Below, piece after piece: positions 1 through 64,000 of a stretch of DNA of 64,000 bases (positions are counted from its first letter, which is position 1; each line of letters opens with the position of its first letter). Under the pieces are notes generated by a model. It ran no database searches. It saw nothing but the letters and a program-made list of their open reading frames with translations, and was not told the origin of the DNA. The DNA is from Candidatus Bathyarchaeota archaeon (GTDB lineage: Archaea; Thermoproteota; Bathyarchaeia; TCS64). The stretch spans positions 27,886 through 91,885 of the forward strand of contig JADHWN010000005.1 of NCBI GenBank assembly GCA_016783455.1. Direction: 5' to 3'. The translations under genes and the position numbers were made by a program.

Positions 1-216
1 GATGGTCTGTCTGAGAGGAAGCTCATCGTGATGCCCGATATACAGGACGACGAGGGAGCAGAGGAGATATTCAGAAGGCTGAAGAAGCAGGGCGTGGGGG
101 AGGTCTGGGTCTCCCAGACTCTTCCATTCCTCCTATTCATCTTAATCGGCTATATTGTAACACTGGTAATAGGTGATATCGCACTCTACGCGTTGATCGG
201 GTTACTATCCCGTTGA
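1..216 (+). CDS. Type IV prepilin/preflagellin peptidase, C-terminal end (partial)
   Basis: The frame is open from the first base of the window and ends at a TGA at 214-216, so this is the C-terminal 71 residues of a longer gene. The tail reads as a charged loop (PDIQDDEGAEEIFRRLKKQG), then EVWVSQTLPFLLFILIGYI and a last hydrophobic segment ending near GDIALYALIGLL. A charged cytoplasmic loop followed by V-W-V-(S/T)-x-x-(I/L)-P-F and a terminal membrane helix with a G-D-I/L ending resembles the end of archaeal class A24 aspartic peptidases (PibD/FlaK). These are membrane enzymes that cleave class III signal peptides from archaellins and pilins. The catalytic aspartates would lie upstream, outside the window, so the call rests only on the tail. 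Confidence 0.55.
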   Translation, partial: DGLSERKLIVMPDIQDDEGAEEIFRRLKKQGVGEVWVSQTLPFLLFILIGYIVTLVIGDIALYALIGLLSR

Positions 217-337
217 TGCCTTTTAGAAAGTGTGTAGCGTAGAGAACTCACAAACTCTCATTAGAACTCCGGATTGATTTGAGGCTAGACTGGAACCCAT
301 GGGTCCAGGTTACCATAGCACTAGGTGAGAGTAGAAA

Positions 338-904
338 TTGCCAGGTAAGCTCGTAGCCGAGATAGTAACGCTGCGCTCCCTCCAGACACTCGAACAGCAG
401 ATCGAGGCGGATATTGCCGCGTATTCTTTCCAGAAGGAGGACTACAGCGAACGCCTAGGTAACTTCCTGAGGGACGCGGAGGAGAAGTACGGGGACGAGG
501 ACTGGTTCAAGGAGTTCTCGCTTGAAAAAATAAGCGGGGATAAGCCGAAGAAGGACGACTCAAAAAAGAAGTCTAAAAAGAAAAAGAAGCGGAAGAAAGG
601 CGATTCGGACAGCTGGGTGCCTTTCAAGAGCCTTGAGCTTTCATCCAGCGTGCAAGGAGAGGCTGAGATAATGTTCGAGACCCTTCAGGCTATCACCGAG
701 AAGCTGGAGGCACTCGAGGAGTCAAAGGAGTCTATCAATGAGCTCAGAAACGTTGGCCTCGGTAACGAAGTGGTCTACATCTGCTATGTCAAAGATGGTG
801 TCATCAGCAAGATTGTCCTGAAATCCGTGGACACTGACGAAGTATCGAAGTTTACGTTCAACATGGGCTTCTCGAAGTCCCACATCTTAGAACAAAATCT
901 CTAG
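338..904 (+). CDS. Hypothetical lysine-rich protein next to the MoxR-VWA pair
   Basis: 188-residue protein that I do not recognise. It starts at TTG 338 behind a good ribosome site (AGGTGAGAG, about 324-332). Residues 1-55 are predicted helical, residues about 68-88 form a very lysine-rich linker (KKKSKKKKKRKK), and residues 90-188 form a second domain with a coiled-coil-like stretch (about 110-135) and an ending resembling a small beta-rich fold (VVYICYVKDGVISKIVLKS). It has no signal peptide or membrane segment. It converges on the VWA gene with a 16-bp gap. The basic linker could bind nucleic acid or an acidic partner, and the acidic N-terminus of the protein at 3969 is an obvious candidate, but that is inference from charge and proximity only. 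Confidence 0.6.
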   Translation: MPGKLVAEIVTLRSLQTLEQQIEADIAAYSFQKEDYSERLGNFLRDAEEKYGDEDWFKEFSLEKISGDKPKKDDSKKKSKKKKKRKKGDSDSWVPFKSLELSSSVQGEAEIMFETLQAITEKLEALEESKESINELRNVGLGNEVVYICYVKDGVISKIVLKSVDTDEVSKFTFNMGFSKSHILEQNL

Positions 905-920
905 AACCTTTAGTCGTATA

Positions 921-2618
921 TTATCCGAGCTCGCTCATGGAGGCTCGCAGGAATATCCTCGAGATGTTGTTTATCAGGTCCTTCTGTGAATAGACTCCTG
1001 CACTGTACCTGAAGTGCTCACCCATCCTCTCTGTGTCTACGCCGATACCTATCAGGATCATCCCGCCTCCCATGTAAGTTAAGTTATTCTCCTCCAAGGT
1101 TTCGTAAATGCCCTCGTAGCCATAGGGGTAGCCGTCCGAGATGACCAAGATGATCCTCTGCTCCTCAGCCTTGCCTTTCAAAAACTCAGCGGCGGCCATC
1201 AGTGCATCCGGCATGTAGGTCGTACCATCGAAGGGGACACCTCCGATCCGAGCCCGAACGCTCTTCGAGAAGGCCTCCGAGCCATCTTTTAAGACGTAGA
1301 GCCTATCGCTGAAGCCGTACATTGCACATGACGCGTTCTCGGTCACGAACGTGGCCACCGCGTCCGCTACGCAGATCGCCCTAGCCCTGTTCTCGCGTTC
1401 AGCAGTCCCCATACTCCTGCTCACGTCTATGAGGACGACGATGGCGAAGCTCTGCTTCATGAGCTCGTCTCTCTGGAAGACATCGCTCCTATCGCTCTTG
1501 CTGGCTACAACCTGGACTGCGTCGGCTAGGTCGAGGACACCGAACTTCTTTCTGATGTCCTCGAACTCTAAATTCGATGCCTGCATGATATTGTTGAGGA
1601 GGCGCCTCGATGAGCCCCCGACAATATCTTTGGCCCTAAGGTACTCATGGTAGTCCTCAGGTGGCATCTCTATCGATCTGAACCGAGTATCAGGGAGGCC
1701 TTCCTTTATCCTTGCCAGTATCTTTTCTTCTTTTTCTTTCTCAATCTTGCTGTTGCTGAAAACCTGCACTCCAGCGACTTCCTCTGACCTTATCCAGGTT
1801 GATGACATGTCGCTATCTTCTGGAAGCGGCTGTCCTAGAGCCCGCATGGCATCCTTGAAGAAGGTTTCAACTTCGGTATCATCAGGAGTCGACGTTCTTG
1901 AGTAGACGCTACTTGTAGAAGCATTCTCAGTGTAAGGAAAGGCCGGGAGTTCAACGAACGGCCCTTTGTCAGCGAGCCTGTCGTATATCCATTCAGCTGT
2001 CTCCTTCAGCCTTTCAAAGCCTATCTCGTCTTCACCTAGCGAAGACGAAATATATGATTTCAAATCGCGTAGCCTTTCTGCGATGTCATCGACAAGTTCA
2101 GCCTCAACTTTATCGAGCTCATCGAGCGGCTTTCCCCCGAAAACTTTGGCCAGTATCGCGGTCATGATCCGAGTTGATGGGAGGTATATCCTCTTCAAAG
2201 GTTTAAACGAGGAGGTCGCCAAAGCGTTGGCGTAGGCGAGGTCAGCAAGCCTATCCGGCTGCTCAGCCCCGATCTTGACCGTGGCGTAGACATCCTTGAT
2301 AAGCGTCTCGACGAACTCTGCTTGAATGGATTGCGCCTCAAGGAGTCTAGGTATCTCCGTCACAGTGTGAGCGGTGATGTGGGTCACAGTAGCTCTGAAA
2401 AGCCTTGAGGTTCTTCTCTTGCCGTCATCATTTTTCGGGAATGTGTAGCCGAGGAACTTTATGGACTCCTCGGTGATTCTAGGTTCAGGCAACCTGAGTT
2501 TAGGTAGATCTCCTTCATAATCTAGAGTCGGATAGGTCAGGGTTCTGTCTAAGAGGATCTTTATCCCGAATTTATCTTTCAGGAGGGAGTGTTTCTCAGC
2601 GTAGTCCCTGAACCCCAT
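921..2618 (-). CDS. VWA-domain protein, partner of a MoxR-type AAA+ ATPase
   Basis: 565 residues. A C-terminal von Willebrand A domain (about 390-550) carries a complete metal-ion-dependent adhesion site: DVSRS at 398-402, the GTTY threonines at 466-467, and the aspartate of VISDG at 495. The N-terminal 380 residues are mostly helical and charged, with a low-complexity Ser/Thr stretch near 232-248. This is the architecture of NorD/CobT-like proteins that work with MoxR/NorQ ATPases in metal insertion or in maturation and remodelling of protein complexes. It lies 19 bp downstream of the ATPase gene on the same strand, so the two are almost certainly co-transcribed and act together in the cytoplasm. 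The substrate cannot be read from the sequence, because no obvious metalloenzyme client gene is adjacent. Confidence 0.85.
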   Translation of the reverse strand: MGFRDYAEKHSLLKDKFGIKILLDRTLTYPTLDYEGDLPKLRLPEPRITEESIKFLGYTFPKNDDGKRRTSRLFRATVTHITAHTVTEIPRLLEAQSIQAEFVETLIKDVYATVKIGAEQPDRLADLAYANALATSSFKPLKRIYLPSTRIMTAILAKVFGGKPLDELDKVEAELVDDIAERLRDLKSYISSSLGEDEIGFERLKETAEWIYDRLADKGPFVELPAFPYTENASTSSVYSRTSTPDDTEVETFFKDAMRALGQPLPEDSDMSSTWIRSEEVAGVQVFSNSKIEKEKEEKILARIKEGLPDTRFRSIEMPPEDYHEYLRAKDIVGGSSRRLLNNIMQASNLEFEDIRKKFGVLDLADAVQVVASKSDRSDVFQRDELMKQSFAIVVLIDVSRSMGTAERENRARAICVADAVATFVTENASCAMYGFSDRLYVLKDGSEAFSKSVRARIGGVPFDGTTYMPDALMAAAEFLKGKAEEQRIILVISDGYPYGYEGIYETLEENNLTYMGGGMILIGIGVDTERMGEHFRYSAGVYSQKDLINNISRIFLRASMSELG

Positions 2619-2637
2619 GACCCATCAACCCAGGCTT

Positions 2638-3669
2638 CTATTCGAACACGTTCACGATGATCCTTCTCACTTCTTCCTGGACCTCGTGGTTGTCGCTGGT
2701 CAACGCGATCAGGGTCTCCTCGGCAGCCTTAATCGGCTCGACGCCATCGTTGCAGAGGACCGCCCAGTTGATGAGGTCTCCAGGGCTTGGACCATAGGGG
2801 AGGTCGCCTTCCTGGTACTGCTTCCGCATCTCCGCACCCACTCTTAGGATATTGTAGGCGATCTCATCGCTCGCGCCGGAACGCTTCACGATGAGGTCCT
2901 TCTCCCTGTCAGAGAGGTTCTCACCGATACTCTGGTACGTGAAGTTGAGCCAGACCGACATCCTCCTCCTGAAGGCAGCGTTCAGCTTCTTTGTTCCCGA
3001 GAACTCAGCCGAGAATGGGTTCATGGCGAGGACGCAGTATCCGAACTTGTGGCGGGGCACGATCTCGTTGTCCTTCTCCGTGATGACGAGGTGGCCACGG
3101 GTGTCCAGGATCGGGTTGAGCCTCGTTGCGACGTCCTGCTTCATCATGTTGGCCTCGTCGAGGTAGAGGATGCCCCCATGCCTGAGCCAGAGGGTTACCT
3201 GACCGTCGATCCAGTTCTCCTTGCCAAGACCGACGAAGCGCCCGATTAGGTCGTAGCTGCTCGTCTGCAGTCCACAGTTGACCTCCCATACCGGGAGTCC
3301 CGTGAGCTCCGCTACGAGGTAGATGATGTGTGTCTTCCCCGTCCCGCTGGGCCCGATGAGGGCACACTGCTTGAAGTGGTACATGGCTCTGACTATACGT
3401 TCGACGTACTGCTGGCCGTCGTCGATGTACTCAGGCACTCCGCTGGGGAGCATGTTCGCGATGTCATCGAAATAGTAGCCCGGATGCAGGTCGTACTTCT
3501 GGATATCGTACTTGTAGTACAGTGGAGAGGTCGTTATCACCCTCTGCTTGGAGAGGTGGACGGTGATCTTACCGTTCCTCCCCTTGGTGGACATGACCTC
3601 CTGGACCTTACTGATGCCATGCTCCCTTCTACCCTGACGGCCGTACCCAAGAGCCTTCTGATCAGCCAT
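2638..3669 (-). CDS. MoxR/NorQ-family AAA+ ATPase
   Basis: 343 residues from ATG 3669; a TTG three codons upstream (3678) is possible, but ATG seems more natural. Walker A is GPSGTGKT (about 106-113), Walker B is ILYLDEA (about 167-173), and a sensor-1-like stretch VLAMNPFSAEFSGTKKLN is followed by AAFRRRM, the usual arginine-finger region. This matches the MoxR/CbbQ/NorQ/GvpN group of AAA+ chaperones, which form hexamers and usually act with a VWA protein. The first 45 residues are basic and probably flexible. The VWA partner follows directly downstream. The family remodels or inserts metals into client enzymes; the client here is unknown. GvpN is unlikely because no gas-vesicle genes are present. 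Confidence 0.85.
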   Translation of the reverse strand: MADQKALGYGRQGRREHGISKVQEVMSTKGRNGKITVHLSKQRVITTSPLYYKYDIQKYDLHPGYYFDDIANMLPSGVPEYIDDGQQYVERIVRAMYHFKQCALIGPSGTGKTHIIYLVAELTGLPVWEVNCGLQTSSYDLIGRFVGLGKENWIDGQVTLWLRHGGILYLDEANMMKQDVATRLNPILDTRGHLVITEKDNEIVPRHKFGYCVLAMNPFSAEFSGTKKLNAAFRRRMSVWLNFTYQSIGENLSDREKDLIVKRSGASDEIAYNILRVGAEMRKQYQEGDLPYGPSPGDLINWAVLCNDGVEPIKAAEETLIALTSDNHEVQEEVRRIIVNVFE

Positions 3670-3968
3670 AACCTGCAACTCGCCTCAAATCTAATGCCCC
3701 TTCGATGTCTCCCCGTGAACTTAGCCCTTATCGGCAAAAACTCAATATATAGATTCTTCAGCATCGTTCCAGTCGTTTTCTCCCTTTTTATGATACCGCG
3801 TAGCCGAATCTATTTGTGATACATACTAGAATCCAGAGAGAGGCCTCTATTTCATCCATGAGTGTTACCTGAAAAAGGTGGGAAACCCGTGATGTGGGTT
3901 AATAATACATACAAAACATTATCGATTCACCCGTCTCAGAATAGTTTCCGGGAGAGAGTGGAAACTAG
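3670..3968. promoter_or_regulatory. Divergent intergenic region upstream of the MoxR and acidic-protein genes
   Basis: 299 bp between divergent genes, with no convincing coding signal. AT-rich candidate TATA elements lie at about 3899-3912 (TTAATAATACATAC) for the rightward gene and in the AT-rich stretch around 3740-3800 for the leftward MoxR-VWA pair. No RNA gene or repeat was seen. Confidence 0.4.
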
Positions 3969-4652
3969 ATGTCTCAGGTGCCACCTGAAGAGGAAGCAGC
4001 TCAGCCTCAAGAGGCCTCACCAGAAGAAGAGGCCGAGGTATCCGGTGAGGTATCTGAACCTGCTCCAGATGATGAAATAACTGCTGTCACACCTGAGGGT
4101 CAAGATCTGGAGGATGTTCCCGATGACTCCGAGGGCACTATTGAAGAGGATTTGATAGAAGAAAGTGTCCCAGATGCATCTATCTCCGAAGAGGCTCCAA
4201 AGCCGAAGGTCTCCCCTGCGTCTCCCGAGGATGTTATAGCCACTCTCAAGAAGCTGAGGGAGGACGTGGGTCAGATATATGAGATCAGCTCGGAGGAGGA
4301 AAACATCGTCGTCGCCTTCTCCCTGGCCTTCCTGAAACTCATGGAATCTCTGACGAGGAGCCTGCCCGTCGATGTGGAGATCCTGCAGGGACAGCTGAGG
4401 AACGCTGAGAGGGCCAACATCCTGCCCAAGGGGGAGCTCGTGGTCCTCTTCAGGGATGGTCGAATGGAGTCGATGGACCTCACAAAGCCTGAGAATAGGG
4501 ATCTGCTCGTCGACGTCGTGAGCGACGTGATGCCCAAGTTCAACGACCTGATAGGTGAGCGGAGGCATATGATCGAGAAGAGGATCTCATTCCTTGCGGA
4601 CGTTACAAAGGAATTGCAGAACATAGCAGACTCGGTTACGGCTGTGAGTTAA
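3969..4652 (+). CDS. Hypothetical protein with long acidic N-terminus and helical C-terminal domain
   Basis: 227 residues from ATG 3969, about 8 bases after a purine-rich GGGAGAGAGTGG site. Residues 1-80 are dominated by Glu, Asp, Pro and Ser (EEEAEVSGEVSEP, DDSEGTIEEDLIEE) and are surely disordered. Residues about 85-227 form an ordered, mostly helical domain (SPEDVIATLKKLREDVGQIYE; FSLAFLKLMESL) with a short strand pair around ELVVLFRDGRMESMDL. No signal peptide or membrane segment. I recognise no family. It is divergent from the MoxR-VWA pair and followed by a SecB-like frame. The acidic tail could contact the lysine-rich protein at 338 or shield a client, which is inference. Confidence 0.6.
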   Translation: MSQVPPEEEAAQPQEASPEEEAEVSGEVSEPAPDDEITAVTPEGQDLEDVPDDSEGTIEEDLIEESVPDASISEEAPKPKVSPASPEDVIATLKKLREDVGQIYEISSEEENIVVAFSLAFLKLMESLTRSLPVDVEILQGQLRNAERANILPKGELVVLFRDGRMESMDLTKPENRDLLVDVVSDVMPKFNDLIGERRHMIEKRISFLADVTKELQNIADSVTAVS

Positions 4653-4788
4653 TCTGTTGTTGGACCGAAGGTCATTGTCTCTTACTATGGTTTCCGGATG
4701 TCTCGGGCAGCTACATACATATCTACAATACCCTCTCGAAGCCTATTCCATTCAATTCCAGGGGGCACTCCTGTAAGGATAATGGATA

Positions 4789-5266
4789 ATGGGGGTCAAT
4801 AGCCATCGAATCCAACGCTGAGGCATCGCCAGCAATAATAAGCCTCGATAAAATAGAGGGCACGAAGATCGATACATCCGTTAATCCGAATGAGCTCAAC
4901 TTCGACGTCGAGGTAAAAATGGACGAAGAGAACAGGACTAACGACGAACTGACCCTAAGCTTCCTCCTGATGATAAGCACGAAGCCCAGCCTGGTCAAAT
5001 ACGAGGTAGGCGGAAAGGCAGTGATATCCGGAGGTAGGAAGGCCTTCGACGCTGCCCTGGAGGTGGACGAGTCCACAAAAGTCCCCAGGATACTCCACAC
5101 GATCTATCAGAGGGCATTCATGTCCCTGTTCCTGGTATCATCCGTCATTGAGTCTCCATACCCCCCTCCTGATCTGATCCACCACCCCAGCGGTAAGCAC
5201 GAGCTCCGTCCAGAAGATCAGGTAGCCGTCGATGCGGCTCAGGCAGAACAGCAGGTCGCACAGTAA
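4789..5266 (+). CDS. Possible SecB-like chaperone-fold protein; start disrupted by a G-run frameshift or unusual
   Basis: The continuous frame runs from 4790 to the TAA at 5264-5266 and encodes about 158 residues, but no ATG/GTG/TTG precedes the methionine at 4919, which would delete the first 43 residues. ATG 4789 sits one base out of frame, directly before a run of five G (4791-4795). With four Gs it would read MGSIAIESNAEAS straight into the frame. A one-base indel, a sequencing error, or a non-canonical ATA/ATC start would each explain this. The body has strands such as LNFDVEVKMDEE and LTLSFLLMISTKPS, then VPRILHTIYQRAFMSLFL and SPYPPPDLIHH. That pattern (beta strands, a P-x-L helix, a PP-containing loop) resembles SecB chaperones, and SecB-like proteins are known in methanogens. 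The family call is tentative. Confidence 0.4.
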
Positions 5267-5286
5267 AATCATAAAAAAGGGGGGAA

Positions 5287-6621
5287 TCAGGCCTTCTTGA
5301 AGGCCTCTTCCATTATCGCCAAGCCCTTCTCCAGTAGCTCGTCCTCTATCGTGAGGGGCGGGTGTAGCCGTATGCAGTTGCCGTACAGTCCTGCTTTCAG
5401 GGTCAGCAAGCCTGCTCCCAGGCAGTCCTTCATGACCTTCGAGGCGGCCTCCGGGTTGGGCTCCTTCGTCTTCCTGTCCTTGACGAGCTCCATGGCGAGC
5501 ATCGGCCCCTTTCCCCGGACATCGCCGATGACCTCGTATCTGTCGTAGAACTCGTCGAGGCGCTTCTGAAGCTTCTTGCCCAGGGCTGCGGCCTGCTCGA
5601 CGACCTTCTCCCGCTCGATGAGCTCCAGGACCTTGAGGGCCGTGGCGCAGGCTATGGGGTTGCCTCCATATGTCCCGCCAAGGCTTCCTGGGTAGACGTC
5701 CTTCATGAGCTCGTCCCTGGCGACGACGGCGCTCAACGGAAGACCAGACGCAATTGCCTTGGCCATGGTCATCAGGTCGGGTTCCACTCCGTAGTGCTCG
5801 ATGGCCCACATCTTGCCGGTGCGGGCGAATCCCGTCTGGATCTCGTCGATGATTAGCTTGATGTCATGTGCATCGCAGATCTTCTTGATCTCCTTGAAGT
5901 AATCGTCGGGCGGGGCTATGAATCCACCCTCTCCCTGGATGGGCTCGGAGATGATGGCGCCGACCTGGTCTGGTGGTATCTGTGTCTTCAGTACGGACTT
6001 CTCGATGTGGTGGACGCAGTGTAGGCTGCAGCCCGGGTACTCCAGGTGGAATGGGCATCGGTAGCAGTAGGCGAAGGGCGTGAAGTGTACCCCTGGGACG
6101 AAGGGTCCGAAGCCGACCTTGTAGGGGTCCCACTTCCCCGTGAGTGTGAGGGCCATGTACGAGCGCCCGTGGAAGCTGTTCTCGAAGCTGATGATCCCGG
6201 GTCGACCTGTATGCTGGCGCACGATCTTTACAGCGTTCTCTACGGCCTCCGAGCCGCTGTTGAGCAGAATCACCCTCTTCTTGAAGCTACCTGGGGTGAC
6301 CTCGGTAAGCTTCTGGGCCAGGTCGAGGTATGGCTCGTAGTTGACCACATGGATGCAGCTGTGGATGAGCTTAGCGGCCTGACCGCTGATGGTCTCAACC
6401 ACCTCGTCGACGCAGTGGCCGAGGCTTGTGACACCTATTCCCGACGTGAAGTCGATGTAGACGTTACCGTCCACGTCCTTCATGACGGCTCCCTTGGATT
6501 CTGCTATTGTGATGGGCTGCACAAGGTAGACTCCGGGGGGGATCAGGTCGTTCCTTTTCTCCAACAGGGCCCTGGACTTGGGGCCTGGTGGGGGAGTGAC
6601 AATGTTAGGAACTTTATCCAT
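5287..6621 (-). CDS. Class III PLP-dependent aminotransferase (4-aminobutyrate/ornithine aminotransferase or amino-acid racemase group)
   Basis: 444 residues, full length for fold-type I class III enzymes. The cofactor signature is intact: LLNSGSEAVENA (about 119-130), LIIDEIQTGFARTGK with D259 and Q262, and the Schiff-base lysine K288 in MTMAKAIASG. A four-cysteine insertion (YCYRCP, then GCSLHC; Cys 186, 189, 198, 202) is typical of the archaeal subgroup that includes Thermococcales enzymes annotated as GABA or ornithine aminotransferases, some of which have been shown to be amino-acid racemases. The substrate therefore cannot be assigned safely. The gene is monocistronic and converges on the SecB-like gene. 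Given the other racemase-family genes in the window (54.9-56.8 kb), a racemase role is worth considering. Confidence 0.85.
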   Translation of the reverse strand: MDKVPNIVTPPPGPKSRALLEKRNDLIPPGVYLVQPITIAESKGAVMKDVDGNVYIDFTSGIGVTSLGHCVDEVVETISGQAAKLIHSCIHVVNYEPYLDLAQKLTEVTPGSFKKRVILLNSGSEAVENAVKIVRQHTGRPGIISFENSFHGRSYMALTLTGKWDPYKVGFGPFVPGVHFTPFAYCYRCPFHLEYPGCSLHCVHHIEKSVLKTQIPPDQVGAIISEPIQGEGGFIAPPDDYFKEIKKICDAHDIKLIIDEIQTGFARTGKMWAIEHYGVEPDLMTMAKAIASGLPLSAVVARDELMKDVYPGSLGGTYGGNPIACATALKVLELIEREKVVEQAAALGKKLQKRLDEFYDRYEVIGDVRGKGPMLAMELVKDRKTKEPNPEAASKVMKDCLGAGLLTLKAGLYGNCIRLHPPLTIEDELLEKGLAIMEEAFKKA

Positions 6622-6699
6622 TTCAATCTACTAACCTTTAACCTATTGAGTATTAACCGTTTTCCACAAAGATATCGGTAAAATAGGGTTAGATGGGTG

Positions 6700-7967
6700 C
6701 TATTGGGGTACCTTCTCTTCCCTCTTGGGCTCCTTCACGAACAACAGTATCACTGGGATGACCAGTGTCTCTAATCCCGCTCCCAGGGCAAGGAGGGTGT
6801 TAGGATTTCTTTCGTATAGGCATCCTCCAAGCGCTGGACCCGGTAGGCTGGCTATACCCGTAATGGTGCCCATCAGACCAAGTACTTTCCCTCTGTCCTC
6901 CTGTGGGACGATGTCAGTGATTAGGGCTTGCCAAGCTGGGCCTCCCATATATCCTCCCCCCTAATCCTCCCTCCCCCGAGTCCTCCCGCTACACCGATCA
7001 CGGAGTAAGCGGCGAGGAGCTGGTTGAAGTCTTTAAAGAGCAGTAGGCTGAGCGAGTCGAAAGGTCCTAGACCTCTGGCCAACAGTATACAGGGCATTCT
7101 CCCGAAGCGGTCAGCAATCATGCCGCTGACGAGAAATAAGGGGGTCGAGATCAACGTGGCCACAGATTGGAGCATGCCGTACTGGGTGGTTGTTAGGTTG
7201 ACTACGTCTACGGCGTAGTACGATAGGAAGCTCCAGGTCATATTCATGGCGAACCTGGAGATTATGGCGACTCCAAGCATAGCGTAGATGGTCTTATGCT
7301 GCCGCTTTAAAGTGGCCATTAGACCGTCGCTCCCACTCTTCTCCTTTGATACAACTGCTTTCCTCGCTTGGGGGTCGAAAGTCTCCTTGAGGAAGATGGC
7401 TCGGACTACGGTGGCGATCAGCGCGGCTCCTGAGAACATCATCAGCCCGATCCTGACGCCTTTGGCGACTCCCATTACCTCGAGGTAGTATCCGCTCACA
7501 ACGGGCATGAAGATCCCTGGGATGGACGTCATCATCCTGTATGCGCTAAACGCTGTACCTCTTCTTTCCTTAGGCAGGGACTCGGCTATCAGTGCGTTGA
7601 ACGATGGCATGTAGAGGGATGTGACGGCGTTCAGTATGATGCCCGGGACGACCCAGTGCCACGATCTGGTTGTGAAAAGAAAGATAGGGGCGATGGCCAT
7701 CAGTCCGGTTCCGAATATTATCATCCTCTTCCTGCCTATCCTGTCCGCAAGGATGCCTCCAGGGAGCTGGAATAGGATGCTGCTCCCGCTCTGGATCGTG
7801 GCGAGTAACCCGACTATGGTTATGGGCGTGTTCAGCTCATCGATTAGGTACAGCGTCCACCACAGCTGTCATAGGCCGTTGAAGATCTGGTAGAGCATGT
7901 TGGTGGTCGATATGGCAAGGACGTTCCTGTTCAAGAAAACCTGTTTCAGTATTGATGCCAATAACAT
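6700..7967 (-). pseudogene. MFS transporter, broken by an in-frame TGA and a frameshift
   Basis: Reading left from ATG 7967, the frame encodes MLLASILKQVFLNRNVLA and then FNGL, hits TGA (7869-7871, codon 33), and continues in the same frame as QLWWTLYLIDELNTP through a normal MFS body, including DRIGRKRM (loop 2-3 motif). The stop falls where a tryptophan (TGG) would be natural. Near 6955-6970 a G-rich run (GGGGGAGG) shifts the frame: GGLGGGRIRG ends one frame and YMGGPAWQALITDIVPQEDRG continues in the other to the stop at 6700. Together the parts make one complete 12-helix major facilitator of about 420 residues. Either the gene has decayed recently or there are two sequencing errors. It is unrelated in detail to the intact MFS gene at 22387. 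Confidence 0.8.
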
Positions 7968-8064
7968 CTACCCGTTTGGGGAGTTCCCATTCGCACCACT
8001 AACATAGTTACATAATAAAATGGTTTCGACTCGGGATATTGAAAAATGGATGGTAAATCGGGGT

Positions 8065-9003
8065 CTATGCCACAACCAGGGCCAGGACGGCCTTCTCGGT
8101 GTGCATCCTGTTCTCGCCCTCGTCGAACACAGCGCTTTGGGGGCCCTCGATGACGCTGTCAGTCATCTCCTCACCCCTGTACCCGGGGAGGCAGTGCATG
8201 AAGATAGCGTCTGGCTTCGCCAGGGCCAGGGTCTCGTCGTTTATCTGGTACTTGGCGAAGGCCTTCTTCCTCTCCTCGATGTCCTTGTGGCCCATGCTGT
8301 GGAAGGTGTTCGCGTAGACGACGTCCGCCCCACTGAGGGCTGCCTCCACGTCGTCCGTGACTACCATCTCTGTGCCCCTCTTCTTGGCGTTGTCCTCTGC
8401 GAAGTCAACGATGACCTTCGCGGGAGCCCAGCCCTTGGGGACAGCGACGTAGCAGTCCATACCCGTGAGGCTGCTCCCCACCATCAGAGATTGACAGACA
8501 TTCCACGGGTCGCCGACGTAGGCCAGCTTGTTTCCCTTGATCTTTCCCTTGTGCTCCCGTATTGTTAGGAGGTCGGCCAGTCCCTGGCACGGGTGTGTGA
8601 GGTCGGTGAGGGCGTTGATGACGGGGTTCGTCATGTACTCGGCGTACTCCTCGACAACGTCCTGACCGTACGTCCTGATGACCAGCGAGTCGCAGTACCT
8701 ATCCAGGATCCTGGCGGTGTCCTTGATGGGCTCCCCCCGGGCCAGCTGCATTGTCTGAGGGGTCGAGTAGAAGCTCTGCATCCCCAGGTGGGCGATGGCA
8801 GCCTGGAAGCTGAACCTGGTGCGTGTGCTGTGCTTCTCGAAGACCATGGCGATGGTGCGACCCTTGAGGTAGTCGTGGGGCTCCTTGATCATCCTCATCC
8901 GCTTGAACTCCTGTGCGACGTCGAGCATGTACCTGATCTCGACTGGGCTGTAGTCCATGAGGGTGAGGAAGTCCTTACCCCTGAATCGGTCCTTCATACT
9001 CAT
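8065..9003 (-). CDS. argF: Ornithine carbamoyltransferase
   Basis: 312 residues, usual length. It transfers carbamoyl from carbamoyl phosphate to L-ornithine, giving citrulline in arginine synthesis (or the reverse in fermentation). Motifs: STRTR at 59-63 (carbamoyl-phosphate binding), HPCQ at 137-140, and the HCLP motif near residue 270 (FMHCLPGYRG) that holds the ornithine-binding cysteine; SMGHKD separates it from aspartate carbamoyltransferase. The start at ATG 9003 (MSMKDRFRGKDFL) fits the family. No other arginine genes adjoin it. Confidence 0.95.
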   Translation of the reverse strand: MSMKDRFRGKDFLTLMDYSPVEIRYMLDVAQEFKRMRMIKEPHDYLKGRTIAMVFEKHSTRTRFSFQAAIAHLGMQSFYSTPQTMQLARGEPIKDTARILDRYCDSLVIRTYGQDVVEEYAEYMTNPVINALTDLTHPCQGLADLLTIREHKGKIKGNKLAYVGDPWNVCQSLMVGSSLTGMDCYVAVPKGWAPAKVIVDFAEDNAKKRGTEMVVTDDVEAALSGADVVYANTFHSMGHKDIEERKKAFAKYQINDETLALAKPDAIFMHCLPGYRGEEMTDSVIEGPQSAVFDEGENRMHTEKAVLALVVA

Positions 9004-9072
9004 CTCGGATTCAGTAGGTACTTGGACCTAAAGTCGTCTTAACGTTTCCGCCTCAGTATAAGATGAAGCGGT

Positions 9073-10614
9073 TCAGCCATTATATCCGTTGGAGAAAGTG
9101 AGTCTTGCGTCCGTGGTGACGTTCAGCCACAGTCTCTTCAGAGGGTTCTCATCCTCCACATCCATGAGGTGTGTGGTATGCATCTCGCAATCCTTGAGCC
9201 TGTACAGAGAGTCGATGCACCTGCGGGCGTTCATGTCCGATACAGCGCTGGCAGCGAGTGCGTCGAGCACCTCCTTGACGTTCAGAGATGTGCTACTCTG
9301 TCCCATGGTCTTCTTCAACAATATCATGCTCTCTATGACAGGCCTTGAGATCACCTCGACATCGTCTGGGACCTCAGCGAGAGTCTTCGCAGCGTTCAGT
9401 AGGGCCGCTGACTCCGCATGGAGGAGAGGGGAGTTCTTCCCCTGTATCATCACCTTCGTCCCAGAGTCGTCGCAGATCTCGATGGCTGCTCCGCAGAAGA
9501 TGCCCATGACCCCCTTCCCCTCGTGGCTCCTCCTCCTTGCGTCCTCTGCGGCCTCCCTGGCAGGAAGGACTACTCTGCGGTCCATGGGTGTGACCCCCAC
9601 CTTTGCCATGATGGCCTCCATCCGCTCCAGCGTGTCGTTGGTCGTCTCGCCTTCCACGAACTCACGGTTGTACCTGAAGTGGCGCCTAACTATCTCCTGT
9701 CTACTGGCCTCCCTGACTGCCCCGTCATCGACTATCCCTTCCTTAGCCATGTTGACCCCCATGTCCGTGGGGGATCTGATCTCCGCCATTGGGTCGTCGG
9801 CTGGCACCATCTTCTCGATGATCTTCTTCATAATTGCGAAGTTCTCCACGTCCCTGTTGTAGCTGATGGCGGTGACCCCGTGGGCTTCAAGATGGAAGGG
9901 ATCAACGAGGTTGTAATCCCCCATGTCAGCGGTGGCAGCCTCGTACGCGACGTTCACGGGGTGATTGAGCTCCAGGTTCCAGATGGGGAATGTCTCGAAC
10001 TTCGCGAAGCCCGCCTTGACTCCCCTCTTTCTCTCCTGATACACCATTGACATCGCGAATGACATCTTCCCACTCCCGGGACCAGGGGCGGTCACTATGA
10101 CTATAGGCTTATCAGTTGGCACGTACTCGGGCTTACCGTACCCCTCGTCGCTCACGACTAGAGCCATGTCAGTCAGGTAGTTGGGGATCTCGTAATGGAT
10201 GAAGGTCCTGATGCCCCTGTTCTCCAGCTTCTGCTTGAACTTGAGTGCGGTTCCCTCCCCCTCATAGCGGTTTATCACGACGGCTGATACGTCCAGTCCC
10301 AGCTCACGGAGGTCTCTTATGTCTTTGAGGATCTGGTCCTCGTAGGTTAGGCCGAAGTCCCGCCTGACCTTCCTTCTCTCGATATCCTTCGCACTGATGC
10401 AGTGGACTATCTCGATCTTGTCCCCGAGCCTGGCCAGCATCTGTACCTTCGTGTCCAGCTCGAAGCCGGGTAGAACCCTTGAGGCGTGATGGTCGTACCT
10501 GAGCTTCCCCCCGAACTCCAAGTAGAGCTTGTCGAATTGGGAGACCCTTTCCAGAATCCGGCCTACCTGAGCGTTCAGGTACTTTTCCGTATCAAAACCG
10601 ATCTTCTTTGTCAA
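9073..10614 (-). CDS. UPF0371 / DUF1846 family protein
   Basis: 513 residues, the usual length of the DUF1846 family. The N-terminus (MTKKIGFDTEKYLNAQVGRI, then FGGKLRYDHHASRVLPGF) and the central APGPGSGKMSFAMSMVYQE segment, which looks like a phosphate-binding loop, are characteristic. Members are cytosolic; structures are known, but the reaction is not established. The gene lies upstream of argF on the same strand with a 69-bp gap, so weak co-expression is possible. About 180 bp of AT-rich DNA upstream (10615-10792) probably holds its promoter. Confidence 0.85.
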   Translation of the reverse strand: MTKKIGFDTEKYLNAQVGRILERVSQFDKLYLEFGGKLRYDHHASRVLPGFELDTKVQMLARLGDKIEIVHCISAKDIERRKVRRDFGLTYEDQILKDIRDLRELGLDVSAVVINRYEGEGTALKFKQKLENRGIRTFIHYEIPNYLTDMALVVSDEGYGKPEYVPTDKPIVIVTAPGPGSGKMSFAMSMVYQERKRGVKAGFAKFETFPIWNLELNHPVNVAYEAATADMGDYNLVDPFHLEAHGVTAISYNRDVENFAIMKKIIEKMVPADDPMAEIRSPTDMGVNMAKEGIVDDGAVREASRQEIVRRHFRYNREFVEGETTNDTLERMEAIMAKVGVTPMDRRVVLPAREAAEDARRRSHEGKGVMGIFCGAAIEICDDSGTKVMIQGKNSPLLHAESAALLNAAKTLAEVPDDVEVISRPVIESMILLKKTMGQSSTSLNVKEVLDALAASAVSDMNARRCIDSLYRLKDCEMHTTHLMDVEDENPLKRLWLNVTTDARLTFSNGYNG

Positions 10615-10792
10615 TTGAGTACCTCCGATGTAGGCATGTGACTGATGAGTCTGAAATCTTGGGATCTTATTCTATATGATGAAAACGAACCGTACTGAGA
10701 GGTCTTCTGCATAACAGTTAATGATTCTATTCTAAGATAAGATTTTCGAATCTTCAACGCACCGGGTTCCTTTTTCTGAGCATTACCTCATT

Positions 10793-12340
10793 TCAAATAT
10801 CCAGTACTTTGATAATATTCGCTCCAGTCATCTCTCGGGGTTTCTCGATTCCCATGAGCGACAGGATTGTAGGGGCAATGCTGCTGAGCCCAAGGCCGCT
10901 GCATAGCTTAGTGTGTCTTAGACTCGGCTTATCGCTGACGACGATGAAGGGCACCGAGTTGACTCCATGGGATGGATTGGGTGTTCCATCGGGATAGAAC
11001 ATGGTCTCAATGTTCCCGTGGTCCCCCGTGACTATGATGACGTACCCTTCGGACAATCCAGCCTCGACCACTTCACCGACGCACCTGTCCACCGCCTCGC
11101 ATGCTTTGATACCTGCTTCAAGACCCGCGGAGTGGCCCACCAGATCGCCGTTGGCGTAATTCACCAGGATGAAGGCGTAGACGCCCTTGCGTATCTCTGG
11201 TATGAGGCGTGTTGTTATCTCCTCTGCGCTCATCTCGGGTTTTTCGTCATAGCTTGGAACCTTTGGGCTGGGAACAAGGATCCTGTCCTCCCCAGGGTAC
11301 GGCTCCTCCACCTGACTGTTGAAGAAGAAAGTGACGTGAGCATACTTCTCGGTCTCGGCGATCCTGAGCTGCCTCACACCGTGATCGCTGAGGACCTTTC
11401 CCATGTTGTTCTCAACCTCTTTCTGTGGGAAGGCGACTGATAGGCCAAGACTCTGGTTGTACACGCTCATACAGGTGAAGTGGACTCCAGGGAACTTACA
11501 CCTCTGGAACTTATCGAACTCGGGTTGCGTCAATGCATAGGTAATTTGCCTTGCACGGTCAGACCGGAAGTTCCAGAAGATGACCGCGTCCTCGTCGTCG
11601 ATGGTGGCAAGAGGGCTCCCCCCCGCACCCGTGATGACCATGGGCTCAAGGTAGTAGTCCGTCTCGTCCCCCTTTCGATAGGCCTTATCTATCGCTCGTA
11701 GGGCATCGGTTTCCCCGTGGCCCTCTCCCAGGGTGAGGAGATCGTAAGCCCTCTCTGTGCGCTCCCAGTTGGTGTCCCGGTCCATGGCGTAGTATCTGCC
11801 CATCAGGGAGGCGATCTCTCCGACCCCTTTCTCATCGATCTGCCTCAATGTCTCCTCGATGAACGCCTTGGCACTCCTCTCCGGGACGTCCCGACCGTCG
11901 AGAAAGCAGTGGATGAAGGCTCTCTTGAGGTCCTTCATCCTCGCCAGTTCCAGCAGGGCGTAGAGGTGCTGGGTTGTGCCGTGGATGCCCTGGTCGCTGT
12001 GAAGGCCCATGAGGTGGAGCTTGCTCCCCTTATCCTTCACGTGACGAATCGCATCGAGGAATGCAGGGTTGCCGTAGAAGCTTCCATCCTCAATACCCCT
12101 GTTTATCTCCTCAAGGGGCTGCCACACAACTCTCCCTGCACCCATGGTGAGATGGCCCGGCTCGCTTCCGCCCTGAGTTCCCTCGGGGACTCCGATGGCG
12201 TTCCCCGTGCACTTGAGGAGAGTCCAAGGGTACTCCTCCATGTACCTGTCGTTGTTTGGAGTATTAGCAAGGTATACCGCGTTACCCTGTTTCTCCTCGG
12301 AGTAGCCCCAGCCGTCCCTCACGACGAGGATGACCCTCAT
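10793..12340 (-). CDS. gpmI: 2,3-bisphosphoglycerate-independent phosphoglycerate mutase
   Basis: 515 residues, matching the long bacterial-type cofactor-independent enzyme rather than the shorter archaeal ApgM. It interconverts 3- and 2-phosphoglycerate in glycolysis and gluconeogenesis. The alkaline-phosphatase-superfamily metal sites are visible: DGWG near residue 9, the catalytic serine in GGSEPGHLTMGAGR (Ser59), FLDGRD, FWNFRSDRARQ, and GDHGNIE near the C-terminus. It is transcribed away from proS, with 256 bp of shared AT-rich upstream DNA. Having the long bacterial-type form in an archaeon hints at lateral acquisition, though it is known in some archaea. Confidence 0.93.
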   Translation of the reverse strand: MRVILVVRDGWGYSEEKQGNAVYLANTPNNDRYMEEYPWTLLKCTGNAIGVPEGTQGGSEPGHLTMGAGRVVWQPLEEINRGIEDGSFYGNPAFLDAIRHVKDKGSKLHLMGLHSDQGIHGTTQHLYALLELARMKDLKRAFIHCFLDGRDVPERSAKAFIEETLRQIDEKGVGEIASLMGRYYAMDRDTNWERTERAYDLLTLGEGHGETDALRAIDKAYRKGDETDYYLEPMVITGAGGSPLATIDDEDAVIFWNFRSDRARQITYALTQPEFDKFQRCKFPGVHFTCMSVYNQSLGLSVAFPQKEVENNMGKVLSDHGVRQLRIAETEKYAHVTFFFNSQVEEPYPGEDRILVPSPKVPSYDEKPEMSAEEITTRLIPEIRKGVYAFILVNYANGDLVGHSAGLEAGIKACEAVDRCVGEVVEAGLSEGYVIIVTGDHGNIETMFYPDGTPNPSHGVNSVPFIVVSDKPSLRHTKLCSGLGLSSIAPTILSLMGIEKPREMTGANIIKVLDI

Positions 12341-12596
12341 GACGCTCGTTTAAACCGGGTGAAAGATGATTAAAAGCTTGCACTACTTGACTCCGAAAAA
12401 GGCTATCTGGATACAGGCTTAATCTATGCGATGTGGTTCACGCAAGTAAATAGGCAAAATGGCTTAATCCGGAAAGATTAAATTTAACAAATGGAATCTA
12501 CACGAGGTTAAGAATGGGTGAATACATTCCGTCGGAATAACCCAGAAAAAACCACTGTTTCTAGTCGCAACCATACAAAACGAGTAGGTGAAAGGA
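12341..12596. promoter_or_regulatory. Divergent promoter region of gpmI and proS
   Basis: 256 bp of AT-rich DNA between divergent genes. A/T tracts near 12360-12380 (GATTAAAAGC) on the gpmI side and near 12474-12490 (AGATTAAATTTAAC) toward proS are plausible TATA elements. The proS ribosome site AGGTGA (12585-12590) decides the start at ATG 12597 over the GTG at 12588. No tRNA or other RNA gene was seen. Confidence 0.45.
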
Positions 12597-14039
12597 ATGA
12601 GCGATAAGGTAAATTCTGACCAAAAATTCGAGGACTTCAGCACGTGGTACGACAAGATACTGCTAGAGGCCCATATAGCCGACGACCGCTACCCCGTGAA
12701 GGGCTTCACAGTCTACACCGGCTGGGGCTACAGCATAGCGAAACGCATCTACCAGATGCTCGAGAACATGCTTGAGGAGGTTGACCACCAGCCCATGCAG
12801 TTCCCCGTGGTGATACCCGAGGACGCATTTCAGAAGGAGGCGGACCACATCGAAGGCTTCTCCGCGGAGGTCTTCTGGATCACCCACGCCGGGGACAACA
12901 AGCTGGAGAGGCGCCTCCTCCTCAGGCCGACGTCGGAAACCGCCATCTACCCGATGTTCAAGCTCTGGATCAGATCCCACGCCGACCTGCCCCTCAGAAT
13001 GCACCAGACATGCAACGTATACCGCTACGAGACCAAGGCCACAAGACCCCTGTACAGAGGGAGGGAGTTCCTCTGGAACGAGGGCCACACAGCACACGTG
13101 GACTTCGAGGACGCCGAACGCCAGGTTCAGGTAGCCGTTAAGATCTACAGGAAGGTCTACGACGCTCTAGGCTTGAGCTACATATTACTAAAGCGCCCAG
13201 ACTTCGACAAGTTCGCCGGCGCAGTCTACACACTCGCTTTCGACACATGGAATCCAGACGGTAAGACCAGTCAGATTGGTACGGTACACAACCTCGGGGA
13301 GAACTTCGCGAAGGCCTTCGATGTAACATACGAGGACGACGAGGGCAGCCACAGGTACGTCTCGAACACATGCTACGGCATGGGCTTCGGCAGGACCCTT
13401 GCGGCAACCATAGCCCACCACGGAGACAACAACGGCCTGGTTCTCCCTCCCTTGGTCGCCCCCAAGCAGGTCGTCATAGTCCCGATCCTCTTCAGAGGCA
13501 GGGAGGGGGACGTCGTCGGCTACTCTAAGGAGATAGAGGCGAAGCTCAAGGAGGCAGGGATACGCACGGTCCTGGACGACGATGACCGGTTAAGGCCAGG
13601 GGAGAAGTACTACAAGTGGGACATGTACGGCGTACCCCTCAGGGTCGAGGTGGGCCCCAGGGAGGCCGAAGCGAGGACCGTCACCCTCGTGAGGAGGGAC
13701 AACCGGGCGAAGAGCAAGGCCTCCTTCGACGAGTTGGTTGAGACGATCCAGGGGCTGTTCGAGGATCTCTTCGCCGACCTCAAGAGGCGCAGTAGGGAAC
13801 GCCTTGAGAGCGAGCTGGTGGACGCCCATAGCCTGGATGAGCTCAAGTCGTACATGGAGCAGAGGAAGATCGCACGGGTGAACTGGTGCGGTGAACCCAG
13901 ATGCGCCTTCGAACTGAAGGACCAGGTGGCGGGAGAGGTGAGGGGAACCCTCTGGGATGGGAGCGATGAGCCTACGGGCCCCTGCATGGTCTGCGGAGAC
14001 GAGGCAAAGTACATAGCCTACGTCTCCCAAACCTACTGA
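12597..14039 (+). CDS. proS: Prolyl-tRNA synthetase, archaeal/eukaryotic type
   Basis: 480 residues from ATG 12597, with AGGTGA six bases upstream. Class II synthetase that charges tRNA(Pro). Motif 2 is visible as VYRYETKATRPLYRGREFLWNEGHTAH and motif 3 as YGMGFGRTLAATIAHHGD; a proline-specific RPTSETAIYPMF segment precedes them. The anticodon-binding domain follows (about 285-390), and the C-terminal domain with cysteines (WCGEPRCAF, CMVCGD) and a terminal tyrosine (SQTY) is typical of archaeal and eukaryotic ProRS, which bind zinc there. No bacterial-type editing insertion. The gene appears monocistronic. Confidence 0.96.
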   Translation: MSDKVNSDQKFEDFSTWYDKILLEAHIADDRYPVKGFTVYTGWGYSIAKRIYQMLENMLEEVDHQPMQFPVVIPEDAFQKEADHIEGFSAEVFWITHAGDNKLERRLLLRPTSETAIYPMFKLWIRSHADLPLRMHQTCNVYRYETKATRPLYRGREFLWNEGHTAHVDFEDAERQVQVAVKIYRKVYDALGLSYILLKRPDFDKFAGAVYTLAFDTWNPDGKTSQIGTVHNLGENFAKAFDVTYEDDEGSHRYVSNTCYGMGFGRTLAATIAHHGDNNGLVLPPLVAPKQVVIVPILFRGREGDVVGYSKEIEAKLKEAGIRTVLDDDDRLRPGEKYYKWDMYGVPLRVEVGPREAEARTVTLVRRDNRAKSKASFDELVETIQGLFEDLFADLKRRSRERLESELVDAHSLDELKSYMEQRKIARVNWCGEPRCAFELKDQVAGEVRGTLWDGSDEPTGPCMVCGDEAKYIAYVSQTY

Positions 14040-14222
14040 GCTCCCACATTTCAGTCTCTCCACGTCTCTAAGGCTTGATCCTGACCGGTTTTTACCTCTT
14101 TGACCCCATTTTCTGAAGAATTTCCTGCCTAAAAATAATAAAAACGATGTTAAAAGGAACTGAACACTAGGCGCACAAGTTAAATTAATAACGCCGTATC
14201 CATAGTTGGAGGGGGCAGCTAT

Positions 14223-15200
14223 TTGAAGAGACAAGGGATTTTTTTCCTCTTAGTGATATTATGCCTAGTTTCCGCCACAGTGCCCGCTGAGGGACAGGAG
14301 GAGAGATGGCTCGTCTCGTACAGCGTGGTGGACATGACTACGAAGCAGCTCGTCTTCGAGCAGGACTACGAGACCGGGAGGACCATCTCGAACGCCCCAA
14401 TGTTCGCTGGGGCTGAGTACAACATCACGGTGACCCTCGACATCGGCCTATCCGCTCCCTACGCCAATCTCAGTCTATGGGTGAACCTGAACCACGCCGA
14501 CTCCATAGATCGGTACTGGGAGATCCACACTGTGAGCCTCAACCTCACCGATGACTACAACCCGAACATTCCCACATTCAACTTCTGGCAGATAGAAGGG
14601 AGGTATGTCATCTCCACGTTCGGGAGGGTCCCAAGCGACCTGACAATGGTCGACCTCGGCAACGTGGTGCTGCATTTCCCCATCAATCACGTAACATTGC
14701 AGTTGAGAGGTCCCGACAACAGCCTTCTTGACGAGGTCAAGCTCACCATCATCGACTCGGAGATAGACAGCTACAACTTCTTCCTAGGTGAGCGGGAGGC
14801 CGACCTTCTGGAGTACGAGGAGGTTGGCGTAGACCCTGCATTCACAGATGTCTTCGAGAACTACATCAGCCTGGCCAAGTCCCAGGCTGAGAGGGGTTTC
14901 ATCCAGACGGCGAAGACGATCCTTGAGCCACTGGAGATCGAGATACCCCCCATACAGACGGGGCCCACCCTGGCGGACCAGTACTTCCTCCCTGCAGTGG
15001 GAGGCTTGGGGCTGCTCGTCGTTCTACTCGGCGTCCTCTTCTTCAAGGCGAGGGGGAGGATCGCGTTCACTTCCATGGTGATAGAGGACCAGATCCGGGA
15101 GCTGGAGGGCCTCACGATGAGGGCAGCCAGGACCGATAAGAACCTGGGGGAAAGGCTCCAGGAGATAAATAAGAGGTTGAAGGATATGGAGGGAATATAG
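14223..15200 (+). CDS. Secreted-domain, single-anchor membrane protein of the tubulin-like locus
   Basis: 325 residues starting at TTG 14223, with GGAGGGGG a few bases upstream. Residues about 1-25 form a signal peptide (basic start, hydrophobic core IFFLLVILCLVSATV, then AEG). Residues 26-250 are a beta-rich extracellular region with several N-x-S/T sequons (YNITV, ANLSL, LNLTD). A single membrane helix lies near 254-273 (AVGGLGLLVVLLGVLFF), followed by basic residues and a short cytoplasmic helix (LEGLTMRAARTDKNLGERL). Topology: outside N-terminal domain, inside C-terminal coiled coil. It abuts the FtsZ-like gene with no spacer (TAG then ATG), so they share an operon and probably act together. 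No known family is recognised; it could sense or anchor to the envelope. Confidence 0.75.
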   Translation: MKRQGIFFLLVILCLVSATVPAEGQEERWLVSYSVVDMTTKQLVFEQDYETGRTISNAPMFAGAEYNITVTLDIGLSAPYANLSLWVNLNHADSIDRYWEIHTVSLNLTDDYNPNIPTFNFWQIEGRYVISTFGRVPSDLTMVDLGNVVLHFPINHVTLQLRGPDNSLLDEVKLTIIDSEIDSYNFFLGEREADLLEYEEVGVDPAFTDVFENYISLAKSQAERGFIQTAKTILEPLEIEIPPIQTGPTLADQYFLPAVGGLGLLVVLLGVLFFKARGRIAFTSMVIEDQIRELEGLTMRAARTDKNLGERLQEINKRLKDMEGI

Positions 15201-17855
15201 ATGTCTGACATAGGATACTCAGGTGTCATCCACCTCGTGGGCTTAGGTGGGGCGGGCACAAACATTGTCGAGTCTTTCCTGAAGAACGAGAAGACCATGG
15301 AGCTCCTCGAAAGCGGGGTGACGCGGCTCTCCCTCATGGCCCTGGACATCGCCGACCCAGATATCAAGAGCCTAGAGGAGGCACACAAGAAGGTTCTCGA
15401 CGCGATGAAGAGGAACGGGGTCCCCAGGGAGCGCCTCAGCCTCATCGCGAGGTCCATCAAGTTCCCGAGCGCCGAGGCGATGTTCGACTTCGTCCATCAC
15501 AAGTTCAGCGAGCACTTGGTCAACGAGGGGATCAGGGTCAAGGAGTACTACCCCTGGCTGCCCTCCACTGTGGCGATCCCCCCCCTGGCCGGAGGTGCGG
15601 GGCGGCGTAGGTCCCTCGCCAAGGCCATCTACAACCTTAACTACTACCAGCTGGGTATCATAAAGTCCCTCATCAACATGTACAAGGACCACGCCCTCTC
15701 GTCCATCAACGCCCCCATCATCCTCCTGCTCTTCGGATTGGGCGGAGGGACGGGGAGCGGGATCGTCTTCGACTTCGCCCGCCACCTCAGGAAGTCCGTG
15801 GGCTCAGGAGTGCCGATCCTCGCACTGTGTGTGCTGCCCTGTGCGGGTGACGACCCACCGGCGAAGGGCTACTCGGCCTTCAACGCCATCAACGAGCTCA
15901 CGGCTCTCCTCAACAGGGAGACCAACGAGAAGCTGGTGGAGAAGCTCGGCGAGGAGTACAGGAACCCCTTCAACTCCGTCCTCTTCCTTCCCCTGATGCC
16001 CGCATACTCCAAGACCGGGAACATCATGCTCGCCCGGGACGAGATCGACCAGATGATCACGGAGATGATCTACGTCCTCATGGACTTCGACATGGCAGAC
16101 CTCATGAGCGGCATAGGCACCGAGGTAGGCCTCCTCGACAACAGCATCCACACGCTGAGCATGGTGAAGGTCAACTACCCCGTCGACGCCTACGTCGACG
16201 CTTTCAAGTCCAAGCTGGAGGAGATGCAGCAGCTCTCCCAGATCCGGCGGGAGAAGCTCAACTTCCTGGAGATGATCAACAAGGTCCTCGGGGTGAAGTA
16301 CGCGGAGGTCTCCACCCTCTACAAGCAGTACCTCATCAGGACTAACAGCTATGTCGAGGACGAGTTCGAGGAGAAGCTGAGGAGCCTCATCTACGGGAGT
16401 CCCCGGTTCGACGAGGACTACAACCTCTACATCAGGGGCGTCCAGGACCAGATAAAGAGCTGGATAGATGACTCCATCCAGTTCATCTCCACGATCAAGG
16501 TCGTCGCCCAGGAGGGCACCATCGAGGACTCCATAATGAAGCTCACACTCCAGACTGACGAGTCCTCGAACCAGGACAGCCTGGAGGGTCTCATGAAGAA
16601 CCTGATGAGGAACCACTCCGAGTTCTCTGAGCTCAAGACAGCCCTCTTCGAGCGCCTGCAGCAGCTAGTACCCAGCTCACAGCTACTAAGCGTGAGGCAG
16701 AAGAAGCTCGTGGAGGACTTCATGACCCTCGCCGACGTCACGGAGAAGGTCCTCGACATCCTCAGGTTCTACAACGAGACGAGGCACCTCACCGACGCCA
16801 TGATTCGGCGCTACGAGATCCTGCCCGAGGACGAGTTCCCGCCCATAAACTTCCAGGACTTCAAGGCCGAGCTGACGACGCTCTACCACCTACTCCAGCT
16901 CATGGTGAAGCACGCCTCCGACGAGGTGAAGATGATCGACGAGCACCTCACCTACCTCCAAGCCATCGTCGGCAAGTTCAGAGGCCGCAAGGAGACCATG
17001 GAGAACGAGCTCTACAGGCTCGAGGAGAGGCAGAAGCGGAAGGAGTTCGACAAGCAGAAGTACGAGAAGGAGTCGGGGGGCTTCTTCAGGTTCGGGAAGA
17101 AGAGGTACGCCAAGGAGAAGCTCAACGAGGTGGAGAGGGAGCTCCGGGTGATAAACGAGGAGATGCTGACCACCAATGAAGAGATCGGGAAGACCGACGT
17201 CGTCACAGACCTCTACAACGACCTCCTGAAGAACCTCGAGGTCACCTCGGACTACAGGAAGAAGCTGAACATCGTCCTCGACCTCAACAAGGAGTACCAG
17301 AGGCTGTTCTCAGAGATCATCAAGCCCAAGAGGTTCTACGAGAGGACGACGGAGTTGACCCAGGACGAGCAGGTGAAGATCATCTACAAGATCCTCGCGG
17401 AGCAGGAGGAGGCCCTGAGCAGGGAGGGGATCCTCAGGGAGATCCTGGACGTAGAGCACTTCAAGGACTACATGAGGAGCGTCGTCAGGGTCTACCGCAC
17501 ACCCAACATCATGGGCCTCAAGTCCAGCTTCAGGTCCGACTACCTCTGGGTAACCGTGCAGACCCCCCCAGGACTCTGGGACTCCGACCTCACCCAGGAG
17601 CTCTACACAGCCTTGGCCGGATACGTAACGGGGGACGTCTCGAAGACGATCACCGTGAGGGAGGTCAACGCCAGGGACCCATGGGTGATAAGGGTCGTCG
17701 TCGTGGGAGGCAGGAGCCGCGTGGAGGACCTGGCGACCTTCGACGAGATGGAGCGTCTCAACAGGAAGGCCTCGGACTTCGAGAAGGGGCTCTCCAAGTC
17801 GTTCCTGATAGAGCACAAGGCCTCACTGAAGGAGATCCTGAAGAAGGACTACTAG
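15201..17855 (+). CDS. FtsZ/tubulin-superfamily GTPase with long helical insertion
   Basis: 884 residues. The N-terminal GTPase domain has the first nucleotide loop GLGGAGTN (14-21) and the tubulin signature FGLGGGTGSG (178-187), followed by VLPCAGDDPPAKGYSAFNAI (211-230), where the superfamily has its guanine-contacting helix. From about 330 to 760 the protein is mostly helical and charged, with strong coiled-coil character around 590-720 and a basic GFFRFGKKRYAKEK patch. The C-terminal part, YLWVTVQTPP (from 781) to IRVVVVGGRSR (about 830-841), resembles the FtsZ C-terminal domain and matches the end of the neighbouring 383-residue protein. Tubulin-like proteins with VWA partners have been described in bacteria and archaea as membrane-remodelling candidates (Makarova and Koonin). 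It overlaps the convergent gene by four bases (CTAG). Confidence 0.85.
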   Translation: MSDIGYSGVIHLVGLGGAGTNIVESFLKNEKTMELLESGVTRLSLMALDIADPDIKSLEEAHKKVLDAMKRNGVPRERLSLIARSIKFPSAEAMFDFVHHKFSEHLVNEGIRVKEYYPWLPSTVAIPPLAGGAGRRRSLAKAIYNLNYYQLGIIKSLINMYKDHALSSINAPIILLLFGLGGGTGSGIVFDFARHLRKSVGSGVPILALCVLPCAGDDPPAKGYSAFNAINELTALLNRETNEKLVEKLGEEYRNPFNSVLFLPLMPAYSKTGNIMLARDEIDQMITEMIYVLMDFDMADLMSGIGTEVGLLDNSIHTLSMVKVNYPVDAYVDAFKSKLEEMQQLSQIRREKLNFLEMINKVLGVKYAEVSTLYKQYLIRTNSYVEDEFEEKLRSLIYGSPRFDEDYNLYIRGVQDQIKSWIDDSIQFISTIKVVAQEGTIEDSIMKLTLQTDESSNQDSLEGLMKNLMRNHSEFSELKTALFERLQQLVPSSQLLSVRQKKLVEDFMTLADVTEKVLDILRFYNETRHLTDAMIRRYEILPEDEFPPINFQDFKAELTTLYHLLQLMVKHASDEVKMIDEHLTYLQAIVGKFRGRKETMENELYRLEERQKRKEFDKQKYEKESGGFFRFGKKRYAKEKLNEVERELRVINEEMLTTNEEIGKTDVVTDLYNDLLKNLEVTSDYRKKLNIVLDLNKEYQRLFSEIIKPKRFYERTTELTQDEQVKIIYKILAEQEEALSREGILREILDVEHFKDYMRSVVRVYRTPNIMGLKSSFRSDYLWVTVQTPPGLWDSDLTQELYTALAGYVTGDVSKTITVREVNARDPWVIRVVVVGGRSRVEDLATFDEMERLNRKASDFEKGLSKSFLIEHKASLKEILKKDY

Positions 17856-19003
17856 AACTCCTCTATCTTCCTCTGCGTGTTATCAAGCAGGGTCTTCCTT
17901 ATCTTCCCCCAGATCTCCTTCTCGTAGAGCTCGTGCTCGACGATGAGGGTGCTGAACCTGGAGATACGCTTATCCATCGTCTCGAAGAGGTGCCCCGTCT
18001 CGAAGCCCCCAACGAGGACGACGACGTCGATCCTGTCGCCGTGCTCCTCAACGTAGACTGGCTCGCAGATCAACGGGGCGTTGAGGTCAGCCACATCCTT
18101 GAGCCAGCTATTGACCTCAAGCTCGATGTAGCCCTTGGGGAGCTGATACTGGAGCCTGAGGGGAGCCCTAACTAGGACGTAGACGAACTGGGCGGTGGAG
18201 AGGTCGAAGTCCAGGAGGGGCTGCTCAAGGGTTATGTCAAGGATGTTCCTCAGGCTCTCGTAGATTTCGAGGCTAGCACCCGCCGCCATGAGGGCGGTGA
18301 ACATGTCCACCTTGAACGAGTTGGACTGCTTCACTAGGTCCCGTATCAGGCCCCTCTTGTCAAGGAACAGCTCGACGAGGAAGTCTACAATATCCCCATT
18401 GGAGAGTCGCCCCCCTCCCCTGTTGACCCCTATGAACTGGCTCAGCCGGGTGTTGTCGAGGAGGATGATGGGTCCGGTCTCCGCGCCGAGGAGAAGCCCC
18501 AGGGATGAGAAGGCGTTGAAGAGGGCGTCCGAGCTGTAGTCCATGGACGGGAAGACGGCTAGAAATACGGCGTTCTTCTTGTCTCTCACCAGCTTCGAGT
18601 TGAGTGTGGGCAGGACACCTGCCGTGACGCCGTCCGAGAGGGAGCCCGATATCACGATCTCGTCGTGGTAGTCGAAGATCGTCTCATCGAGAGACTTTGT
18701 AAATTCCCCGTTTCCATCGATGTAGGAGTGGATGTCGAACCAGTAGTGGGGCTCGAAGACCGTGTCAAACATGAGGGTTGAGGCCGGATCAGGGGTTATC
18801 TCAACGGTTTTAAGGTCTAACTCCTTCCTATGGAGTATGTGGAGGAGTGTGGGCGTGTCAATACCATTGAAGCGCTTGGGGTTCCTCAACGCTTTAAAGG
18901 CGAACTGACCCACAGTTAATGCCAACTGGCTTGGGAGAACTGGGTTGATGCGGTCGATATGGGTCCTTATCTGCTTCAGGACGTCGAATCCGGACTCGGT
19001 CAT
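17852..19003 (-). CDS. Compact tubulin-fold paralogue with a degenerate nucleotide loop
   Basis: 383 residues from ATG 19003. The frame stays open upstream, but that part overlaps the divergent gene and looks non-coding. Residues 117-129 (VISGSLSDGVTAG) stand where the GGGTGSG loop is expected, so GTP binding is probably lost. Next come AVFLAVFPS and DYSSDALFNAFSSL (145-168), then IILLDNTRLSQFIGV (179-193), a spacing that mirrors the FtsZ strand-helix-strand after the signature. The end, FVYVLVRAP (273-281) to RIDVVVLVGGFETGHL (324-339), aligns with YLWVTVQTPP and IRVVVVGGRSRVEDL of the 884-residue protein. No signal peptide or membrane helix. I infer a pseudo-GTPase partner that could cap or co-assemble with the active protein. 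No named family is recognised. Confidence 0.7.
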   Translation of the reverse strand: MTESGFDVLKQIRTHIDRINPVLPSQLALTVGQFAFKALRNPKRFNGIDTPTLLHILHRKELDLKTVEITPDPASTLMFDTVFEPHYWFDIHSYIDGNGEFTKSLDETIFDYHDEIVISGSLSDGVTAGVLPTLNSKLVRDKKNAVFLAVFPSMDYSSDALFNAFSSLGLLLGAETGPIILLDNTRLSQFIGVNRGGGRLSNGDIVDFLVELFLDKRGLIRDLVKQSNSFKVDMFTALMAAGASLEIYESLRNILDITLEQPLLDFDLSTAQFVYVLVRAPLRLQYQLPKGYIELEVNSWLKDVADLNAPLICEPVYVEEHGDRIDVVVLVGGFETGHLFETMDKRISRFSTLIVEHELYEKEIWGKIRKTLLDNTQRKIEEF

Positions 19004-19054
19004 CTGGGGATAAGAAAAGGATTGGGAACTTAATATAAAAGGTGCGTTTCGGTC
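19004..19054. promoter_or_regulatory. 51-bp bidirectional promoter of the tubulin-like locus
   Basis: The only gap between the divergent starts at 19003 (minus) and 19055 (plus). A single near-symmetric AT element, CTTAATATAAAAG at 19029-19041, reads as a TATA box in both directions. It lies about 20 bp before the plus-strand ATG and about 32 bp before the minus-strand ATG, so both messages would be leaderless or nearly so. No ribosome site precedes either ATG, which agrees with this. The minus-strand spacing fits archaeal promoters well; the plus-strand spacing is slightly short. Confidence 0.5.
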
Positions 19055-21385
19055 ATGAGCATCACTTTCCTGAACGATGAGAGCTTCACGGACCAGACCG
19101 GTCGCGCGATAACCATCCTCGTGACAGCTATTAGCATGGCCCTCTCCTTCACCCTGATACCCCTCCTCCCGAAGCCGTTGCCTGTTATCGTCGCCCTCCT
19201 CGTCGCCTACCTTGTCTATAGGGACCCGCCGATGGGGGCCTTCGTGGGTAGCATGATCATAGCCTTTGGGGTGTTCTACCACCTCTCAAGGATCGGGTTC
19301 TTCCTCCTCTTCCCCCCGCCGTGGGTCCGCATGCTCGTCATGGTGGTGCTCCTCCTCCCCTTCTTTCTCGTCTCCACGCAGCTGTTCACCAACATCGCCA
19401 TCATCTCAATGGACATAGGCATACTCGCCGTCTCCCTCCTATTCTTCAAGTCGACGTACTACCTCGCAATTCCCATCATCCTCGTCTTCGCCACGATCTA
19501 CCGGAAGCGGGGTCTCATCGTCACCTTCTCCTACTACCTCTTCATCTCGCTCCCCCTCCAGGTCATGCAGTACCTGAAGACGTTTCAGGTGGGGATGGTA
19601 CCGCCCCTCTACACCCCTCTCGACGTCATATTTACGGACATCCAGCAGGCTATGGAGCAGGTCAGCCTCGAGGAGATCCAGAAGATCCTTGGTGTGATAA
19701 TGAGGCAGATACTGATGCTCAACGGGAACGGGGGGGATCTCCAGCCCGCCCTCAGTAGCTACGTCAACTCGTTCCCGGGGATGATCTTCTTCATACTTAT
19801 CATCTCGGCTCTCATCTCCGTAGCTGCCCTTTTAACGCTGAAGCTCCCGGAGCCCCTGAAGAGGAGCAGGCTCCCGAGGAGGTATATGGACACGCTTATC
19901 TACGTCATACCAGTGGGTGTCGCCATCTTCACGAACATGGTCTTCTTCGTCCTCCTTGACATCCTCCAGGGACCCCTGGCGTTCCAGGCGAGCGTGGATC
20001 CTACGATACTCATGCTCTCAACGAGCTTCACCCTCTTCCTCTCGGCCCCCGTCTCCCTGTCAAAGTACATCGTCGACCTGAGGGATGTATTGGCAGATCG
20101 GAAGGCTGAGCTGAAGAACAGGGCCGAGTCCCTCCTCGAGGAGGTGGACCACTACATATGGCTGATGAACCTGCTGGGAGACCCCATTCCCCAGGGCTTC
20201 ATCTCACTCCACACCCGGATGCTCATAGTCGCCGACGAGCTGAAGGACACGATCGCCCTCTCCTCCGATGGCCCCTCGACCCTCAAGGAGGTGGACCCCC
20301 TCATGAGAAGGGTGTTCACCCATCTCCAGGATGAGGTCTCCAACTTCAGGTGGCAGCTCGACATCGCCCTTGACGACTATTACATCAAGATCAAGTTCGA
20401 GTTCCTCGAGTCTGCCAGGGAGATACGTGAGCTAGGACTGGAGGTGGAGCTACCCGAGATACGTGATCCTCCCAAGGACGCACCTCTGGAGGAGAAGGTC
20501 GAGAGCATACTGTGGGTGATGGACGCCGGGGGCAATCTGGTGGACAAGCTCATCTCCACATCGGACAAGATCTACGAGATCATCTGCTCCCTCTTTGAGC
20601 CCTCCCTCCCGGGGGTGAGCCCCATCATCCAGATCTCCAAGGAGAAGCAGGAGAGCGACGAGCCCTGGGTCATCATAGAGGCCATCCTCGCCTCCCTCAG
20701 GAACTGGGAGAAGCAGTACTCCGCTGAGATAATGCGGTCCACGAAGCCCATACAGGACTCCGTGGAAGCCGTCATCGAGCTCAGGAAGAGGGAGGGAGCC
20801 CTCCTGCCCATCCTCGGCGACAGGTTCACCCTCATCAGCGACCTGGCTGGGAAGCTCGAGGTCAGGGATTTCGGTAGAGAGGACGACCTGAAGGTGCTCA
20901 GGGTCATCCTCATCAGGGACACCATCTTCTCCACCGTGGACGTCGTGGCCAGGGTTGTGGGGGTTCTCTACGATCACCTGAGGGAGCTGGAGGCCGACAT
21001 CGACTCCCTGATGCCCATGGAGGACTATGAGTGGAACAAGAACCTCACCCTCCTCGACAGGATGAACACGAGCCTCGGGGTCATAAACCACTACGAGAGC
21101 CACGAGATCAACGAGATCATCAGCCACCTCTACAGGGTGCTCAGCTACATAGACGAGGCTGTGGACACGGTGCAGTACTACAACGAGAGGAAGGAGCTCC
21201 TGCTCAACTACCGCATTCTGGAGAAGAAGATTGGGCGCATACTCGCGGATAACGATCAGGTGAGCCTGGATGACCTCGGCGTCTCGGAGAAGTTCGGCAG
21301 GGAGTACCTGAAGCTCTACCTCCGAGGGCATTACACTGAGATCCCCCTGGAAGAGGTCGGGAGCTCCCTGAGGAGGGTTAGCTAG
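19055..21385 (+). CDS. Polytopic membrane protein with long cytoplasmic helical region (tubulin-like locus)
   Basis: 776 residues. Residues about 17-165 contain several hydrophobic helices (for example AISMALSFTLIPLL, VALLVAYLVY, MLVMVVLLLPFFLV, IISMDIGILAVSLLFF). A soluble loop (about 170-240) is followed by three or four more helices up to residue 345 (MIFFILIISALISVAALL, YVIPVGVAIFTNMVFFVLL, ILMLSTSFTLFLSAPVSL). Residues 350-776 are hydrophilic and almost entirely helical, with coiled-coil-like segments such as RKAELKNRAESLLEEVDHY and EELLNYRILEKKIGR-type stretches near the end. No enzyme motif was found. It overlaps the next gene by one base (TAGTG) and is divergent from the degenerate tubulin. 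It is the likely membrane platform for the locus. Confidence 0.75.
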   Translation: MSITFLNDESFTDQTGRAITILVTAISMALSFTLIPLLPKPLPVIVALLVAYLVYRDPPMGAFVGSMIIAFGVFYHLSRIGFFLLFPPPWVRMLVMVVLLLPFFLVSTQLFTNIAIISMDIGILAVSLLFFKSTYYLAIPIILVFATIYRKRGLIVTFSYYLFISLPLQVMQYLKTFQVGMVPPLYTPLDVIFTDIQQAMEQVSLEEIQKILGVIMRQILMLNGNGGDLQPALSSYVNSFPGMIFFILIISALISVAALLTLKLPEPLKRSRLPRRYMDTLIYVIPVGVAIFTNMVFFVLLDILQGPLAFQASVDPTILMLSTSFTLFLSAPVSLSKYIVDLRDVLADRKAELKNRAESLLEEVDHYIWLMNLLGDPIPQGFISLHTRMLIVADELKDTIALSSDGPSTLKEVDPLMRRVFTHLQDEVSNFRWQLDIALDDYYIKIKFEFLESAREIRELGLEVELPEIRDPPKDAPLEEKVESILWVMDAGGNLVDKLISTSDKIYEIICSLFEPSLPGVSPIIQISKEKQESDEPWVIIEAILASLRNWEKQYSAEIMRSTKPIQDSVEAVIELRKREGALLPILGDRFTLISDLAGKLEVRDFGREDDLKVLRVILIRDTIFSTVDVVARVVGVLYDHLRELEADIDSLMPMEDYEWNKNLTLLDRMNTSLGVINHYESHEINEIISHLYRVLSYIDEAVDTVQYYNERKELLLNYRILEKKIGRILADNDQVSLDDLGVSEKFGREYLKLYLRGHYTEIPLEEVGSSLRRVS

Positions 21386-22302
21386 TGGACAAGATCAAGG
21401 GTAAGCTGAGGAGCGGTCAACGGGCTTACATTGAGCTCAAGGACGGCTCCGTCAACGTCTCCATGGAGCGGGGGCTCATCATGAAGAGCCTCGTGGTCCA
21501 CAGGGAGCTCCCGCTATCCGAGATCACACACGTGACGCTTGAGAAGGACAGCTCCCCCCGGAGTAGGAATCATCACCTGACCCTTGTGTACGGTGAGGGT
21601 GAGGAGGAGGTCTTCTCCTCGACCGAGGACGAGCCTCTTGAAGCCCTCCGGTCCCAGATAGCGGCTGACCTGGAGCGGCGGAGGGCTGAGCGTGAGAGGG
21701 AGGAGGCCGAGAGGAGGCGGGTCTGGGAGGCACATGTCCACCAGATATCCCTCATGCTGGACCTCATGGAGGAGGTCTTCCTCATGCTAGAGGGGCTGCA
21801 GGGATGGGTCGAGTGGACGGGTATCGGGGGCCACCTTGTACAGCTTGAGCACGTCATCGGGGAGATGAGGGAGATAGAGGTCCTGGCGCCTCTGAAGTAC
21901 GACCTCCAGGGCCTCAATACAGCCGTGAGGAGGAGGCTCCCCGGGGCGATCAGGGAGGAGTGCTTCGCGGTCCTCACAGTCCTCAGGCAGGACATAGAGC
22001 GGCTCTCCAAGTCCGATGAGTCCTCCATGGGCTTCGACCTAAGGCTCTACGAGCGGTTCGTGGGCGCCTACTTCCTCCTCTGGGATATCAACCTCTCGGA
22101 GTTCCTGGGAGAGCCAGCTGAGAGGGCGGAGGTCATCGAGTTGAACACCTTCCTTGAGAGGCTGAGCAGCCTAGAGGTCAACGGGGAGGCAGAGGTGCCT
22201 CGATTCCCCGATCTAACCGAGATCGATGTCCTCGGCCCTAAGATCAAAGATATCCGGGGTGCAATCCAGTTCCATCTACACGCCCTCTTAGACGGAATAT
22301 GA
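21385..22302 (+). CDS. PH-like-domain protein with helical C-terminus (tubulin-like locus)
   Basis: 305 residues from GTG 21385, which shares one base with the upstream stop, so it is translationally coupled to the membrane protein. Residues about 10-75 alternate short strands and end in a helix (AYIELKDGSVNVSM, LVVHRELPLSEITHVTLEK, HHLTLVYGEGEEEVFSS, DEPLEALRSQIAADLE). That is the pattern of bacterial/archaeal PH-like domains, which bind lipid or protein. A very charged helix, RRRAEREREEAERRR, links to a helical domain (about 115-305). No signal peptide or membrane helix. Adaptor between membrane and filament is a reasonable inference; no family is recognised for the C-terminal part. Confidence 0.65.
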   Translation: MDKIKGKLRSGQRAYIELKDGSVNVSMERGLIMKSLVVHRELPLSEITHVTLEKDSSPRSRNHHLTLVYGEGEEEVFSSTEDEPLEALRSQIAADLERRRAEREREEAERRRVWEAHVHQISLMLDLMEEVFLMLEGLQGWVEWTGIGGHLVQLEHVIGEMREIEVLAPLKYDLQGLNTAVRRRLPGAIREECFAVLTVLRQDIERLSKSDESSMGFDLRLYERFVGAYFLLWDINLSEFLGEPAERAEVIELNTFLERLSSLEVNGEAEVPRFPDLTEIDVLGPKIKDIRGAIQFHLHALLDGI

Positions 22303-22386
22303 TACCCAGATGCTGAGCTAAGGGTCTGCATTCAGGTATCTTCATATAGTCTGAGGTCTCTCCCGTCAGATATTTGAGGTTCAACG

Positions 22387-23586
22387 ATGGCGGGCACAGC
22401 TGGTACCAAGAAGACGTCGATTCTCACTTACGGGCTCTTCGTCATGACCCTCACCCACACTCTCACCCACGTCTTCGGTAGGCTCTACACCGCTACGTTC
22501 CCAATCATCCGAGAGGAGTTCCTCCTGACGAGCTGGCAGCTGGGCATGATAGCCGCAATCCCTCCGCTCTGTCAGGCAGTCCTCTCTATTCCGGTTGGGC
22601 TCCTATGTGATAGGATCGGGTCCAAGAGGATGCTCCTGATAAGCATGCTCTTCGCCGCGGCGGGGAGCCTCCTCGCCGCTACCGCTGCGAATCCCATAAT
22701 GCTCGTCGTAGCTATAAGCCTGGTCTACCTGAACACGACGTTCTACCATCCGGCCTCGTACAGCTTCACTACCCGTCTCTTTTCGGGGGAGAATAGGCCG
22801 AGGGCGTTGGGGATCCATGGTGCCGGCGGTACGTTTGGGATGGCCCTCGGACCCTTGACATTGAGCATCTTTCTGGGGTACCTGGGCCTGACCTGGAGGA
22901 ACGTCTACCTTTTCTGGGCGATACCGATTATCCTGGGGACCTTTCTGGTCATGCGGGTGGACTACGGAGAGGTCGAGGAGGTAGAGGTCAGTAGAACGGA
23001 GGAGAGGGGCAGCTCGGGGGACGCCACTTCGCTCATCACGCCGGCGCTCCTGACCTTCCTGGTCTACACTGCCACGCGCACAATGGCTATGCAGATGATA
23101 AGCCCCTTCATGCCCATCTACATGGTGGACGAGAAGGGCTTCACCGTGAACCAGATGGGCTTCCTCTACAGCAGCCTCTCTATATCAGGGCTTATCTCTG
23201 CCCCCCTCGGGGGCGTCTTCGCGTCGAGGTTCGGCTCTAAGAGGTGGCTGACCACGACCATCACCCTCAGCACCGTCTTGCTGGGGCTGGTGGCAGTTGC
23301 CCCTGGAGGCTGGCCCTTCGTGGTCGCCTACCTAGTGTACGGCTTCTCCGGGACCCTTGGGATGGCGGCGAGGTCCGATATCATTGCACGGCTCACGCCG
23401 CGGAACCAGAGGGGTATGGGGTACTCCCTCCTCTTCCTGCCTGGGAGCATAATGGGGGCGATCTCACCGCTGTTCTCCGCGAAGTTGATCGAGGTTCTGG
23501 GATTCTCTCAGCTGTTCCCCATTGCGATCGGTATATCGATCGTGAGCATCCTCATTCTCGTCTTCGCGATAAAGGAGCGACACTAG
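22387..23586 (+). CDS. Major facilitator superfamily transporter
   Basis: 399 residues with about 12 hydrophobic helices. The loop 2-3 signature is present as GLLCDRIGSKRM and is repeated between helices 8 and 9 as GGVFASRFGSKRW. The N-terminal LTHTLTHVFGRLYTATFPIIREEF followed by WQLGMIAAIPPLCQAVLSIP resembles MFS proteins of the fosmidomycin-resistance/CynX-like groups, but the substrate cannot be named. It lies 84 bp after the tubulin-like locus and 72 bp before the solute-binding protein. Its GC-rich codon use matches its neighbours. Confidence 0.85.
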   Translation: MAGTAGTKKTSILTYGLFVMTLTHTLTHVFGRLYTATFPIIREEFLLTSWQLGMIAAIPPLCQAVLSIPVGLLCDRIGSKRMLLISMLFAAAGSLLAATAANPIMLVVAISLVYLNTTFYHPASYSFTTRLFSGENRPRALGIHGAGGTFGMALGPLTLSIFLGYLGLTWRNVYLFWAIPIILGTFLVMRVDYGEVEEVEVSRTEERGSSGDATSLITPALLTFLVYTATRTMAMQMISPFMPIYMVDEKGFTVNQMGFLYSSLSISGLISAPLGGVFASRFGSKRWLTTTITLSTVLLGLVAVAPGGWPFVVAYLVYGFSGTLGMAARSDIIARLTPRNQRGMGYSLLFLPGSIMGAISPLFSAKLIEVLGFSQLFPIAIGISIVSILILVFAIKERH

Positions 23587-23658
23587 ATACTGAACCCAAA
23601 ATATCGAGTCGTTCCCAAATTTCTTTAAGGGCATCTCTGCCCCTGTTATTGGATTGAC

Positions 23659-25092
23659 ATGGGCTCTCCTCCTCTGGACCAACTGACGATCCTTCAGTCC
23701 AGCGTCCGGCTGGGCGACCCCCATACCGTGAGCGACTCCGCCAATCGCAACAGCCTCATCGCAGCCATCTACGACTCCCTCGTCAGCCGCAACATGACTG
23801 GGAGCTACGTCCCATGTCTGGCGGAGAGCTGGAGCGTGGAGGGCGACGCCATGACATGGGTCTTCGATCTGCGCCAGAAGGTCTCCTTCCACAATGGAGA
23901 TGTCCTGACCGCCAGCGATGTCTTGGCGACCATGGGGAGGGTGCTGGACCCGGCGATCGGGGGAGCTTTCGGCACTCAGGGGGTCTTCGCGAGCTACCTG
24001 GGAGACTCCGTCATCGAGGCGGAGGGGAAGTACTCCGTCAAGATCTTGACGGGAGAGCCCATGGCCGACCTCCTCGACCTCCTTGTGAACGTGCCCATAG
24101 CCCCTGAGAGCGCCCTGAAGGATCTCCCGGAATCCTACGTTGGTAGCGGCCCCTATAGGGTCTCCGAGATGGGGGACGATCTCGTCGTCCTGGATGCATT
24201 CCCCGAATATTGGGGTGGGCAGATCCCGGCCCAGCGGCTGCACTGGCGCGCGGTCAGAGACCCCCAGGAGAGGGCCTCCGCCCTAATTGAGGGGCGGGGG
24301 GACCTTGCCTCGGGGTTGAGCCCGGAGGAGGTGAAAGCGGTCGAGGCCTCGGGGAGCGCAACGGCTGTGTGGAGGGACAGCAACCTGTGCATCATCTTCA
24401 TGTTCAACGCCTCCTCGGGGGTCTGCTCCGACAGCAGGGTCCGGAGGGCCCTCAACCTCGCATTGGACAAGAATGCGATCATCTCCGAGGCCGTGGGGGG
24501 AGCGGCGAAGCCCCTGAACGGCATCTTCACGCCTCTGCATTTTGGATACGATCCCGACACCCCCGTCTACCCCTACAACCCCGAGCAGGCAAGGAGCCTC
24601 CTCGCCGAGGCCGGATACAGTGACGGAATGAGGCTCGTTATGGACATCCCCACGAGGATGCCCGACGAGGCCCGGAAGCTTGCTCAGATGATGACCGAGA
24701 TGTACTCCGAGGTAGGGGTCAGCGTGGAGGTGAAGGAGTACGAGGATCGGCAGGCCTACGCCGAGATGGTGAGGGCCAAGAAGATCAACGACCTCTGCTG
24801 CTTCGACTCCAGCCCCCTGAGCACCTTCAGGGTGATGCGTGAGAAGGTACACTCGGGCATCAAGGGGCCGTGGTGGGAGGGGTACACCAACGTCGAGGTG
24901 GACGCCCTCATCGAGAGGGCCGAGGCGACCCTGGACGAGTCGCTGAGACGGAGGATCTACAGGCTAGCCTACCGGATGATAAGGGACGACGCCCTCTGGG
25001 TGTTCCTGTACAGCCCAGTCAGGTTCTGGGGCGTGGGGCCGAGGCTGAGGGGCTGGAGGCCGGGAAATGACGGCGTAATCCGCTTCACCTGA
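23659..25092 (+). CDS. Family 5 extracellular solute-binding protein (peptide/nickel type) without a signal peptide
   Basis: 477 residues. The body is a clear SBP family 5 (DppA/OppA) protein: YDSLVSRNMTGSYVPCLAES, then WVFDLRQKVSFHNGDVLTASDV, a central VRRALNLALDKNAII, and NPEQARSLLAEAGY. These proteins bind oligopeptides or metals outside the cell for an ABC importer. This one starts MGSPPLDQLTILQSSVRLGD with no signal peptide, lipobox or membrane helix, and no DppB/C/D/F genes are near. No ribosome site precedes ATG 23659; TTTCTTTAAGG near 23620-23630 looks like a TATA element placed for a leaderless message, which supports this start. It may therefore be cytoplasmic and act as a sensor or scavenger. 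Confidence 0.85.
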   Translation: MGSPPLDQLTILQSSVRLGDPHTVSDSANRNSLIAAIYDSLVSRNMTGSYVPCLAESWSVEGDAMTWVFDLRQKVSFHNGDVLTASDVLATMGRVLDPAIGGAFGTQGVFASYLGDSVIEAEGKYSVKILTGEPMADLLDLLVNVPIAPESALKDLPESYVGSGPYRVSEMGDDLVVLDAFPEYWGGQIPAQRLHWRAVRDPQERASALIEGRGDLASGLSPEEVKAVEASGSATAVWRDSNLCIIFMFNASSGVCSDSRVRRALNLALDKNAIISEAVGGAAKPLNGIFTPLHFGYDPDTPVYPYNPEQARSLLAEAGYSDGMRLVMDIPTRMPDEARKLAQMMTEMYSEVGVSVEVKEYEDRQAYAEMVRAKKINDLCCFDSSPLSTFRVMREKVHSGIKGPWWEGYTNVEVDALIERAEATLDESLRRRIYRLAYRMIRDDALWVFLYSPVRFWGVGPRLRGWRPGNDGVIRFT

Positions 25093-25164
25093 TTTTTTCT
25101 AGAAAACGGGCTGCTTTAACAAGAAATGTGTCTCTAGTGTGGTCCCCGTGACACGTTTTAACCA

Positions 25165-25261
25165 AACATACCTTTAAAAGGAGCCTTGTACACCGAAATT
25201 GCAGCATGAGGAAACGCCCTCAGGGTATTCTTTTCATGCGAACAAAAAAGGAGTGAAAGTA
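25165..25261 (+). promoter_or_regulatory. Promoter and structured leader of the Zn-ribbon gene at 25262
   Basis: A TATA-like CCTTTAAAAGG near 25170-25180 predicts a start around 25200 and a leader of about 60 nt. The leader can pair GCATGA (from about 25204) with TCATGC (about 25234-25240), with an inner GAGG/CCTC stem. It ends in AAGGAGTGAAAGTA before the TTG. The second copy of this gene (59417) has the same AGGAGTGAAA-n-TA(G)-TTG ending and a GCCTCGTGAGGC hairpin in its leader. Confidence 0.45.
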
Positions 25262-25432
25262 TTGGGTTATAGAGAGAGGCGCGGTGGATACGACCGTGGC
25301 CCCAGAGAGATGACAAAGATCGTCTGTTCTGACTGTGGTAAGGAGGACGAGGTTCCTTTCAAGCCTACAGAGGGCCGCCCGGTTTACTGCCGTGAGTGCT
25401 TCGCAAAGCACAGGCCGCCGAGAAGGTACTAG
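25262..25432 (+). CDS. CxxC-x17-CxxC zinc-ribbon protein, copy 1
   Basis: 56 residues from TTG 25262. A longer frame exists upstream, but the homologous copy at 59417 begins at the same point with the same ribosome site (AGGAGTGAAA), which fixes the start. It contains CSDC, then seventeen residues including VPFKPTEGRPVYC, then CREC: the CxxC-x17-CxxC zinc-ribbon pattern. The rest is basic (YRERRGGYDRGPRE; KHRPPRRY), as in small nucleic-acid-binding proteins. The family is common in archaea and some bacteria, with no firm function. The two copies here share most of the ribbon. It is probably cytoplasmic and RNA- or DNA-binding. Confidence 0.8.
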   Translation: MGYRERRGGYDRGPREMTKIVCSDCGKEDEVPFKPTEGRPVYCRECFAKHRPPRRY

Positions 25433-25442
25433 AAAACTCGCC

Positions 25443-25500
25443 CGCGCCTCGAGCGCGACGGGGTTTAGAGACCGTCTAAGAATTTTATTTTGTTTTTTTG
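25443..25500 (+). terminator. Hairpin plus T-rich terminator after the Zn-ribbon gene
   Basis: CGCGC (25443-25447) pairs with GCGCG (25453-25457) across a five-base loop. About 25 bases later comes a T-rich run at 25483-25499. Hairpin and T-run follow copy 2 in the same order. Confidence 0.5.
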
Positions 25501-25556
25501 TTCAACTTGTGCGAGTGCACAGTAGATGTGTTCTTGAATAAAGTAAAAAAGGGGGT

Positions 25557-26651
25557 TTATTCTCCCCAGACCTTCTTGAAGAGCTTCACCCAGTTGCCGC
25601 CCAGGATCCCCTTTACCTCCTTGTCTGAGTAGCCCCTGGCGACCAGTCCCTTCGTGAAGTTGGGCATGTGCCCCAGCCATCCGTAGCCCCACGACTTGTC
25701 CATGGGTGTGAAGTAGCTGATGTCGATCCTCTCCGGGTACTTCCATATGTACGCCCCGCGGTAGACCGAGTTTCGGTAGTCGAGGTCGCTTCCGAATCCC
25801 ACGTGGTCGGCGCCGATGAGGTTGACTGTGTGGTCGACCTGGTCCATCAGGTCGTCGGTGAGTGTGCTGGATCCCTTCTTCTTCGCGAAGAACGGGGTCA
25901 CACCCACCATCCCGCCTTTCTCGGCGCATGCCTTGAGGGCCTCGTCGGTGATTCCCCTGGCCATGGAGTACTCCTGGAACTGGCCGTAGTCGCCGTGCCT
26001 GCTGGACCAGTCGGCGTAGCCCCCCATCTCCTTGGGCGTTGAGCTCCGGGGGATGACGTGGGTGAAGCTGACCGGGTCCTTGGAGGTCTCAATTGTCTCC
26101 ATGACGGTCCGGTCACCGGTGTGGCTGAGGTCCACCAGGATGCCCCGCTTGTTCATCTCCTCGACGAGGCTGACGCCAAAGTTGCTGAGGCCGGCGTCGT
26201 TCCGCTCCATGCAGCCGTCCCCGACCTCGTTCCTGAAGTTGTAGGTGATCTGGATGATCCGTATGCCCCACTGGTGGGCGACCTTGAGGAAGTGGAGGCT
26301 CCTCTCCAGGAAGCTGCTGTCCTGGGGTCCGAAGATGATGCCGTGCTTCCCCTCCTTCTTTGCCTTCTCGATGTCCGAGGCCTTCTTGACGATGAGGGCC
26401 TTGTCCGCCTTGCCCTTGGCCCAGTCATGGTAGTGTGCAAGCTCCCTGAGTGCCCCACTGAAGCTGCGCCCCATGCAGACCGTGGCGTTCCCGGCGGTCA
26501 CTCCTCCCTCTAGGACGTCGTCGATCCAGATGTCCTCCCCGACGCCCTCGATGAAGGCGACGAGGCTGGCGTCGATGACGAAGCTCTCCTTGTGAAGGGC
26601 GAGGGCGTGCTCCTCCTCGTCCTTGCTGAGGTCAAGATAGCTCCTGCTCAT
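25557..26651 (-). CDS. M19 (renal/membrane dipeptidase) family protein lacking part of the metal site
   Basis: 364 residues from ATG 26651 (MSRSYLDLSK). The amidohydrolase barrel of the M19 dipeptidases is clear: ILVDLSHTGDRTVMETIE (histidine ligand), VSFTHVIPRSSTP (second histidine), GGMVGVTPFF, and DHVGFGSDLD (aspartate). However, the N-terminal HxD zinc motif, usually in a DGHND context, is replaced by VIDASLVAFIEG, and the bridging glutamate (usually IEGG) by FGPQDSS. With the first metal site missing, normal dipeptide hydrolysis is doubtful. M19 enzymes cleave dipeptides including those with D-residues. The gene stands alone and converges on the Zn-ribbon gene. Confidence 0.8.
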   Translation of the reverse strand: MSRSYLDLSKDEEEHALALHKESFVIDASLVAFIEGVGEDIWIDDVLEGGVTAGNATVCMGRSFSGALRELAHYHDWAKGKADKALIVKKASDIEKAKKEGKHGIIFGPQDSSFLERSLHFLKVAHQWGIRIIQITYNFRNEVGDGCMERNDAGLSNFGVSLVEEMNKRGILVDLSHTGDRTVMETIETSKDPVSFTHVIPRSSTPKEMGGYADWSSRHGDYGQFQEYSMARGITDEALKACAEKGGMVGVTPFFAKKKGSSTLTDDLMDQVDHTVNLIGADHVGFGSDLDYRNSVYRGAYIWKYPERIDISYFTPMDKSWGYGWLGHMPNFTKGLVARGYSDKEVKGILGGNWVKLFKKVWGE

Positions 26652-26779
26652 TTCAATCACTGAAGATACCCACGTAGGGCTTAAAGATATAACCATCAGG
26701 CCTCAGGGGCTGACGAATAAACAGTAATATGAGAAAAGCCCAATTCGGTGTAACTGTAGTACATTCTATTTGATGGGAG

Positions 26780-27661
26780 TTGAACTCGTTGGATTATCTG
26801 TTCAGACCGAAATCATACCTTAGGCCTCGGAGTGTAGAGGAGGCCCTCTCGCTTCTCGGTAATCACGGTGGATCCGCGAAGATCGTAGCAGGGGGGACCG
26901 ACCTATTGGTTGAGAAGCCAGGGGGCGTCGAGTGCCTGATAGACGTGAACTCCCTGCCCCTTGACTATATCAAAGACGATGGGGAAGGCCTCAGGATCGG
27001 AGCGCTTACCACCATAGAGAGTATCAAAGGCTCCGAGATACTAACCGGTCCCTTCCATGTACTAACAGAGGCCTCGAACATTTTCGGTCACAGGAACGTC
27101 AGGAACCTGGCGACGATAGGTGGGAACCTGTGCAGCTCCGTCCCATCAGCGGACATGGCGACCCCCCTCATGGTCCAGGACTCCAGCGCCCACATAGCCA
27201 GCTTGAGAGGGGAGAGAACTGTCCCCCTCGAGGAGTTCTTCGTCTTCGTCAGGGAGAACGCCCTGGAGGAGGACGAGATGCTCATCGAGGTCCAGGTGCC
27301 CCCGCAACCCGCCCGTACAGGGACGGCCTTCGAAAAGATTGGGCGGACCAGCGTGGACATAGCCCTCGTGAACGTCGCCGTCCGCCTCACTCTGGGAGAG
27401 GACGACGTCTGCAGCGATGTCAGGATCGCACTTGGCTCCGTTGCACCAACGCCTATGCGGTCTGCGAGGGCAGAGGGGCTTCTCAGGGAAAGGAGATTAG
27501 ATGAGGCCCTCATCGACGAGGCAGCGCAGGCAGCCTCCGAGGAGATTAAACCCATCAGTGACGTCCGCTCCTCGGCCGAGTACAGGAGGGATGCATGTAA
27601 GGTTCTGGCTAAGAGGTGCATACTGCGGGCTCTTGAGATGGCGGGGGGAGGTCCAGATTGA
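26780..27661 (+). CDS. Molybdenum hydroxylase FAD-binding subunit (CoxM/XdhB type)
   Basis: 293 residues. The FAD-binding signatures are IVAGGTDLLVE (about 37-47) and RNVRNLATIGGNLCSS (about 105-121). The subunit passes electrons between the [2Fe-2S] subunit and an acceptor. The start at TTG 26780 gives LNSLDYLFRPKSYLRPRS, matching the F-x-Y-x-x-P-x-S start of the family; no stronger start is nearby. It is the first gene of a tight three-gene operon (M, S, L), with a one-base overlap with the next gene (TGATG). Confidence 0.92.
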   Translation: MNSLDYLFRPKSYLRPRSVEEALSLLGNHGGSAKIVAGGTDLLVEKPGGVECLIDVNSLPLDYIKDDGEGLRIGALTTIESIKGSEILTGPFHVLTEASNIFGHRNVRNLATIGGNLCSSVPSADMATPLMVQDSSAHIASLRGERTVPLEEFFVFVRENALEEDEMLIEVQVPPQPARTGTAFEKIGRTSVDIALVNVAVRLTLGEDDVCSDVRIALGSVAPTPMRSARAEGLLRERRLDEALIDEAAQAASEEIKPISDVRSSAEYRRDACKVLAKRCILRALEMAGGGPD

Positions 27662-28134
27662 TGGTCGAGAAGATGAGGATAGTCCTGAGGGTCAACGGGG
27701 AGCCCCGAGAGGTGTACGTCGAGCCCGGATGGACCCTGCTCAGGGTTCTGAGGGAGGACCTCGGGCTGACGGGTGCGAAGCATGGCTGCGGGAACGGGGA
27801 GTGCGGGGCGTGCACGGTTATCATGGATGGCAAGGCGGTTCCGTCTTGCCTCGTCCTCGCCGCGAGCGCCCAGGGGAAGGAGATCGAGACAATAGAGAGC
27901 CTCCAGACGGGCGGAGAGCATCACCCCCTCCAGAGGGCCTTCATCGAGCACGGGGCCGTCCAGTGCGGTTTCTGCACCCCCGGGATGATCATGTCCGCCA
28001 AGGCCCTCCTCGACGGGAACCCGGATCCTTCCGAGGAGGAGGTCAGGGAGGCCCTCCAGGGGAACCTCTGCAGGTGCACGGGGTACAAGAAGATAGTCGA
28101 GGCCGTGATGTCGGTCTCGGGGAGGGAGGGCTGA
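27661..28134 (+). CDS. Molybdenum hydroxylase [2Fe-2S] subunit (CoxS/XdhC type)
   Basis: 157 residues from ATG 27661. An N-terminal plant-type ferredoxin cluster motif (HGCGNGECGACTVIMDG) is followed by the second cluster (QCGFCTPGMIMSAKALL, and NLCRCTGYKKI). Both clusters are intact. It relays electrons from the molybdenum subunit to FAD. It overlaps the FAD subunit gene by one base and ends four bases before the catalytic subunit gene. Confidence 0.95.
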   Translation: MVEKMRIVLRVNGEPREVYVEPGWTLLRVLREDLGLTGAKHGCGNGECGACTVIMDGKAVPSCLVLAASAQGKEIETIESLQTGGEHHPLQRAFIEHGAVQCGFCTPGMIMSAKALLDGNPDPSEEEVREALQGNLCRCTGYKKIVEAVMSVSGREG

Positions 28135-28138
28135 GAAG

Positions 28139-30409
28139 ATGGTGGAAGAGCTTACGATAGTCGGGCGATCCGTCGCGATGAAGGGCTCCGGGGAGAAGGT
28201 GACGGGGACGGCGGAGTACACAGTCGACATGAAGCTCCCCGGGATGCTCTACGCCAAGATCCTGAGGAGCCCCCACGCCCACGCCAACATCAGGGGCATC
28301 GACACTAGCCGAGCCGAGGCCTTACCCGGGGTAAGGGCCGTAATCACCCACGAGGAGGCGAAGATCCTCTACAAGGTCACCCACGGGAGCGCCAGGGAGT
28401 ACGGAATCGACGACCGGGTGAGGTACCACGGGGACAAAGTGGCAGCCGTGGCGGCGGTCTCTGAGGAGGTGGCCGAGGAGGCCCTGGGCTTCATCGACGT
28501 GGATTACGAGGTCCTCCCCGCCGTCTTCGACATGGAGGAGGCCATGAGGGCGGACGCCCCGGTGGTCCACCCCGAGAGGGACGACGTGGACGGAAACATT
28601 CTGGAGCATTCGGTCCAGGAGTGGGGGGACGTCGAAAAGGGATTCAAGGAGGCTGACCACGTCTTCGAGAACAGGTTCACCACTCAGAGGGTCTGCCACA
28701 GCGCCCTGGAGCCCCACGCCATGGTGGCATCCTGGGACGGAGACGGAAACCTCACCATGTGGAGCAGCGAGCAGACCGCCTTCATGATCAGGGACAGCCT
28801 CGCCGAGGCATTCCAGATGCCCCGGAGCAAGATCAGGTTCATCGTCCCACCCCACGTGGGAGGAGGCTTCGGCGGCAAGTACGAGAGCGCCGAGAAGATA
28901 GTCGTCGCCCTGCTGGCGAGGAAAGCCGGGAGGCCCGTGATGCTCAGGCTCTCAAGGGAGGAGGTCTTCCACACGACTCGGACCCGCTCCCCGTGCATCT
29001 TCGAGACCAAGACAGGGGTGAAGGAGGACGGTACTTTGGTGGCCCGGGAGGTAAGGGCCATCGTGGACGTGGGGGCTTACGCCTGGGGGGCCATCATGGC
29101 GAGCAGGGCCGCCAGCTACATGACTCTCCTCTACAGGTGTCCCAACATCAGGTACGTGGGCTACGGTGTCTACACCAACACCCCGCCCTCGGGGGCTATG
29201 CGGGGCTTCACGAGCACCCCCATCCACTACGCCATGGAGTCCGAGCTGGAGGAGATCGCCTACGCCATCGGCATGGACCCGACGGAGTTCAGGCTCAAGA
29301 ACGCCCTCAACGTCGGGGACATCATACCCATCAACAGCAAGCCCGTGACTAGCAGCGGCCTTAGGGAGGCCGTCATCAAAGGGAGGGAGGCCATCGGCTG
29401 GGAGAGGCGGCAGAGGGTCCCCGGCTCCGAGGGGGGAGTCAAGAGGAGGGGCATCGGGATGGCCTGCTACAGCCACTACGCCCCCATGCTGAAGAGCACC
29501 GAGCGCTCCGTGGGGAACGCCGTCCTGAAGATCAACGTCGACGGCTCCTTCCACCTGCTCCTAGGGGTCCCCGACATCGGTCAGGGGCTGAGGACCATCA
29601 TGGCCCAGATAGCTGCGGAGGCCCTGGGAGGGAGGCTTGACGAGATCAGCGTCACCCTCGCTGACACGTCGGTCACCCCCTGGGGGACCACGACGGCTGC
29701 CAGCAGGAGCACCCAGGAGACGGGTGGTGCCGTCAAGATGGCGGCGGGGAGGATGAAGGGGAGACTCCTGGAGCTGGCTTCAGACATCATGGGCATCCCT
29801 GTCGAAAGGTTGGACGCCAAGGACGGCGTCGTGTTCGCCAAGGGTGTGCCAGAGCAGGGTCTCACCTTCAAGGACATCCTGAACCACCCCGACGTCTTCC
29901 AAAGTGGCGAGAACGTCATCGTCACGAAGGCGACCTACAACGTCCCCACGTTCATCCCGCCCTACGGCACCGCCTTCGCCGATGTCGAGGTGGACACCGA
30001 GACCGGCCAGGTGAGGGTGCTGAAGATGGTCGCGGCCTCTGATGTCGGCAGGGCCATTAACCCCCAGTCGGTGGAGGGGCAGCTTGAGGGGGGGATGCAG
30101 ATGGGCATCGGCTACGCCCTGACCGAGGTGCTCCGGCTCCACCCGGAGACGGGGGCGCCCCTCAACAACAGCTTCATGGACTACAAGGTGCTCAGGGCAG
30201 GGGACATGCCTGAGATGGAGGTCATCATCGTGGAGCCTGTGGACCCCAACTCGGTCTACGGCACCAAGGGGATAGGGGAGATGTCCGTGATACCCATGGC
30301 CCCCGCCGTCAGGAACGCCATCTACAACGCCACGGGGGCGAGGGTCCACGACCTCCCTATAACCCCTGAGGTTCTCCTGAAGGCGCTGCGCGAGAAAGAG
30401 AAATGCTAG
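28139..30409 (+). CDS. Molybdenum hydroxylase catalytic subunit (xanthine dehydrogenase/CoxL family)
   Basis: 756 residues, full length. It binds molybdopterin-cytosine dinucleotide and hydroxylates its substrate. Family motifs: GTAEYTVDMKLPGMLYAKILRSPHAHA-like start, PPHVGGGFGGK (about 238-248), GAMRGF (about 353-358), and the catalytic glutamate in YGTKGIGEMSVIP near residue 705. The active-site loop is GAMRGF, the form seen in xanthine, nicotinate, aldehyde and related hydroxylases; the AYxCSFR loop of true aerobic CO dehydrogenase is absent. The substrate is unknown; purines, N-heterocycles or aldehydes are all possible. No MoCD maturation genes lie nearby. Confidence 0.92.
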   Translation: MVEELTIVGRSVAMKGSGEKVTGTAEYTVDMKLPGMLYAKILRSPHAHANIRGIDTSRAEALPGVRAVITHEEAKILYKVTHGSAREYGIDDRVRYHGDKVAAVAAVSEEVAEEALGFIDVDYEVLPAVFDMEEAMRADAPVVHPERDDVDGNILEHSVQEWGDVEKGFKEADHVFENRFTTQRVCHSALEPHAMVASWDGDGNLTMWSSEQTAFMIRDSLAEAFQMPRSKIRFIVPPHVGGGFGGKYESAEKIVVALLARKAGRPVMLRLSREEVFHTTRTRSPCIFETKTGVKEDGTLVAREVRAIVDVGAYAWGAIMASRAASYMTLLYRCPNIRYVGYGVYTNTPPSGAMRGFTSTPIHYAMESELEEIAYAIGMDPTEFRLKNALNVGDIIPINSKPVTSSGLREAVIKGREAIGWERRQRVPGSEGGVKRRGIGMACYSHYAPMLKSTERSVGNAVLKINVDGSFHLLLGVPDIGQGLRTIMAQIAAEALGGRLDEISVTLADTSVTPWGTTTAASRSTQETGGAVKMAAGRMKGRLLELASDIMGIPVERLDAKDGVVFAKGVPEQGLTFKDILNHPDVFQSGENVIVTKATYNVPTFIPPYGTAFADVEVDTETGQVRVLKMVAASDVGRAINPQSVEGQLEGGMQMGIGYALTEVLRLHPETGAPLNNSFMDYKVLRAGDMPEMEVIIVEPVDPNSVYGTKGIGEMSVIPMAPAVRNAIYNATGARVHDLPITPEVLLKALREKEKC

Positions 30410-30417
30410 GGTTGGCC

Positions 30418-31377
30418 TCACTCAGGAGGAGGGACATAGAGACCCTTCTGCCTCCTGCGCTCAGCCCAGGACTCGTAGGGCTCCTCCAGCCGCTCGTCCC
30501 ATGAGACGTAATCCGGATTCAGGAAGTCCTCCTTCGTGTACTCCCCGTCGTACGGCGCCTTGACGAACTCCCTCTCCTCGTCGGGCGGGGCCTCGTAGAA
30601 CAGGGGCCTCCCCTTCTCCCGCCACTGCTCGAGGACGCTGCAGAGGGAGGGCATCATCTCGCTGGGTATCGAGAGGCTGACGTGGTTGCGGTTCATCCCC
30701 ATGATGCTGAACACCCCGAAGCACCCCAGCGTGTACCTCGGCTCGCCATTTATGTAGGCCGCCGCCCAGCTCGACGAGCAGGTCCCGGGCCCCGTGAGGC
30801 TCTTGGGGGTTATCCCGCTGTACCATTGGAGGGCGCGGGAGGCGTATGTCATCTGCTTGGGGTTGCCGAAGAGCACCACAACGTCGGGGTCGAAGGGGCA
30901 GTCGCTGAGGGGCGCCACGCCGAGGTGGCGGACGTTGGGGGGCACAATGGTGTAGTCGTGGATGAGGTTCCTCCTAGCCGCCACAGGTGTGCCATAGATC
31001 CGGGGCACAGCGGGCTGGCCGCTCTCCGGGTTCGTCCGGGCGCTCCAGGCTCCGGTCATGAGGTCGTTGGAGACCTCCGTCAGGCCCACGTAGGCGTCCC
31101 CGTTGCAGACGGGAGGGTCTGGCCTGCTGCTGATGCCGTCGAGGACGTATGTCTCGCCCCTCCACCGGGCCCGCATCATGAACTGGCAGTGCACAAGTCT
31201 CAGGAGTCCCCTGTAGACGTGTTTCTCGAGCCGGGGGGGCATCAGCTTGTCGGGCCACCAGGCGAGGGCGACGGGGTCACCCTGGAGCCTGAGCTCCCTT
31301 ATCAGTATCTCCCCCTGCTTCTTGGGGGGGTAGCCCAGCCAGTCTCGGTCGTAGACAGACCAGTCATATTCGTCCAT
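30418..31377 (-). CDS. DUF169 family protein
   Basis: 319 residues. The pattern is typical of DUF169: DPVALAWW near the N-terminus, CQFMMRARWRGETYVLDG, CPFDPDVVVLFGNPKQMT, and LTGPGTCSSSWAAAYINGEPRYTLGC with conserved cysteines, then MGMNRNHVSLSIP. The family is common in anaerobes and often found near redox or cofactor genes; the reaction is unknown. It converges on the molybdenum hydroxylase operon with an 8-bp gap, and the two may still be linked by function. No signal peptide. Confidence 0.8.
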   Translation of the reverse strand: MDEYDWSVYDRDWLGYPPKKQGEILIRELRLQGDPVALAWWPDKLMPPRLEKHVYRGLLRLVHCQFMMRARWRGETYVLDGISSRPDPPVCNGDAYVGLTEVSNDLMTGAWSARTNPESGQPAVPRIYGTPVAARRNLIHDYTIVPPNVRHLGVAPLSDCPFDPDVVVLFGNPKQMTYASRALQWYSGITPKSLTGPGTCSSSWAAAYINGEPRYTLGCFGVFSIMGMNRNHVSLSIPSEMMPSLCSVLEQWREKGRPLFYEAPPDEEREFVKAPYDGEYTKEDFLNPDYVSWDERLEEPYESWAERRRQKGLYVPPPE

Positions 31378-31410
31378 AATTCATCATGAGAAGTCCTCGC
31401 CTTAGCGGAT

Positions 31411-31697
31411 TTAATAATTACTAGGGGTCATGGAAGCTAATCTCAGCTTCCCTGCCTCCTCGAGCCTGTCCGCCACGGCCTTCAGGTCGACCGCCTCAAG
31501 GGAGTCCATGGTCTGGCGCCCTGACTCGGCATCCCATCCGTGGAGGGAGTAGTACATGTCCAACATCCTCTCCCAAACCTCGTGCTCGATGCGGCTGAGC
31601 TGAAGGACCGGCGTCCGCTGTGGTGGAAGGAGCACGCAAGCTCGCATACCCTGCAGCCCTTACACCTGCTGATGTCCGTAAGAATATACGTCGAGAC
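31411..31697 (-). pseudogene. Remnant joining a 4Fe-4S ferredoxin start to an aldehyde:ferredoxin oxidoreductase end
   Basis: Reading left, the first part is VSTYILTDISRCKGCRVC followed by ELACSFHH, a ferredoxin-type cluster of the kind encoded beside tungsten AOR genes. About 24 codons on, in another frame (GTGLC lost; PVLQLSRIEHEVWERMLDMYYSL), the sequence becomes HGWDAESGRQTMDSL and ends LEEAGKLRLAS. The YYxLHGWDxxxGxxT pattern is the C-terminal end of AOR-family enzymes. The start codon of the first part also appears lost (GTC at 31695-31697). The simplest reading is a deletion that removed most of a ferredoxin-AOR gene pair and fused the ends out of frame. Confidence 0.6.
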
Positions 31698-31929
31698 CTG
31701 GGATCCCCTCGTGCAGATCCGATATTGAGTCGCTGAGGGGCTATTAATTTCGCGTCTCAGGATTATCCCGCTTGATGGCAAGTAACGTGGGAGGTATAAT
31801 CACTATTTTAAAGACTCACGGACAACTTCATATATCGTGTGGATGGGATATCATGACCTACGTTAGTATAGTTGTCGAGTCGAGGAACCTCAAGCCTTCA
31901 CCTGTAGGGAACTCTGGAGGAATCATGAC

Positions 31930-33237
31930 ATGTTGATGAATAATCTCAAGAAATCCGACCCCGAGGTCTACGACCTCATCGTCGCCGAGGGCGATAGGAT
32001 CGAGAGGGGCGTCGAGCTCATCCCCTCCGAGAACTTCGTCTCGAAGGCCGTCATGCAGGCGATGAGCTCAGTGTTCACCAACAAGTACTCGGAGGGATAC
32101 CCCGGGAGACGATATTACGGGGGTCAGGAGTTCGTCGACAAAGTTGAGCGCCTCGCCATCAGTAGGGCAAAGGAGCTCTTCGGTGCCGAGCACGTGAACG
32201 TGCAGCCTTATTCGGGGTCACCCGCAAATCACGCCGTCTTCTTCGCCCTCCTAGAGCTCGGTGACAAGTTCATGGGGCTGGACATGGGCTGCGGGGGTCA
32301 CCTGACCCACGGGAGCCCCGTCAACTTCTCGGGGTTGAGCTACACCGCCATTCCGTATTACGTGGACCGGGAGACCGAGTTCATCGACCTCGACGAGGTC
32401 AAGAGGGCCGCCGTCAAGGAGAGGCCCAAGATGATCATCTCCAGCCTCACGGCATATCCCCGGAAGCTGGACTTCAAGGGCTTCCAGGAGATCTGCGAGG
32501 AGGTCGACGCATACCACCTCGCCGACATCAGCCACATCGCCGGCCTCATCGTCGGGGAGGCCCACGAGTCGCCCTTCCCATTCACGGACATCGTGACAAC
32601 GACGACCCACAAGTCCCTGAGGGGGCCACGGGGGGCCATGATCATGTGCAGGAAGGAGGACAGGCTCCACGACCTCTATCACCCCGACACTAAGAAGAAC
32701 CAGGCGCAGCTCATCGACTCCGCAGTCTTCCCGGGCCTTCAGGGCGGCCCTCATGACCACATCACGGCTGCCAAGGCCGTGGCCTTCAGCGAGGCCTTGA
32801 GGCCGGAGTTCAAGACATACGCAGGCCAGATCGTAAAGAACGCGAAGGCTATGGCCGAGGAGCTAATGGTCCAGGGGGTCAAACTCGTCACAAATGGGAC
32901 GGACAACCACCTGATGGTGATAGACATGAGGCCCAGCGGCCTCACCGGCAAGGGAAAGCAGCTGCAGACGGCCATGGACGAGGCCGGGATCACCCTGAAC
33001 AAGAACTCCGTCCCCTTCGACGAGGCACGCCCCTTCAACCCATCTGGATTGAGGCTGGGGACACCCGCCGTGACGACTAGGGGTATGGGGGAGGGGGAGA
33101 TGCGGGTCATCGCCCGCTGCATAGCCCGTGTGCTCGGCGACTACAAGGACAAATCTGCCCTGGAGAAGACTAAGCAGGAGATTCTTGAACTCGTGAGCGA
33201 CTTCCCGCTCTACCCCGATTTTGCAGTACTGGAATAG
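31930..33237 (+). CDS. glyA: Serine hydroxymethyltransferase
   Basis: 435 residues from ATG 31930, seven bases after GGAGGA. It interconverts serine and glycine using a pterin one-carbon carrier (folate or tetrahydromethanopterin). Motifs: ELIPSENFVS, NKYSEGYPGRRYYGG, and the pyridoxal-phosphate lysine in TTTTHKSLRGPRG (about 220-232). It keeps the normal core length and the terminal FPLYPDFAVLE. No other one-carbon genes adjoin it. Confidence 0.96.
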   Translation: MLMNNLKKSDPEVYDLIVAEGDRIERGVELIPSENFVSKAVMQAMSSVFTNKYSEGYPGRRYYGGQEFVDKVERLAISRAKELFGAEHVNVQPYSGSPANHAVFFALLELGDKFMGLDMGCGGHLTHGSPVNFSGLSYTAIPYYVDRETEFIDLDEVKRAAVKERPKMIISSLTAYPRKLDFKGFQEICEEVDAYHLADISHIAGLIVGEAHESPFPFTDIVTTTTHKSLRGPRGAMIMCRKEDRLHDLYHPDTKKNQAQLIDSAVFPGLQGGPHDHITAAKAVAFSEALRPEFKTYAGQIVKNAKAMAEELMVQGVKLVTNGTDNHLMVIDMRPSGLTGKGKQLQTAMDEAGITLNKNSVPFDEARPFNPSGLRLGTPAVTTRGMGEGEMRVIARCIARVLGDYKDKSALEKTKQEILELVSDFPLYPDFAVLE

Positions 33238-33255
33238 GAGAGCCTATCTCCTCTC

Positions 33256-34428
33256 CTAGCTGGGCTCGTAGGGTATGTCCCAGTACTTCCTCGGGTCCGA
33301 CATCTTCCCGTATCCGAAGAGGTCGTCCGTGTAGGCCCAGAACTTGTTGAGGGCAGGCACGTTCCTGATGAACCACTTTATCATGTCGTGGCTCAGCCCC
33401 TGTTTCTTGGTGAAGCTGCAGCACCTGAAGCAGATGGAGCATCCCGTGCCCACCTTGTGCCAGTAGTCGAGGCAGGAGTCCTCGTCGCAGTACCACTTGT
33501 AGACCCCAGGCGCGTTGGACTCCTTGGGGCCCTCCCATGTTCGGGGACCCTCGGGTATGGAACCGCTTGGGCAGTTGTGGGCGCACTTCTTGCAGACCTC
33601 ACAGTACTCGATGATCCCTCCCGGCGCCTGGGGGCTCGGAGCGAGAGGCATGTCGGTGAAGACCTTGCAGATCCGTACCAGTGGTCCCCTCTCCCAGGTT
33701 ATGAGGCGGCCCATCCTGCCTATGTGGCCAAGGCCCGCCTGGATGGCGATGGGGACGCTGAGGGCGGTGTCGTTGCCGCAGGGGATGGCGTGCCAGCCGA
33801 GGCCTCGTATGAACTCCGCCAGTGAGCCGGCGGTGACGTGCATGCGGCTGTAGCCGACGTTGCTGGTGACCTCGATGGGAGTCGGGGCGTAGCTGTTCTC
33901 GATGAACTCCATGGGGACGGCGATGGCGACCACCCACTTGTGACTGTTGGGTATCACCGCCTTCTCGTCGTCCATGTAGCCCTCCTCGACGTCCTCAAAG
34001 ACGATGGGCCTCCCATCGCCCAGATTGCTGTAGAACCACCGCTTGTCGGTCTCGGTGAATCCGACGCTGGTCGCACCGTAGAACTTTGCTGCCTTCTTGA
34101 CGACCTTCGACGCCTCCTCCGGGGAGACCTCCCACCTGGGGACGCCCTCGGGCTTCGTCGCGACGCCCAGTGAGGTCCAGGAGTAGTATCCCGTGTTCAT
34201 GCCGCGTCCCGTATATGTCTCTGCGGCGTCCTTGAACGCGTAGTCGACGATGGAGAAGCCGGGTATCCCCTTGTTCATCCGCTCCACCTTCCCAGCGTCG
34301 TCGGCGTATCCGAGGCCCTCAGATTGTCTCCTCCGCCGGCTCTGGGCGAAGGACGTGTTCCTTGAGTCGAACCTCTTGTACGTGTCCTTGATGGGGTAGA
34401 CTTCCTCGAAGGGCTTCCTCTTGGTCAT
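33256..34428 (-). CDS. Reductive dehalogenase-like cobamide/Fe-S protein, soluble form
   Basis: 390 residues from ATG 34428. The RdhA pattern is clear in the second half: YSRMHVTAGSLAEFIRGLGW, AIQAGLGHIGRMGRLITWERGP, VFTDMPLAP, then two iron-sulfur clusters: CEVCKKCAHNCPSG, and C-x4-C followed by CSICFRCCSF. RdhA enzymes reduce halogenated organics, and related proteins reduce epoxyqueuosine. Here no Tat signal or membrane anchor is visible, and no rdhB gene is nearby, so it is probably a cytoplasmic electron-transfer or catabolic form. It is too long and too different to be QueG. Convergent with glyA. Confidence 0.8.
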   Translation of the reverse strand: MTKRKPFEEVYPIKDTYKRFDSRNTSFAQSRRRRQSEGLGYADDAGKVERMNKGIPGFSIVDYAFKDAAETYTGRGMNTGYYSWTSLGVATKPEGVPRWEVSPEEASKVVKKAAKFYGATSVGFTETDKRWFYSNLGDGRPIVFEDVEEGYMDDEKAVIPNSHKWVVAIAVPMEFIENSYAPTPIEVTSNVGYSRMHVTAGSLAEFIRGLGWHAIPCGNDTALSVPIAIQAGLGHIGRMGRLITWERGPLVRICKVFTDMPLAPSPQAPGGIIEYCEVCKKCAHNCPSGSIPEGPRTWEGPKESNAPGVYKWYCDEDSCLDYWHKVGTGCSICFRCCSFTKKQGLSHDMIKWFIRNVPALNKFWAYTDDLFGYGKMSDPRKYWDIPYEPS

Positions 34429-34541
34429 GGTGTCACCGGTCTCTCAAAGGCTGTGCAAGGCCGTATAAATATCTGATGTCTGGACATGGCAGAGAGCAGA
34501 TCTGTTTATGCAATTGTAAACATTCGTTCAGCATGCGTGAG

Positions 34542-35009
34542 CTACCCTGTAGCCTTCTGCGCCTTCCAGTACCCCGTCTCCCAGGTCTCGATGTCCCCCT
34601 CCACGACCTTGAAAAGCGGATGGGGACGGGGAGGGTTATCTGTATACTCCTCTTGTATCGCTTTCAGCCAGTCAGGGTCCCTGCGCTCCAATCTCTCTGA
34701 AAGTAGCGCGAGCTCATACCTCAGCTGGCCATCCGTCAGCTCAAGGGGCTCTATCTCCTCCACTGGTTTCACGATCTTCGAGAAGTTATAGTTGTACTCC
34801 CTCCTCGTCGCCTCCTCGTGGTTCTTAAGCAGGAAGAAACCGACAGCCGCCACAGGATCCTCATGCTCCTTGAACCTGTTGAGCTGGGGATGGTTCCTCC
34901 AGCCCTTGGTCTTTCCCTGGACCACGGCCTGAGCGAGAAGCCCCTCCCTCCAGTTGGCGCCGAGCCCCTTCCAGTCCAGGTAGACGGGGTGGATTGACCA
35001 TAGGCGCAT
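34542..35009 (-). CDS. Pyr_excise (pyrimidine dimer DNA glycosylase) family protein
   Basis: 155 residues from ATG 35009 (MRLWSIHPVYLDWKGLGANW). The open frame extends upstream over the rubrerythrin gene, but that is shadow. The start MRLWSIHP, then REGLLAQAVVQGKTKGWRNHPQLNRF and a later EATRREYNYNFSKI, match the Pfam family named after T4 endonuclease V. T4 PDG uses Thr2 as its catalytic amine; residue 2 here is arginine, so a standard glycosylase mechanism is unproven. It lies 28 bp downstream of rubrerythrin on the same strand. Confidence 0.75.
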   Translation of the reverse strand: MRLWSIHPVYLDWKGLGANWREGLLAQAVVQGKTKGWRNHPQLNRFKEHEDPVAAVGFFLLKNHEEATRREYNYNFSKIVKPVEEIEPLELTDGQLRYELALLSERLERRDPDWLKAIQEEYTDNPPRPHPLFKVVEGDIETWETGYWKAQKATG

Positions 35010-35037
35010 GCGTATCACTAAAAAAAGGGAGAATGGG

Positions 35038-35541
35038 TTACTTAATCTTCTTGAACTGGGCAGCCGGGGCCCCGCAGATTGGGCAGGCGTCGGGGGCCGC
35101 GTTCTCCACGGTGTTCCCGCAGACCTTGCAGACATAGTAGTCGACATCGGGAAGCTTCTGGCTGTTCTTCACGGCCTCAAGGGCGGCCTTGAAGAGCCCC
35201 GCGTGGATCTTCTCCACCTCGTTGGCGACGTTGAAGCTCCACTCCGCCTGCTTGTTCTTCTCCTTCCTGGCGATGTCGAGGAACTCGGGGTACATCTTGG
35301 TATACTCGTAGGTCTCCCCGGAGACGGCCTCGTCGAGGTTGCTCACGGTCATCCCGATCTCGCCGGCGACCCTCATGTGGTTATGGGCGTGGACGGTTTC
35401 AGCCGCCGCAGCGGCCCTGAAGAGCCTAGCGACCTGGCCAAGCCCCTCCTCGTCGGCCTTCTTAGCGTAGGCCAGGTACCGCCTGTTCGCCTGAGACTCC
35501 CCGGCGAAGGCGGCCTTCAGCTTCTCTATGGAATCACTCAT
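35038..35541 (-). CDS. rbr: Rubrerythrin
   Basis: 167 residues. The N-terminal ferritin-like four-helix domain carries the diiron ligands (AGESQANRRYLAYAKKA, AETVHAHNH, NEVEKIHAGLF), and the C-terminal rubredoxin domain has CKVCGNTV and CPICGAP. It reduces hydrogen peroxide in anaerobes, taking electrons from rubredoxin-type carriers. A desulforedoxin-type gene is divergent 88 bp away, and together they form an oxygen-defence pair. Confidence 0.95.
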   Translation of the reverse strand: MSDSIEKLKAAFAGESQANRRYLAYAKKADEEGLGQVARLFRAAAAAETVHAHNHMRVAGEIGMTVSNLDEAVSGETYEYTKMYPEFLDIARKEKNKQAEWSFNVANEVEKIHAGLFKAALEAVKNSQKLPDVDYYVCKVCGNTVENAAPDACPICGAPAAQFKKIK

Positions 35542-35629
35542 TATATTTCATGTCAGGGATCGGTGTGGTGTCGGATAAATGTTAAGATAACATTATAATT
35601 GGCCACTCCCCATTTGAGGATGAAATACG

Positions 35630-35746
35630 ATGACGAATGTGAACGAGGTCTACCTCTGCGAGATCTGCGGGAACAAGGTGAAGGTCGTCGAGGCAGGCGC
35701 CGGCCAGCTGGTCTGCTGCGGCCAGCCCATGACGAAGGTTGAATAG
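35630..35746 (+). CDS. Desulforedoxin-type iron-binding small protein
   Basis: 38 residues from ATG 35630: [18 protein letters not shown], then [12 protein letters not shown]. The CxxC and CC cysteines form the rubredoxin-like Fe(Cys)4 site of desulforedoxin, which also forms the N-terminal domain of desulfoferrodoxin (superoxide reductase). The catalytic superoxide reductase domain does not follow. It may pass electrons to rubrerythrin. A ribosome site (GAGGATGA) lies just upstream. It overlaps no other gene and is divergent from rubrerythrin. Confidence 0.85.
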
Positions 35747-35810
35747 AGCTGAACTGAACCATTCACCCCAACTCTTTTTTTCTTTTAAACCCCTTTACTA
35801 TGGATATAGT

Positions 35811-36890
35811 ATGGAGATCAAGGATATCTTCCTCAAGCTAACCGAAGTGGACGCCCCATCTGGCTACGAGGAGCCCATGATGCGCCACATGCTCTACGAG
35901 CTGACCCCCCTCTGCGACGAGGTCCACCTCACCCCACGGGGTAATGTCGTGGGAGTCCAGAGGGGCACGGATGACAGCGCCCCCTCGGTGGCCATCGAGG
36001 CCCACATGGACCAGGTTGGGTTCATCGTGGCAAACATCGATGACCGGGGCTTCATCAGGTTCCGCAGGATAGGGGGCGCCCTGGAGAGGACACTCATGGG
36101 ACAGCACGTGAGAGCGGTCACGGAGAAAGGATCCGTCACAGGAGTAATCGGTCTGAAGCCAGGCCACATCACCACGCCAGAAGAGGCGAGGACCGTTCCT
36201 CCCATAATGGATATGTTCATCGACGTGGGCGCGAAGAGCCGCGACGAGGTGAGATCCATGGGGATCGACATAGGGACCCCCATGGTCTGGGCGGCACCCC
36301 CAGTGGACCTCGCAAACGGCCTCATCGCGAGCCCGGGTGTCGACGACAAGGCTGGACTGACATCCCTGATAGCGGTGGCCGACCTGCTGAAGGATGTCAA
36401 GATCCCAGCGACCGCCTATTATCTGGCTGTGGTGGAGGAGGAGAACGGCCTCAGGGGGGCTTACTCTGTCCTCTACGACCTGGACGTGGACATGGCGGTG
36501 GCCATCGACACCACGTCGGCAGGCTACCAGCCGGAGGTCAACATGAGGGACCTCTACTACGAGGTTGGGAAGGGGCCGGCCATCCACTACGGGGAGCAGG
36601 GCAGGGGCAGGGTCAACGTCGTCCACCATCACAGGGTCAGGGAGTGGCTCAAGGGTGCCGCCGATGCCGAGGGGATACACTACCAGGAGAACTTTCAGTT
36701 CGGGGGCACAGACGCGGGGGCCATGGCGAAGACCCGGGCAGGCATCCCAACAGCCTCGATAGCCCTCCCCCGGAGGTACTCCCACAGCCCCATCGAGACC
36801 TTCTACCTCTCGGACCTCGAGGACTTGGTGAAGGTCCTCGTGGCGGCGATAAAGGGGCTGAGCCCAGGCTTCAACCTCAGCAGAGCCTGA
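35811..36890 (+). CDS. M42 family metallopeptidase (TET-type aminopeptidase)
   Basis: 359 residues from ATG 35811 (MEIKDIFLKLTEVDAPSGYEE). The co-catalytic zinc ligands and acid are visible: AIEAHMDQVGFI (H), SPGVDDKAGLTS (bridging D), VVEEENGLRGAY (catalytic E and ligand E), AVAIDTTSAGY (D), and a terminal RYSHSPIET (H). M42 enzymes form cytosolic dodecamers that trim peptides. Its location near the other peptide-handling genes fits a peptide-fermenting lifestyle. Confidence 0.92.
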   Translation: MEIKDIFLKLTEVDAPSGYEEPMMRHMLYELTPLCDEVHLTPRGNVVGVQRGTDDSAPSVAIEAHMDQVGFIVANIDDRGFIRFRRIGGALERTLMGQHVRAVTEKGSVTGVIGLKPGHITTPEEARTVPPIMDMFIDVGAKSRDEVRSMGIDIGTPMVWAAPPVDLANGLIASPGVDDKAGLTSLIAVADLLKDVKIPATAYYLAVVEEENGLRGAYSVLYDLDVDMAVAIDTTSAGYQPEVNMRDLYYEVGKGPAIHYGEQGRGRVNVVHHHRVREWLKGAADAEGIHYQENFQFGGTDAGAMAKTRAGIPTASIALPRRYSHSPIETFYLSDLEDLVKVLVAAIKGLSPGFNLSRA

Positions 36891-36958
36891 TCCTAGGAGG
36901 TCAAGCCTCTTCCCTCTATCTTATATTTGCTTCTGGTTAGATCATCCTTGGTGTTATT

Positions 36959-37714
36959 TTGAGCGACAGTAGGCTCCTCACCATGACCGGGCACGGCTTC
37001 AAGTCCGGGGGCTTCGACAAGGCAGTCCTCGCAGTAGGCTCCACGGAGTACCACGGCGACCATCTCCCATACGGGACAGATACCCTCGTGGCGGAGCATC
37101 TGGCTAAAGCTGTGGCTGATCGGGTTGAGGGTATGCTTATGCTGCCCCCTCTCCCCTTCGGGATGAGCGCCCACTACTCCAGCTTCCCCCTGGCGGTCAC
37201 CCTCTCAACGGAGACGCTGATGAGGGTCCTCAAGGAGGTCTTCGCCTCGCTGCTGAAGCAAGGGATGGAGAGGCTCCTCATCGTCAACGGCCACGACGGG
37301 AACATATCCCCCATCGACGCAGCGGTGAGGGAGTTCAGGGTGGAGCACCCCGAGTTCCGGGTCGCCGTCCTGGAGGCCTGGTGGGTCTCCGCAGGGGAGC
37401 TCATACCCGATGACACCTTCGAGGTCTGGGGCGGCCAGGGCCACGCTGGGGAGGGCGAGACCTCCATGATGCTGGCGGTCGCCCCCGAGCTCGTCGAGAT
37501 GGACAGGGCGAGGGGTGTCGTCCCAGACCTCCCCCTCCACGTCCAGGTGAAGTGGAACTTTGATGAGCTCACCCCCTACGGGGTCACGGGTGACCCGACG
37601 AAAGCCACCGAAGGAAAGGGGAGGCTCATGAGAGATGCCCTGATCGAGCTCCTCGTTCAGTTCGTGGAGGAGATGGACGAACGGGACTGGGACTTCACAT
37701 TCTACAATCTATAG
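36959..37714 (+). CDS. Creatininase-family amidohydrolase
   Basis: 251 residues from TTG 36959. The metal-site motifs AVGSTEYHGDHLPYGTDT (about 22-39) and NGHDGN, followed by the glutamate of GHAGEGETS, are diagnostic. The family includes creatininase, mycofactocin protease MftE, and the archaeal enzyme ArfB (FAPy hydrolysis in riboflavin/F420 synthesis). The exact substrate cannot be decided here, since no F420 or riboflavin genes are adjacent. Confidence 0.88.
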   Translation: MSDSRLLTMTGHGFKSGGFDKAVLAVGSTEYHGDHLPYGTDTLVAEHLAKAVADRVEGMLMLPPLPFGMSAHYSSFPLAVTLSTETLMRVLKEVFASLLKQGMERLLIVNGHDGNISPIDAAVREFRVEHPEFRVAVLEAWWVSAGELIPDDTFEVWGGQGHAGEGETSMMLAVAPELVEMDRARGVVPDLPLHVQVKWNFDELTPYGVTGDPTKATEGKGRLMRDALIELLVQFVEEMDERDWDFTFYNL

Positions 37715-37724
37715 CCAGTGGGGC

Positions 37725-38063
37725 CTAGGGCCCCTCCCTGACCTTGCACAGCCTATAACTTCCGCTACTGCTCAACAGGCGTAGTGTCTCCGCTGCATCG
37801 ACCACGACGAGTGCATCGGTGGGGCAGTTGACGACGCAGGCCGGAGTACGCCCCTCCCTGTCGGCGCACATGATGCAGCCGTCGAGCATGAGGGGGATGA
37901 ACTCCATCCGGAGCCTTCCATCCACCATCTCGGGGCCCACCTGTTGGACCTTTATCCAGTTTATCCCGGGCGGGAGGCCGTGCTCCTGCTTGCAGGCTAT
38001 CTCGCAGGCGTGGCAGCCCACGCACCTGTCGAGGTCGGCCATGATGCCGTAGCTGTTCCCCAT
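37725..38063 (-). CDS. Short Fe-S subunit of a molybdopterin oxidoreductase
   Basis: 112 residues from ATG 38063 (MGNSYGIMADLDRCVG). Two cluster motifs are clear: CVGCHACEIACKQEHG, and CIMCADREGRTPACVVNCP. Typical DmsB/NrfC/PsrB subunits carry four clusters in about 190 residues, so this is a shortened version. The gene starts two bases after the stop of the catalytic subunit, so it is a tightly linked partner that would carry electrons to or from it. No membrane anchor subunit follows. Confidence 0.88.
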   Translation of the reverse strand: MGNSYGIMADLDRCVGCHACEIACKQEHGLPPGINWIKVQQVGPEMVDGRLRMEFIPLMLDGCIMCADREGRTPACVVNCPTDALVVVDAAETLRLLSSSGSYRLCKVREGP

Positions 38064-38065
38064 GT

Positions 38066-40150
38066 CTAGGCCCCCTCCGCCTTCACCACCCTGCACAAGA
38101 ATGACCTGTTTCCCGTGGAGCCCGAGACGGGGCACCTCTCCCCGTCATCTGTGACTACATTGGCCAGGTCCCCGAAGGCGTAGGGCTGGCCCCACCCCCA
38201 TGCCACGGACACGACCCTAGGGCTGATTCCCTCAGTCAGCTTGGCGGCCACCCTGATGCGGTCCCTGGGGGACTCCACGTAGACCTCGTCGCCGTCGGCT
38301 ACGCCGAGGCCCTCAGCGGTCTCGGGGTTGATCTCGACGAAGGCCCTGGGGTAGATCTCCTTGAGCCAGGGGAGCTGCCTGTACTGGGTGTGGGTGAAGA
38401 GGCCGAGGTGGAGGCTGACGCCGCCGACCAGGGGGTAGTCCTCTGCGAGCTTTGGGGTGCTGTAGGGACTCTCAGCGGGTTCCACGAAGCGGGGGAGTGG
38501 GCCATATCCCATCTCATCCAGGGTCTCCGAGTGGAGCTCCACCTTCCCCGTGGGGGTCTTGAAGCTCATCTCCCCGCGAGCCATGTACATCTCCCCGGGG
38601 GAGTGTTCCTTTACCCAGCCTCCCTGAACGTCCATCAGCTTCTCGACCGTGAGGCCCAGGGGGGCAAGCTCCTCGTCGAAGAGCTCCTCGGGGCTGACGA
38701 AGTACTCCCCATAGCCCAGCCGTCTCCCCAGCTCGAAGATGAAGTCGATGTCCGACATGCATTCTCCCATGGGCTCCACCACCGCCTTCATCATCCCCAC
38801 GAAGCTAGTGTCAGCGGTGGGCGATGGACCAGCCCCGGGGCACTTGACCAGGCAGGCCCCCTCCAGGAACGTGGCCGCCGGGAGCACGATGTCGGCGACC
38901 TCCGCCGCGGCGGTCATGAATATGTCGTCCACGACGAGGAGATCCAGTCTCTTCAGGGCCTCCAGGGTCTTGTTGCTGTTGGAGGCGATGCTCGCCATGG
39001 CGCTGCCGTGGACGATGAGGGCCTTGACCGGGTAGGGCTCCCTGGTGAGGAGGGCGTCCACCACGTGGGGGGTCGTGACGTTCCGGGTGAGCCGGTAATA
39101 GAAGGGGTTCTGGGTCAGTGACTCAACGCCCTCGAGCCTCTTGTCCCTCAACGAAATATCATGCGTCCCAGCGTCGGGGCGGAAGACGTGGCCACCGACG
39201 ACACCGAGGTTCCCGGTCACCGCCCTGAGGACGGCGAGGGCCCGAGCCGTCTGCACGACGTTTGTGTGTTGGTCGAGGCCGTTTCCCTCCTCCAGGATAG
39301 CGGGCTTCGTGGTCGCGTAGACCCTCGCGATCTCCCGGATCTGGTCGGCGGGGACCCACGTTATCTCCTCGACCCTCTCGGGCGGGTAGTCTCTGACCAG
39401 CTCCGCGATCTCGTCGAACCCGTGGGTCCAGCCCTCGACGAACCCCGCGTCGTAGAGCCCCTCGCCGATGATGACGTTGAGCATCCCGAGGGCCAGGGCG
39501 CCGTCGCTCCCGGGGCGGGGCTGCACGTAGATGTCGGCCTTGGAGGCTATCGCCGTGAAGATGGGGTCGATTACGATGAGCTTGGCGCCTCTCTCCCTCG
39601 CCTCCATCGCCTGCCTGCCGTAGTGGAGCAGGGATGAGTAGATGGGGTTGTGCCCCCACATGAGCATGAGCTCCGTGTTTGCGTAGTCGCCCTGGGGCAT
39701 CCCACCGTATGTGGCTGCCTGCCCCAGCATCCTCGGGACGTGGCAGAGGTGAGAGTGGCCGGCGACGTTGGGGGAGCCGTAGAGGTTCATGAGCCTGTCG
39801 ATGTAGGGCCAGAGGTGCTGAATCGCGGCGCCGTGGTGGTAGACCACCGCCTGGGGCCCGTGCTCCTCCCAGATCTCCAGGAGCTTCCCCGCCACCTCGT
39901 CCAGCGCCTCGCCCCAGGTGATCCTCTCCCACTCACCGGAGCCCCTCTCGCCGACCCTCTTGAGGGGATGCGTGAGGCGCTTGGGGTCGTACTCCAGCTG
40001 CACCGCCGCCATCCCCTTGCCGCAGACCTTACCCTTGGTGACGAAGTTCCCGGGGATGCCCTCGACCTTCACGACCCTGCCGTCTTCGACGAGGACGTTC
40101 ACGGGGCAGTACCTGCCGCACATCCTGCAGATTGTGTCCACGGTGTCCAT
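38066..40150 (-). CDS. Molybdopterin (bis-MGD) oxidoreductase catalytic subunit, DMSO-reductase superfamily
   Basis: 694 residues. An N-terminal [4Fe-4S] motif CRMCGRYCPVNV with KVCGKG and ITWGEALDEVA, a molybdenum-ligand region near GHSHLCHVPRMLG, then EGNGLDQHTN and the C-terminal MGD-binding domain (SGSTGNRSFLCRV). The C-H-V-P spacing suggests a cysteine ligand, as in polysulfide/thiosulfate reductases. There is no Tat signal, so it acts in the cytoplasm with the short Fe-S protein. The substrate cannot be assigned; acetylene hydratase-like or other non-respiratory roles are possible. Confidence 0.9.
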   Translation of the reverse strand: MDTVDTICRMCGRYCPVNVLVEDGRVVKVEGIPGNFVTKGKVCGKGMAAVQLEYDPKRLTHPLKRVGERGSGEWERITWGEALDEVAGKLLEIWEEHGPQAVVYHHGAAIQHLWPYIDRLMNLYGSPNVAGHSHLCHVPRMLGQAATYGGMPQGDYANTELMLMWGHNPIYSSLLHYGRQAMEARERGAKLIVIDPIFTAIASKADIYVQPRPGSDGALALGMLNVIIGEGLYDAGFVEGWTHGFDEIAELVRDYPPERVEEITWVPADQIREIARVYATTKPAILEEGNGLDQHTNVVQTARALAVLRAVTGNLGVVGGHVFRPDAGTHDISLRDKRLEGVESLTQNPFYYRLTRNVTTPHVVDALLTREPYPVKALIVHGSAMASIASNSNKTLEALKRLDLLVVDDIFMTAAAEVADIVLPAATFLEGACLVKCPGAGPSPTADTSFVGMMKAVVEPMGECMSDIDFIFELGRRLGYGEYFVSPEELFDEELAPLGLTVEKLMDVQGGWVKEHSPGEMYMARGEMSFKTPTGKVELHSETLDEMGYGPLPRFVEPAESPYSTPKLAEDYPLVGGVSLHLGLFTHTQYRQLPWLKEIYPRAFVEINPETAEGLGVADGDEVYVESPRDRIRVAAKLTEGISPRVVSVAWGWGQPYAFGDLANVVTDDGERCPVSGSTGNRSFLCRVVKAEGA

Positions 40151-40517
40151 CGCTTATCCTGTTACAGGTGTCTGATACCGGATTAATGGTTGTCGGCTTG
40201 TTGTCTCGGATCACTGAGCTCGCCTCCTTTCCCAGGGCGAGTTCGAGGGGGGCGCCTGCATCTCAAGGCCAGATGAGGAAGCTCGTGCGGGACTCTAGTG
40301 TACCTTCTCGTCGACATCGTTGAAGATATGGAGGACAGAGGGTGAGACTTCGACGTCAAAGTGGTCTCACAGGACAGCGTTGAATTGGCTCATGTATATT
40401 CTTCACGGAATTTTGGAGACAGATGGTTCCTGTTCAGCAATATTCGCATTTTCACGATAGTAAGTTATAATACGTATATGACTTCTAATGTTAAAAATAG
40501 ATAAAGGGGGATGGACG
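40151..40517. other. 367-bp intergenic region with a short match to a permease end
   Basis: It holds divergent upstream DNA for the molybdopterin operon and the UbiA gene, with AT-rich elements near 40470-40500 before UbiA. An 18-bp stretch (40267-40284) is identical to the end of the LctP-like gene at 43845-43862 and, on the minus strand, encodes SFLIWP and a stop in the same frame. No RNA gene, repeat array or long frame was seen. Confidence 0.4.
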
Positions 40518-41414
40518 ATGAGTTCCGAGAATGTTGGTTTCCTGAAGGCCTTCCCGATATTGTTTAGGTCCCGGCTTGAGGCGATCTTCATCTGGTCATG
40601 GTTGACCACAATAATATGTCTGGTCCTCGGAAGGGGGTTCCCACCGCTGTGGCCTACGCTGTTCACAGTTCTATCCATGATCTTGCTCTCCATGTCGACC
40701 TACGTGTACAACGACATCACCGATATGGAGATGGACGCGCATAACGAGGTCAAGGGGAAGAGGCCTCTGCCATCGAAGCGTGTATCCATAAACGACGCGA
40801 AGAAAGTGAGCGTCGTCACGGGGGTTCTGGGTCTGGCCACCAGCTTTCTCGTGAGCACTTACGGCTTCATCTTCGCCTCGCTGTACACCCTGGTGCTCAT
40901 CGGCTACTCCCACCCGATCACCAGGTTCAAGAAGCGTTTCCTGCTGAACGAGCTCTTCTACTTCACCTGCTTCCCTTGGGTGGGGCTGATGGTCTGCTAC
41001 GCCCTCGAGGGTCGGGTGGTGATGTCGGCGATGTTCGCGGCGATCATCTTCGGAAGCTTCATCACTCCCATGAAGCCACTGTTCGGGGACTCGACGGACA
41101 TGTACGAGGACAAGCTCTTCGGGATGAGGCACCTTGGGGTCGTCCTGAGCTGGAAGGGGAAGATACAGCTCATGATCGTCACGCTCCTCTTCATCATGAC
41201 CATCACCCCCCTCACCTACGTCCAGCTGGGTTTCAGCGTCGTCGTCCCCATCATGGTCGTCGCCATGAGCCTGGGGTTCCTGAGGATCATGTTCCCGATA
41301 ATGAACGCCTACGACACAGCGATGGTCATGAGGGCCAAGAGGTTCTCCCACATCTACTTCTTCCTCCTCCAGATAGTCCTGATCGTGGGAACCCTCAACC
41401 TGGGTTTCCTGTGA
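40518..41414 (+). CDS. UbiA-family prenyltransferase
   Basis: 298 residues from ATG 40518, with GGGGGAT upstream. About eight to nine membrane helices. The two acidic motifs of the family are present: YNDITDMEMDAHNEVKGKRP (about 72-91) and GDSTDMYEDK (about 193-202); they bind Mg-prenyl diphosphate. In archaea such enzymes make DGGGP for ether lipids, or prenylate quinones, haem or chlorin rings. The gene lies near the UbiD-family decarboxylase but is not co-directional with it, so the substrate is open. Confidence 0.85.
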   Translation: MSSENVGFLKAFPILFRSRLEAIFIWSWLTTIICLVLGRGFPPLWPTLFTVLSMILLSMSTYVYNDITDMEMDAHNEVKGKRPLPSKRVSINDAKKVSVVTGVLGLATSFLVSTYGFIFASLYTLVLIGYSHPITRFKKRFLLNELFYFTCFPWVGLMVCYALEGRVVMSAMFAAIIFGSFITPMKPLFGDSTDMYEDKLFGMRHLGVVLSWKGKIQLMIVTLLFIMTITPLTYVQLGFSVVVPIMVVAMSLGFLRIMFPIMNAYDTAMVMRAKRFSHIYFFLLQIVLIVGTLNLGFL

Positions 41415-41443
41415 TCCCTTTTTTCAGGGGCTGAGACGATAGG

Positions 41444-41809
41444 TTAAGACGACAAGGCTTCATGAGCCACTCTCAGGAGTTCCTCGACCTTGATCGGCTT
41501 AAGCAGTATCTCGTAGATCCCCAGATCAAGGGCGTCTATGCCGCTCTGCAGCTCCGGAAAGCCCGTGATCAGGACGACTGTGGTGTCGTCGTCTCTACCC
41601 CGCATCTCTTCGACGATCTTGTCGCCCCTGATGTCGGGGAGCCTGATGTCCAGGAAAAGTAGGTCGAACTCGCCCTCCTCTATGAGATCCAGGGCTTCCT
41701 TTCCGGTAGCGACAGCGGTGACTTCGTACCCGTCGGCCTCGAGCATCTGCTTGTAGATCTTGAGCAGGGCCTTCTCGTCCTCAGCCAATAGTATCTTTTT
41801 TTTCGCCAT
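41444..41809 (-). CDS. Response regulator receiver protein (stand-alone REC)
   Basis: 121 residues, a single CheY-like receiver domain. The acidic pair AEDE (about 9-12), the phospho-acceptor aspartate in LLFLDIRLP (about 54), the threonine in VLITGF and the lysine in LLKPI are all present. No output domain, so it must work through protein-protein contacts. It starts 22 bases after the histidine kinase gene ends, forming a two-component unit. Confidence 0.93.
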   Translation of the reverse strand: MAKKKILLAEDEKALLKIYKQMLEADGYEVTAVATGKEALDLIEEGEFDLLFLDIRLPDIRGDKIVEEMRGRDDDTTVVLITGFPELQSGIDALDLGIYEILLKPIKVEELLRVAHEALSS

Positions 41810-41831
41810 TCAACTCATTCCCGTTGACCTT

Positions 41832-43676
41832 TTACGTCAAGGGTGCCTCCAGGACGAACTTCACGCCTTTCCCCGGCCTACCCTCTTCTCTTATCTTCCA
41901 ACCGTAGGATTCCACGATCCTGCTGATAAGTATTAGACCGTGGATTCCCTTTTCTTCCATGTTGTTATCGAACAGATTCTTCTTCTTGTTACGAGGTATT
42001 CCCACGCCGTCGTCTTCGTATATTATCTTAGAAGTCTTACCCTTCTCGCTGTATAGACGTATATTCTTAACGTTTTCACCGTGCCGCATGGAGTTATCGA
42101 TGAAGTTGTAGAATATCCGGCTCAACAATGAGTCAGCTGAGACCACCAGCCCTTTACACTGATTCTCTACGAGTACTTCCGTGAGATCGAACATCGAGCA
42201 AGCCGAATTGAAGCTCGCTGCGACGTCTATAGGCTTCCTGTCTTCGCTGCCAAGCCTCTCATAGTCAGCTGTGAAGTCCATGATCATGGCGATCTGGTCG
42301 ACGGCGTTGTCGATCTCCCTAATGCTCTCCTTAGCTGTCTCCTCTTCGTGTGGTCTCATCTTCAACAGGCTTACGTAGCCTCCGATGATAGCCATCTTGT
42401 TCCTCATGTCGTGGCGTGCGAGCTTGCCTACAACTTTGAGCTTCTCGTCCGCGTTCCTGCGATTTGTAATGTCCCGGGCTATGGCGATGACCTCTCTCTT
42501 CCCCTTGATTTTTATTAGGGCGAAATGTGACTCCCCCCATCCATGTGAGCCGTCCTTGCGGAGGAATGGGAACTCGATTGAAGCCGGGTGTTCTCCTCTC
42601 ACCAATGAGGCGAATATATCGATGTACTTTGGTAGGTCCCTGATCCTGGCAGCCCCGATCTTGGTGAAGTGTTTTCCTATCATCTCCTCCTCGTTGAACC
42701 CGGTAAGTCTGTAGTATGCTGAGTTCGCCGAGGTGACAAAGCCCATCAAATTAAATGTGATTATTCCATCAGGTGCAAGTTCAACGAGGCTCTTGTACTT
42801 CTCCTCGGAGTCCCTAAGCGTCCTGTCCTCTTTTTCACGCTCGGTTACGTCCAGGAAGGTCGCTTGAACCGCTGGCTCCCCTTTGTACACTACGATGTTG
42901 GATGACATCTCTAGGAGGATCACGGTTCTGTCCTTTCTGATTATCTTGCACTTGAACCTAACCGACGGACGCTTCCCCTTGAAACGCTCTTCGAAGCTTG
43001 AGTACATCTTCTCTCGGTCATCTTCATGGACGAGACCGAGGACCTGCTGCTGATCAAAACCCAACACCTCCTCCACGGTGTATCCCAGCATATCCGCCAA
43101 CGTCTGGTTCACGAAGACAAGATGGGGCTCGGCGAATCTGGCTATGAGGACCCCGTTCAGCGAGTTCTCCACTATGCTCTTGTACCTCGCCTCCGACTCC
43201 CTCAGAGCCAACCCGGCCCTATGGTTACTGACCATCATCAAGATCCTTTTCGAAAGGGTTCTGATGCCTGCGGAGTCGAGACTCTTGTTCATGAAGTCGT
43301 CGACGCCCGCCTCATACGCCCTCTCTGCTAGCTCTGCGGACCCGTGACCCGTGTAGATGATGAGGGGCGTGTTTCTTTCGCGCCTGACTAGCTGCGCGAA
43401 CTCGATGCCCTTCATCCCGGGCATCATGTAGTCCGAGATGATGAAGTCGAAGTGCCTGTCCTTCAGAAGCCCCAGTGCCTCCTCTGCGGAGCTGGAGGAG
43501 TGAACGTTGTATGACTTGTCAAAGGTCTCCAATAGCTCCTTCAACAGGTATAGGAACTGGGTGTCGTCGTCCACGTGGAGAATATTTATGGGATCCCCAT
43601 TAATCAGGGCGTCCACTGGGAATGCATGCTCTCTGTCGACTAGTGTAGGGGAGTCTGAAGCTCTTATCTCCGTCAT
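41832..43676 (-). CDS. Hybrid sensor histidine kinase with N-terminal REC and two PAS domains
   Basis: 614 residues from ATG 43676, with GGAGA seven bases upstream; the frame runs 12 codons further up without a ribosome site. Order: receiver domain (about 30-145; HVDDD, FIISDYMMPG, lysine in FMNKSL), PAS 1 (about 160-275; ADMLGYTVEEVLG), PAS 2 (about 290-405; SANSAYYRLTGFNEEE), a histidine box (KLARHDMRNKMAIIGGY), and an ATPase domain (FIDNSMRHG, DDGVGIP, then GKGVKFVLEA). No membrane helix, so it senses a soluble signal through the PAS domains. The receiver gene downstream is its likely partner. Confidence 0.92.
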   Translation of the reverse strand: MTEIRASDSPTLVDREHAFPVDALINGDPINILHVDDDTQFLYLLKELLETFDKSYNVHSSSSAEEALGLLKDRHFDFIISDYMMPGMKGIEFAQLVRRERNTPLIIYTGHGSAELAERAYEAGVDDFMNKSLDSAGIRTLSKRILMMVSNHRAGLALRESEARYKSIVENSLNGVLIARFAEPHLVFVNQTLADMLGYTVEEVLGFDQQQVLGLVHEDDREKMYSSFEERFKGKRPSVRFKCKIIRKDRTVILLEMSSNIVVYKGEPAVQATFLDVTEREKEDRTLRDSEEKYKSLVELAPDGIITFNLMGFVTSANSAYYRLTGFNEEEMIGKHFTKIGAARIRDLPKYIDIFASLVRGEHPASIEFPFLRKDGSHGWGESHFALIKIKGKREVIAIARDITNRRNADEKLKVVGKLARHDMRNKMAIIGGYVSLLKMRPHEEETAKESIREIDNAVDQIAMIMDFTADYERLGSEDRKPIDVAASFNSACSMFDLTEVLVENQCKGLVVSADSLLSRIFYNFIDNSMRHGENVKNIRLYSEKGKTSKIIYEDDGVGIPRNKKKNLFDNNMEEKGIHGLILISRIVESYGWKIREEGRPGKGVKFVLEAPLT

Positions 43677-43721
43677 CAGGTGTTCTCCGATATGACAGTG
43701 TCTGGGTGCCAAGAATATTCT

Positions 43722-43767
43722 GTTCGTATTTATTAGAGAATTACGAACCTGTGAACCGTATTTATAA
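43722..43767 (-). promoter_or_regulatory. Kinase-gene promoter with inverted-repeat operator
   Basis: A perfect 7-bp inverted repeat, GTTCGTA (43722-43728) and TACGAAC (43742-43748), separated by 13 bases, sits just below a TATA-like TTATAAAT (43760-43767, read on the minus strand). The predicted start near 43738 falls inside the repeat, as expected for a repressor site. A related AACCGTA lies at 43754-43760. Confidence 0.45.
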
Positions 43768-43840
43768 TAGCTAATATCCCTTTTTTTTCAATTATTTTTA
43801 ACATAAGAAATCCGCGTAAAATCCAGAAGTTGGAGTTGTT

Positions 43841-45403
43841 CTAGGGCCAGATGAGGAAGCTCATCAGCGGTATGATGGTTGCGGCGGTGATGATGAGCCC
43901 TATGAGGGCGGTCTTCCTGAGGGCCTTGTACTCCTCGCCGTAGGCCCCTATGAGGGCGACGTTCTTCATGAGCTTCCTGATGTCCGTGATGCCTATGTTG
44001 GCGACGATGTGGCCCACCATGAAGACCGTGGCCTTGGCGAAGCCGAGGGTCTTGGCGGCGATGAAGTGGAAGGGCATGAAGAAGGTGGTGGATGTGAGCT
44101 CCGTGCCCAGTAGGGTGGTGGCGAACATGGACATGAACGGGATTATCACCATGTAGGGGAGGAGACCGGCCCACGTTGCGGCCTTCGCAAGCACCGTGAG
44201 GAGGTTCAGCTTCTCGTTCTCCGGGAGGAGTACTAGGCTCCCATTCACGATGGTCTTGCCGCTCCAGTGGTATGTGAAGACCATCCCCGCGAAGGTCCAG
44301 TTGGCCACCTGTTGGAGGATCCACCGGTCCTTCATGAGCTTGCCCACGTAGCCGAGGCTCTCCCGCGAGGGCTTGAGCCAGGCGAACATTATCAGCACCG
44401 TGACTGCGGGCCAGATGAAGGGCTGCGCGATCTTGAATGGGACCGCCTGGTCGGCTATCACGGGGATCATGATGGTCCCTAGGGCCCTCTCGATGGGCTT
44501 CCCGAAGGAGCCCCACAGCCCCGCCAGAAGGGAGACGATGATGAGGGGGGCTAAGGCCTTGTTGAATCTACTCCTCTGCACTACCGTCATAGGCGGGTGC
44601 TTGTCTCCCACGCTCTCCGACTTGCCGAAGATGCCCAATCTCTGGGCGACGTAGAGGGCTCCCATCCCGATGGCGCCGGCGATGATCCCCACGGCCGAGA
44701 CATCGACGGTTAGGTTAAGGACGTTTACGACTCCCGCGAGGAAGATCCCGTAGACCAGAACCATCACAGCGTCCCTCTTCGTGACCTTCTTGCCGTCTTC
44801 GCGTAGGACCCAGAGCATCGCCAATGCGAAGCTGGGGATGGTGACCCAGAAGAACCTGTTGAACATGGGCATCAGGTCGTTGATCGTGAACCCGAACATC
44901 TCGCCGAAGAGGAGGGTGGGCACCACGACGGGGGTGGCGTAGTAGGCGTACTGGGTGAGGGGGTCGGCGGAGCCCTCGATTAGGATGCTCACAGCCCACG
45001 GGGAGATGCCCATGTCGTTGAGCATAACGGCCAGCCACGTGAACCCGGCTCCGGATGAGAGCATCATCACCCCGAGTCCGAAGCAGAGAAAGAAGACCTT
45101 GTAGACGAGTCCGCCCCGCATCCGCTTGATGGACTCCTGGATGTCCTCGAAGCAGCCGTGGAACATCATGTGGTAGGTCATGAACCACGCGGCGAAGCCG
45201 GCGAGGGTGTAGCTCAGGGGCACGAGGATGCCGTAGATCCAGGAGTAGATGAGCAGCGTTATCGGCGTCTTGGAGTAGAGGATGGCGATGACCCATGTGC
45301 AGGCGGTCCCAAGTAGGCCGGCCTTGTGTGTCTTCATCCTGAAGCCGAGGATGGCTGTCAGCGTCACGACGAAGGGTATGAACGCCAGCACTACGCCTAT
45401 CAT
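43841..45403 (-). CDS. LctP (lactate permease)-like membrane transporter
   Basis: 520 residues with about 12-14 hydrophobic helices. The layout matches the LctP family: a first helix IPFVVTLTAILGFRMKTHKAG, then GFAAWFMTYHMMFHGCFEDI and an SGAGFTWLAVML stretch corresponding to the GAGFGAP region of lactate permease. The GAGF core is present, but the following residues differ, so the substrate may be another 2-hydroxy acid. It lies between the two-component system and the UbiD gene, all on the minus strand. Confidence 0.65.
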   Translation of the reverse strand: MIGVVLAFIPFVVTLTAILGFRMKTHKAGLLGTACTWVIAILYSKTPITLLIYSWIYGILVPLSYTLAGFAAWFMTYHMMFHGCFEDIQESIKRMRGGLVYKVFFLCFGLGVMMLSSGAGFTWLAVMLNDMGISPWAVSILIEGSADPLTQYAYYATPVVVPTLLFGEMFGFTINDLMPMFNRFFWVTIPSFALAMLWVLREDGKKVTKRDAVMVLVYGIFLAGVVNVLNLTVDVSAVGIIAGAIGMGALYVAQRLGIFGKSESVGDKHPPMTVVQRSRFNKALAPLIIVSLLAGLWGSFGKPIERALGTIMIPVIADQAVPFKIAQPFIWPAVTVLIMFAWLKPSRESLGYVGKLMKDRWILQQVANWTFAGMVFTYHWSGKTIVNGSLVLLPENEKLNLLTVLAKAATWAGLLPYMVIIPFMSMFATTLLGTELTSTTFFMPFHFIAAKTLGFAKATVFMVGHIVANIGITDIRKLMKNVALIGAYGEEYKALRKTALIGLIITAATIIPLMSFLIWP

Positions 45404-45528
45404 GCCTCATACCCTTCAGTAGGGAATTAAATAATTATCGCAGACACATCCACAGAACCAGTTTAGGCTACGCGCGTCTCAACAGGGCGCGAGTTGCAGT
45501 TCAATGCTCCGATAGATGAGTCACGGGA

Positions 45529-47190
45529 TTACCGAGAGGGGAGGGTTGCCCTTCTCGCCGTCCATCCGTCCCCCTTCCTGGCATCGACCACCATCCTGCC
45601 CCCCTTCACGATGGAATCCTCAGCAGGCTGGTACCGTGTCGCCATGGCCCAGACTATCTGCCTGGCGTCGCTGATATCGATGTCGTCGTCCACGCACACG
45701 ATTAGCCTGCACCGCTCCAGGGATCTGACACTCAGAAGTTCAGAGAGGTCCTTCATGTCGGGGGAGACACAGACAGCTGAGAAATGTGGGTTTCCCTCGC
45801 ACGGGAACGAGACGCCCTTTATTTTCCCCGCGATCCGTGAGTCTCTCTCTGGATAAGCCTCTGTTGCCGTGGCCTCCCGTTCCGGCCCCGTGGCGTCCAA
45901 TATCATCTTAGAGGAGATGCCGGCCTGAGAGGACGATGGGTCGAGCCATTGGCAGAACACGTCTGAGAGGACCTCCAAGCCCGCTCCATCCCTGAAGTCG
46001 CACCTTGAGGCTATAGCTCCCAGGACGCTCTCCATGTCGGAGACGTCTGTCTCCGCGGGCAGGACGGTGACTATCTTGACGTAGTGGTCCAACCCCAGCA
46101 GGAGGAGGCCCAGCTGCTTCGCGAGGCCCGGGGACCGCTCCATGCCCTCCCTGAGGGAGATGAAGCAGGCGAAGTGTGTGGCCCAGACGGGCCAGATGAT
46201 GTCCTTCAATGCGGGGGCGTGGGTGAACTCCGCCATCGCCCTGGAGATCCTGGCCTGCTTGGGGAGGCCGCTTATGAGGAGGTGCTCGGCGGAGTTGCTC
46301 GGGGCCACGGCGAGGAAGACTGCGTCCTCCCGGCGGGTGATAGCGGAGACCTTGAACAGGTTCCTCGTGGACCTGCCGCTGATGTAGCCCGTGTACTCCG
46401 TGAAGGGCCCCTCGTCCTCCTCCTCGAGCCGGATCTCACCCTCCAGGACTATCTCGGCATGCGCGGGGACGGGGACGTCGACGGTCTCGCAGTTGACCAC
46501 CTCGATGGCTTCGCCGAGGAGGGCTCCAGCCCTGTGGTACTCGTCGGTGATCTTCGCCGCGGCCGCCAGGTAGAGAGAGGGATGGGCTCCGATGATGACG
46601 GCCACCTCCATGGGTTCTCCCAGGGCCTTGGAGCTCTCCAGGTATCTCCACATATGCCCCCGGGAGTGGAAGCTCACTCCGAAGCTGTCCCTTCCCTTCA
46701 GTTGCATCCTGACGTATGAGAGGTTCACCTCCTCGGGGTCGTCGGGGTTCCGGGCCGCCATCAGCCCCGCTGTGACGTACCTCCCCCCGTCCTCCCTGTA
46801 GAACAGCGGGATCGGGAGGGATGCCAGGTCGACGTCCCCGTTCCTGAGGATGACGTCCTTCACGGGGCCCGTTCCGACCCGTATGGGAGGAACCTCCTGG
46901 TCGAAGAGCCCGTTCCACGCGTCGTAGAAGTCCAGCCTGCTCCCGTCCACGTAGGGAGCGTCCTTCAGTCCCAGGGCGATCCTGTCGACGTGTCCGAACA
47001 GGTTCACGAGGAGGGGCATGGAGTAGTCCTTCACGTTCTCGAAGAGGAGGGCGGGGTTCTTCCTCTCCCTCTCCATCTCGGCAACCCGCGCTGTGACCTC
47101 GTATCGCCAGTCGACCTGCTCCTTGACCGACACGAGTTGGTCGGGGACGGTCTCACGGAGCTTCTCCAGGTACGTCCTCAGGCTGTGCAT
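45529..47190 (-). CDS. UbiD-family prenylated-FMN-dependent decarboxylase
   Basis: 553 residues from ATG 47190 (MHSLRTYLEKLRE). The family marks are LPIPLFYREDGGRYVTAG (substrate/cofactor region) and GPFTEYTGYISGRSTRNLFKV, which carries the catalytic Arg-Glu pair. UbiD enzymes reversibly decarboxylate aromatic or unsaturated acids with prenylated FMN made by UbiX; UbiX is not in this window. It lies upstream of the LctP-like permease, which might import its acid substrate. The UbiA gene farther on suggests a quinone-type option as well. Confidence 0.88.
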   Translation of the reverse strand: MHSLRTYLEKLRETVPDQLVSVKEQVDWRYEVTARVAEMERERKNPALLFENVKDYSMPLLVNLFGHVDRIALGLKDAPYVDGSRLDFYDAWNGLFDQEVPPIRVGTGPVKDVILRNGDVDLASLPIPLFYREDGGRYVTAGLMAARNPDDPEEVNLSYVRMQLKGRDSFGVSFHSRGHMWRYLESSKALGEPMEVAVIIGAHPSLYLAAAAKITDEYHRAGALLGEAIEVVNCETVDVPVPAHAEIVLEGEIRLEEEDEGPFTEYTGYISGRSTRNLFKVSAITRREDAVFLAVAPSNSAEHLLISGLPKQARISRAMAEFTHAPALKDIIWPVWATHFACFISLREGMERSPGLAKQLGLLLLGLDHYVKIVTVLPAETDVSDMESVLGAIASRCDFRDGAGLEVLSDVFCQWLDPSSSQAGISSKMILDATGPEREATATEAYPERDSRIAGKIKGVSFPCEGNPHFSAVCVSPDMKDLSELLSVRSLERCRLIVCVDDDIDISDARQIVWAMATRYQPAEDSIVKGGRMVVDARKGDGWTARRATLPSR

Positions 47191-47271
47191 GGTTTCACAG
47201 AAGCCCGTGCGAATAAAGAACTTGCGAGCCACAGTCACCCTTATCTGGGCTCACACAGCAATGTTCTGATA

Positions 47272-48060
47272 ATGAATCCCTGGTTGATCTTGGGCCCTGC
47301 AGGGATGGTCGCCGTAGGCCTAGGGGCGATAATATACTGGAGGAGGCGGACGGGGGCTCCCCTGAGGCTCTTCTTCCAGGGGGGTCTCTGGTGGGGGGTT
47401 GCCATGGCCCCAAAGTTCCTCATGGACATTTACCTTACTCCCGGGCTCTCGTACTGGGTGTTCAACAGTCTGGGTCTGGTTGCTACTCTGCTAGTTTTAG
47501 GGGTGTACGTGGGCCTCAGGACGGGGCTCCTCGAGAGCGCGGCCGTCCTCCTCGCCTTCAACAGGGAGGGGCTCAACGACCTGAACGTGGACGAGGCCAT
47601 CGCCTTCGGCATCGGCTTCGGGGCCCTCGAAGCCATATTCCTCGGAGTCCCCTCACTGATCCAGATAGCTGCCTTCAACCTCTACCCGAGCTTGGTCGAG
47701 TCGCTCACACTGGACCAGCTGATGCAGCTCCTGGTCCAGCTCAACGCGCCGACATGGGTGGTGGGAGCCCCTATAATCGAGAGGGGATTCACCCTGCTGG
47801 CCCACGTCTACGCAACTCTGCTAATCTACTCCGGCGTGAAAGATGAGGACTCCAGATCCGTGCTGATGGCTGTAGCCTACAAGAGTGCCCTGGATGCCAT
47901 GGTGCCTCTTATGCAGTGGCTCCTCAGCAGCGGGGGCTTCGGAATGGTGTACGTCATTGAGGTCTGGGTGGTCATCATGGGTTTGGTGGGGCTCTGGGGG
48001 AGTCGGAGGCTGATAAAAGAGATGTCGAATCGGGGTGCCTCGGGGCCTCCCGCTGAGTAG
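47272..48060 (+). CDS. YhfC-family membrane protein (putative intramembrane metalloprotease)
   Basis: 262 residues from ATG 47272, divergent from the UbiD gene. About seven hydrophobic helices. GFGALEAIFLGVPSLIQ and the later GAPIIERGFTLLAHV pair a glutamate with a histidine-containing helix, as in the YhfC/CAAX-protease-like (DUF2324) family. Whether it cleaves protein substrates is not shown. The ATG at 47261 leads straight to a stop, so 47272 is the start. Confidence 0.65.
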   Translation: MNPWLILGPAGMVAVGLGAIIYWRRRTGAPLRLFFQGGLWWGVAMAPKFLMDIYLTPGLSYWVFNSLGLVATLLVLGVYVGLRTGLLESAAVLLAFNREGLNDLNVDEAIAFGIGFGALEAIFLGVPSLIQIAAFNLYPSLVESLTLDQLMQLLVQLNAPTWVVGAPIIERGFTLLAHVYATLLIYSGVKDEDSRSVLMAVAYKSALDAMVPLMQWLLSSGGFGMVYVIEVWVVIMGLVGLWGSRRLIKEMSNRGASGPPAE

Positions 48061-48180
48061 GGCCTTCACGTGTGGTTCAGCTCGGGGTGTCATTCGTCTT
48101 AGAGCTTCTGCGCGCGCACTGATTTCTCCACGCATAAAAGATATGAACTGTGACAGACGCCTACCGTACAGGTTCTAAGC

Positions 48181-49233
48181 ATGAGCGAACGTTTCATCGG
48201 CAGCAGCCCCCTGGAAGGCTTGCCCCTTCTGAGAGACCATCGCAGGAGGAGGGTCTCGAGCCACGACTCCTCAGGCGCCAACATGGACTTCTTCAACGTC
48301 CCCCCCGGGGAGAGGTTCACGATGGCGGAGATCGAGGGAGCAGGCTGCGTCAAGCATATCTGGGTCACCCTGGGCTGCTCCGACCGCTGGCACCTGAGGA
48401 AGATACTTCTCAGGATGTACTGGGACGGGGAGGAGGACCCCAGCGTGGAGGCACCCATCGGGGACTTCTTCGGCCTCGGCCACGGGATCACCCGGAACTT
48501 CACCTCCGTGCCCCTGGAGATGTCCCCCGAGAGCGGCAGGTCCCTCAACAGCTGGTGGCCCATGCCCTTCAGCGACGGGGCCCGCATCGAGGTGGAGAAC
48601 CAGTGCGACGTGGAGATAGAGAGGCTGTACTACTACGTCGACTACGAGGAGCACGCCGAGCCCCAGCCCGGACTGGGGAGGTTCCACGCCTGGTGGAACA
48701 GGCAGAACCCCACCCCTGGGATCGACTACAGCGAGCCCTTCGACGTGGGCGAGATCAAGAAGCAGAGGAACGTAACCGGGGAGGGCAACTACCTGATCCT
48801 GGAGGCGGAGGGGAAGGGCCACTACGTGGGCTGTCACCTCGACCACCACAACCTCCTGGAGACCGACGAGTTCAACTGGTACGGCGAGGGGGACGACATG
48901 ATCTTCATCGACGGCGAGGAGCTCCCCAGCATCGTCGGCACTGGCACCGAGGACTACTACAACCTCGCGTGGTGCCCCACCCAGCCCTACGACGGCCCAT
49001 ACCACGGCCTCCCCCTCCCCGGGGGGCCCAACTGGAGCGGCAAGATCAGCTGGTACAGGTACCACATCCTCGACCCCGTCTACTTCGAGAGGTCCATCAA
49101 GGTGGGCATCGAGATAGGCCACAACAACTTCCGCAGCGACGACATCAGCCACGTCGCGTACTGGTACCAGACGGAGCCCCACGTCAAGTTCAAGCCCATC
49201 CTCCCCGTGGAGGAGAGGATCCCCCGGGATTGA
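48181..49233 (+). CDS. GH172 (formerly DUF2961) family glycoside hydrolase
   Basis: 350 residues, cytoplasmic (no signal peptide). It shows the conserved features of DUF2961, now glycoside hydrolase family 172: SSHDSSGANMDFF, then FNWYGEGDDMIFIDGEELP with GTGTEDYYN, where the two acidic residues of the catalytic site are expected. Characterised members act on difructose dianhydride and alpha-fructo/arabinofuranosides. It is followed 48 bp later by a GH116 gene, so both may process the same glycan. Confidence 0.85.
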   Translation: MSERFIGSSPLEGLPLLRDHRRRRVSSHDSSGANMDFFNVPPGERFTMAEIEGAGCVKHIWVTLGCSDRWHLRKILLRMYWDGEEDPSVEAPIGDFFGLGHGITRNFTSVPLEMSPESGRSLNSWWPMPFSDGARIEVENQCDVEIERLYYYVDYEEHAEPQPGLGRFHAWWNRQNPTPGIDYSEPFDVGEIKKQRNVTGEGNYLILEAEGKGHYVGCHLDHHNLLETDEFNWYGEGDDMIFIDGEELPSIVGTGTEDYYNLAWCPTQPYDGPYHGLPLPGGPNWSGKISWYRYHILDPVYFERSIKVGIEIGHNNFRSDDISHVAYWYQTEPHVKFKPILPVEERIPRD

Positions 49234-49281
49234 CGTAGCAAGTATTTTCTTCTCTATACCCCTCTCTCTACACGTGAAATT

Positions 49282-51741
49282 ATGACCGATCTACCTTACC
49301 CGAGAGACCAGCTTCACCGCATGGGCCCCCAGAGGTCATACGGCAGGGAGGCGACCCAGGCGGCTTTCCTCCTCGGCGGGATAGGCACCGGGAACGTCTC
49401 CATCGGCTCCCGAGGCGACCTAAGGGACTGGGAGATCTTCAACCGGTCAGCCAAGGGCCAGAAGCTCCCCTACTCCTTCTTCTCCATCGCCATGAAGCGC
49501 CCAGACGGCGAGACCGTTGCCCGCGTCCTCGAGAGCAGGCTGGTCCCACCCTTCGCCGACTCCCATGGCATAGATCCCAACCAGGTGGCGGGGCTCCCAA
49601 GGCTCAGGGACTCCAGGCTGCGGGGTGAATACCCCTTCGTACACGTCGATTTCGAGGACGAGAGCCTCCCCCTGGAGATCCAGCTTGAGGCGTACACGCC
49701 TTTCATCCCCCATGAACCGGACGAGTCAGGGCTCCCGGCGGCCATCCTGACGTACAGGGTCGTCAACACGGGGAGCGAGGTGGCTGAGGTCACCGTCGTC
49801 GGCTCCCTCATGAACACCGTGGGGTGGACGGGGATGGCCGACTTCGGCAGGGTCAAAACCGATGGCTTCGGGGGAAACGTCAACGAGTACCTGGAGGAGG
49901 ACGAGCTCAGGGGGCTCCACCTCACCTCGGGTAAGCATCCGGAGGGCAGCCTCCTCCACGGGAGCCTGTCCCTCGCCACCACCAACCCCCGGACCACGGT
50001 GAAGAGGCACTGGCTCAGGAGCGGATGGTGGGACTACATCCGGGAGTTCTGGGACGACCTCGCAGAGGACGGCCTCCTCACCGACCTTGGCTACACGGAG
50101 CCCTCGGAGGAGGGCAAGTACGACGTGGGAAGCCTCGGGGCGGTGGAGACCATCGAGCCCGGTGAATCGGCGGAGTTCAGGTTCATACTCTCTTGGTACA
50201 TCCCAAACAGGGTCAACAACTGGGACCAGCGGAAGGCAGACTGCTCCAGCGGATGCGACTGCGAGCAGGAGACCGTCAGGAACCGGTACGCTGCTAAGTT
50301 CGGCAGCGCCTGGGAGGTCTCCAGGTACCTAGTCGAGAACCTGGAGCGCCTCGAGGAACTCACCCAAGCCTTCCACGGAGCCCTGTTCTCCTCGACCCTC
50401 CCAGCACACGTCCTCGACGCTGTCTCCTCAAACATTACCGTCATCAGGAGCCCCACATGCTTCTGGCTCGAGGACGGGCGCTTCTTCGGCTACGAGGGCT
50501 GCTTCGACGACGCAGGCTGCTGCAGCGGGAGCTGCACCCACGTCTGGAACTACGCCCAGACACTCGCCTTCCTCTTCCCCAGCCTCGAGAGGAGCATGAG
50601 GGAGACCGAGTTCGGTGTGGAGACCAACGAGGAGGGCTGGATGAGCTTCAGGGCCCACCATGCCTTCCCCAGCGACAGGAGCTGGGACGAGATGGAGGCG
50701 GCCTCCGACGGCCAGTGCGGAAGCGTCATGAGGCTCTACAGGGACTGGAGGCTCAGCGGCGACACCAACTGGATGAAGGTCCTGTGGCCGGGGGCGAAGA
50801 GGGCTGTGGACTACGCCTGCGCCACGTGGGACCCTGACGGAGACGGGGTAACGGGAGGCAAGCAGCATAACACCTACGACATCGAGTTCTACGGCCCCAA
50901 CCCCCTCAGCGGAGTGATGTTCCTGGGATCGTTGAAGGCGGCATCCAGGATGGCTGAGGAAGCTGGGGACGCTGAGGCCTCCAAGAGGTACGAGGAGCTG
51001 CTTGGGAAGGGCTCAGTGAACCTCGACGGGGCCCTCTGGAACGGGGAGTTCTACGTCCAGAGGCTCGACGACGTCGACGCCTACAAGTACCAGCACGGCG
51101 TGGGCTGCCTCGCCGACCAGCTCCTGGGGCAGGTGAACGCCCACATAGCGGGTCTCGGATACCTGCTGCCCAGAGACCACGTCAAGGAGGCGATAGGGTC
51201 CGTGTTCAGGTACAACCTCCTCACAGACTTCAGCGAGCACGACAACGCCCAGCGGACGTACGCCCTCAACGATGAGGTCGGCCTCCTGGCCTGCACATGG
51301 CCCGACGGCGGGCGCCCCAAGATCCCCTTCCCGTACTCCCATGAGGTCTGGACGGGGATAGAGTACCAGGTCGCCGCCCACCTCATCATCGAGGGGCACG
51401 TGGATGAGGGCCTCGCGGTGGTGAAGGCTGTGAGGGACAGGCACGACGGGGTCAGGAGGGGCCCCTGGAACGAGGTTGAGTGCGGCCACCACTACGCCCG
51501 GAGTATGGCGAGCTGGGGCGTGCTGTTGGCCCTCAGCGGCTTCAGCTTCGACATGGTGGAGGGTGAGATGGGCTTCAACCCCGTGGTCAACGCCGATGAC
51601 TTCAGGTGTCTCTGGAGCACCGGGACCGCATGGGGCACATATAGCCAGACTAGGAACCCCGAGACCGGGAGCATCACCTGGGACATCGACGTACTCCATG
51701 GCTCCCTGGATGGGGTCAAGGTGAACGTCGAGGGGCCCTAG
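49282..51741 (+). CDS. GH116 family beta-glucosidase/glucosylceramidase-like
   Basis: 819 residues. An N-terminal beta-sandwich half (to about 370) carries GGIGTGNVSIGSRGDLRDWEIFNR, and an (alpha/alpha)6 catalytic half follows. The likely acid-base and nucleophile regions are FGYEGCFDD (about 410) and KQHNTYDIEFYGPN (about 527-540), as in GBA2 and Sulfolobus SSO1353. Substrates in the family are beta-glucosides, glucosyl lipids and beta-xylosides. A cysteine-rich insert (GCFDDAGCCSGSC) is seen in a prokaryotic subgroup. No signal peptide, so it is intracellular. It follows the GH172 gene. Confidence 0.88.
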   Translation: MTDLPYPRDQLHRMGPQRSYGREATQAAFLLGGIGTGNVSIGSRGDLRDWEIFNRSAKGQKLPYSFFSIAMKRPDGETVARVLESRLVPPFADSHGIDPNQVAGLPRLRDSRLRGEYPFVHVDFEDESLPLEIQLEAYTPFIPHEPDESGLPAAILTYRVVNTGSEVAEVTVVGSLMNTVGWTGMADFGRVKTDGFGGNVNEYLEEDELRGLHLTSGKHPEGSLLHGSLSLATTNPRTTVKRHWLRSGWWDYIREFWDDLAEDGLLTDLGYTEPSEEGKYDVGSLGAVETIEPGESAEFRFILSWYIPNRVNNWDQRKADCSSGCDCEQETVRNRYAAKFGSAWEVSRYLVENLERLEELTQAFHGALFSSTLPAHVLDAVSSNITVIRSPTCFWLEDGRFFGYEGCFDDAGCCSGSCTHVWNYAQTLAFLFPSLERSMRETEFGVETNEEGWMSFRAHHAFPSDRSWDEMEAASDGQCGSVMRLYRDWRLSGDTNWMKVLWPGAKRAVDYACATWDPDGDGVTGGKQHNTYDIEFYGPNPLSGVMFLGSLKAASRMAEEAGDAEASKRYEELLGKGSVNLDGALWNGEFYVQRLDDVDAYKYQHGVGCLADQLLGQVNAHIAGLGYLLPRDHVKEAIGSVFRYNLLTDFSEHDNAQRTYALNDEVGLLACTWPDGGRPKIPFPYSHEVWTGIEYQVAAHLIIEGHVDEGLAVVKAVRDRHDGVRRGPWNEVECGHHYARSMASWGVLLALSGFSFDMVEGEMGFNPVVNADDFRCLWSTGTAWGTYSQTRNPETGSITWDIDVLHGSLDGVKVNVEGP

Positions 51742-51744
51742 CCC

Positions 51745-53193
51745 CTACTCCTCGTTGATCCTCTCGGCTATCGTCTTCACGACCTCCCAGAGCGTCCCCA
51801 CGGTCGAGGCCTCCAGGTGCTCGGAGGGGCTGTGAGGGTTGTGGATGGTGGGGCCCAGGGAGACGATCTGGAGCTCGGGGTCCAGCATTGTGAAGACACC
51901 GCACTCGAGGCCCCCGTGTATGCCAGTGACCTTGGGCTCCTTCCCGTAGACCTCGGCGTAGCATCTCTCCACGAGCTTGAGGAACCGGGAGTCGGGGCTC
52001 GCCTTCCACCCGGCCCCTCCAGCCCGCTGGGCGTACTCGACGCCGTGCCTGTCCCCGAGCTCCCTGAGCATAGCCTGGTTGCCCTCGAAGTCCTCGGCGT
52101 CGCAGGTCCTGCTGTTCACGGGTATGCTGAACTTGTCCTCCTCAGTCCTGAGTATTCCGAGGTTGTTGGAGGTCTGGACCAGCTCATCGTACTCGGAGCT
52201 CCAGCTGTACACCCCCTGGGGGATCTCGGAGACGAGGTCCACCGCCTTGGATGTGGCTTCCTCGCCGGCTGACGCCCTCGGGGTGGAATCCGTGACCTTT
52301 ACCTCCAGCCCCTCCTCGACGGACTTGTCAAGCCCTGAGCCCCACTCCTCGACGATCTTCTTGGCCTCCGCCTTCCTGCCTCCGGGCACGAGGACCTCAG
52401 CGTAGGCAGATCTCGGGATCGCGTTGCCCCTTGTCCCTCCCTCGATGTGGATTACCTTCAGGGGCATGTGGTCCTTGGCCCTCCTCAGGCCCTGGGCGAG
52501 GAGGATGTTCGAGTTGAGCCTGGGCAAGTGAATGTCGACCCCTGAGTGGCCCCCCATCAGGCCCCCCACCTCAACCTTGAGGGCCTCCCAGTCGCCGGGC
52601 TTCTCCCTGGCGAAGGGTATTGTGTACTGGGTTCCGCCGCCCCCCGCGCTGCTGATGATGATGACCCCAAGCTCCTCGCTGTCAAGGTTGATCATCCGCT
52701 TCCCCGAGAAGAAGTCGGGGCTCATGTTCCTAATGCCGGTGAACCCAGACTCCTCGTCGACCGTGAAGACGGCCTCCAGCCTGCCGTTCCTCTCCAGGCT
52801 CGGGTCGACGATGAGGGCCATGGCGATGGCCATGCCGATGCCGTTGTCAGCGCCGAGGGTGGTCCCTTCGGCCGAGACCTTGTCCCCCTCGACCTTCAGG
52901 GGTATCGGGTCGACGTCGAAGTCGTGGGGGCTCTCCGGGTCCTTCTCGCAGACTATGTCCTAGTGGCCCTGCATCATGAGTGTGGGGTAGCCCTCGCAGC
53001 TGGGGGCCGCCTCCCGGATGAGTATGACGTTCCCTACCCCGTCCTTCTGGAATCCCACGCCGTTCTCCTTGGCCCAGGCCTCCAGGAACTCCTTAACGCG
53101 TTCTTCCTTCTTAGAACAACGGGGGATCGCGGAGATCCTCTCGAAGATATCCCAGACTATCCTAGGTTCCAGCCCTCTCAGAACATCGCTCAT
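51745..53193 (-). CDS. PepD/M20-type aminoacyl-histidine dipeptidase with an in-frame amber codon
   Basis: The frame is open from ATG 53193 (MSDVLRGLEPRIVWDIFERI) to 51745, 483 codons, except for TAG at 52960-52962 (codon 78). It sits in LMMQGH-stop-DIVCEKDPE, directly between the zinc histidine and the catalytic aspartate of the M20 GHxD motif, where leucine or methionine is usual. Downstream the enzyme is otherwise intact (GADNGIGMAIAMAL, FTVDEESGFTG, HGGLECGVF). A single substitution from TTG or ATG would cause it. TAG is a frequent stop in the window, so recoding is unlikely; recent inactivation or a sequence error is more likely. Confidence 0.75.
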
Positions 53194-53251
53194 ACGAGAG
53201 GATCAGTCATCTATGCTTAAACGGGTTATCATGGCCAGCTAGGGTGGCTGG

Positions 53252-53599
53252 TCAGCTTTCCTTCTGTTCTTCCTCGTACTCCCGTATCGCCTTCAGTAGG
53301 CTCCTGTAGATCTTCATCTCGGATACGTCAACGATGGGGATCTGGGTGCCCTTCTCCACCTCGTGGAGCCTTGTGTATCTGGGGTACTTCGTGTAGCAGG
53401 CCTGGCTGATGCAGAACTCGCCCTTCTCTATCTCGTGCTTGAAGGACTGCTCGAACACCTCGGTGCAGATGAGGTGGCCGTCCACCCAGAAGAGGCGGTT
53501 GATGCCGAATGTTGCGGCGCACCAAGCCATGTCATCCAGCGACCGTTCGTCCAGTCCCATCACGACGACCTTCTCTGTCGGTCTTATCTCCACATTCAT
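53252..53599 (-). CDS. Hypothetical small protein
   Basis: 115 residues, intracellular by sequence. Strands such as KVVVMGLDERSLDDMAWC and FWVDGHLICTEVFEQSF suggest a small alpha/beta fold; cysteines near 27, 45, 63 and 68 could form a metal or disulfide site. No family is recognised. It lies 58 bp upstream of the PepD-like gene, on the same strand. Confidence 0.5.
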   Translation of the reverse strand: MNVEIRPTEKVVVMGLDERSLDDMAWCAATFGINRLFWVDGHLICTEVFEQSFKHEIEKGEFCISQACYTKYPRYTRLHEVEKGTQIPIVDVSEMKIYRSLLKAIREYEEEQKES

Positions 53600-53739
53600 A
53601 CCTGCGGCACCCCAACCCCTTGAAGAGCGTCTTCTCTATAGAACATTTGCGTTCCCCGTACCAGCCACGGGTGATAGGGAGCGTTCCAGATATCGACTTA
53701 AAAGGCGCCATAAACATGATGACACGCTTGTGCTCGGAG

Positions 53740-54237
53740 ATGGATGATGTGACTGTCAAACCGTTCGAGGCCGTGAAACATCAGATAGGCTACTGCGGCA
53801 TCTGGTGCGGGAGCTGCGTGGCCGGCAACGGCGCGCTGAGGGAGCTGACGGGGAGGTTCGCTGACGTTATAGGGGACTACGGCCTCGAGGAGTGGGTCCC
53901 GCCAAGCTTCGACTTCAAGGAGTTCTCGAAGGGGCTGCAGGCCATCGAGGATATGCCCCTCTGCGGGGGATGCCGGAGCGGGGACGGGAGCCCGGACTGC
54001 CCCATGAGGCTCTGCGCCATAGACAGGGGCGTGGGGGACTGCATCGAGTGCGGGCAGCACGGGGTCTGCGGGAACACCGAGAGGTTCGAGAAGATGCGGA
54101 CAGGGGCATTCGGCGCGGGCCTCATGGTGAAGGAAGGGAAGGGGGACCGGGACGAACTCGTGGAGAGATGGACGGAGGAGCTCAAGACCAGTTGGCCCTC
54201 CTGCATACTGTTCATCGAAGAGATAGAGAATCGATAA
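53740..54237 (+). CDS. DUF3795-like cysteine-rich protein
   Basis: 165 residues. The start is uncertain: a TATA-like TTAAAAGG at 53698-53705 predicts transcription from about 53727, which makes ATG 53740 (MDDVTV) the first usable start; ATGs at 53716 and 53719 lie upstream in frame. Cysteine pairs YCGIWCGSC, CGGC, CPMRLC and CIECGQHGVC fit DUF3795, a family common in anaerobes and of unknown function. It probably binds an iron or zinc centre. Confidence 0.7.
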   Translation: MDDVTVKPFEAVKHQIGYCGIWCGSCVAGNGALRELTGRFADVIGDYGLEEWVPPSFDFKEFSKGLQAIEDMPLCGGCRSGDGSPDCPMRLCAIDRGVGDCIECGQHGVCGNTERFEKMRTGAFGAGLMVKEGKGDRDELVERWTEELKTSWPSCILFIEEIENR

Positions 54238-54383
54238 ACGAGGCCTTCAGCAATCAATAATTATAATCCTAAGGTGTCCAAGTTGTCGGGTAGACCCCTC
54301 GTGCACAGTGTATCCACTGATGTTTTTACGTGGAGTAAGAGTCTAGATGATCATTATGGACTTCCACAAGCTCGGGAAGTACT

Positions 54384-54851
54384 TCAGAGGCCTGAAGGGC
54401 TTTTCCCTCGCTTCTTTTTTCTCTTTCTGAGTAAAGCGGTTGCAGCTGTGACCGACCTCTTCTCGTGCTCCCAGTACAGGGTTTCAAGGGCCTCCTCCGG
54501 TGAGAGCCACGCGTGGTCTAGTATGGCGGTGTCTCCCTCGCTCCCACTCTGGAGCGTCATGGCCTCGTCGATGTCCGCCTCGACCAGGTAAGCCGAGACC
54601 AGGTGCCTCTTGTCCTTGTGGACGAACTCGTAGTAGTTGATCTTCTCAATGACCTGGACATCCTTGAGGCCTACCTCCTCCCCGATCTCCCTCTTCAAGG
54701 CCTCGGGCTCCGTCTCGCCTTCGGTGACGCCACCCTTCACGAGCCTCCAGACCAGCTCGTCCATACTCGTGTCGTGTATCATTATGAGGAGCATCTTTCC
54801 CTTCTCAATGTCGTAGATGACTGCCTGGACGGACGGTCTGTTCACCACCAT
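54384..54851 (-). CDS. NUDIX hydrolase
   Basis: 155 residues. The Nudix box matches the consensus exactly: G-x5-E-x7-REUxEExGU as GGVTEGETEPEALKREIGEEVGL. The enzyme would cleave a nucleoside diphosphate linked to another moiety; the substrate is unknown. It begins MVVNRPSVQAVIYDIEKGKM and is soluble. Confidence 0.9.
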   Translation of the reverse strand: MVVNRPSVQAVIYDIEKGKMLLIMIHDTSMDELVWRLVKGGVTEGETEPEALKREIGEEVGLKDVQVIEKINYYEFVHKDKRHLVSAYLVEADIDEAMTLQSGSEGDTAILDHAWLSPEEALETLYWEHEKRSVTAATALLRKRKKKRGKSPSGL

Positions 54852-54930
54852 GCACTCCTACCTCCCGCTGTAGTCAGCTATGAGGCTATCGGGGGCATAT
54901 TGAAATACCTTCAGGGGTCATTTTTCCACG

Positions 54931-55635
54931 GTGTTCAATCGATTGTACAAGAGGATCGGGATCCTCGGCGGGATGACCGCTGAGTCTACCGTATCGTACT
55001 ACCAGCACATCTTCAGGAGGTACGAGGAGCTATACGGGGACCTGGCCTACCCGGAGATGGTGATCTACGACGTGAGCTTCCAGAGGTTCGAGGACTGGAT
55101 GGGGGTGGAGGACTGGGCCAGCATCGAGGAGGGGCTCCTGGACGGGCTGAGGAGGCTCCACGCCGCGGGGGCCGACTTCGCCGTCATCGCCACGAACACG
55201 ATGCACATCCTCTTCGACAAGCTCCAGGCGAGGTCTCCCATCCCCCTGCTGAGCATCGTCGACGCCACGGCGGAGGCCGTCAAGGAGGCCGGGCTGGACA
55301 CCGTTGGCCTCCTGGGCACCCGCTTCACAATGGAGAAGCCCTTCTACGTGGAGGGACTAAAGGCTCACGGGATCGAGGCCATCGTGCCCGGGGAGGAGGA
55401 GAGGGCGTACGTCGACCGGGTGGTCTTCCAGGAGCTCTCGTTGGGGAAACTGCTGCCCGAGTCTAGGAAGGGCTACCTTGAGGTCATAGATGGCCTGGTG
55501 GAGAGGGGGGCCCAGGGCGTCGTCCTGGGGTGCACGGAGATACCTCTCCTCGTCACACCTGAGCACACGGACGTGAGGCTCTTCGACACCGCCGTCATCC
55601 ACGCCGAGAAGGCGCTCCAGCACGCCCTAGAGTAG
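54931..55635 (+). CDS. Aspartate/glutamate racemase family protein (YgeA-like)
   Basis: 234 residues from GTG 54931. The fold is clear: IGILGGMTAESTVSYY and VVLGCTEIPLLV. Aspartate/glutamate racemases use two cysteines; here the first is replaced by threonine (ATNTMH), while GCTE keeps the second. That is the pattern of YgeA-type enzymes, which act on L-aspartate or L-glutamate with an asymmetric active site. It overlaps the convergent alanine-racemase-family gene by 9 bases. Confidence 0.85.
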   Translation: MFNRLYKRIGILGGMTAESTVSYYQHIFRRYEELYGDLAYPEMVIYDVSFQRFEDWMGVEDWASIEEGLLDGLRRLHAAGADFAVIATNTMHILFDKLQARSPIPLLSIVDATAEAVKEAGLDTVGLLGTRFTMEKPFYVEGLKAHGIEAIVPGEEERAYVDRVVFQELSLGKLLPESRKGYLEVIDGLVERGAQGVVLGCTEIPLLVTPEHTDVRLFDTAVIHAEKALQHALE

Positions 55636-56823
55636 CCTCTCCTGGGACAGGTCCAGCAGCGCCACCGGCTTCCCCTCCCTCAGGTACACCCTCGGGGTGA
55701 AGGGGTTGAGGTGGTTCATGAGGCTGTAGACCATCCAGCCCGAGGCCTCCGCCATCTTCACCAGGCTGTTCTCGCCCTCCCTCCCGATCACCTCGGCTAC
55801 GTCGCCCGGGGAGGCTTCCATCGAGGTGAGGTCTAGGAGGTAGTGGTTCAGGGAGACCGAGCCGAGGCTTCCCCTGTACTCGCTCCCCACCTTGATCCTG
55901 CCCTTGTTCGCCATCTCCCTGGGTACGCCGTCGTAGAAGCCTACGTGGAGTGTGCCGACCCTCATCCTCCTTGGGGCGATGAACCTCCCCCAGTAGGTGA
56001 CGGAGTCCCCCTTCTCCACCCACTTGACGTGCTCGATGCGGGCCTTGAGGGCGAGGGCCTGCCTGAGGTCGAGGCCCGAGGCTACGTCCTTGGCCTCGGG
56101 GAAGACCCCGTAGAGGCTCATCCCGGGTCTGACCATGTCCAGCCAGCCCTCGGGGTTGTGGAAGACGGCGTCGCTGCTCGCCATGCTCCTGAACTCGATG
56201 TCTATCCCCCTGTCCCTGAGCTCTCCGTCGACCTCCAGGAGCCTCTTCAGCATGGCACCGTCCTGCTCCGGGTTCTGCATGAAAGTCGAGAAGATGCTTT
56301 TGACCGTCACGCCGGGGAGGGCGGCCACCCGTTCGATGAGGTCAGCGGCCTCGGAGTGGTCTACTCCCACGCGGCGTAGCCCCGTGTCGACCTTGACGAA
56401 GACCTTAGCCTCCCTTCCTGCCCTTGATGCGGCTGCGCTCAGCCTCTTGGCCACATCCTCGGTGTAGACGACCTGGATTATCCCCTTCTTGACGATGGCG
56501 TTGAACTGGCTCTCGGTGAAGACGGCGTCCATGTTCACGACGTGCCCAGGTATCCCCGCGTCCCTGATCGCCTTGGCCTCCTGGGTCTTGGCGACCATGA
56601 ACCAGCTGACGCCGTTCTCCGAGAGGTGGGCGGCGACAGGTAGGAGGCCGTGGCCGTAGGCGTTGTTCTTGACCACTGCCATGACCTCGACCCCGACGCG
56701 CCCCCTGATCTCGTGGAGGTTGTGGGTGATGCTGTCCAGGTCTATCTCAAGCCAGGACGTGTAGCCCTCCATTTTCTCCCGTATCTCCGAGGGCGTGGGC
56801 TGATTGTCTAAGTATTTTGACAT
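55627..56823 (-). CDS. Alanine-racemase-fold protein with altered catalytic residues
   Basis: 398 residues, full length for the family, with the PLP lysine in AVVKNNAYGHG (about 50) and conserved VKVDTGLRRVGV and VRPGMSLYG. The catalytic Tyr of the IGYADG motif (Tyr265 in Geobacillus Alr) is phenylalanine here (VGFYDG, with a Tyr one place on), and its partner His166 (YTHFA) is threonine (FSTFM). The C-terminal YRVPR region is also altered (NPFTPR). It may racemise another residue or have another PLP function. It lies opposite the YgeA-like gene. Confidence 0.8.
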   Translation of the reverse strand: MSKYLDNQPTPSEIREKMEGYTSWLEIDLDSITHNLHEIRGRVGVEVMAVVKNNAYGHGLLPVAAHLSENGVSWFMVAKTQEAKAIRDAGIPGHVVNMDAVFTESQFNAIVKKGIIQVVYTEDVAKRLSAAASRAGREAKVFVKVDTGLRRVGVDHSEAADLIERVAALPGVTVKSIFSTFMQNPEQDGAMLKRLLEVDGELRDRGIDIEFRSMASSDAVFHNPEGWLDMVRPGMSLYGVFPEAKDVASGLDLRQALALKARIEHVKWVEKGDSVTYWGRFIAPRRMRVGTLHVGFYDGVPREMANKGRIKVGSEYRGSLGSVSLNHYLLDLTSMEASPGDVAEVIGREGENSLVKMAEASGWMVYSLMNHLNPFTPRVYLREGKPVALLDLSQERLL

Positions 56824-56952
56824 CTCATATCTGCCTCCGTTGAAGGATATATAATAACTTCAACGCCACGGGTTCCCGGCATCCACCTTAGCCTCATCTG
56901 GGTGTACCTGACAGGTTTTTTAGGAGCGGGCCTCATTCCAACGCGATTGCGC

Positions 56953-57327
56953 ATGCAGGCTAAGCTTCTTGACATATTCGGCAGGCTGAGGGCGATACTG
57001 AAGAAGTACGAGGACCCGCTGAAGCCCAAGTTCGACTTCGAGGGGAAGTACGACCTCTGGTCCTTCAAGGACGTCGAGATCGCCGGGCGGAAGCGGAAGG
57101 AGGTTTACTTCGCCGGGCTCATCGTCCAGAGCAGGTGGGTGGGATTCTACTACATGCCCCTCTACACAGACGTCAGTCTGAAGGAGTTCTTCCCAGAGAG
57201 GCTGCTGGGGCTCCTGAAGGGCAAGAGCTGCTTCAGGGTCAAGGAGCTGGACGAGGAGCTTGAGGGCCAGATAGATGAGGTGCTGGAGAGGGGGTACAGG
57301 CTCTACCAGCAGAGGGGCTGGATATAA
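56953..57327 (+). CDS. DUF1801-like protein
   Basis: 124 residues from ATG 56953; an in-frame ATG at 56902 gives an N-terminal hydrophobic extension that looks spurious. It has the compact alpha/beta DUF1801 pattern: YFAGLIVQSRWVGFYYMPLY and KGKSCFRVKELDEEL. The family includes frataxin-like small proteins; function unknown. Confidence 0.6.
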   Translation: MQAKLLDIFGRLRAILKKYEDPLKPKFDFEGKYDLWSFKDVEIAGRKRKEVYFAGLIVQSRWVGFYYMPLYTDVSLKEFFPERLLGLLKGKSCFRVKELDEELEGQIDEVLERGYRLYQQRGWI

Positions 57328-57375
57328 TCACACAAATATACAGGCCTACGCGAAGCCTATCCTGGGACGGCGGAG

Positions 57376-58059
57376 ATGAAGCCCCTCCACAGGAAGATGC
57401 TCTACATCGTTCTCTGGTACGTCGTGTACCCGCAGCAGTGGTACCTCTACTTCATCCCCGAGCTCTTCTATGAGCCGGGGAACCGCCTCTTCCTCGCCGC
57501 GATCCTCATCACCTACCTCGTCGGCGTGGTCGACACCTACTTCCGCCCCTTCTCGGAGAGCATAAGGGGGGACCTGAGGACCAACCCCGCCTACAACGCT
57601 ATACTGCTGCTGTTCGTCTTCAACCCCCTGCTGGTGATTCTGGCCTTCAACGAGAACAGGCTCCTCGTTGCGGGCAGCCTCCCTTTCTGGGATAACCCCT
57701 TGGTAGCCTACGCGGGGCTCCTCCTCCTGATCGTCGGGGGCGCGGTCACGCTGGTGGGGAGGGCCCAGCTCGCGAGGTTCGGGTCGGGGGTGCTCCACAT
57801 AGAGGAGGACCACAGGCTGATCACGACAGACGTGTTCCGGCACATCCGCCACCCCATCTACGCCGGAGGGGTGCTGGGCGTCGTGGGCTTCTACATGGCG
57901 TTCCGCAGCGCCGTGAAGCTCGCCCTCGTCTCTCTGCTATACTTCATCGTGATCAGGCATCGCCTCATCTTCGAGGAGGAGATGCTCATCGAGGAGTTCG
58001 GCGACGAGTACAGGGAGTACATGAAGAGGACGAAGCGGCTGTTCCCGTATCTGTACTAA
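57376..58059 (+). CDS. Isoprenylcysteine/phospholipid methyltransferase family membrane protein
   Basis: 227 residues with five or six membrane helices. The C-terminal part has FRHIRHPIYAGGVLGVVGFY and RLIFEEEMLIEEFGDEYREY, the ICMT/PEMT signature (R-x-x-R-H-P-x-Y and E-E-x-x-L-x-x-x-F-G-x-x-Y). It transfers a methyl group to a membrane lipid or a lipid-linked substrate. It lies 48 bp after the DUF1801-like gene. Confidence 0.85.
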   Translation: MKPLHRKMLYIVLWYVVYPQQWYLYFIPELFYEPGNRLFLAAILITYLVGVVDTYFRPFSESIRGDLRTNPAYNAILLLFVFNPLLVILAFNENRLLVAGSLPFWDNPLVAYAGLLLLIVGGAVTLVGRAQLARFGSGVLHIEEDHRLITTDVFRHIRHPIYAGGVLGVVGFYMAFRSAVKLALVSLLYFIVIRHRLIFEEEMLIEEFGDEYREYMKRTKRLFPYLY

Positions 58060-58092
58060 CTCCTAGTGGATTCGGCCTTCCCTGACTCGGGC

Positions 58093-58581
58093 TCAATTCG
58101 CTTTATCTGAGAGGTAGAAGAGGTAGTCAGTGGTGACGGCCTCCTTCCCCATCACCCTCAGCGCGCTCATGATCTGCGCCCTGTGGTGCTGTGTGTGTAG
58201 GAGGTACTGGGAGAGGTAGTCGTCCTGGTCCAGGGTGATCTGACCCTCCCCGAGGAAGTTGCGGAAGACATAGGTCTCGTCCGTCCTCGATTCAGCGTAA
58301 CCCCGGAGCCTCAGGTCGGCCTGCCTCCACATCTCCAGGAGGCGCTCCTTAGGAGCGGTGTGGATCTCCTCCCCGAGCTCCTCGGGGTCGAACTCCTCCT
58401 TGTCCACGTGGCGCTTCAGGTTGAACTCGATGGCCAAGGTAATGTGGGCGCAGAGGCTCCGGATGCTCCCGAAGGGCGGGAGGACGTCCCTGGAGAACTC
58501 CTCCTCTGTGAGGCTCATGAGGAGCTTCCTCGCCTTGTCGTCAGCCCAGATCTGATATTCAGCAAGTCTAAAGAGGTCCAT
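58093..58581 (-). CDS. DinB/YfiT family protein
   Basis: 162 residues, four-helix bundle. Metal histidines are present: LCAHITLAIEFN (first) and HTQHHRAQIM (second and third). Members act as thiol-dependent transferases or metal-dependent hydrolases; the substrate is unknown. Converges on the methyltransferase gene. Confidence 0.88.
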   Translation of the reverse strand: MDLFRLAEYQIWADDKARKLLMSLTEEEFSRDVLPPFGSIRSLCAHITLAIEFNLKRHVDKEEFDPEELGEEIHTAPKERLLEMWRQADLRLRGYAESRTDETYVFRNFLGEGQITLDQDDYLSQYLLHTQHHRAQIMSALRVMGKEAVTTDYLFYLSDKAN

Positions 58582-58650
58582 ATTCTGGACTAGGGGTAAC
58601 TAGATAAAAAGCTACTATATTCAACTCTTTCTTTCACGATCTTCGGAGTT

Positions 58651-58863
58651 TTAACGACTTTCCTGGGTCACGACCTCTTGTACCCGCCCTACCTTCCCGT
58701 CTCTGAGCCTGACCTTGATGCCATGGGGGTGGTTCGCGGACCTCGTGAGGATGTCCTTCACCACGCCTCGTGTGAGCTTCCCGGTTCGCTGGTCCCTCTT
58801 CAGGACTATCAGGACCTCTGCACCCAAGGTGATGTTCCTCCTGATCCGGCCGTCAGTTTTCAT
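58651..58863 (-). CDS. YwbE family protein (DUF2196)
   Basis: 70 residues matching YwbE end to end: GRIRRNITLGAEVLIVLK, then RDQRTGKLTRGVVKDILT and HPHGIKVRLRDGKVGRV. A small beta-barrel (KOW/SH3-like) fold is likely, with possible nucleic-acid or ribosome association. Function unknown. Confidence 0.9.
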   Translation of the reverse strand: MKTDGRIRRNITLGAEVLIVLKRDQRTGKLTRGVVKDILTRSANHPHGIKVRLRDGKVGRVQEVVTQESR

Positions 58864-58955
58864 GGTCCACCCTTCCGGGCACTCGCTGATTTATAGATGC
58901 TTCGGCCTTAGATCTGCAGGCTTGGTTTCGTAAAGAATGTGATCGATGATGGGCG

Positions 58956-59249
58956 CTACTTGTGGCGCTTTATCCTATCGATCTTCCTCTCGCTCTTCCT
59001 GTAGGCGAACTTACGGGAGCCTTGTATCCTGCTCCTGTGGAAGGGCCGGCTTGCATCTGCATCCTCGTCGATGATCTCGTAGAACTTGGGGTATGAGATC
59101 TCCTCCGAGTGCAGCTGCGATATTGCGGTGTTCAGGGCCTCCCTTCGCTCGTCGTCTGCCCCATCGAACTGGTCGGAGTACTTCCCATACGCTGCTGTGA
59201 ACTTAAAATCAGTGGACTCGAAACTCAACTTCTCGACTGTCTCATCCAT
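58956..59249 (-). CDS. Hypothetical protein with basic C-terminus
   Basis: 97 residues, unrecognised. The N-terminal 70 residues are acidic and helical (DGADDERREALNTAISQL), while the last 27 are strongly basic (SRKFAYRKSERKIDRIKRHK), a charge split seen in small nucleic-acid-associated proteins. It starts at ATG 59249 and lies upstream of YwbE on the same strand. Confidence 0.5.
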   Translation of the reverse strand: MDETVEKLSFESTDFKFTAAYGKYSDQFDGADDERREALNTAISQLHSEEISYPKFYEIIDEDADASRPFHRSRIQGSRKFAYRKSERKIDRIKRHK

Positions 59250-59327
59250 ACGCTAACGTTCCAGTCAAACTATGAAACCTCCCATCTAATTTAAGTTTAG
59301 TCCATGGGGGAAAAACCGTGAAAGTAT

Positions 59328-59416
59328 TTATATACCGGGCTGCTCCTTCTGGCGTGGATACCTGGGATGCCTCGTGAGGCTTTCTGAGTATACTAGCGTA
59401 ATAGGAGTGAAATTAG
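59328..59416 (+). promoter_or_regulatory. Promoter and leader of Zn-ribbon copy 2
   Basis: TTTATATACC at about 59328-59337 is a strong TATA element; transcription is expected near 59355, giving a leader of about 60 nt. The leader holds a GCCTC-GT-GAGGC hairpin and ends AGGAGTGAAATTAG-TTG, the same ribosome site and spacing as copy 1. Confidence 0.5.
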
Positions 59417-59581
59417 TTGAGTTATGGTAACAGGAGAAGCTTCGACAGAGGCCCCCGCGAGATGCACAAGGCCACTTGCGCAGACTGCGGAGAGGAATGT
59501 GAAGTTCCGTTCAAGCCCACGGAGGGACGACCAGTCTACTGCCGTGAGTGCTTCCAGAAGCGTAGACCCGCAAGGTACTAA
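59417..59581 (+). CDS. CxxC-x17-CxxC zinc-ribbon protein, copy 2
   Basis: 54 residues from TTG 59417: LSYGNRRSFDRGPREM, then CADC, seventeen residues, CREC, and KRRPARY. It is close to copy 1 at 25262, sharing FDRGPREM-type start, VPFKPTEGRPVYCRECF and a basic end. The shared TTG start and ribosome site support both starts. Probably a nucleic-acid-binding zinc ribbon; function unknown. It lies between hypothetical genes and the NSUN/RsmB methyltransferase. Confidence 0.8.
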   Translation: MSYGNRRSFDRGPREMHKATCADCGEECEVPFKPTEGRPVYCRECFQKRRPARY

Positions 59582-59582
59582 G

Positions 59583-59634
59583 ACACTCGAATAGAGTGTT
59601 CCTAGATATATTCGTCATTTTTATTTTTATTTAT
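59583..59634 (+). terminator. Hairpin plus T-rich terminator after Zn-ribbon copy 2
   Basis: ACACTC (59583-59588) pairs with GAGTGT (59594-59599) across a five-base loop, one base after the stop. A T-rich stretch follows at about 59617-59634. The order repeats that of copy 1. Confidence 0.5.
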
Positions 59635-59661
59635 TACATCCAGAGTAGTCCCTAGAGGGTT

Positions 59662-60987
59662 CTATGCTCTGACGAGCTTAGCCAGGTAGAACCCGTTGCA
59701 CTTGTGGATGTGGGGGTACAGTCGTTGGGCATCTTCCTGACCCATGAAACCGGGCAGCCCGAGCCTCGGCTCCGCTTCCGCCAGCTTGAAGTCACCGTGG
59801 ATCTGCAGGAAGTCCCTGATCACCATCTCGTTCTCCTCAACCGTGACGCTGCAGGTGCAGTAGACGATGCTCCCGCCCTCGGCGACGTGGTCTGCGCAGT
59901 TGTAGAGGATCCTCCGCTGGATGAGCCTCATCCTGTTTATCGACCTGCTTGTGAGGCGCCACTTGCCGCTGGGGGCCCTGTTGAATGTCCCCGTGCCGGT
60001 GCAGGGGGGGTCCACGAGAACCAGGTCCGCCTCCACGTCGGGGAAGGCTCGGGGCTTCCTGGCGTCCCCCAGGACGGGAACCGCGTTCTCCACGCCGAGT
60101 CTCGTCATCTCCCTCCTCCAGGTGTCGAGGCGGCGCTCCGAGAAGTCCATGGAGAGGATCCGGCCTTTGTTCTCCATCAGCTGGGCTAGGTGCCCCGTCT
60201 TGCCCCCGGGGGCAGCGCAGACGTCCAGCACTGTCATCCCAGCCTCCGGGGCGGCCACCAGCCCGGCGAGGGCGCTCGCCTTGTCCTGCACGGTGAAGAG
60301 GCCGTCCCCGTGGGCGTCCAGGAGGTTCATCGGGCGTGGCTCGTCGGTCACGCGGAGGACATGCTCCAGTCCGGGCTCCTCCTCCAGCTCAACTCCCTCC
60401 AGCCGTAGGCGTTCCACTATCTCCCCGTCGGACCCCTTCAGCGTGTTCACGCGTATGTAGGTCGGGGGATCCGGGGCCTGGAGGAGTCGGAGGGCCTCCT
60501 CCCTCCCAAGGAGCTCAGTGCAGTACCTCACGTACCAGGCCGGGTGGAACGTCCGGAGGGCGGTCGCCTCGTCGTCGGGGAGCCCCTCCAGCTGGATCTC
60601 CAGGTGGGGGAGGATGTCCAGGGCCTCCTCGACGGGGGCCAGCTCCCTCGTGCCCAGTATGTCCCTAGCGTTTTCGGCCATCTCCACGGCCTCACTGTAG
60701 GGGCCCCCGCCGTACTTGACCTCGGAGGTGTATACCCTGAGGAAGCTGCGGACCCCCAGGTTGAGGGCCTCGAACTCCTCCCGGCCCAGTGCCTGGACGG
60801 CAAGGTGGTCGAGGGCGTTCCGCCTCCGCGTGGCCTCCATTATGAGGCGGTAGGCGTGGCGTAGAGTGGAGCCTTCCCGGATGTCTAGCTGCCTGGCGGT
60901 CCTGCTCAGGGCGAGGCGCTCGTTTATCCGTCTGAGCTCCATCCAGCTCAGGGCCTCGATGGCGATGGTCAGGGCCTCCCTCTGCAT
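59662..60987 (-). CDS. NSUN/RsmB-type RNA cytosine-5 methyltransferase
   Basis: 441 residues from ATG 60987, seven bases after GAGGAG; the frame runs further up without a ribosome site. An N-terminal helical NusB-like domain (about 1-165) is followed by the SAM-binding domain: VLDVCAAPGGKTGHL (motif I), LVDPPCTGTG (motif IV cysteine) and VYCTCSVTVEENE (motif VI cysteine). Both catalytic cysteines are present, so it methylates cytosine in rRNA or tRNA. The exact target position is unknown. Confidence 0.9.
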   Translation of the reverse strand: MQREALTIAIEALSWMELRRINERLALSRTARQLDIREGSTLRHAYRLIMEATRRRNALDHLAVQALGREEFEALNLGVRSFLRVYTSEVKYGGGPYSEAVEMAENARDILGTRELAPVEEALDILPHLEIQLEGLPDDEATALRTFHPAWYVRYCTELLGREEALRLLQAPDPPTYIRVNTLKGSDGEIVERLRLEGVELEEEPGLEHVLRVTDEPRPMNLLDAHGDGLFTVQDKASALAGLVAAPEAGMTVLDVCAAPGGKTGHLAQLMENKGRILSMDFSERRLDTWRREMTRLGVENAVPVLGDARKPRAFPDVEADLVLVDPPCTGTGTFNRAPSGKWRLTSRSINRMRLIQRRILYNCADHVAEGGSIVYCTCSVTVEENEMVIRDFLQIHGDFKLAEAEPRLGLPGFMGQEDAQRLYPHIHKCNGFYLAKLVRA

Positions 60988-61181
60988 GTCAATTCTCCTC
61001 GTGGATTCCTCCGGGTGGACTGCGGGACACTGTAGGTTGAGGGGCTGAGAAGATAAATGATGCCCATCTACCCTTCCCAACCGGTGGCGTATGGATTTCT
61101 GATACTGTTGTCTGTGACTGAGCGCTCAACGTATCCCCTTATTAGTCACCGCCCTAAGTAATGGGTGCAGGAATTATCCAT

Positions 61182-61493
61182 ATGGGTAAGAAGTTAGTCA
61201 AGTCTGAGAGCGACATCAGTAGACGGATGCTCATGCCCAACAGGAACGACATCCTGGGGATCGTCGACAAGAACTTTGGGTTCACGCGCATGAGTGTCCA
61301 CTGTCAGGACGGGCACAAGAGGATGTGCCGAATCCGGGGCAAGATGAAGAAGAGGAACTGGGTCAGGGAGGGCGACGTGGTCCTCATCTCTCCTTGGGAC
61401 TTCGAGTTCGAGGAGAAGGGAGACATCATCTTCAGGTACACCCAGAACCAGGCCTACTGGCTGCGGGACAAAGGGTACCTGAAGATAGGTTAG
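61182..61493 (+). CDS. eif1A: Translation initiation factor aIF1A
   Basis: 103 residues from ATG 61182 (MGKKLVKSESD); an upstream in-frame ATG at 61161 would add seven residues. The OB fold is clear: MLMPNRNDILGIVDKNFGF, MSVHCQDGHKRMCRIRGK, and KRNWVREGDVVLISPWDFE. It binds the 30S subunit and helps place the initiator tRNA. The C-terminal tail is short. Confidence 0.95.
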   Translation: MGKKLVKSESDISRRMLMPNRNDILGIVDKNFGFTRMSVHCQDGHKRMCRIRGKMKKRNWVREGDVVLISPWDFEFEEKGDIIFRYTQNQAYWLRDKGYLKIG

Positions 61494-61654
61494 TCCGACC
61501 TTCCCCGACGACGTGTGTCAGTCTAACATTTAGTCTTACATTGTTTACGCGGTCTATCAGTCCAGATTAGACTAGTGAGAATGCCATCCGTTCATTTTAT
61601 TCGATAGAAACTGGCAATATAATGTAGTCCAGATCTTCTGGGGGGAGACAGGCG

Positions 61655-62341
61655 ATGGGAGAGGCGTGGGCTTCATGTAGGAGGCTGCTCCTGATGGGGA
61701 GCTCAGCATACAAGGGCGAGGGGCTGCCAGAGGAGGTGGCCGACGTCCTCGACGAGGCCTTGGACCGGGGGATGACCGTCATCGTGGGGGAGGCCCGGGG
61801 GGCGTGCAGGGCGTTCCAGGGGCACCTGGCTGCGCGGGGCTACGGGGACGTCGTCGTGGGCCACGCGAAGAGCATCCGGTACAACGCCGGGAGCTGGCCG
61901 ACCCGCATGTACGGGGACGACGTAAATAGCCGGGAGAGGGGGATGATCGACGACTGCGACTCGGCCATCATCATCTGGGTGAACGGCAGCGGCGTCATCG
62001 CCAAGAACCTGGAGTACCTGAAGAGGCTGGGGAAGCCCACCTACGTCTACGAGCTCTCCACAAAGGATGGCGAGTCCAGGTTCGGCCCCCTGGACCCTGC
62101 ACGATCCTACAGCTACGAGCGCCGCAGTATTCGACCTCGGAGGAGGGGGGGTCAGGAGGGGCTTGGCGAGGTCGTCGACGCCTTCTTGGAGTCCGGTGAG
62201 GGGGAGCGGCTTGTTGAGGGCGAGGACGCCGGGCTGACAGGGTACTACCTGAACAAGCTTATCATGGAGAGGGGGCTGGAGGGCGTCCTGGGCGTGAGCG
62301 TCGAGTCGGGGGTCTGCCGCCTGAGGCGTCTCAAGGAATAG
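61655..62341 (+). CDS. SLOG-domain-like (Rossmann-fold) protein
   Basis: 228 residues from ATG 61655, after GGGGGGAG. It shows a Rossmann-like core: RLLLMGSSAYKGEGLPEEV, MTVIVGEARGACRAFQG, then CDSAIIIWVNGSGVIAKNLEYL and GKPTYVYEL. The GxGxx-aR-x-A pattern with a D-A-x-I/V-x-W strand resembles SLOG/TIR-related nucleotide-sensing proteins (DprA/LOG-like). The C-terminal region (about 160-228) is unrecognised. Which nucleotide it binds is unknown. Confidence 0.55.
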   Translation: MGEAWASCRRLLLMGSSAYKGEGLPEEVADVLDEALDRGMTVIVGEARGACRAFQGHLAARGYGDVVVGHAKSIRYNAGSWPTRMYGDDVNSRERGMIDDCDSAIIIWVNGSGVIAKNLEYLKRLGKPTYVYELSTKDGESRFGPLDPARSYSYERRSIRPRRRGGQEGLGEVVDAFLESGEGERLVEGEDAGLTGYYLNKLIMERGLEGVLGVSVESGVCRLRRLKE

Positions 62342-62351
62342 CGTTGAGGCC

Positions 62352-62804
62352 TCACTTGCAGGCTTCTGTCAGCTCCTTCCCCAAGGCTCTACACTCTTCG
62401 AGGACCCCTGCGTTGGGGGCTAAGTACGAGTCGACGGGCTCCCCCACCTGGGTCCCAACGTGCTTGAAGAGGCTGGTCATGGCGGTGACCACCCTGCCCC
62501 CGCCTCCGTGGGAGTAGAAGAGGGCGTAGGGCTTCCCCTGGAGGTTCTTGACGCCCTTCCGGACCCTGGCGATGTAGTGGTCGTCCATGAAGGTCTTGAG
62601 GGCGCCGGCGACGTAGCTGTAGTAGTCTGGTGAGCCGAATGCGGCGCAGTCGTTGCCGGCGAACTCGTTTATGGGGAAGTGGCCGTCGAGGGTGTTGTGG
62701 GTGTCAACCTCTAGCCCCCCCTCCCGAAGGCCCTCTGCGACTGCCTCGGCCATCTTGGCCGTGTTCCCGAACTCCTCGGAGTGGTATAGGACCAGTGCTT
62801 TCAT
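62352..62804 (-). CDS. Flavodoxin
   Basis: 150 residues. The FMN-binding P-loop is at the start (LVLYHSEEFGNTAKMAEAV), and AFGSPDYYSYVAGALKTF and YSHGGGGRVVTAM cover the isoalloxazine loops. It is a soluble electron carrier that could serve Fe-S or molybdopterin enzymes in the window. Confidence 0.92.
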   Translation of the reverse strand: MKALVLYHSEEFGNTAKMAEAVAEGLREGGLEVDTHNTLDGHFPINEFAGNDCAAFGSPDYYSYVAGALKTFMDDHYIARVRKGVKNLQGKPYALFYSHGGGGRVVTAMTSLFKHVGTQVGEPVDSYLAPNAGVLEECRALGKELTEACK

Positions 62805-62962
62805 TGCGTTCAGTATTGGATATCGGCTTCAGGAACTTAGGATTTTGCATCGGAGGGCTCTCTACGTTCGGATCTCCATCCCTCGCCTGAACAAATCGGA
62901 GACCTCTCCCAGGAGCCTCTCGTCCATATCGCGTGCATAATAATAACTCCCATTTTTCTGCA

Positions 62963-64000
62963 TTAGAACGATTTTTCATCTAGTCTTTTCAAGATGTCGG
63001 GAATAATATTGTTACCCTCTTCCTTGCAGGTGGCGATGGCAAGTCTAATGTTGGCTTCCTTGGGTTCCCTGCCCCAGAGGCGCCTGAAGTTGCCTGCATA
63101 TATCTTCTCCAGGCTGGACTTGGGGAGGTCGAGGCCAACGTAGGGGAGCTCGTATCTGGTGAGGAGATCGTCGGCGGTGTCGGGCGTGTGGAACTCGTCG
63201 TCGGATTCGAGGAACCTGCGTATCATGGTGATGCGGGCGATGTGCTGGGGGATGGTGGTGGACATGCCGATGTCGGTTCCGAAGAGGATGCGGGTGTCGT
63301 GGCGGATGAAGAACTCCCGGTAGTCGTCGCGTCGCCGGCTGATGTTGTACATGAGCTCAACTCCGAGGCTGAGGTCTAGGCAAGCGTTAGGATATGCATC
63401 CAGGAACTCCTCCACCCGCTCCAGGTGGGGGGAGAGGAAGAGGAAGTGGCAGAGGACGATGGGTAGGTCAGGGTGGTGGTCCAGGACGTTCTCTATCTCC
63501 GTGTAGAGCTCTTCCAGGGACGGGTAGTCGCCGTGGTAGTAGCCCCAGCCCCGGTCTTTGGCCCAGCCGGGGGTGGTCTCCTCGTGCCAGAAGTCCTCTA
63601 CGTCTCCTATGTGGCAGAGGACGGGAAAGCTGTGTTCCTCGCAGGCCTCCCAGAGCCCCCGGTAGTAGGGGGAGTCGAGGGGGACGTGGACGTCGCGTGT
63701 GGCGGGCTTGCTGCCCATCTCGCCGATGCCGTCGTATCCCAGTTCCATGAGGCGGGTGATGTGGCTGCCCCAGTCGGGGTTGGGGAGCTGGTCCGTGCGG
63801 CCCGTCCAGGGGGCGTATCCCCCGGCGTAGAAGAGGCCGGGGTGCCTGGCCTTGAGGTAGAGGGGGAAGTGGGAGAGGGAGTCGAAGGCGTACAAGGCCT
63901 CCAACCGCCCCTTCTCCATGATCTCTACTAGGGCCTCCGTCTGTCCGTGGATGCTCTCCTCGTCCAGTGTATTCCTCAGCATCCAGGTGTGGACGTGGCA
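62963..64000 (-). CDS. Amidohydrolase 2 family protein (partial, runs off the window)
   Basis: The frame stays open to base 64000. Above ATG 63982 it continues CHVHTW, the metal-binding H-x-H start of the family, so the true start lies beyond the window. Conserved parts include MELGYDGIGEMGS, FPVLCHIGDVEDF, and GTDIGMST with the expected catalytic aspartate. These are cytosolic, metal-dependent hydrolases or decarboxylases (ACMSD-like); the substrate is unknown. The gene ends at 62963. Confidence 0.85.
   Translation of the reverse strand, partial: CHVHTWMLRNTLDEESIHGQTEALVEIMEKGRLEALYAFDSLSHFPLYLKARHPGLFYAGGYAPWTGRTDQLPNPDWGSHITRLMELGYDGIGEMGSKPATRDVHVPLDSPYYRGLWEACEEHSFPVLCHIGDVEDFWHEETTPGWAKDRGWGYYHGDYPSLEELYTEIENVLDHHPDLPIVLCHFLFLSPHLERVEEFLDAYPNACLDLSLGVELMYNISRRRDDYREFFIRHDTRILFGTDIGMSTTIPQHIARITMIRRFLESDDEFHTPDTADDLLTRYELPYVGLDLPKSSLEKIYAGNFRRLWGREPKEANIRLAIATCKEEGNNIIPDILKRLDEKSF

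What the first reader, a model, noticed from the sequence alone, without database searches (positions are those of the whole stretch)
14223..22302. Five-gene locus built around a tubulin/FtsZ-superfamily pair
The order is: single-anchor secreted-domain protein, FtsZ-like GTPase, degenerate tubulin paralogue on the other strand, polytopic membrane protein with a long helical tail, and a PH-like protein. They are tightly packed (0-bp gap, 4-bp overlap, 51-bp shared promoter, 1-bp overlap). Nearly every protein has a membrane, filament or adaptor feature and none has a metabolic motif. I infer a membrane-linked cytoskeletal or remodelling machine. A related theme (tubulin homologues with VWA and membrane proteins) was proposed by Makarova and Koonin, but I cannot tell whether this arrangement is the same.
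Basis: partly seen in the sequence, partly recalled or inferred. Interest (0 to 1): 0.93.

Follow-up and report, generated by a model that had tools for sequence, protein, structure and literature searches.

The report
Membrane-anchored two-tubulin archaeal gene module
A set of four neighbouring genes, kept together across many Bathyarchaeia and one further archaeal class, encodes two tubulin-superfamily proteins, one with an intact GTP-binding signature and one that has lost it, beside two predicted membrane proteins, and would likely build a membrane-tethered cytoskeletal filament separate from the cell-division ring.

The parts
14223..15200 (+). Gene A, 325 aa: predicted signal peptide, extracellular domain, one predicted transmembrane stretch near 250-282, conserved cytosolic tail of about 50 aa
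   Evidence: Hydropathy peaks at 4-22 and (two overlapping) 250-282; tail mean pairwise identity 0.56 against 0.35 for the ectodomain in 25 sequences; no Pfam or NCBIfam hit for the window protein, only scattered weak Pfam hits in relatives, best 0.0028, and no PDB match below E 1.9
15201..17855 (+). Gene B, 884 aa: FtsZl1-type (Tubulin_2) GTPase with a helical insert
15735..15761 (+). B residues 179-187, T4 loop GLGGGTGSG
   Evidence: GGGTG[ST]G exact in 63 of 67 aligned sequences; the other 4 have S for T184, one of them also G for S186
16083..16100 (+). B residues 295-300, T7 loop DFDMAD
   Evidence: D297 and D300 in 67 of 67; lies between helix 275-294 (H7) and helix 298-305 (H8) of the model
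16182..17525 (+). B residues 328-775, long helical insert inside the tubulin fold (between strand 315-325 and strand 781-788)
   Evidence: Length 445-462 aa over residues 326-780 in 67 sequences; helices of up to about 55 residues in the model
17526..17783 (+). B residues 776-861, predicted C-terminal tubulin/FtsZ domain placed after the insert
   Evidence: Strand-helix-strand-strand order and VIA-align ranges reaching 839-861 with CetZ and FtsZ; not detected by profile-profile search
17852..19003 (-). Gene C, 383 aa: tubulin-superfamily protein with degenerate nucleotide pocket
18617..18643 (-). C residues 121-129, degenerate T4 (SLSDGVTAG where the superfamily has GGGTG(S/T)G)
   Evidence: GGGTG[ST]G in 0 of 56; residue 124 is E, D or N in 56 of 56; G125 and P132 in 56 of 56
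18338..18340 (-). C residue 222, acidic residue at the T7/H8 position
   Evidence: D in 30 and E in 26 of 56; register against FtsZ D209 or D212 is uncertain by 3 residues
19004..19054 (.). 51-bp intergenic stretch between the divergent starts of C and D, likely two-way promoter region
   Evidence: Sequence; C and D divergent in 21 of 21 loci, gap 22-64 bp in 18 of 21
19055..21385 (+). Gene D, 776 aa: predicted polytopic membrane protein with a long cytosolic tail
   Evidence: Nine, partly overlapping, hydropathy peaks between residues 19 and 299, none after; no Pfam or NCBIfam family above cut-off, best 0.17 and 0.076
21385..22302 (+). Gene E, 305 aa: peripheral, part-time neighbour; beta-rich N-terminus and helical remainder judged by eye
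   Evidence: Next to D in 10 of 28 loci and upstream of A in 1; at other places in other genomes

Best explanation
The four genes A-B-C-D form one conserved unit that likely makes a membrane-anchored, tubulin-type filament system, in which B is the active GTPase subunit and C is a partner with a predicted tubulin fold that would bind no GTP. Shown here: conserved order, strands and joint presence; the T4 and T7 motifs of B; loss of the GGGTG motif in C while its tubulin-superfamily match and an acidic residue near T7 are kept. Predicted from models: both proteins have the whole two-domain tubulin fold, and B carries a roughly 450-residue helical arm inside it. Inferred: the arm sits between strands S7 and S8, where M-loop and helix H9 lie in tubulin, which would leave the longitudinal faces (GTP pocket and T7) free; B polymerises head to tail on GTP; C docks on the GTP face of B through its T7 side, may complete B's active site, and because its own pocket is dead it caps or spaces the filament; the tails of A and D tie the filament to the membrane, with A's ectodomain reaching outside; the output is envelope shaping or membrane remodelling and not the division ring.
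For: Order and strands conserved in 21 of 21 loci where all four were found. Joint presence in 201 genomes at E <= 1e-20: A 29 with B, 0 without; C 29 with, 1 without; D 30 with, 1 without; Fisher p 2e-30 to 3e-32, phylogeny not corrected. A related class has A-B-D-C in 2 of 2 genomes with B, of 7 held. Trees of B and C share 15 of 17 splits (20 loci), which vertical descent alone would also give. B. C. A tail better conserved than its ectodomain, 0.56 against 0.35. Two FtsZ proteins with FtsZ_C domains and a SepF elsewhere in the genome.
Against: No complex was modelled and no biochemistry was done. B and C scarcely match each other, so they need not meet the way tubulin subunits do. G004 has B alone and G059 has A, B and D but no recognisable C, so B can work without C in some lineages. 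In family f34 the C homologue is weaker still (319-329 aa, E 2.5e-6 and 6e-5). The tree of A shares only 7 to 9 of 17 splits with the others. In L051 B and C are on one contig but about 3.7 kb apart. In G176 B, C and D are all split into pieces on one contig, and in L010 B lies in two frames: assembly error or decay, not settled. The T7 register in C is ambiguous. The C-terminal domain of B rests on a predicted model only (one search found no profile match).
Confidence: 0.6

Rival explanations
1. The locus is simply an archaeal edition of the FtsZl1 membrane-remodelling or vesicle system proposed in 2010, in which B alone is the motor and C, A and D are lineage-specific accessories; C is a scaffold that never enters the filament.
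For: B fits the FtsZl1 description (N-terminal FtsZ-like domain, long helical region, mostly helical C-terminus; PMC2875224 text) and PF13809; B-C profile match is very weak; G004 and G059 have B without a recognisable C.
Against: No vWA, P-loop GTPase, kinase or OmpA domain found in A to E or in the six flanking window genes scanned; flanks of relatives were not scanned throughout. C is present in 29 of 32 genomes with B, one of the three misses being at a contig end, and its model keeps a complete tubulin fold.
Confidence: 0.25
2. The unit is a cell-shape or motility cytoskeleton of the CetZ kind, with B taking the place of CetZ.
Against: No functional data; neither B nor C hits CetZ_C; dedicated membrane partners and the helical insert are not described for CetZ (recalled).
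Confidence: 0.3
3. The unit is part of cell division, an accessory to the FtsZ ring.
For: Tubulin-superfamily GTPase with membrane partners; two FtsZ proteins and SepF are in the same genome and could recruit it.
Against: Only 32 of 201 class genomes have B, and same-genus G080 (2.3 Mb, one contig, 92% complete) has none of A to E, so it is dispensable for division in relatives.
Confidence: 0.12
4. C is a decaying duplicate without function.
For: Loss of T1 and T4 glycines; C is in three pieces in G176, where B and D are in pieces too.
Against: Found in one frame in 29 of 30 genomes (stops flagged in six rows fall at the ends of the matches where I compared coordinates); 64 homologues reported; G125, P132, an acidic 222 and a basic 216 in 56 of 56; tree congruent with B.
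Confidence: 0.03

Closest known systems
FtsZl1 / Tubulin_2 (PF13809) family and its predicted membrane-remodelling operons (Makarova and Koonin 2010, PMC2875224)
   Same: B: N-terminal FtsZ-like domain with GGGTG(S/T)G, long helical middle, family E-value 7.7e-14; membrane-protein neighbours; co-exists with ordinary FtsZ
   Different: No vWA, P-loop GTPase, kinase or OmpA gene in the unit; a second tubulin-superfamily protein is a regular member; T7 and the C-terminal domain, which the paper could not identify, are placed here by model and conservation
CetZ
   Different: B carries a 445-462 aa insert; C lacks the nucleotide loops; PF21011 CetZ_C not hit by either
Asgard and eukaryotic tubulin heterodimers (AtubAB, alpha/beta; PMC13394414 passages)
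   Same: Two tubulin-superfamily proteins in one system; C is nearest in fold to OdinTubulin and eukaryotic tubulins; one interface predicted inactive
   Different: Alpha and beta each bind a GTP (passage); here C has lost the T1 and T4 motifs, and B is not tubulin proper
Archaeal FtsZ-SepF division machinery
   Same: Tubulin superfamily, membrane-tethered
   Different: Separate genes in the same genome; the unit is patchy; no SepF match in A or D

Membership tests
FtsZl1 / Tubulin_2 (for B) | PF13809 above curated cut-off | tested here: met
   52.1 bits against 27
FtsZl1 / Tubulin_2 (for B) | FtsZ-like N-terminus, extended coiled-coil middle, mostly helical C-terminus | tested here: met
   Model elements (helical middle; coiled coil as such not computed); the last region also holds a strand-bearing domain that fits the tubulin C-terminal domain
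FtsZl1 operon system | Operon with vWA-domain gene, often kinase or P-loop GTPase | tested here: not met
   For the window's locus: none in the core or in six flanking window genes; nearest PF13519 hit at window 1131-1442. Relatives' flanks not scanned throughout
Tubulin superfamily (for B) | Two-domain tubulin/FtsZ fold with T4 and T7 motifs | tested here: met
Tubulin superfamily (for C) | Two-domain tubulin fold | tested here: met
Tubulin superfamily (for C) | GGGTG(S/T)G nucleotide signature | tested here: not met
   0 of 56
CetZ (for B and C) | CetZ_C (PF21011) domain | tested here: not met
   No PF21011 hit for B or C, whereas the CetZ of G027 hits it at 4.8e-37
PH-like domain (for E) | Match to a PH or bPH family | tested here: inconclusive
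   None of the 12 weak Pfam families over 11 members is PH; no PDB match below E 0.68; no model made
Tubulin-type filament former | GTP-dependent polymerisation | not testable with these tools
   Needs protein
Alpha/beta-type heterodimer (B-C) | Stable longitudinal contact between the two proteins | not testable with these tools

The most novel reading that the evidence does not exclude
B and C are an asymmetric tubulin pair: B binds and hydrolyses GTP, C is a tubulin that has given up nucleotide altogether and serves only as the T7 donor and cap of B, and the pair is wired straight through the membrane by A and D. That would be another invention of the paired-tubulin principle with one dead interface, independent of alpha/beta and AtubAB, and, as far as the literature searches show, the first with a nucleotide-free half.
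Probability: 0.33. Interest if true: 0.9.

Novelty: new variant of a known kind. Interest (0 to 1): 0.77.

Why it matters
The FtsZl1/Tubulin_2 family has been set aside in tubulin phylogenies partly because no C-terminal tubulin or FtsZ domain was recognised (PMC9871819 passages). A model that finds that domain after a 450-residue insert would put the family back among full tubulin-fold proteins and gives a simple reason why it was missed. A tubulin-superfamily partner with a conserved but dead GTP site, nearly always beside it, makes a long-standing question directly testable: why tubulin systems keep arriving at unequal pairs. Four conserved proteins with predicted anchors give a compact set that can be expressed and reconstituted.

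Full report
What is there. The window is part of a 2.19-Mb assembly in 83 contigs, 74.7% complete; the closest named relatives are Candidatus Bathyarchaeota (7 loci). The five ORFs are where the finding puts them. I call them A (14223-15200, +), B (15201-17855, +), C (17852-19003, -), D (19055-21385, +) and E (21385-22302, +).

The set stays together. By profile B is in 28 of 28, A in 27, C in 24, D in 21 and E in 11; a diverged D in L059 comes on top. In all 21 in which A, B, C and D were found the order is A,B,C,D and the strands + + - + (D in L056 and A in L057 are cut by contig ends but present). Of the other seven, five (L010, L047, L048, L051, L058) run into a contig end and two (L059, L060) truly differ. 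No flanking gene family recurs in more than 9 of the 28 loci, so the neighbourhood turns over while the unit stays. In L051 B and C lie about 3.7 kb apart. In L010 B lies in two frames.

Joint presence. Each protein or profile was searched in the same 201 class genomes. At E <= 1e-20: B 32; A 29, all with B; C 30, 29 with B; D 31, 30 with B; E 31, 26 with B and 5 without. The one C and D genome without B, G189, has C at the contig edge. B without A: G004, G095, G132; without C: G004, G059, G165; without D: G004, G084. G095, G132, G165, G084 are contig ends, which leaves G004 (B alone) and G059 (no C). Fisher p values run from 4e-22 (E) to 3e-32 but ignore relatedness. The unit is patchy: same-genus G080, one contig, has none of A to E. 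In G176 B, C and D are all in pieces on one contig.

Beyond the class. In 300 genomes of the phylum 16 match the B profile at E <= 0.001; 12 strongly, 10 of them in the class and two of another family, f34. There the genes run A, B, an 818-819-aa membrane protein, and a 319-329-aa C homologue, all on one strand. The membrane protein matches D over 44 C-terminal columns (hhalign 95.9%, E 5.1e-9) and has a similar hydropathy layout; the C homologue matches C at hmmsearch E 2.5e-6 and 6e-5 and hhalign E 6.2e-5, 64.7%. B is in 2 of the 7 genomes held for that class. The four weak matches are G276 and G429, 1051- and 1016-aa Tubulin_2 proteins with other neighbours, and G215 and G420, which match only in the helical part. 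C is therefore not tied to the opposite strand; in Bathyarchaeia it sits inverted between B and D.

Trees. On 20 loci the trees of B and C share 15 of 17 splits, B and D 13, C and D 12, but A shares only 9, 7 and 8 with B, C and D; distance correlations are 0.90-0.98. No outside marker was compared, so shared descent alone could give this.

A, D and E. A has a signal-like peak and one anchor; D has nine peaks in its first 300 residues and none in its tail. A's cytosolic tail is its best conserved part (0.56 against 0.35), as expected if it binds a conserved partner inside while the outside varies. None of A, D or E has a convincing family. The PDB hits of D (best 0.0036) fall on its helical tail and look like coiled-coil noise.

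How it likely works. The genome also has two FtsZ proteins, each with an FtsZ_C domain, and SepF, and 169 of 201 class genomes show no B, so division is unlikely to be its job. Published work (passages) explains that beta-tubulin K254 keeps alpha's GTP unhydrolysed while alpha E254 completes beta's site, and suggests that AtubAB reached a defective interface by convergence. C, with a dead pocket and a kept acidic residue at its T7 side, looks like the same principle carried further. I infer that B polymerises, C docks on it, and A and D hold it at the membrane. None of these contacts was tested.

Literature. Searches for FtsZl1, for Tubulin_2 or PF13809 or tubulin-like, for Bathyarchaeia or Bathyarchaeota with tubulin or FtsZ and cytoskeletal terms, for FtsZ-like with tubulin superfamily, and for pseudo-GTPase with tubulin listed no paper that by title or start of abstract describes this gene set or a nucleotide-dead tubulin partner; three of these listings were capped, and only open-licence PubMed Central papers were searched. 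Of PMC2875224 I read the first quarter and sections 5 to 7. PMC9723716 (passages) mentions non-canonical FtsZ-like sequences of unknown role in Bathyarchaeia. PMC13394414 (passages) reports a single long-branch Bathyarchaeia tubulin, which I did not compare with C. PMC5898192 and PMC9871819 were seen in passages only.

Noticed in passing
L103 7383-8135 and following; L104 12266 onward: In the f34 genomes the unit lies head to head with a PCNA gene and, by eye, a run of further ORFs that may be replication genes; only PCNA was checked by Pfam.
   Followed up: partly
L059 7949-8989 (P0185): The fourth gene of the G059 cluster follows D and begins with a CxxC-like, zinc-ribbon-like stretch by eye; it stands where C stands in f34 but profile tests do not show it to be a tubulin.
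   Followed up: partly
L069 8420-8848: G028 has no A, B or C match but a 142-aa D-like fragment (E 4e-5) directly before E, perhaps a remnant of a lost unit.
   Followed up: no
L044, L045, L049, L050, L052-L055, 3' end of C: In these 8 family-f8 loci C is 452-557 aa because of a low-complexity, charged and proline-rich C-terminal tail that is absent in the window's family.
   Followed up: no
L105 7552-10707 and L106 8307-11357: Tubulin_2 proteins of 1051 and 1016 aa with a hydrophobic N-terminus by eye, each beside a 769- or 695-aa protein without a Pfam family; reminiscent of the Sulfolobus FtsZl1 described in 2010.
   Followed up: partly
L080 8661-9998: A true CetZ (CetZ_C 4.8e-37) in Bathyarchaeia genome G027, with a weak zinc-ribbon-like C-terminus.
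   Followed up: no
window 1131-1442, minus strand: A vWA domain (PF13519, 2.8e-10) in a 567-aa frame about 13 kb upstream of the unit.
   Followed up: no
window 23659-25092: SBP_bac_5 solute-binding protein read from an ATG without an obvious signal peptide by eye, right after an MFS transporter.
   Followed up: no
G176 contig C10: B, C and D homologues are all split into pieces on one contig, so either a poorly assembled contig or a decaying unit.
   Followed up: no
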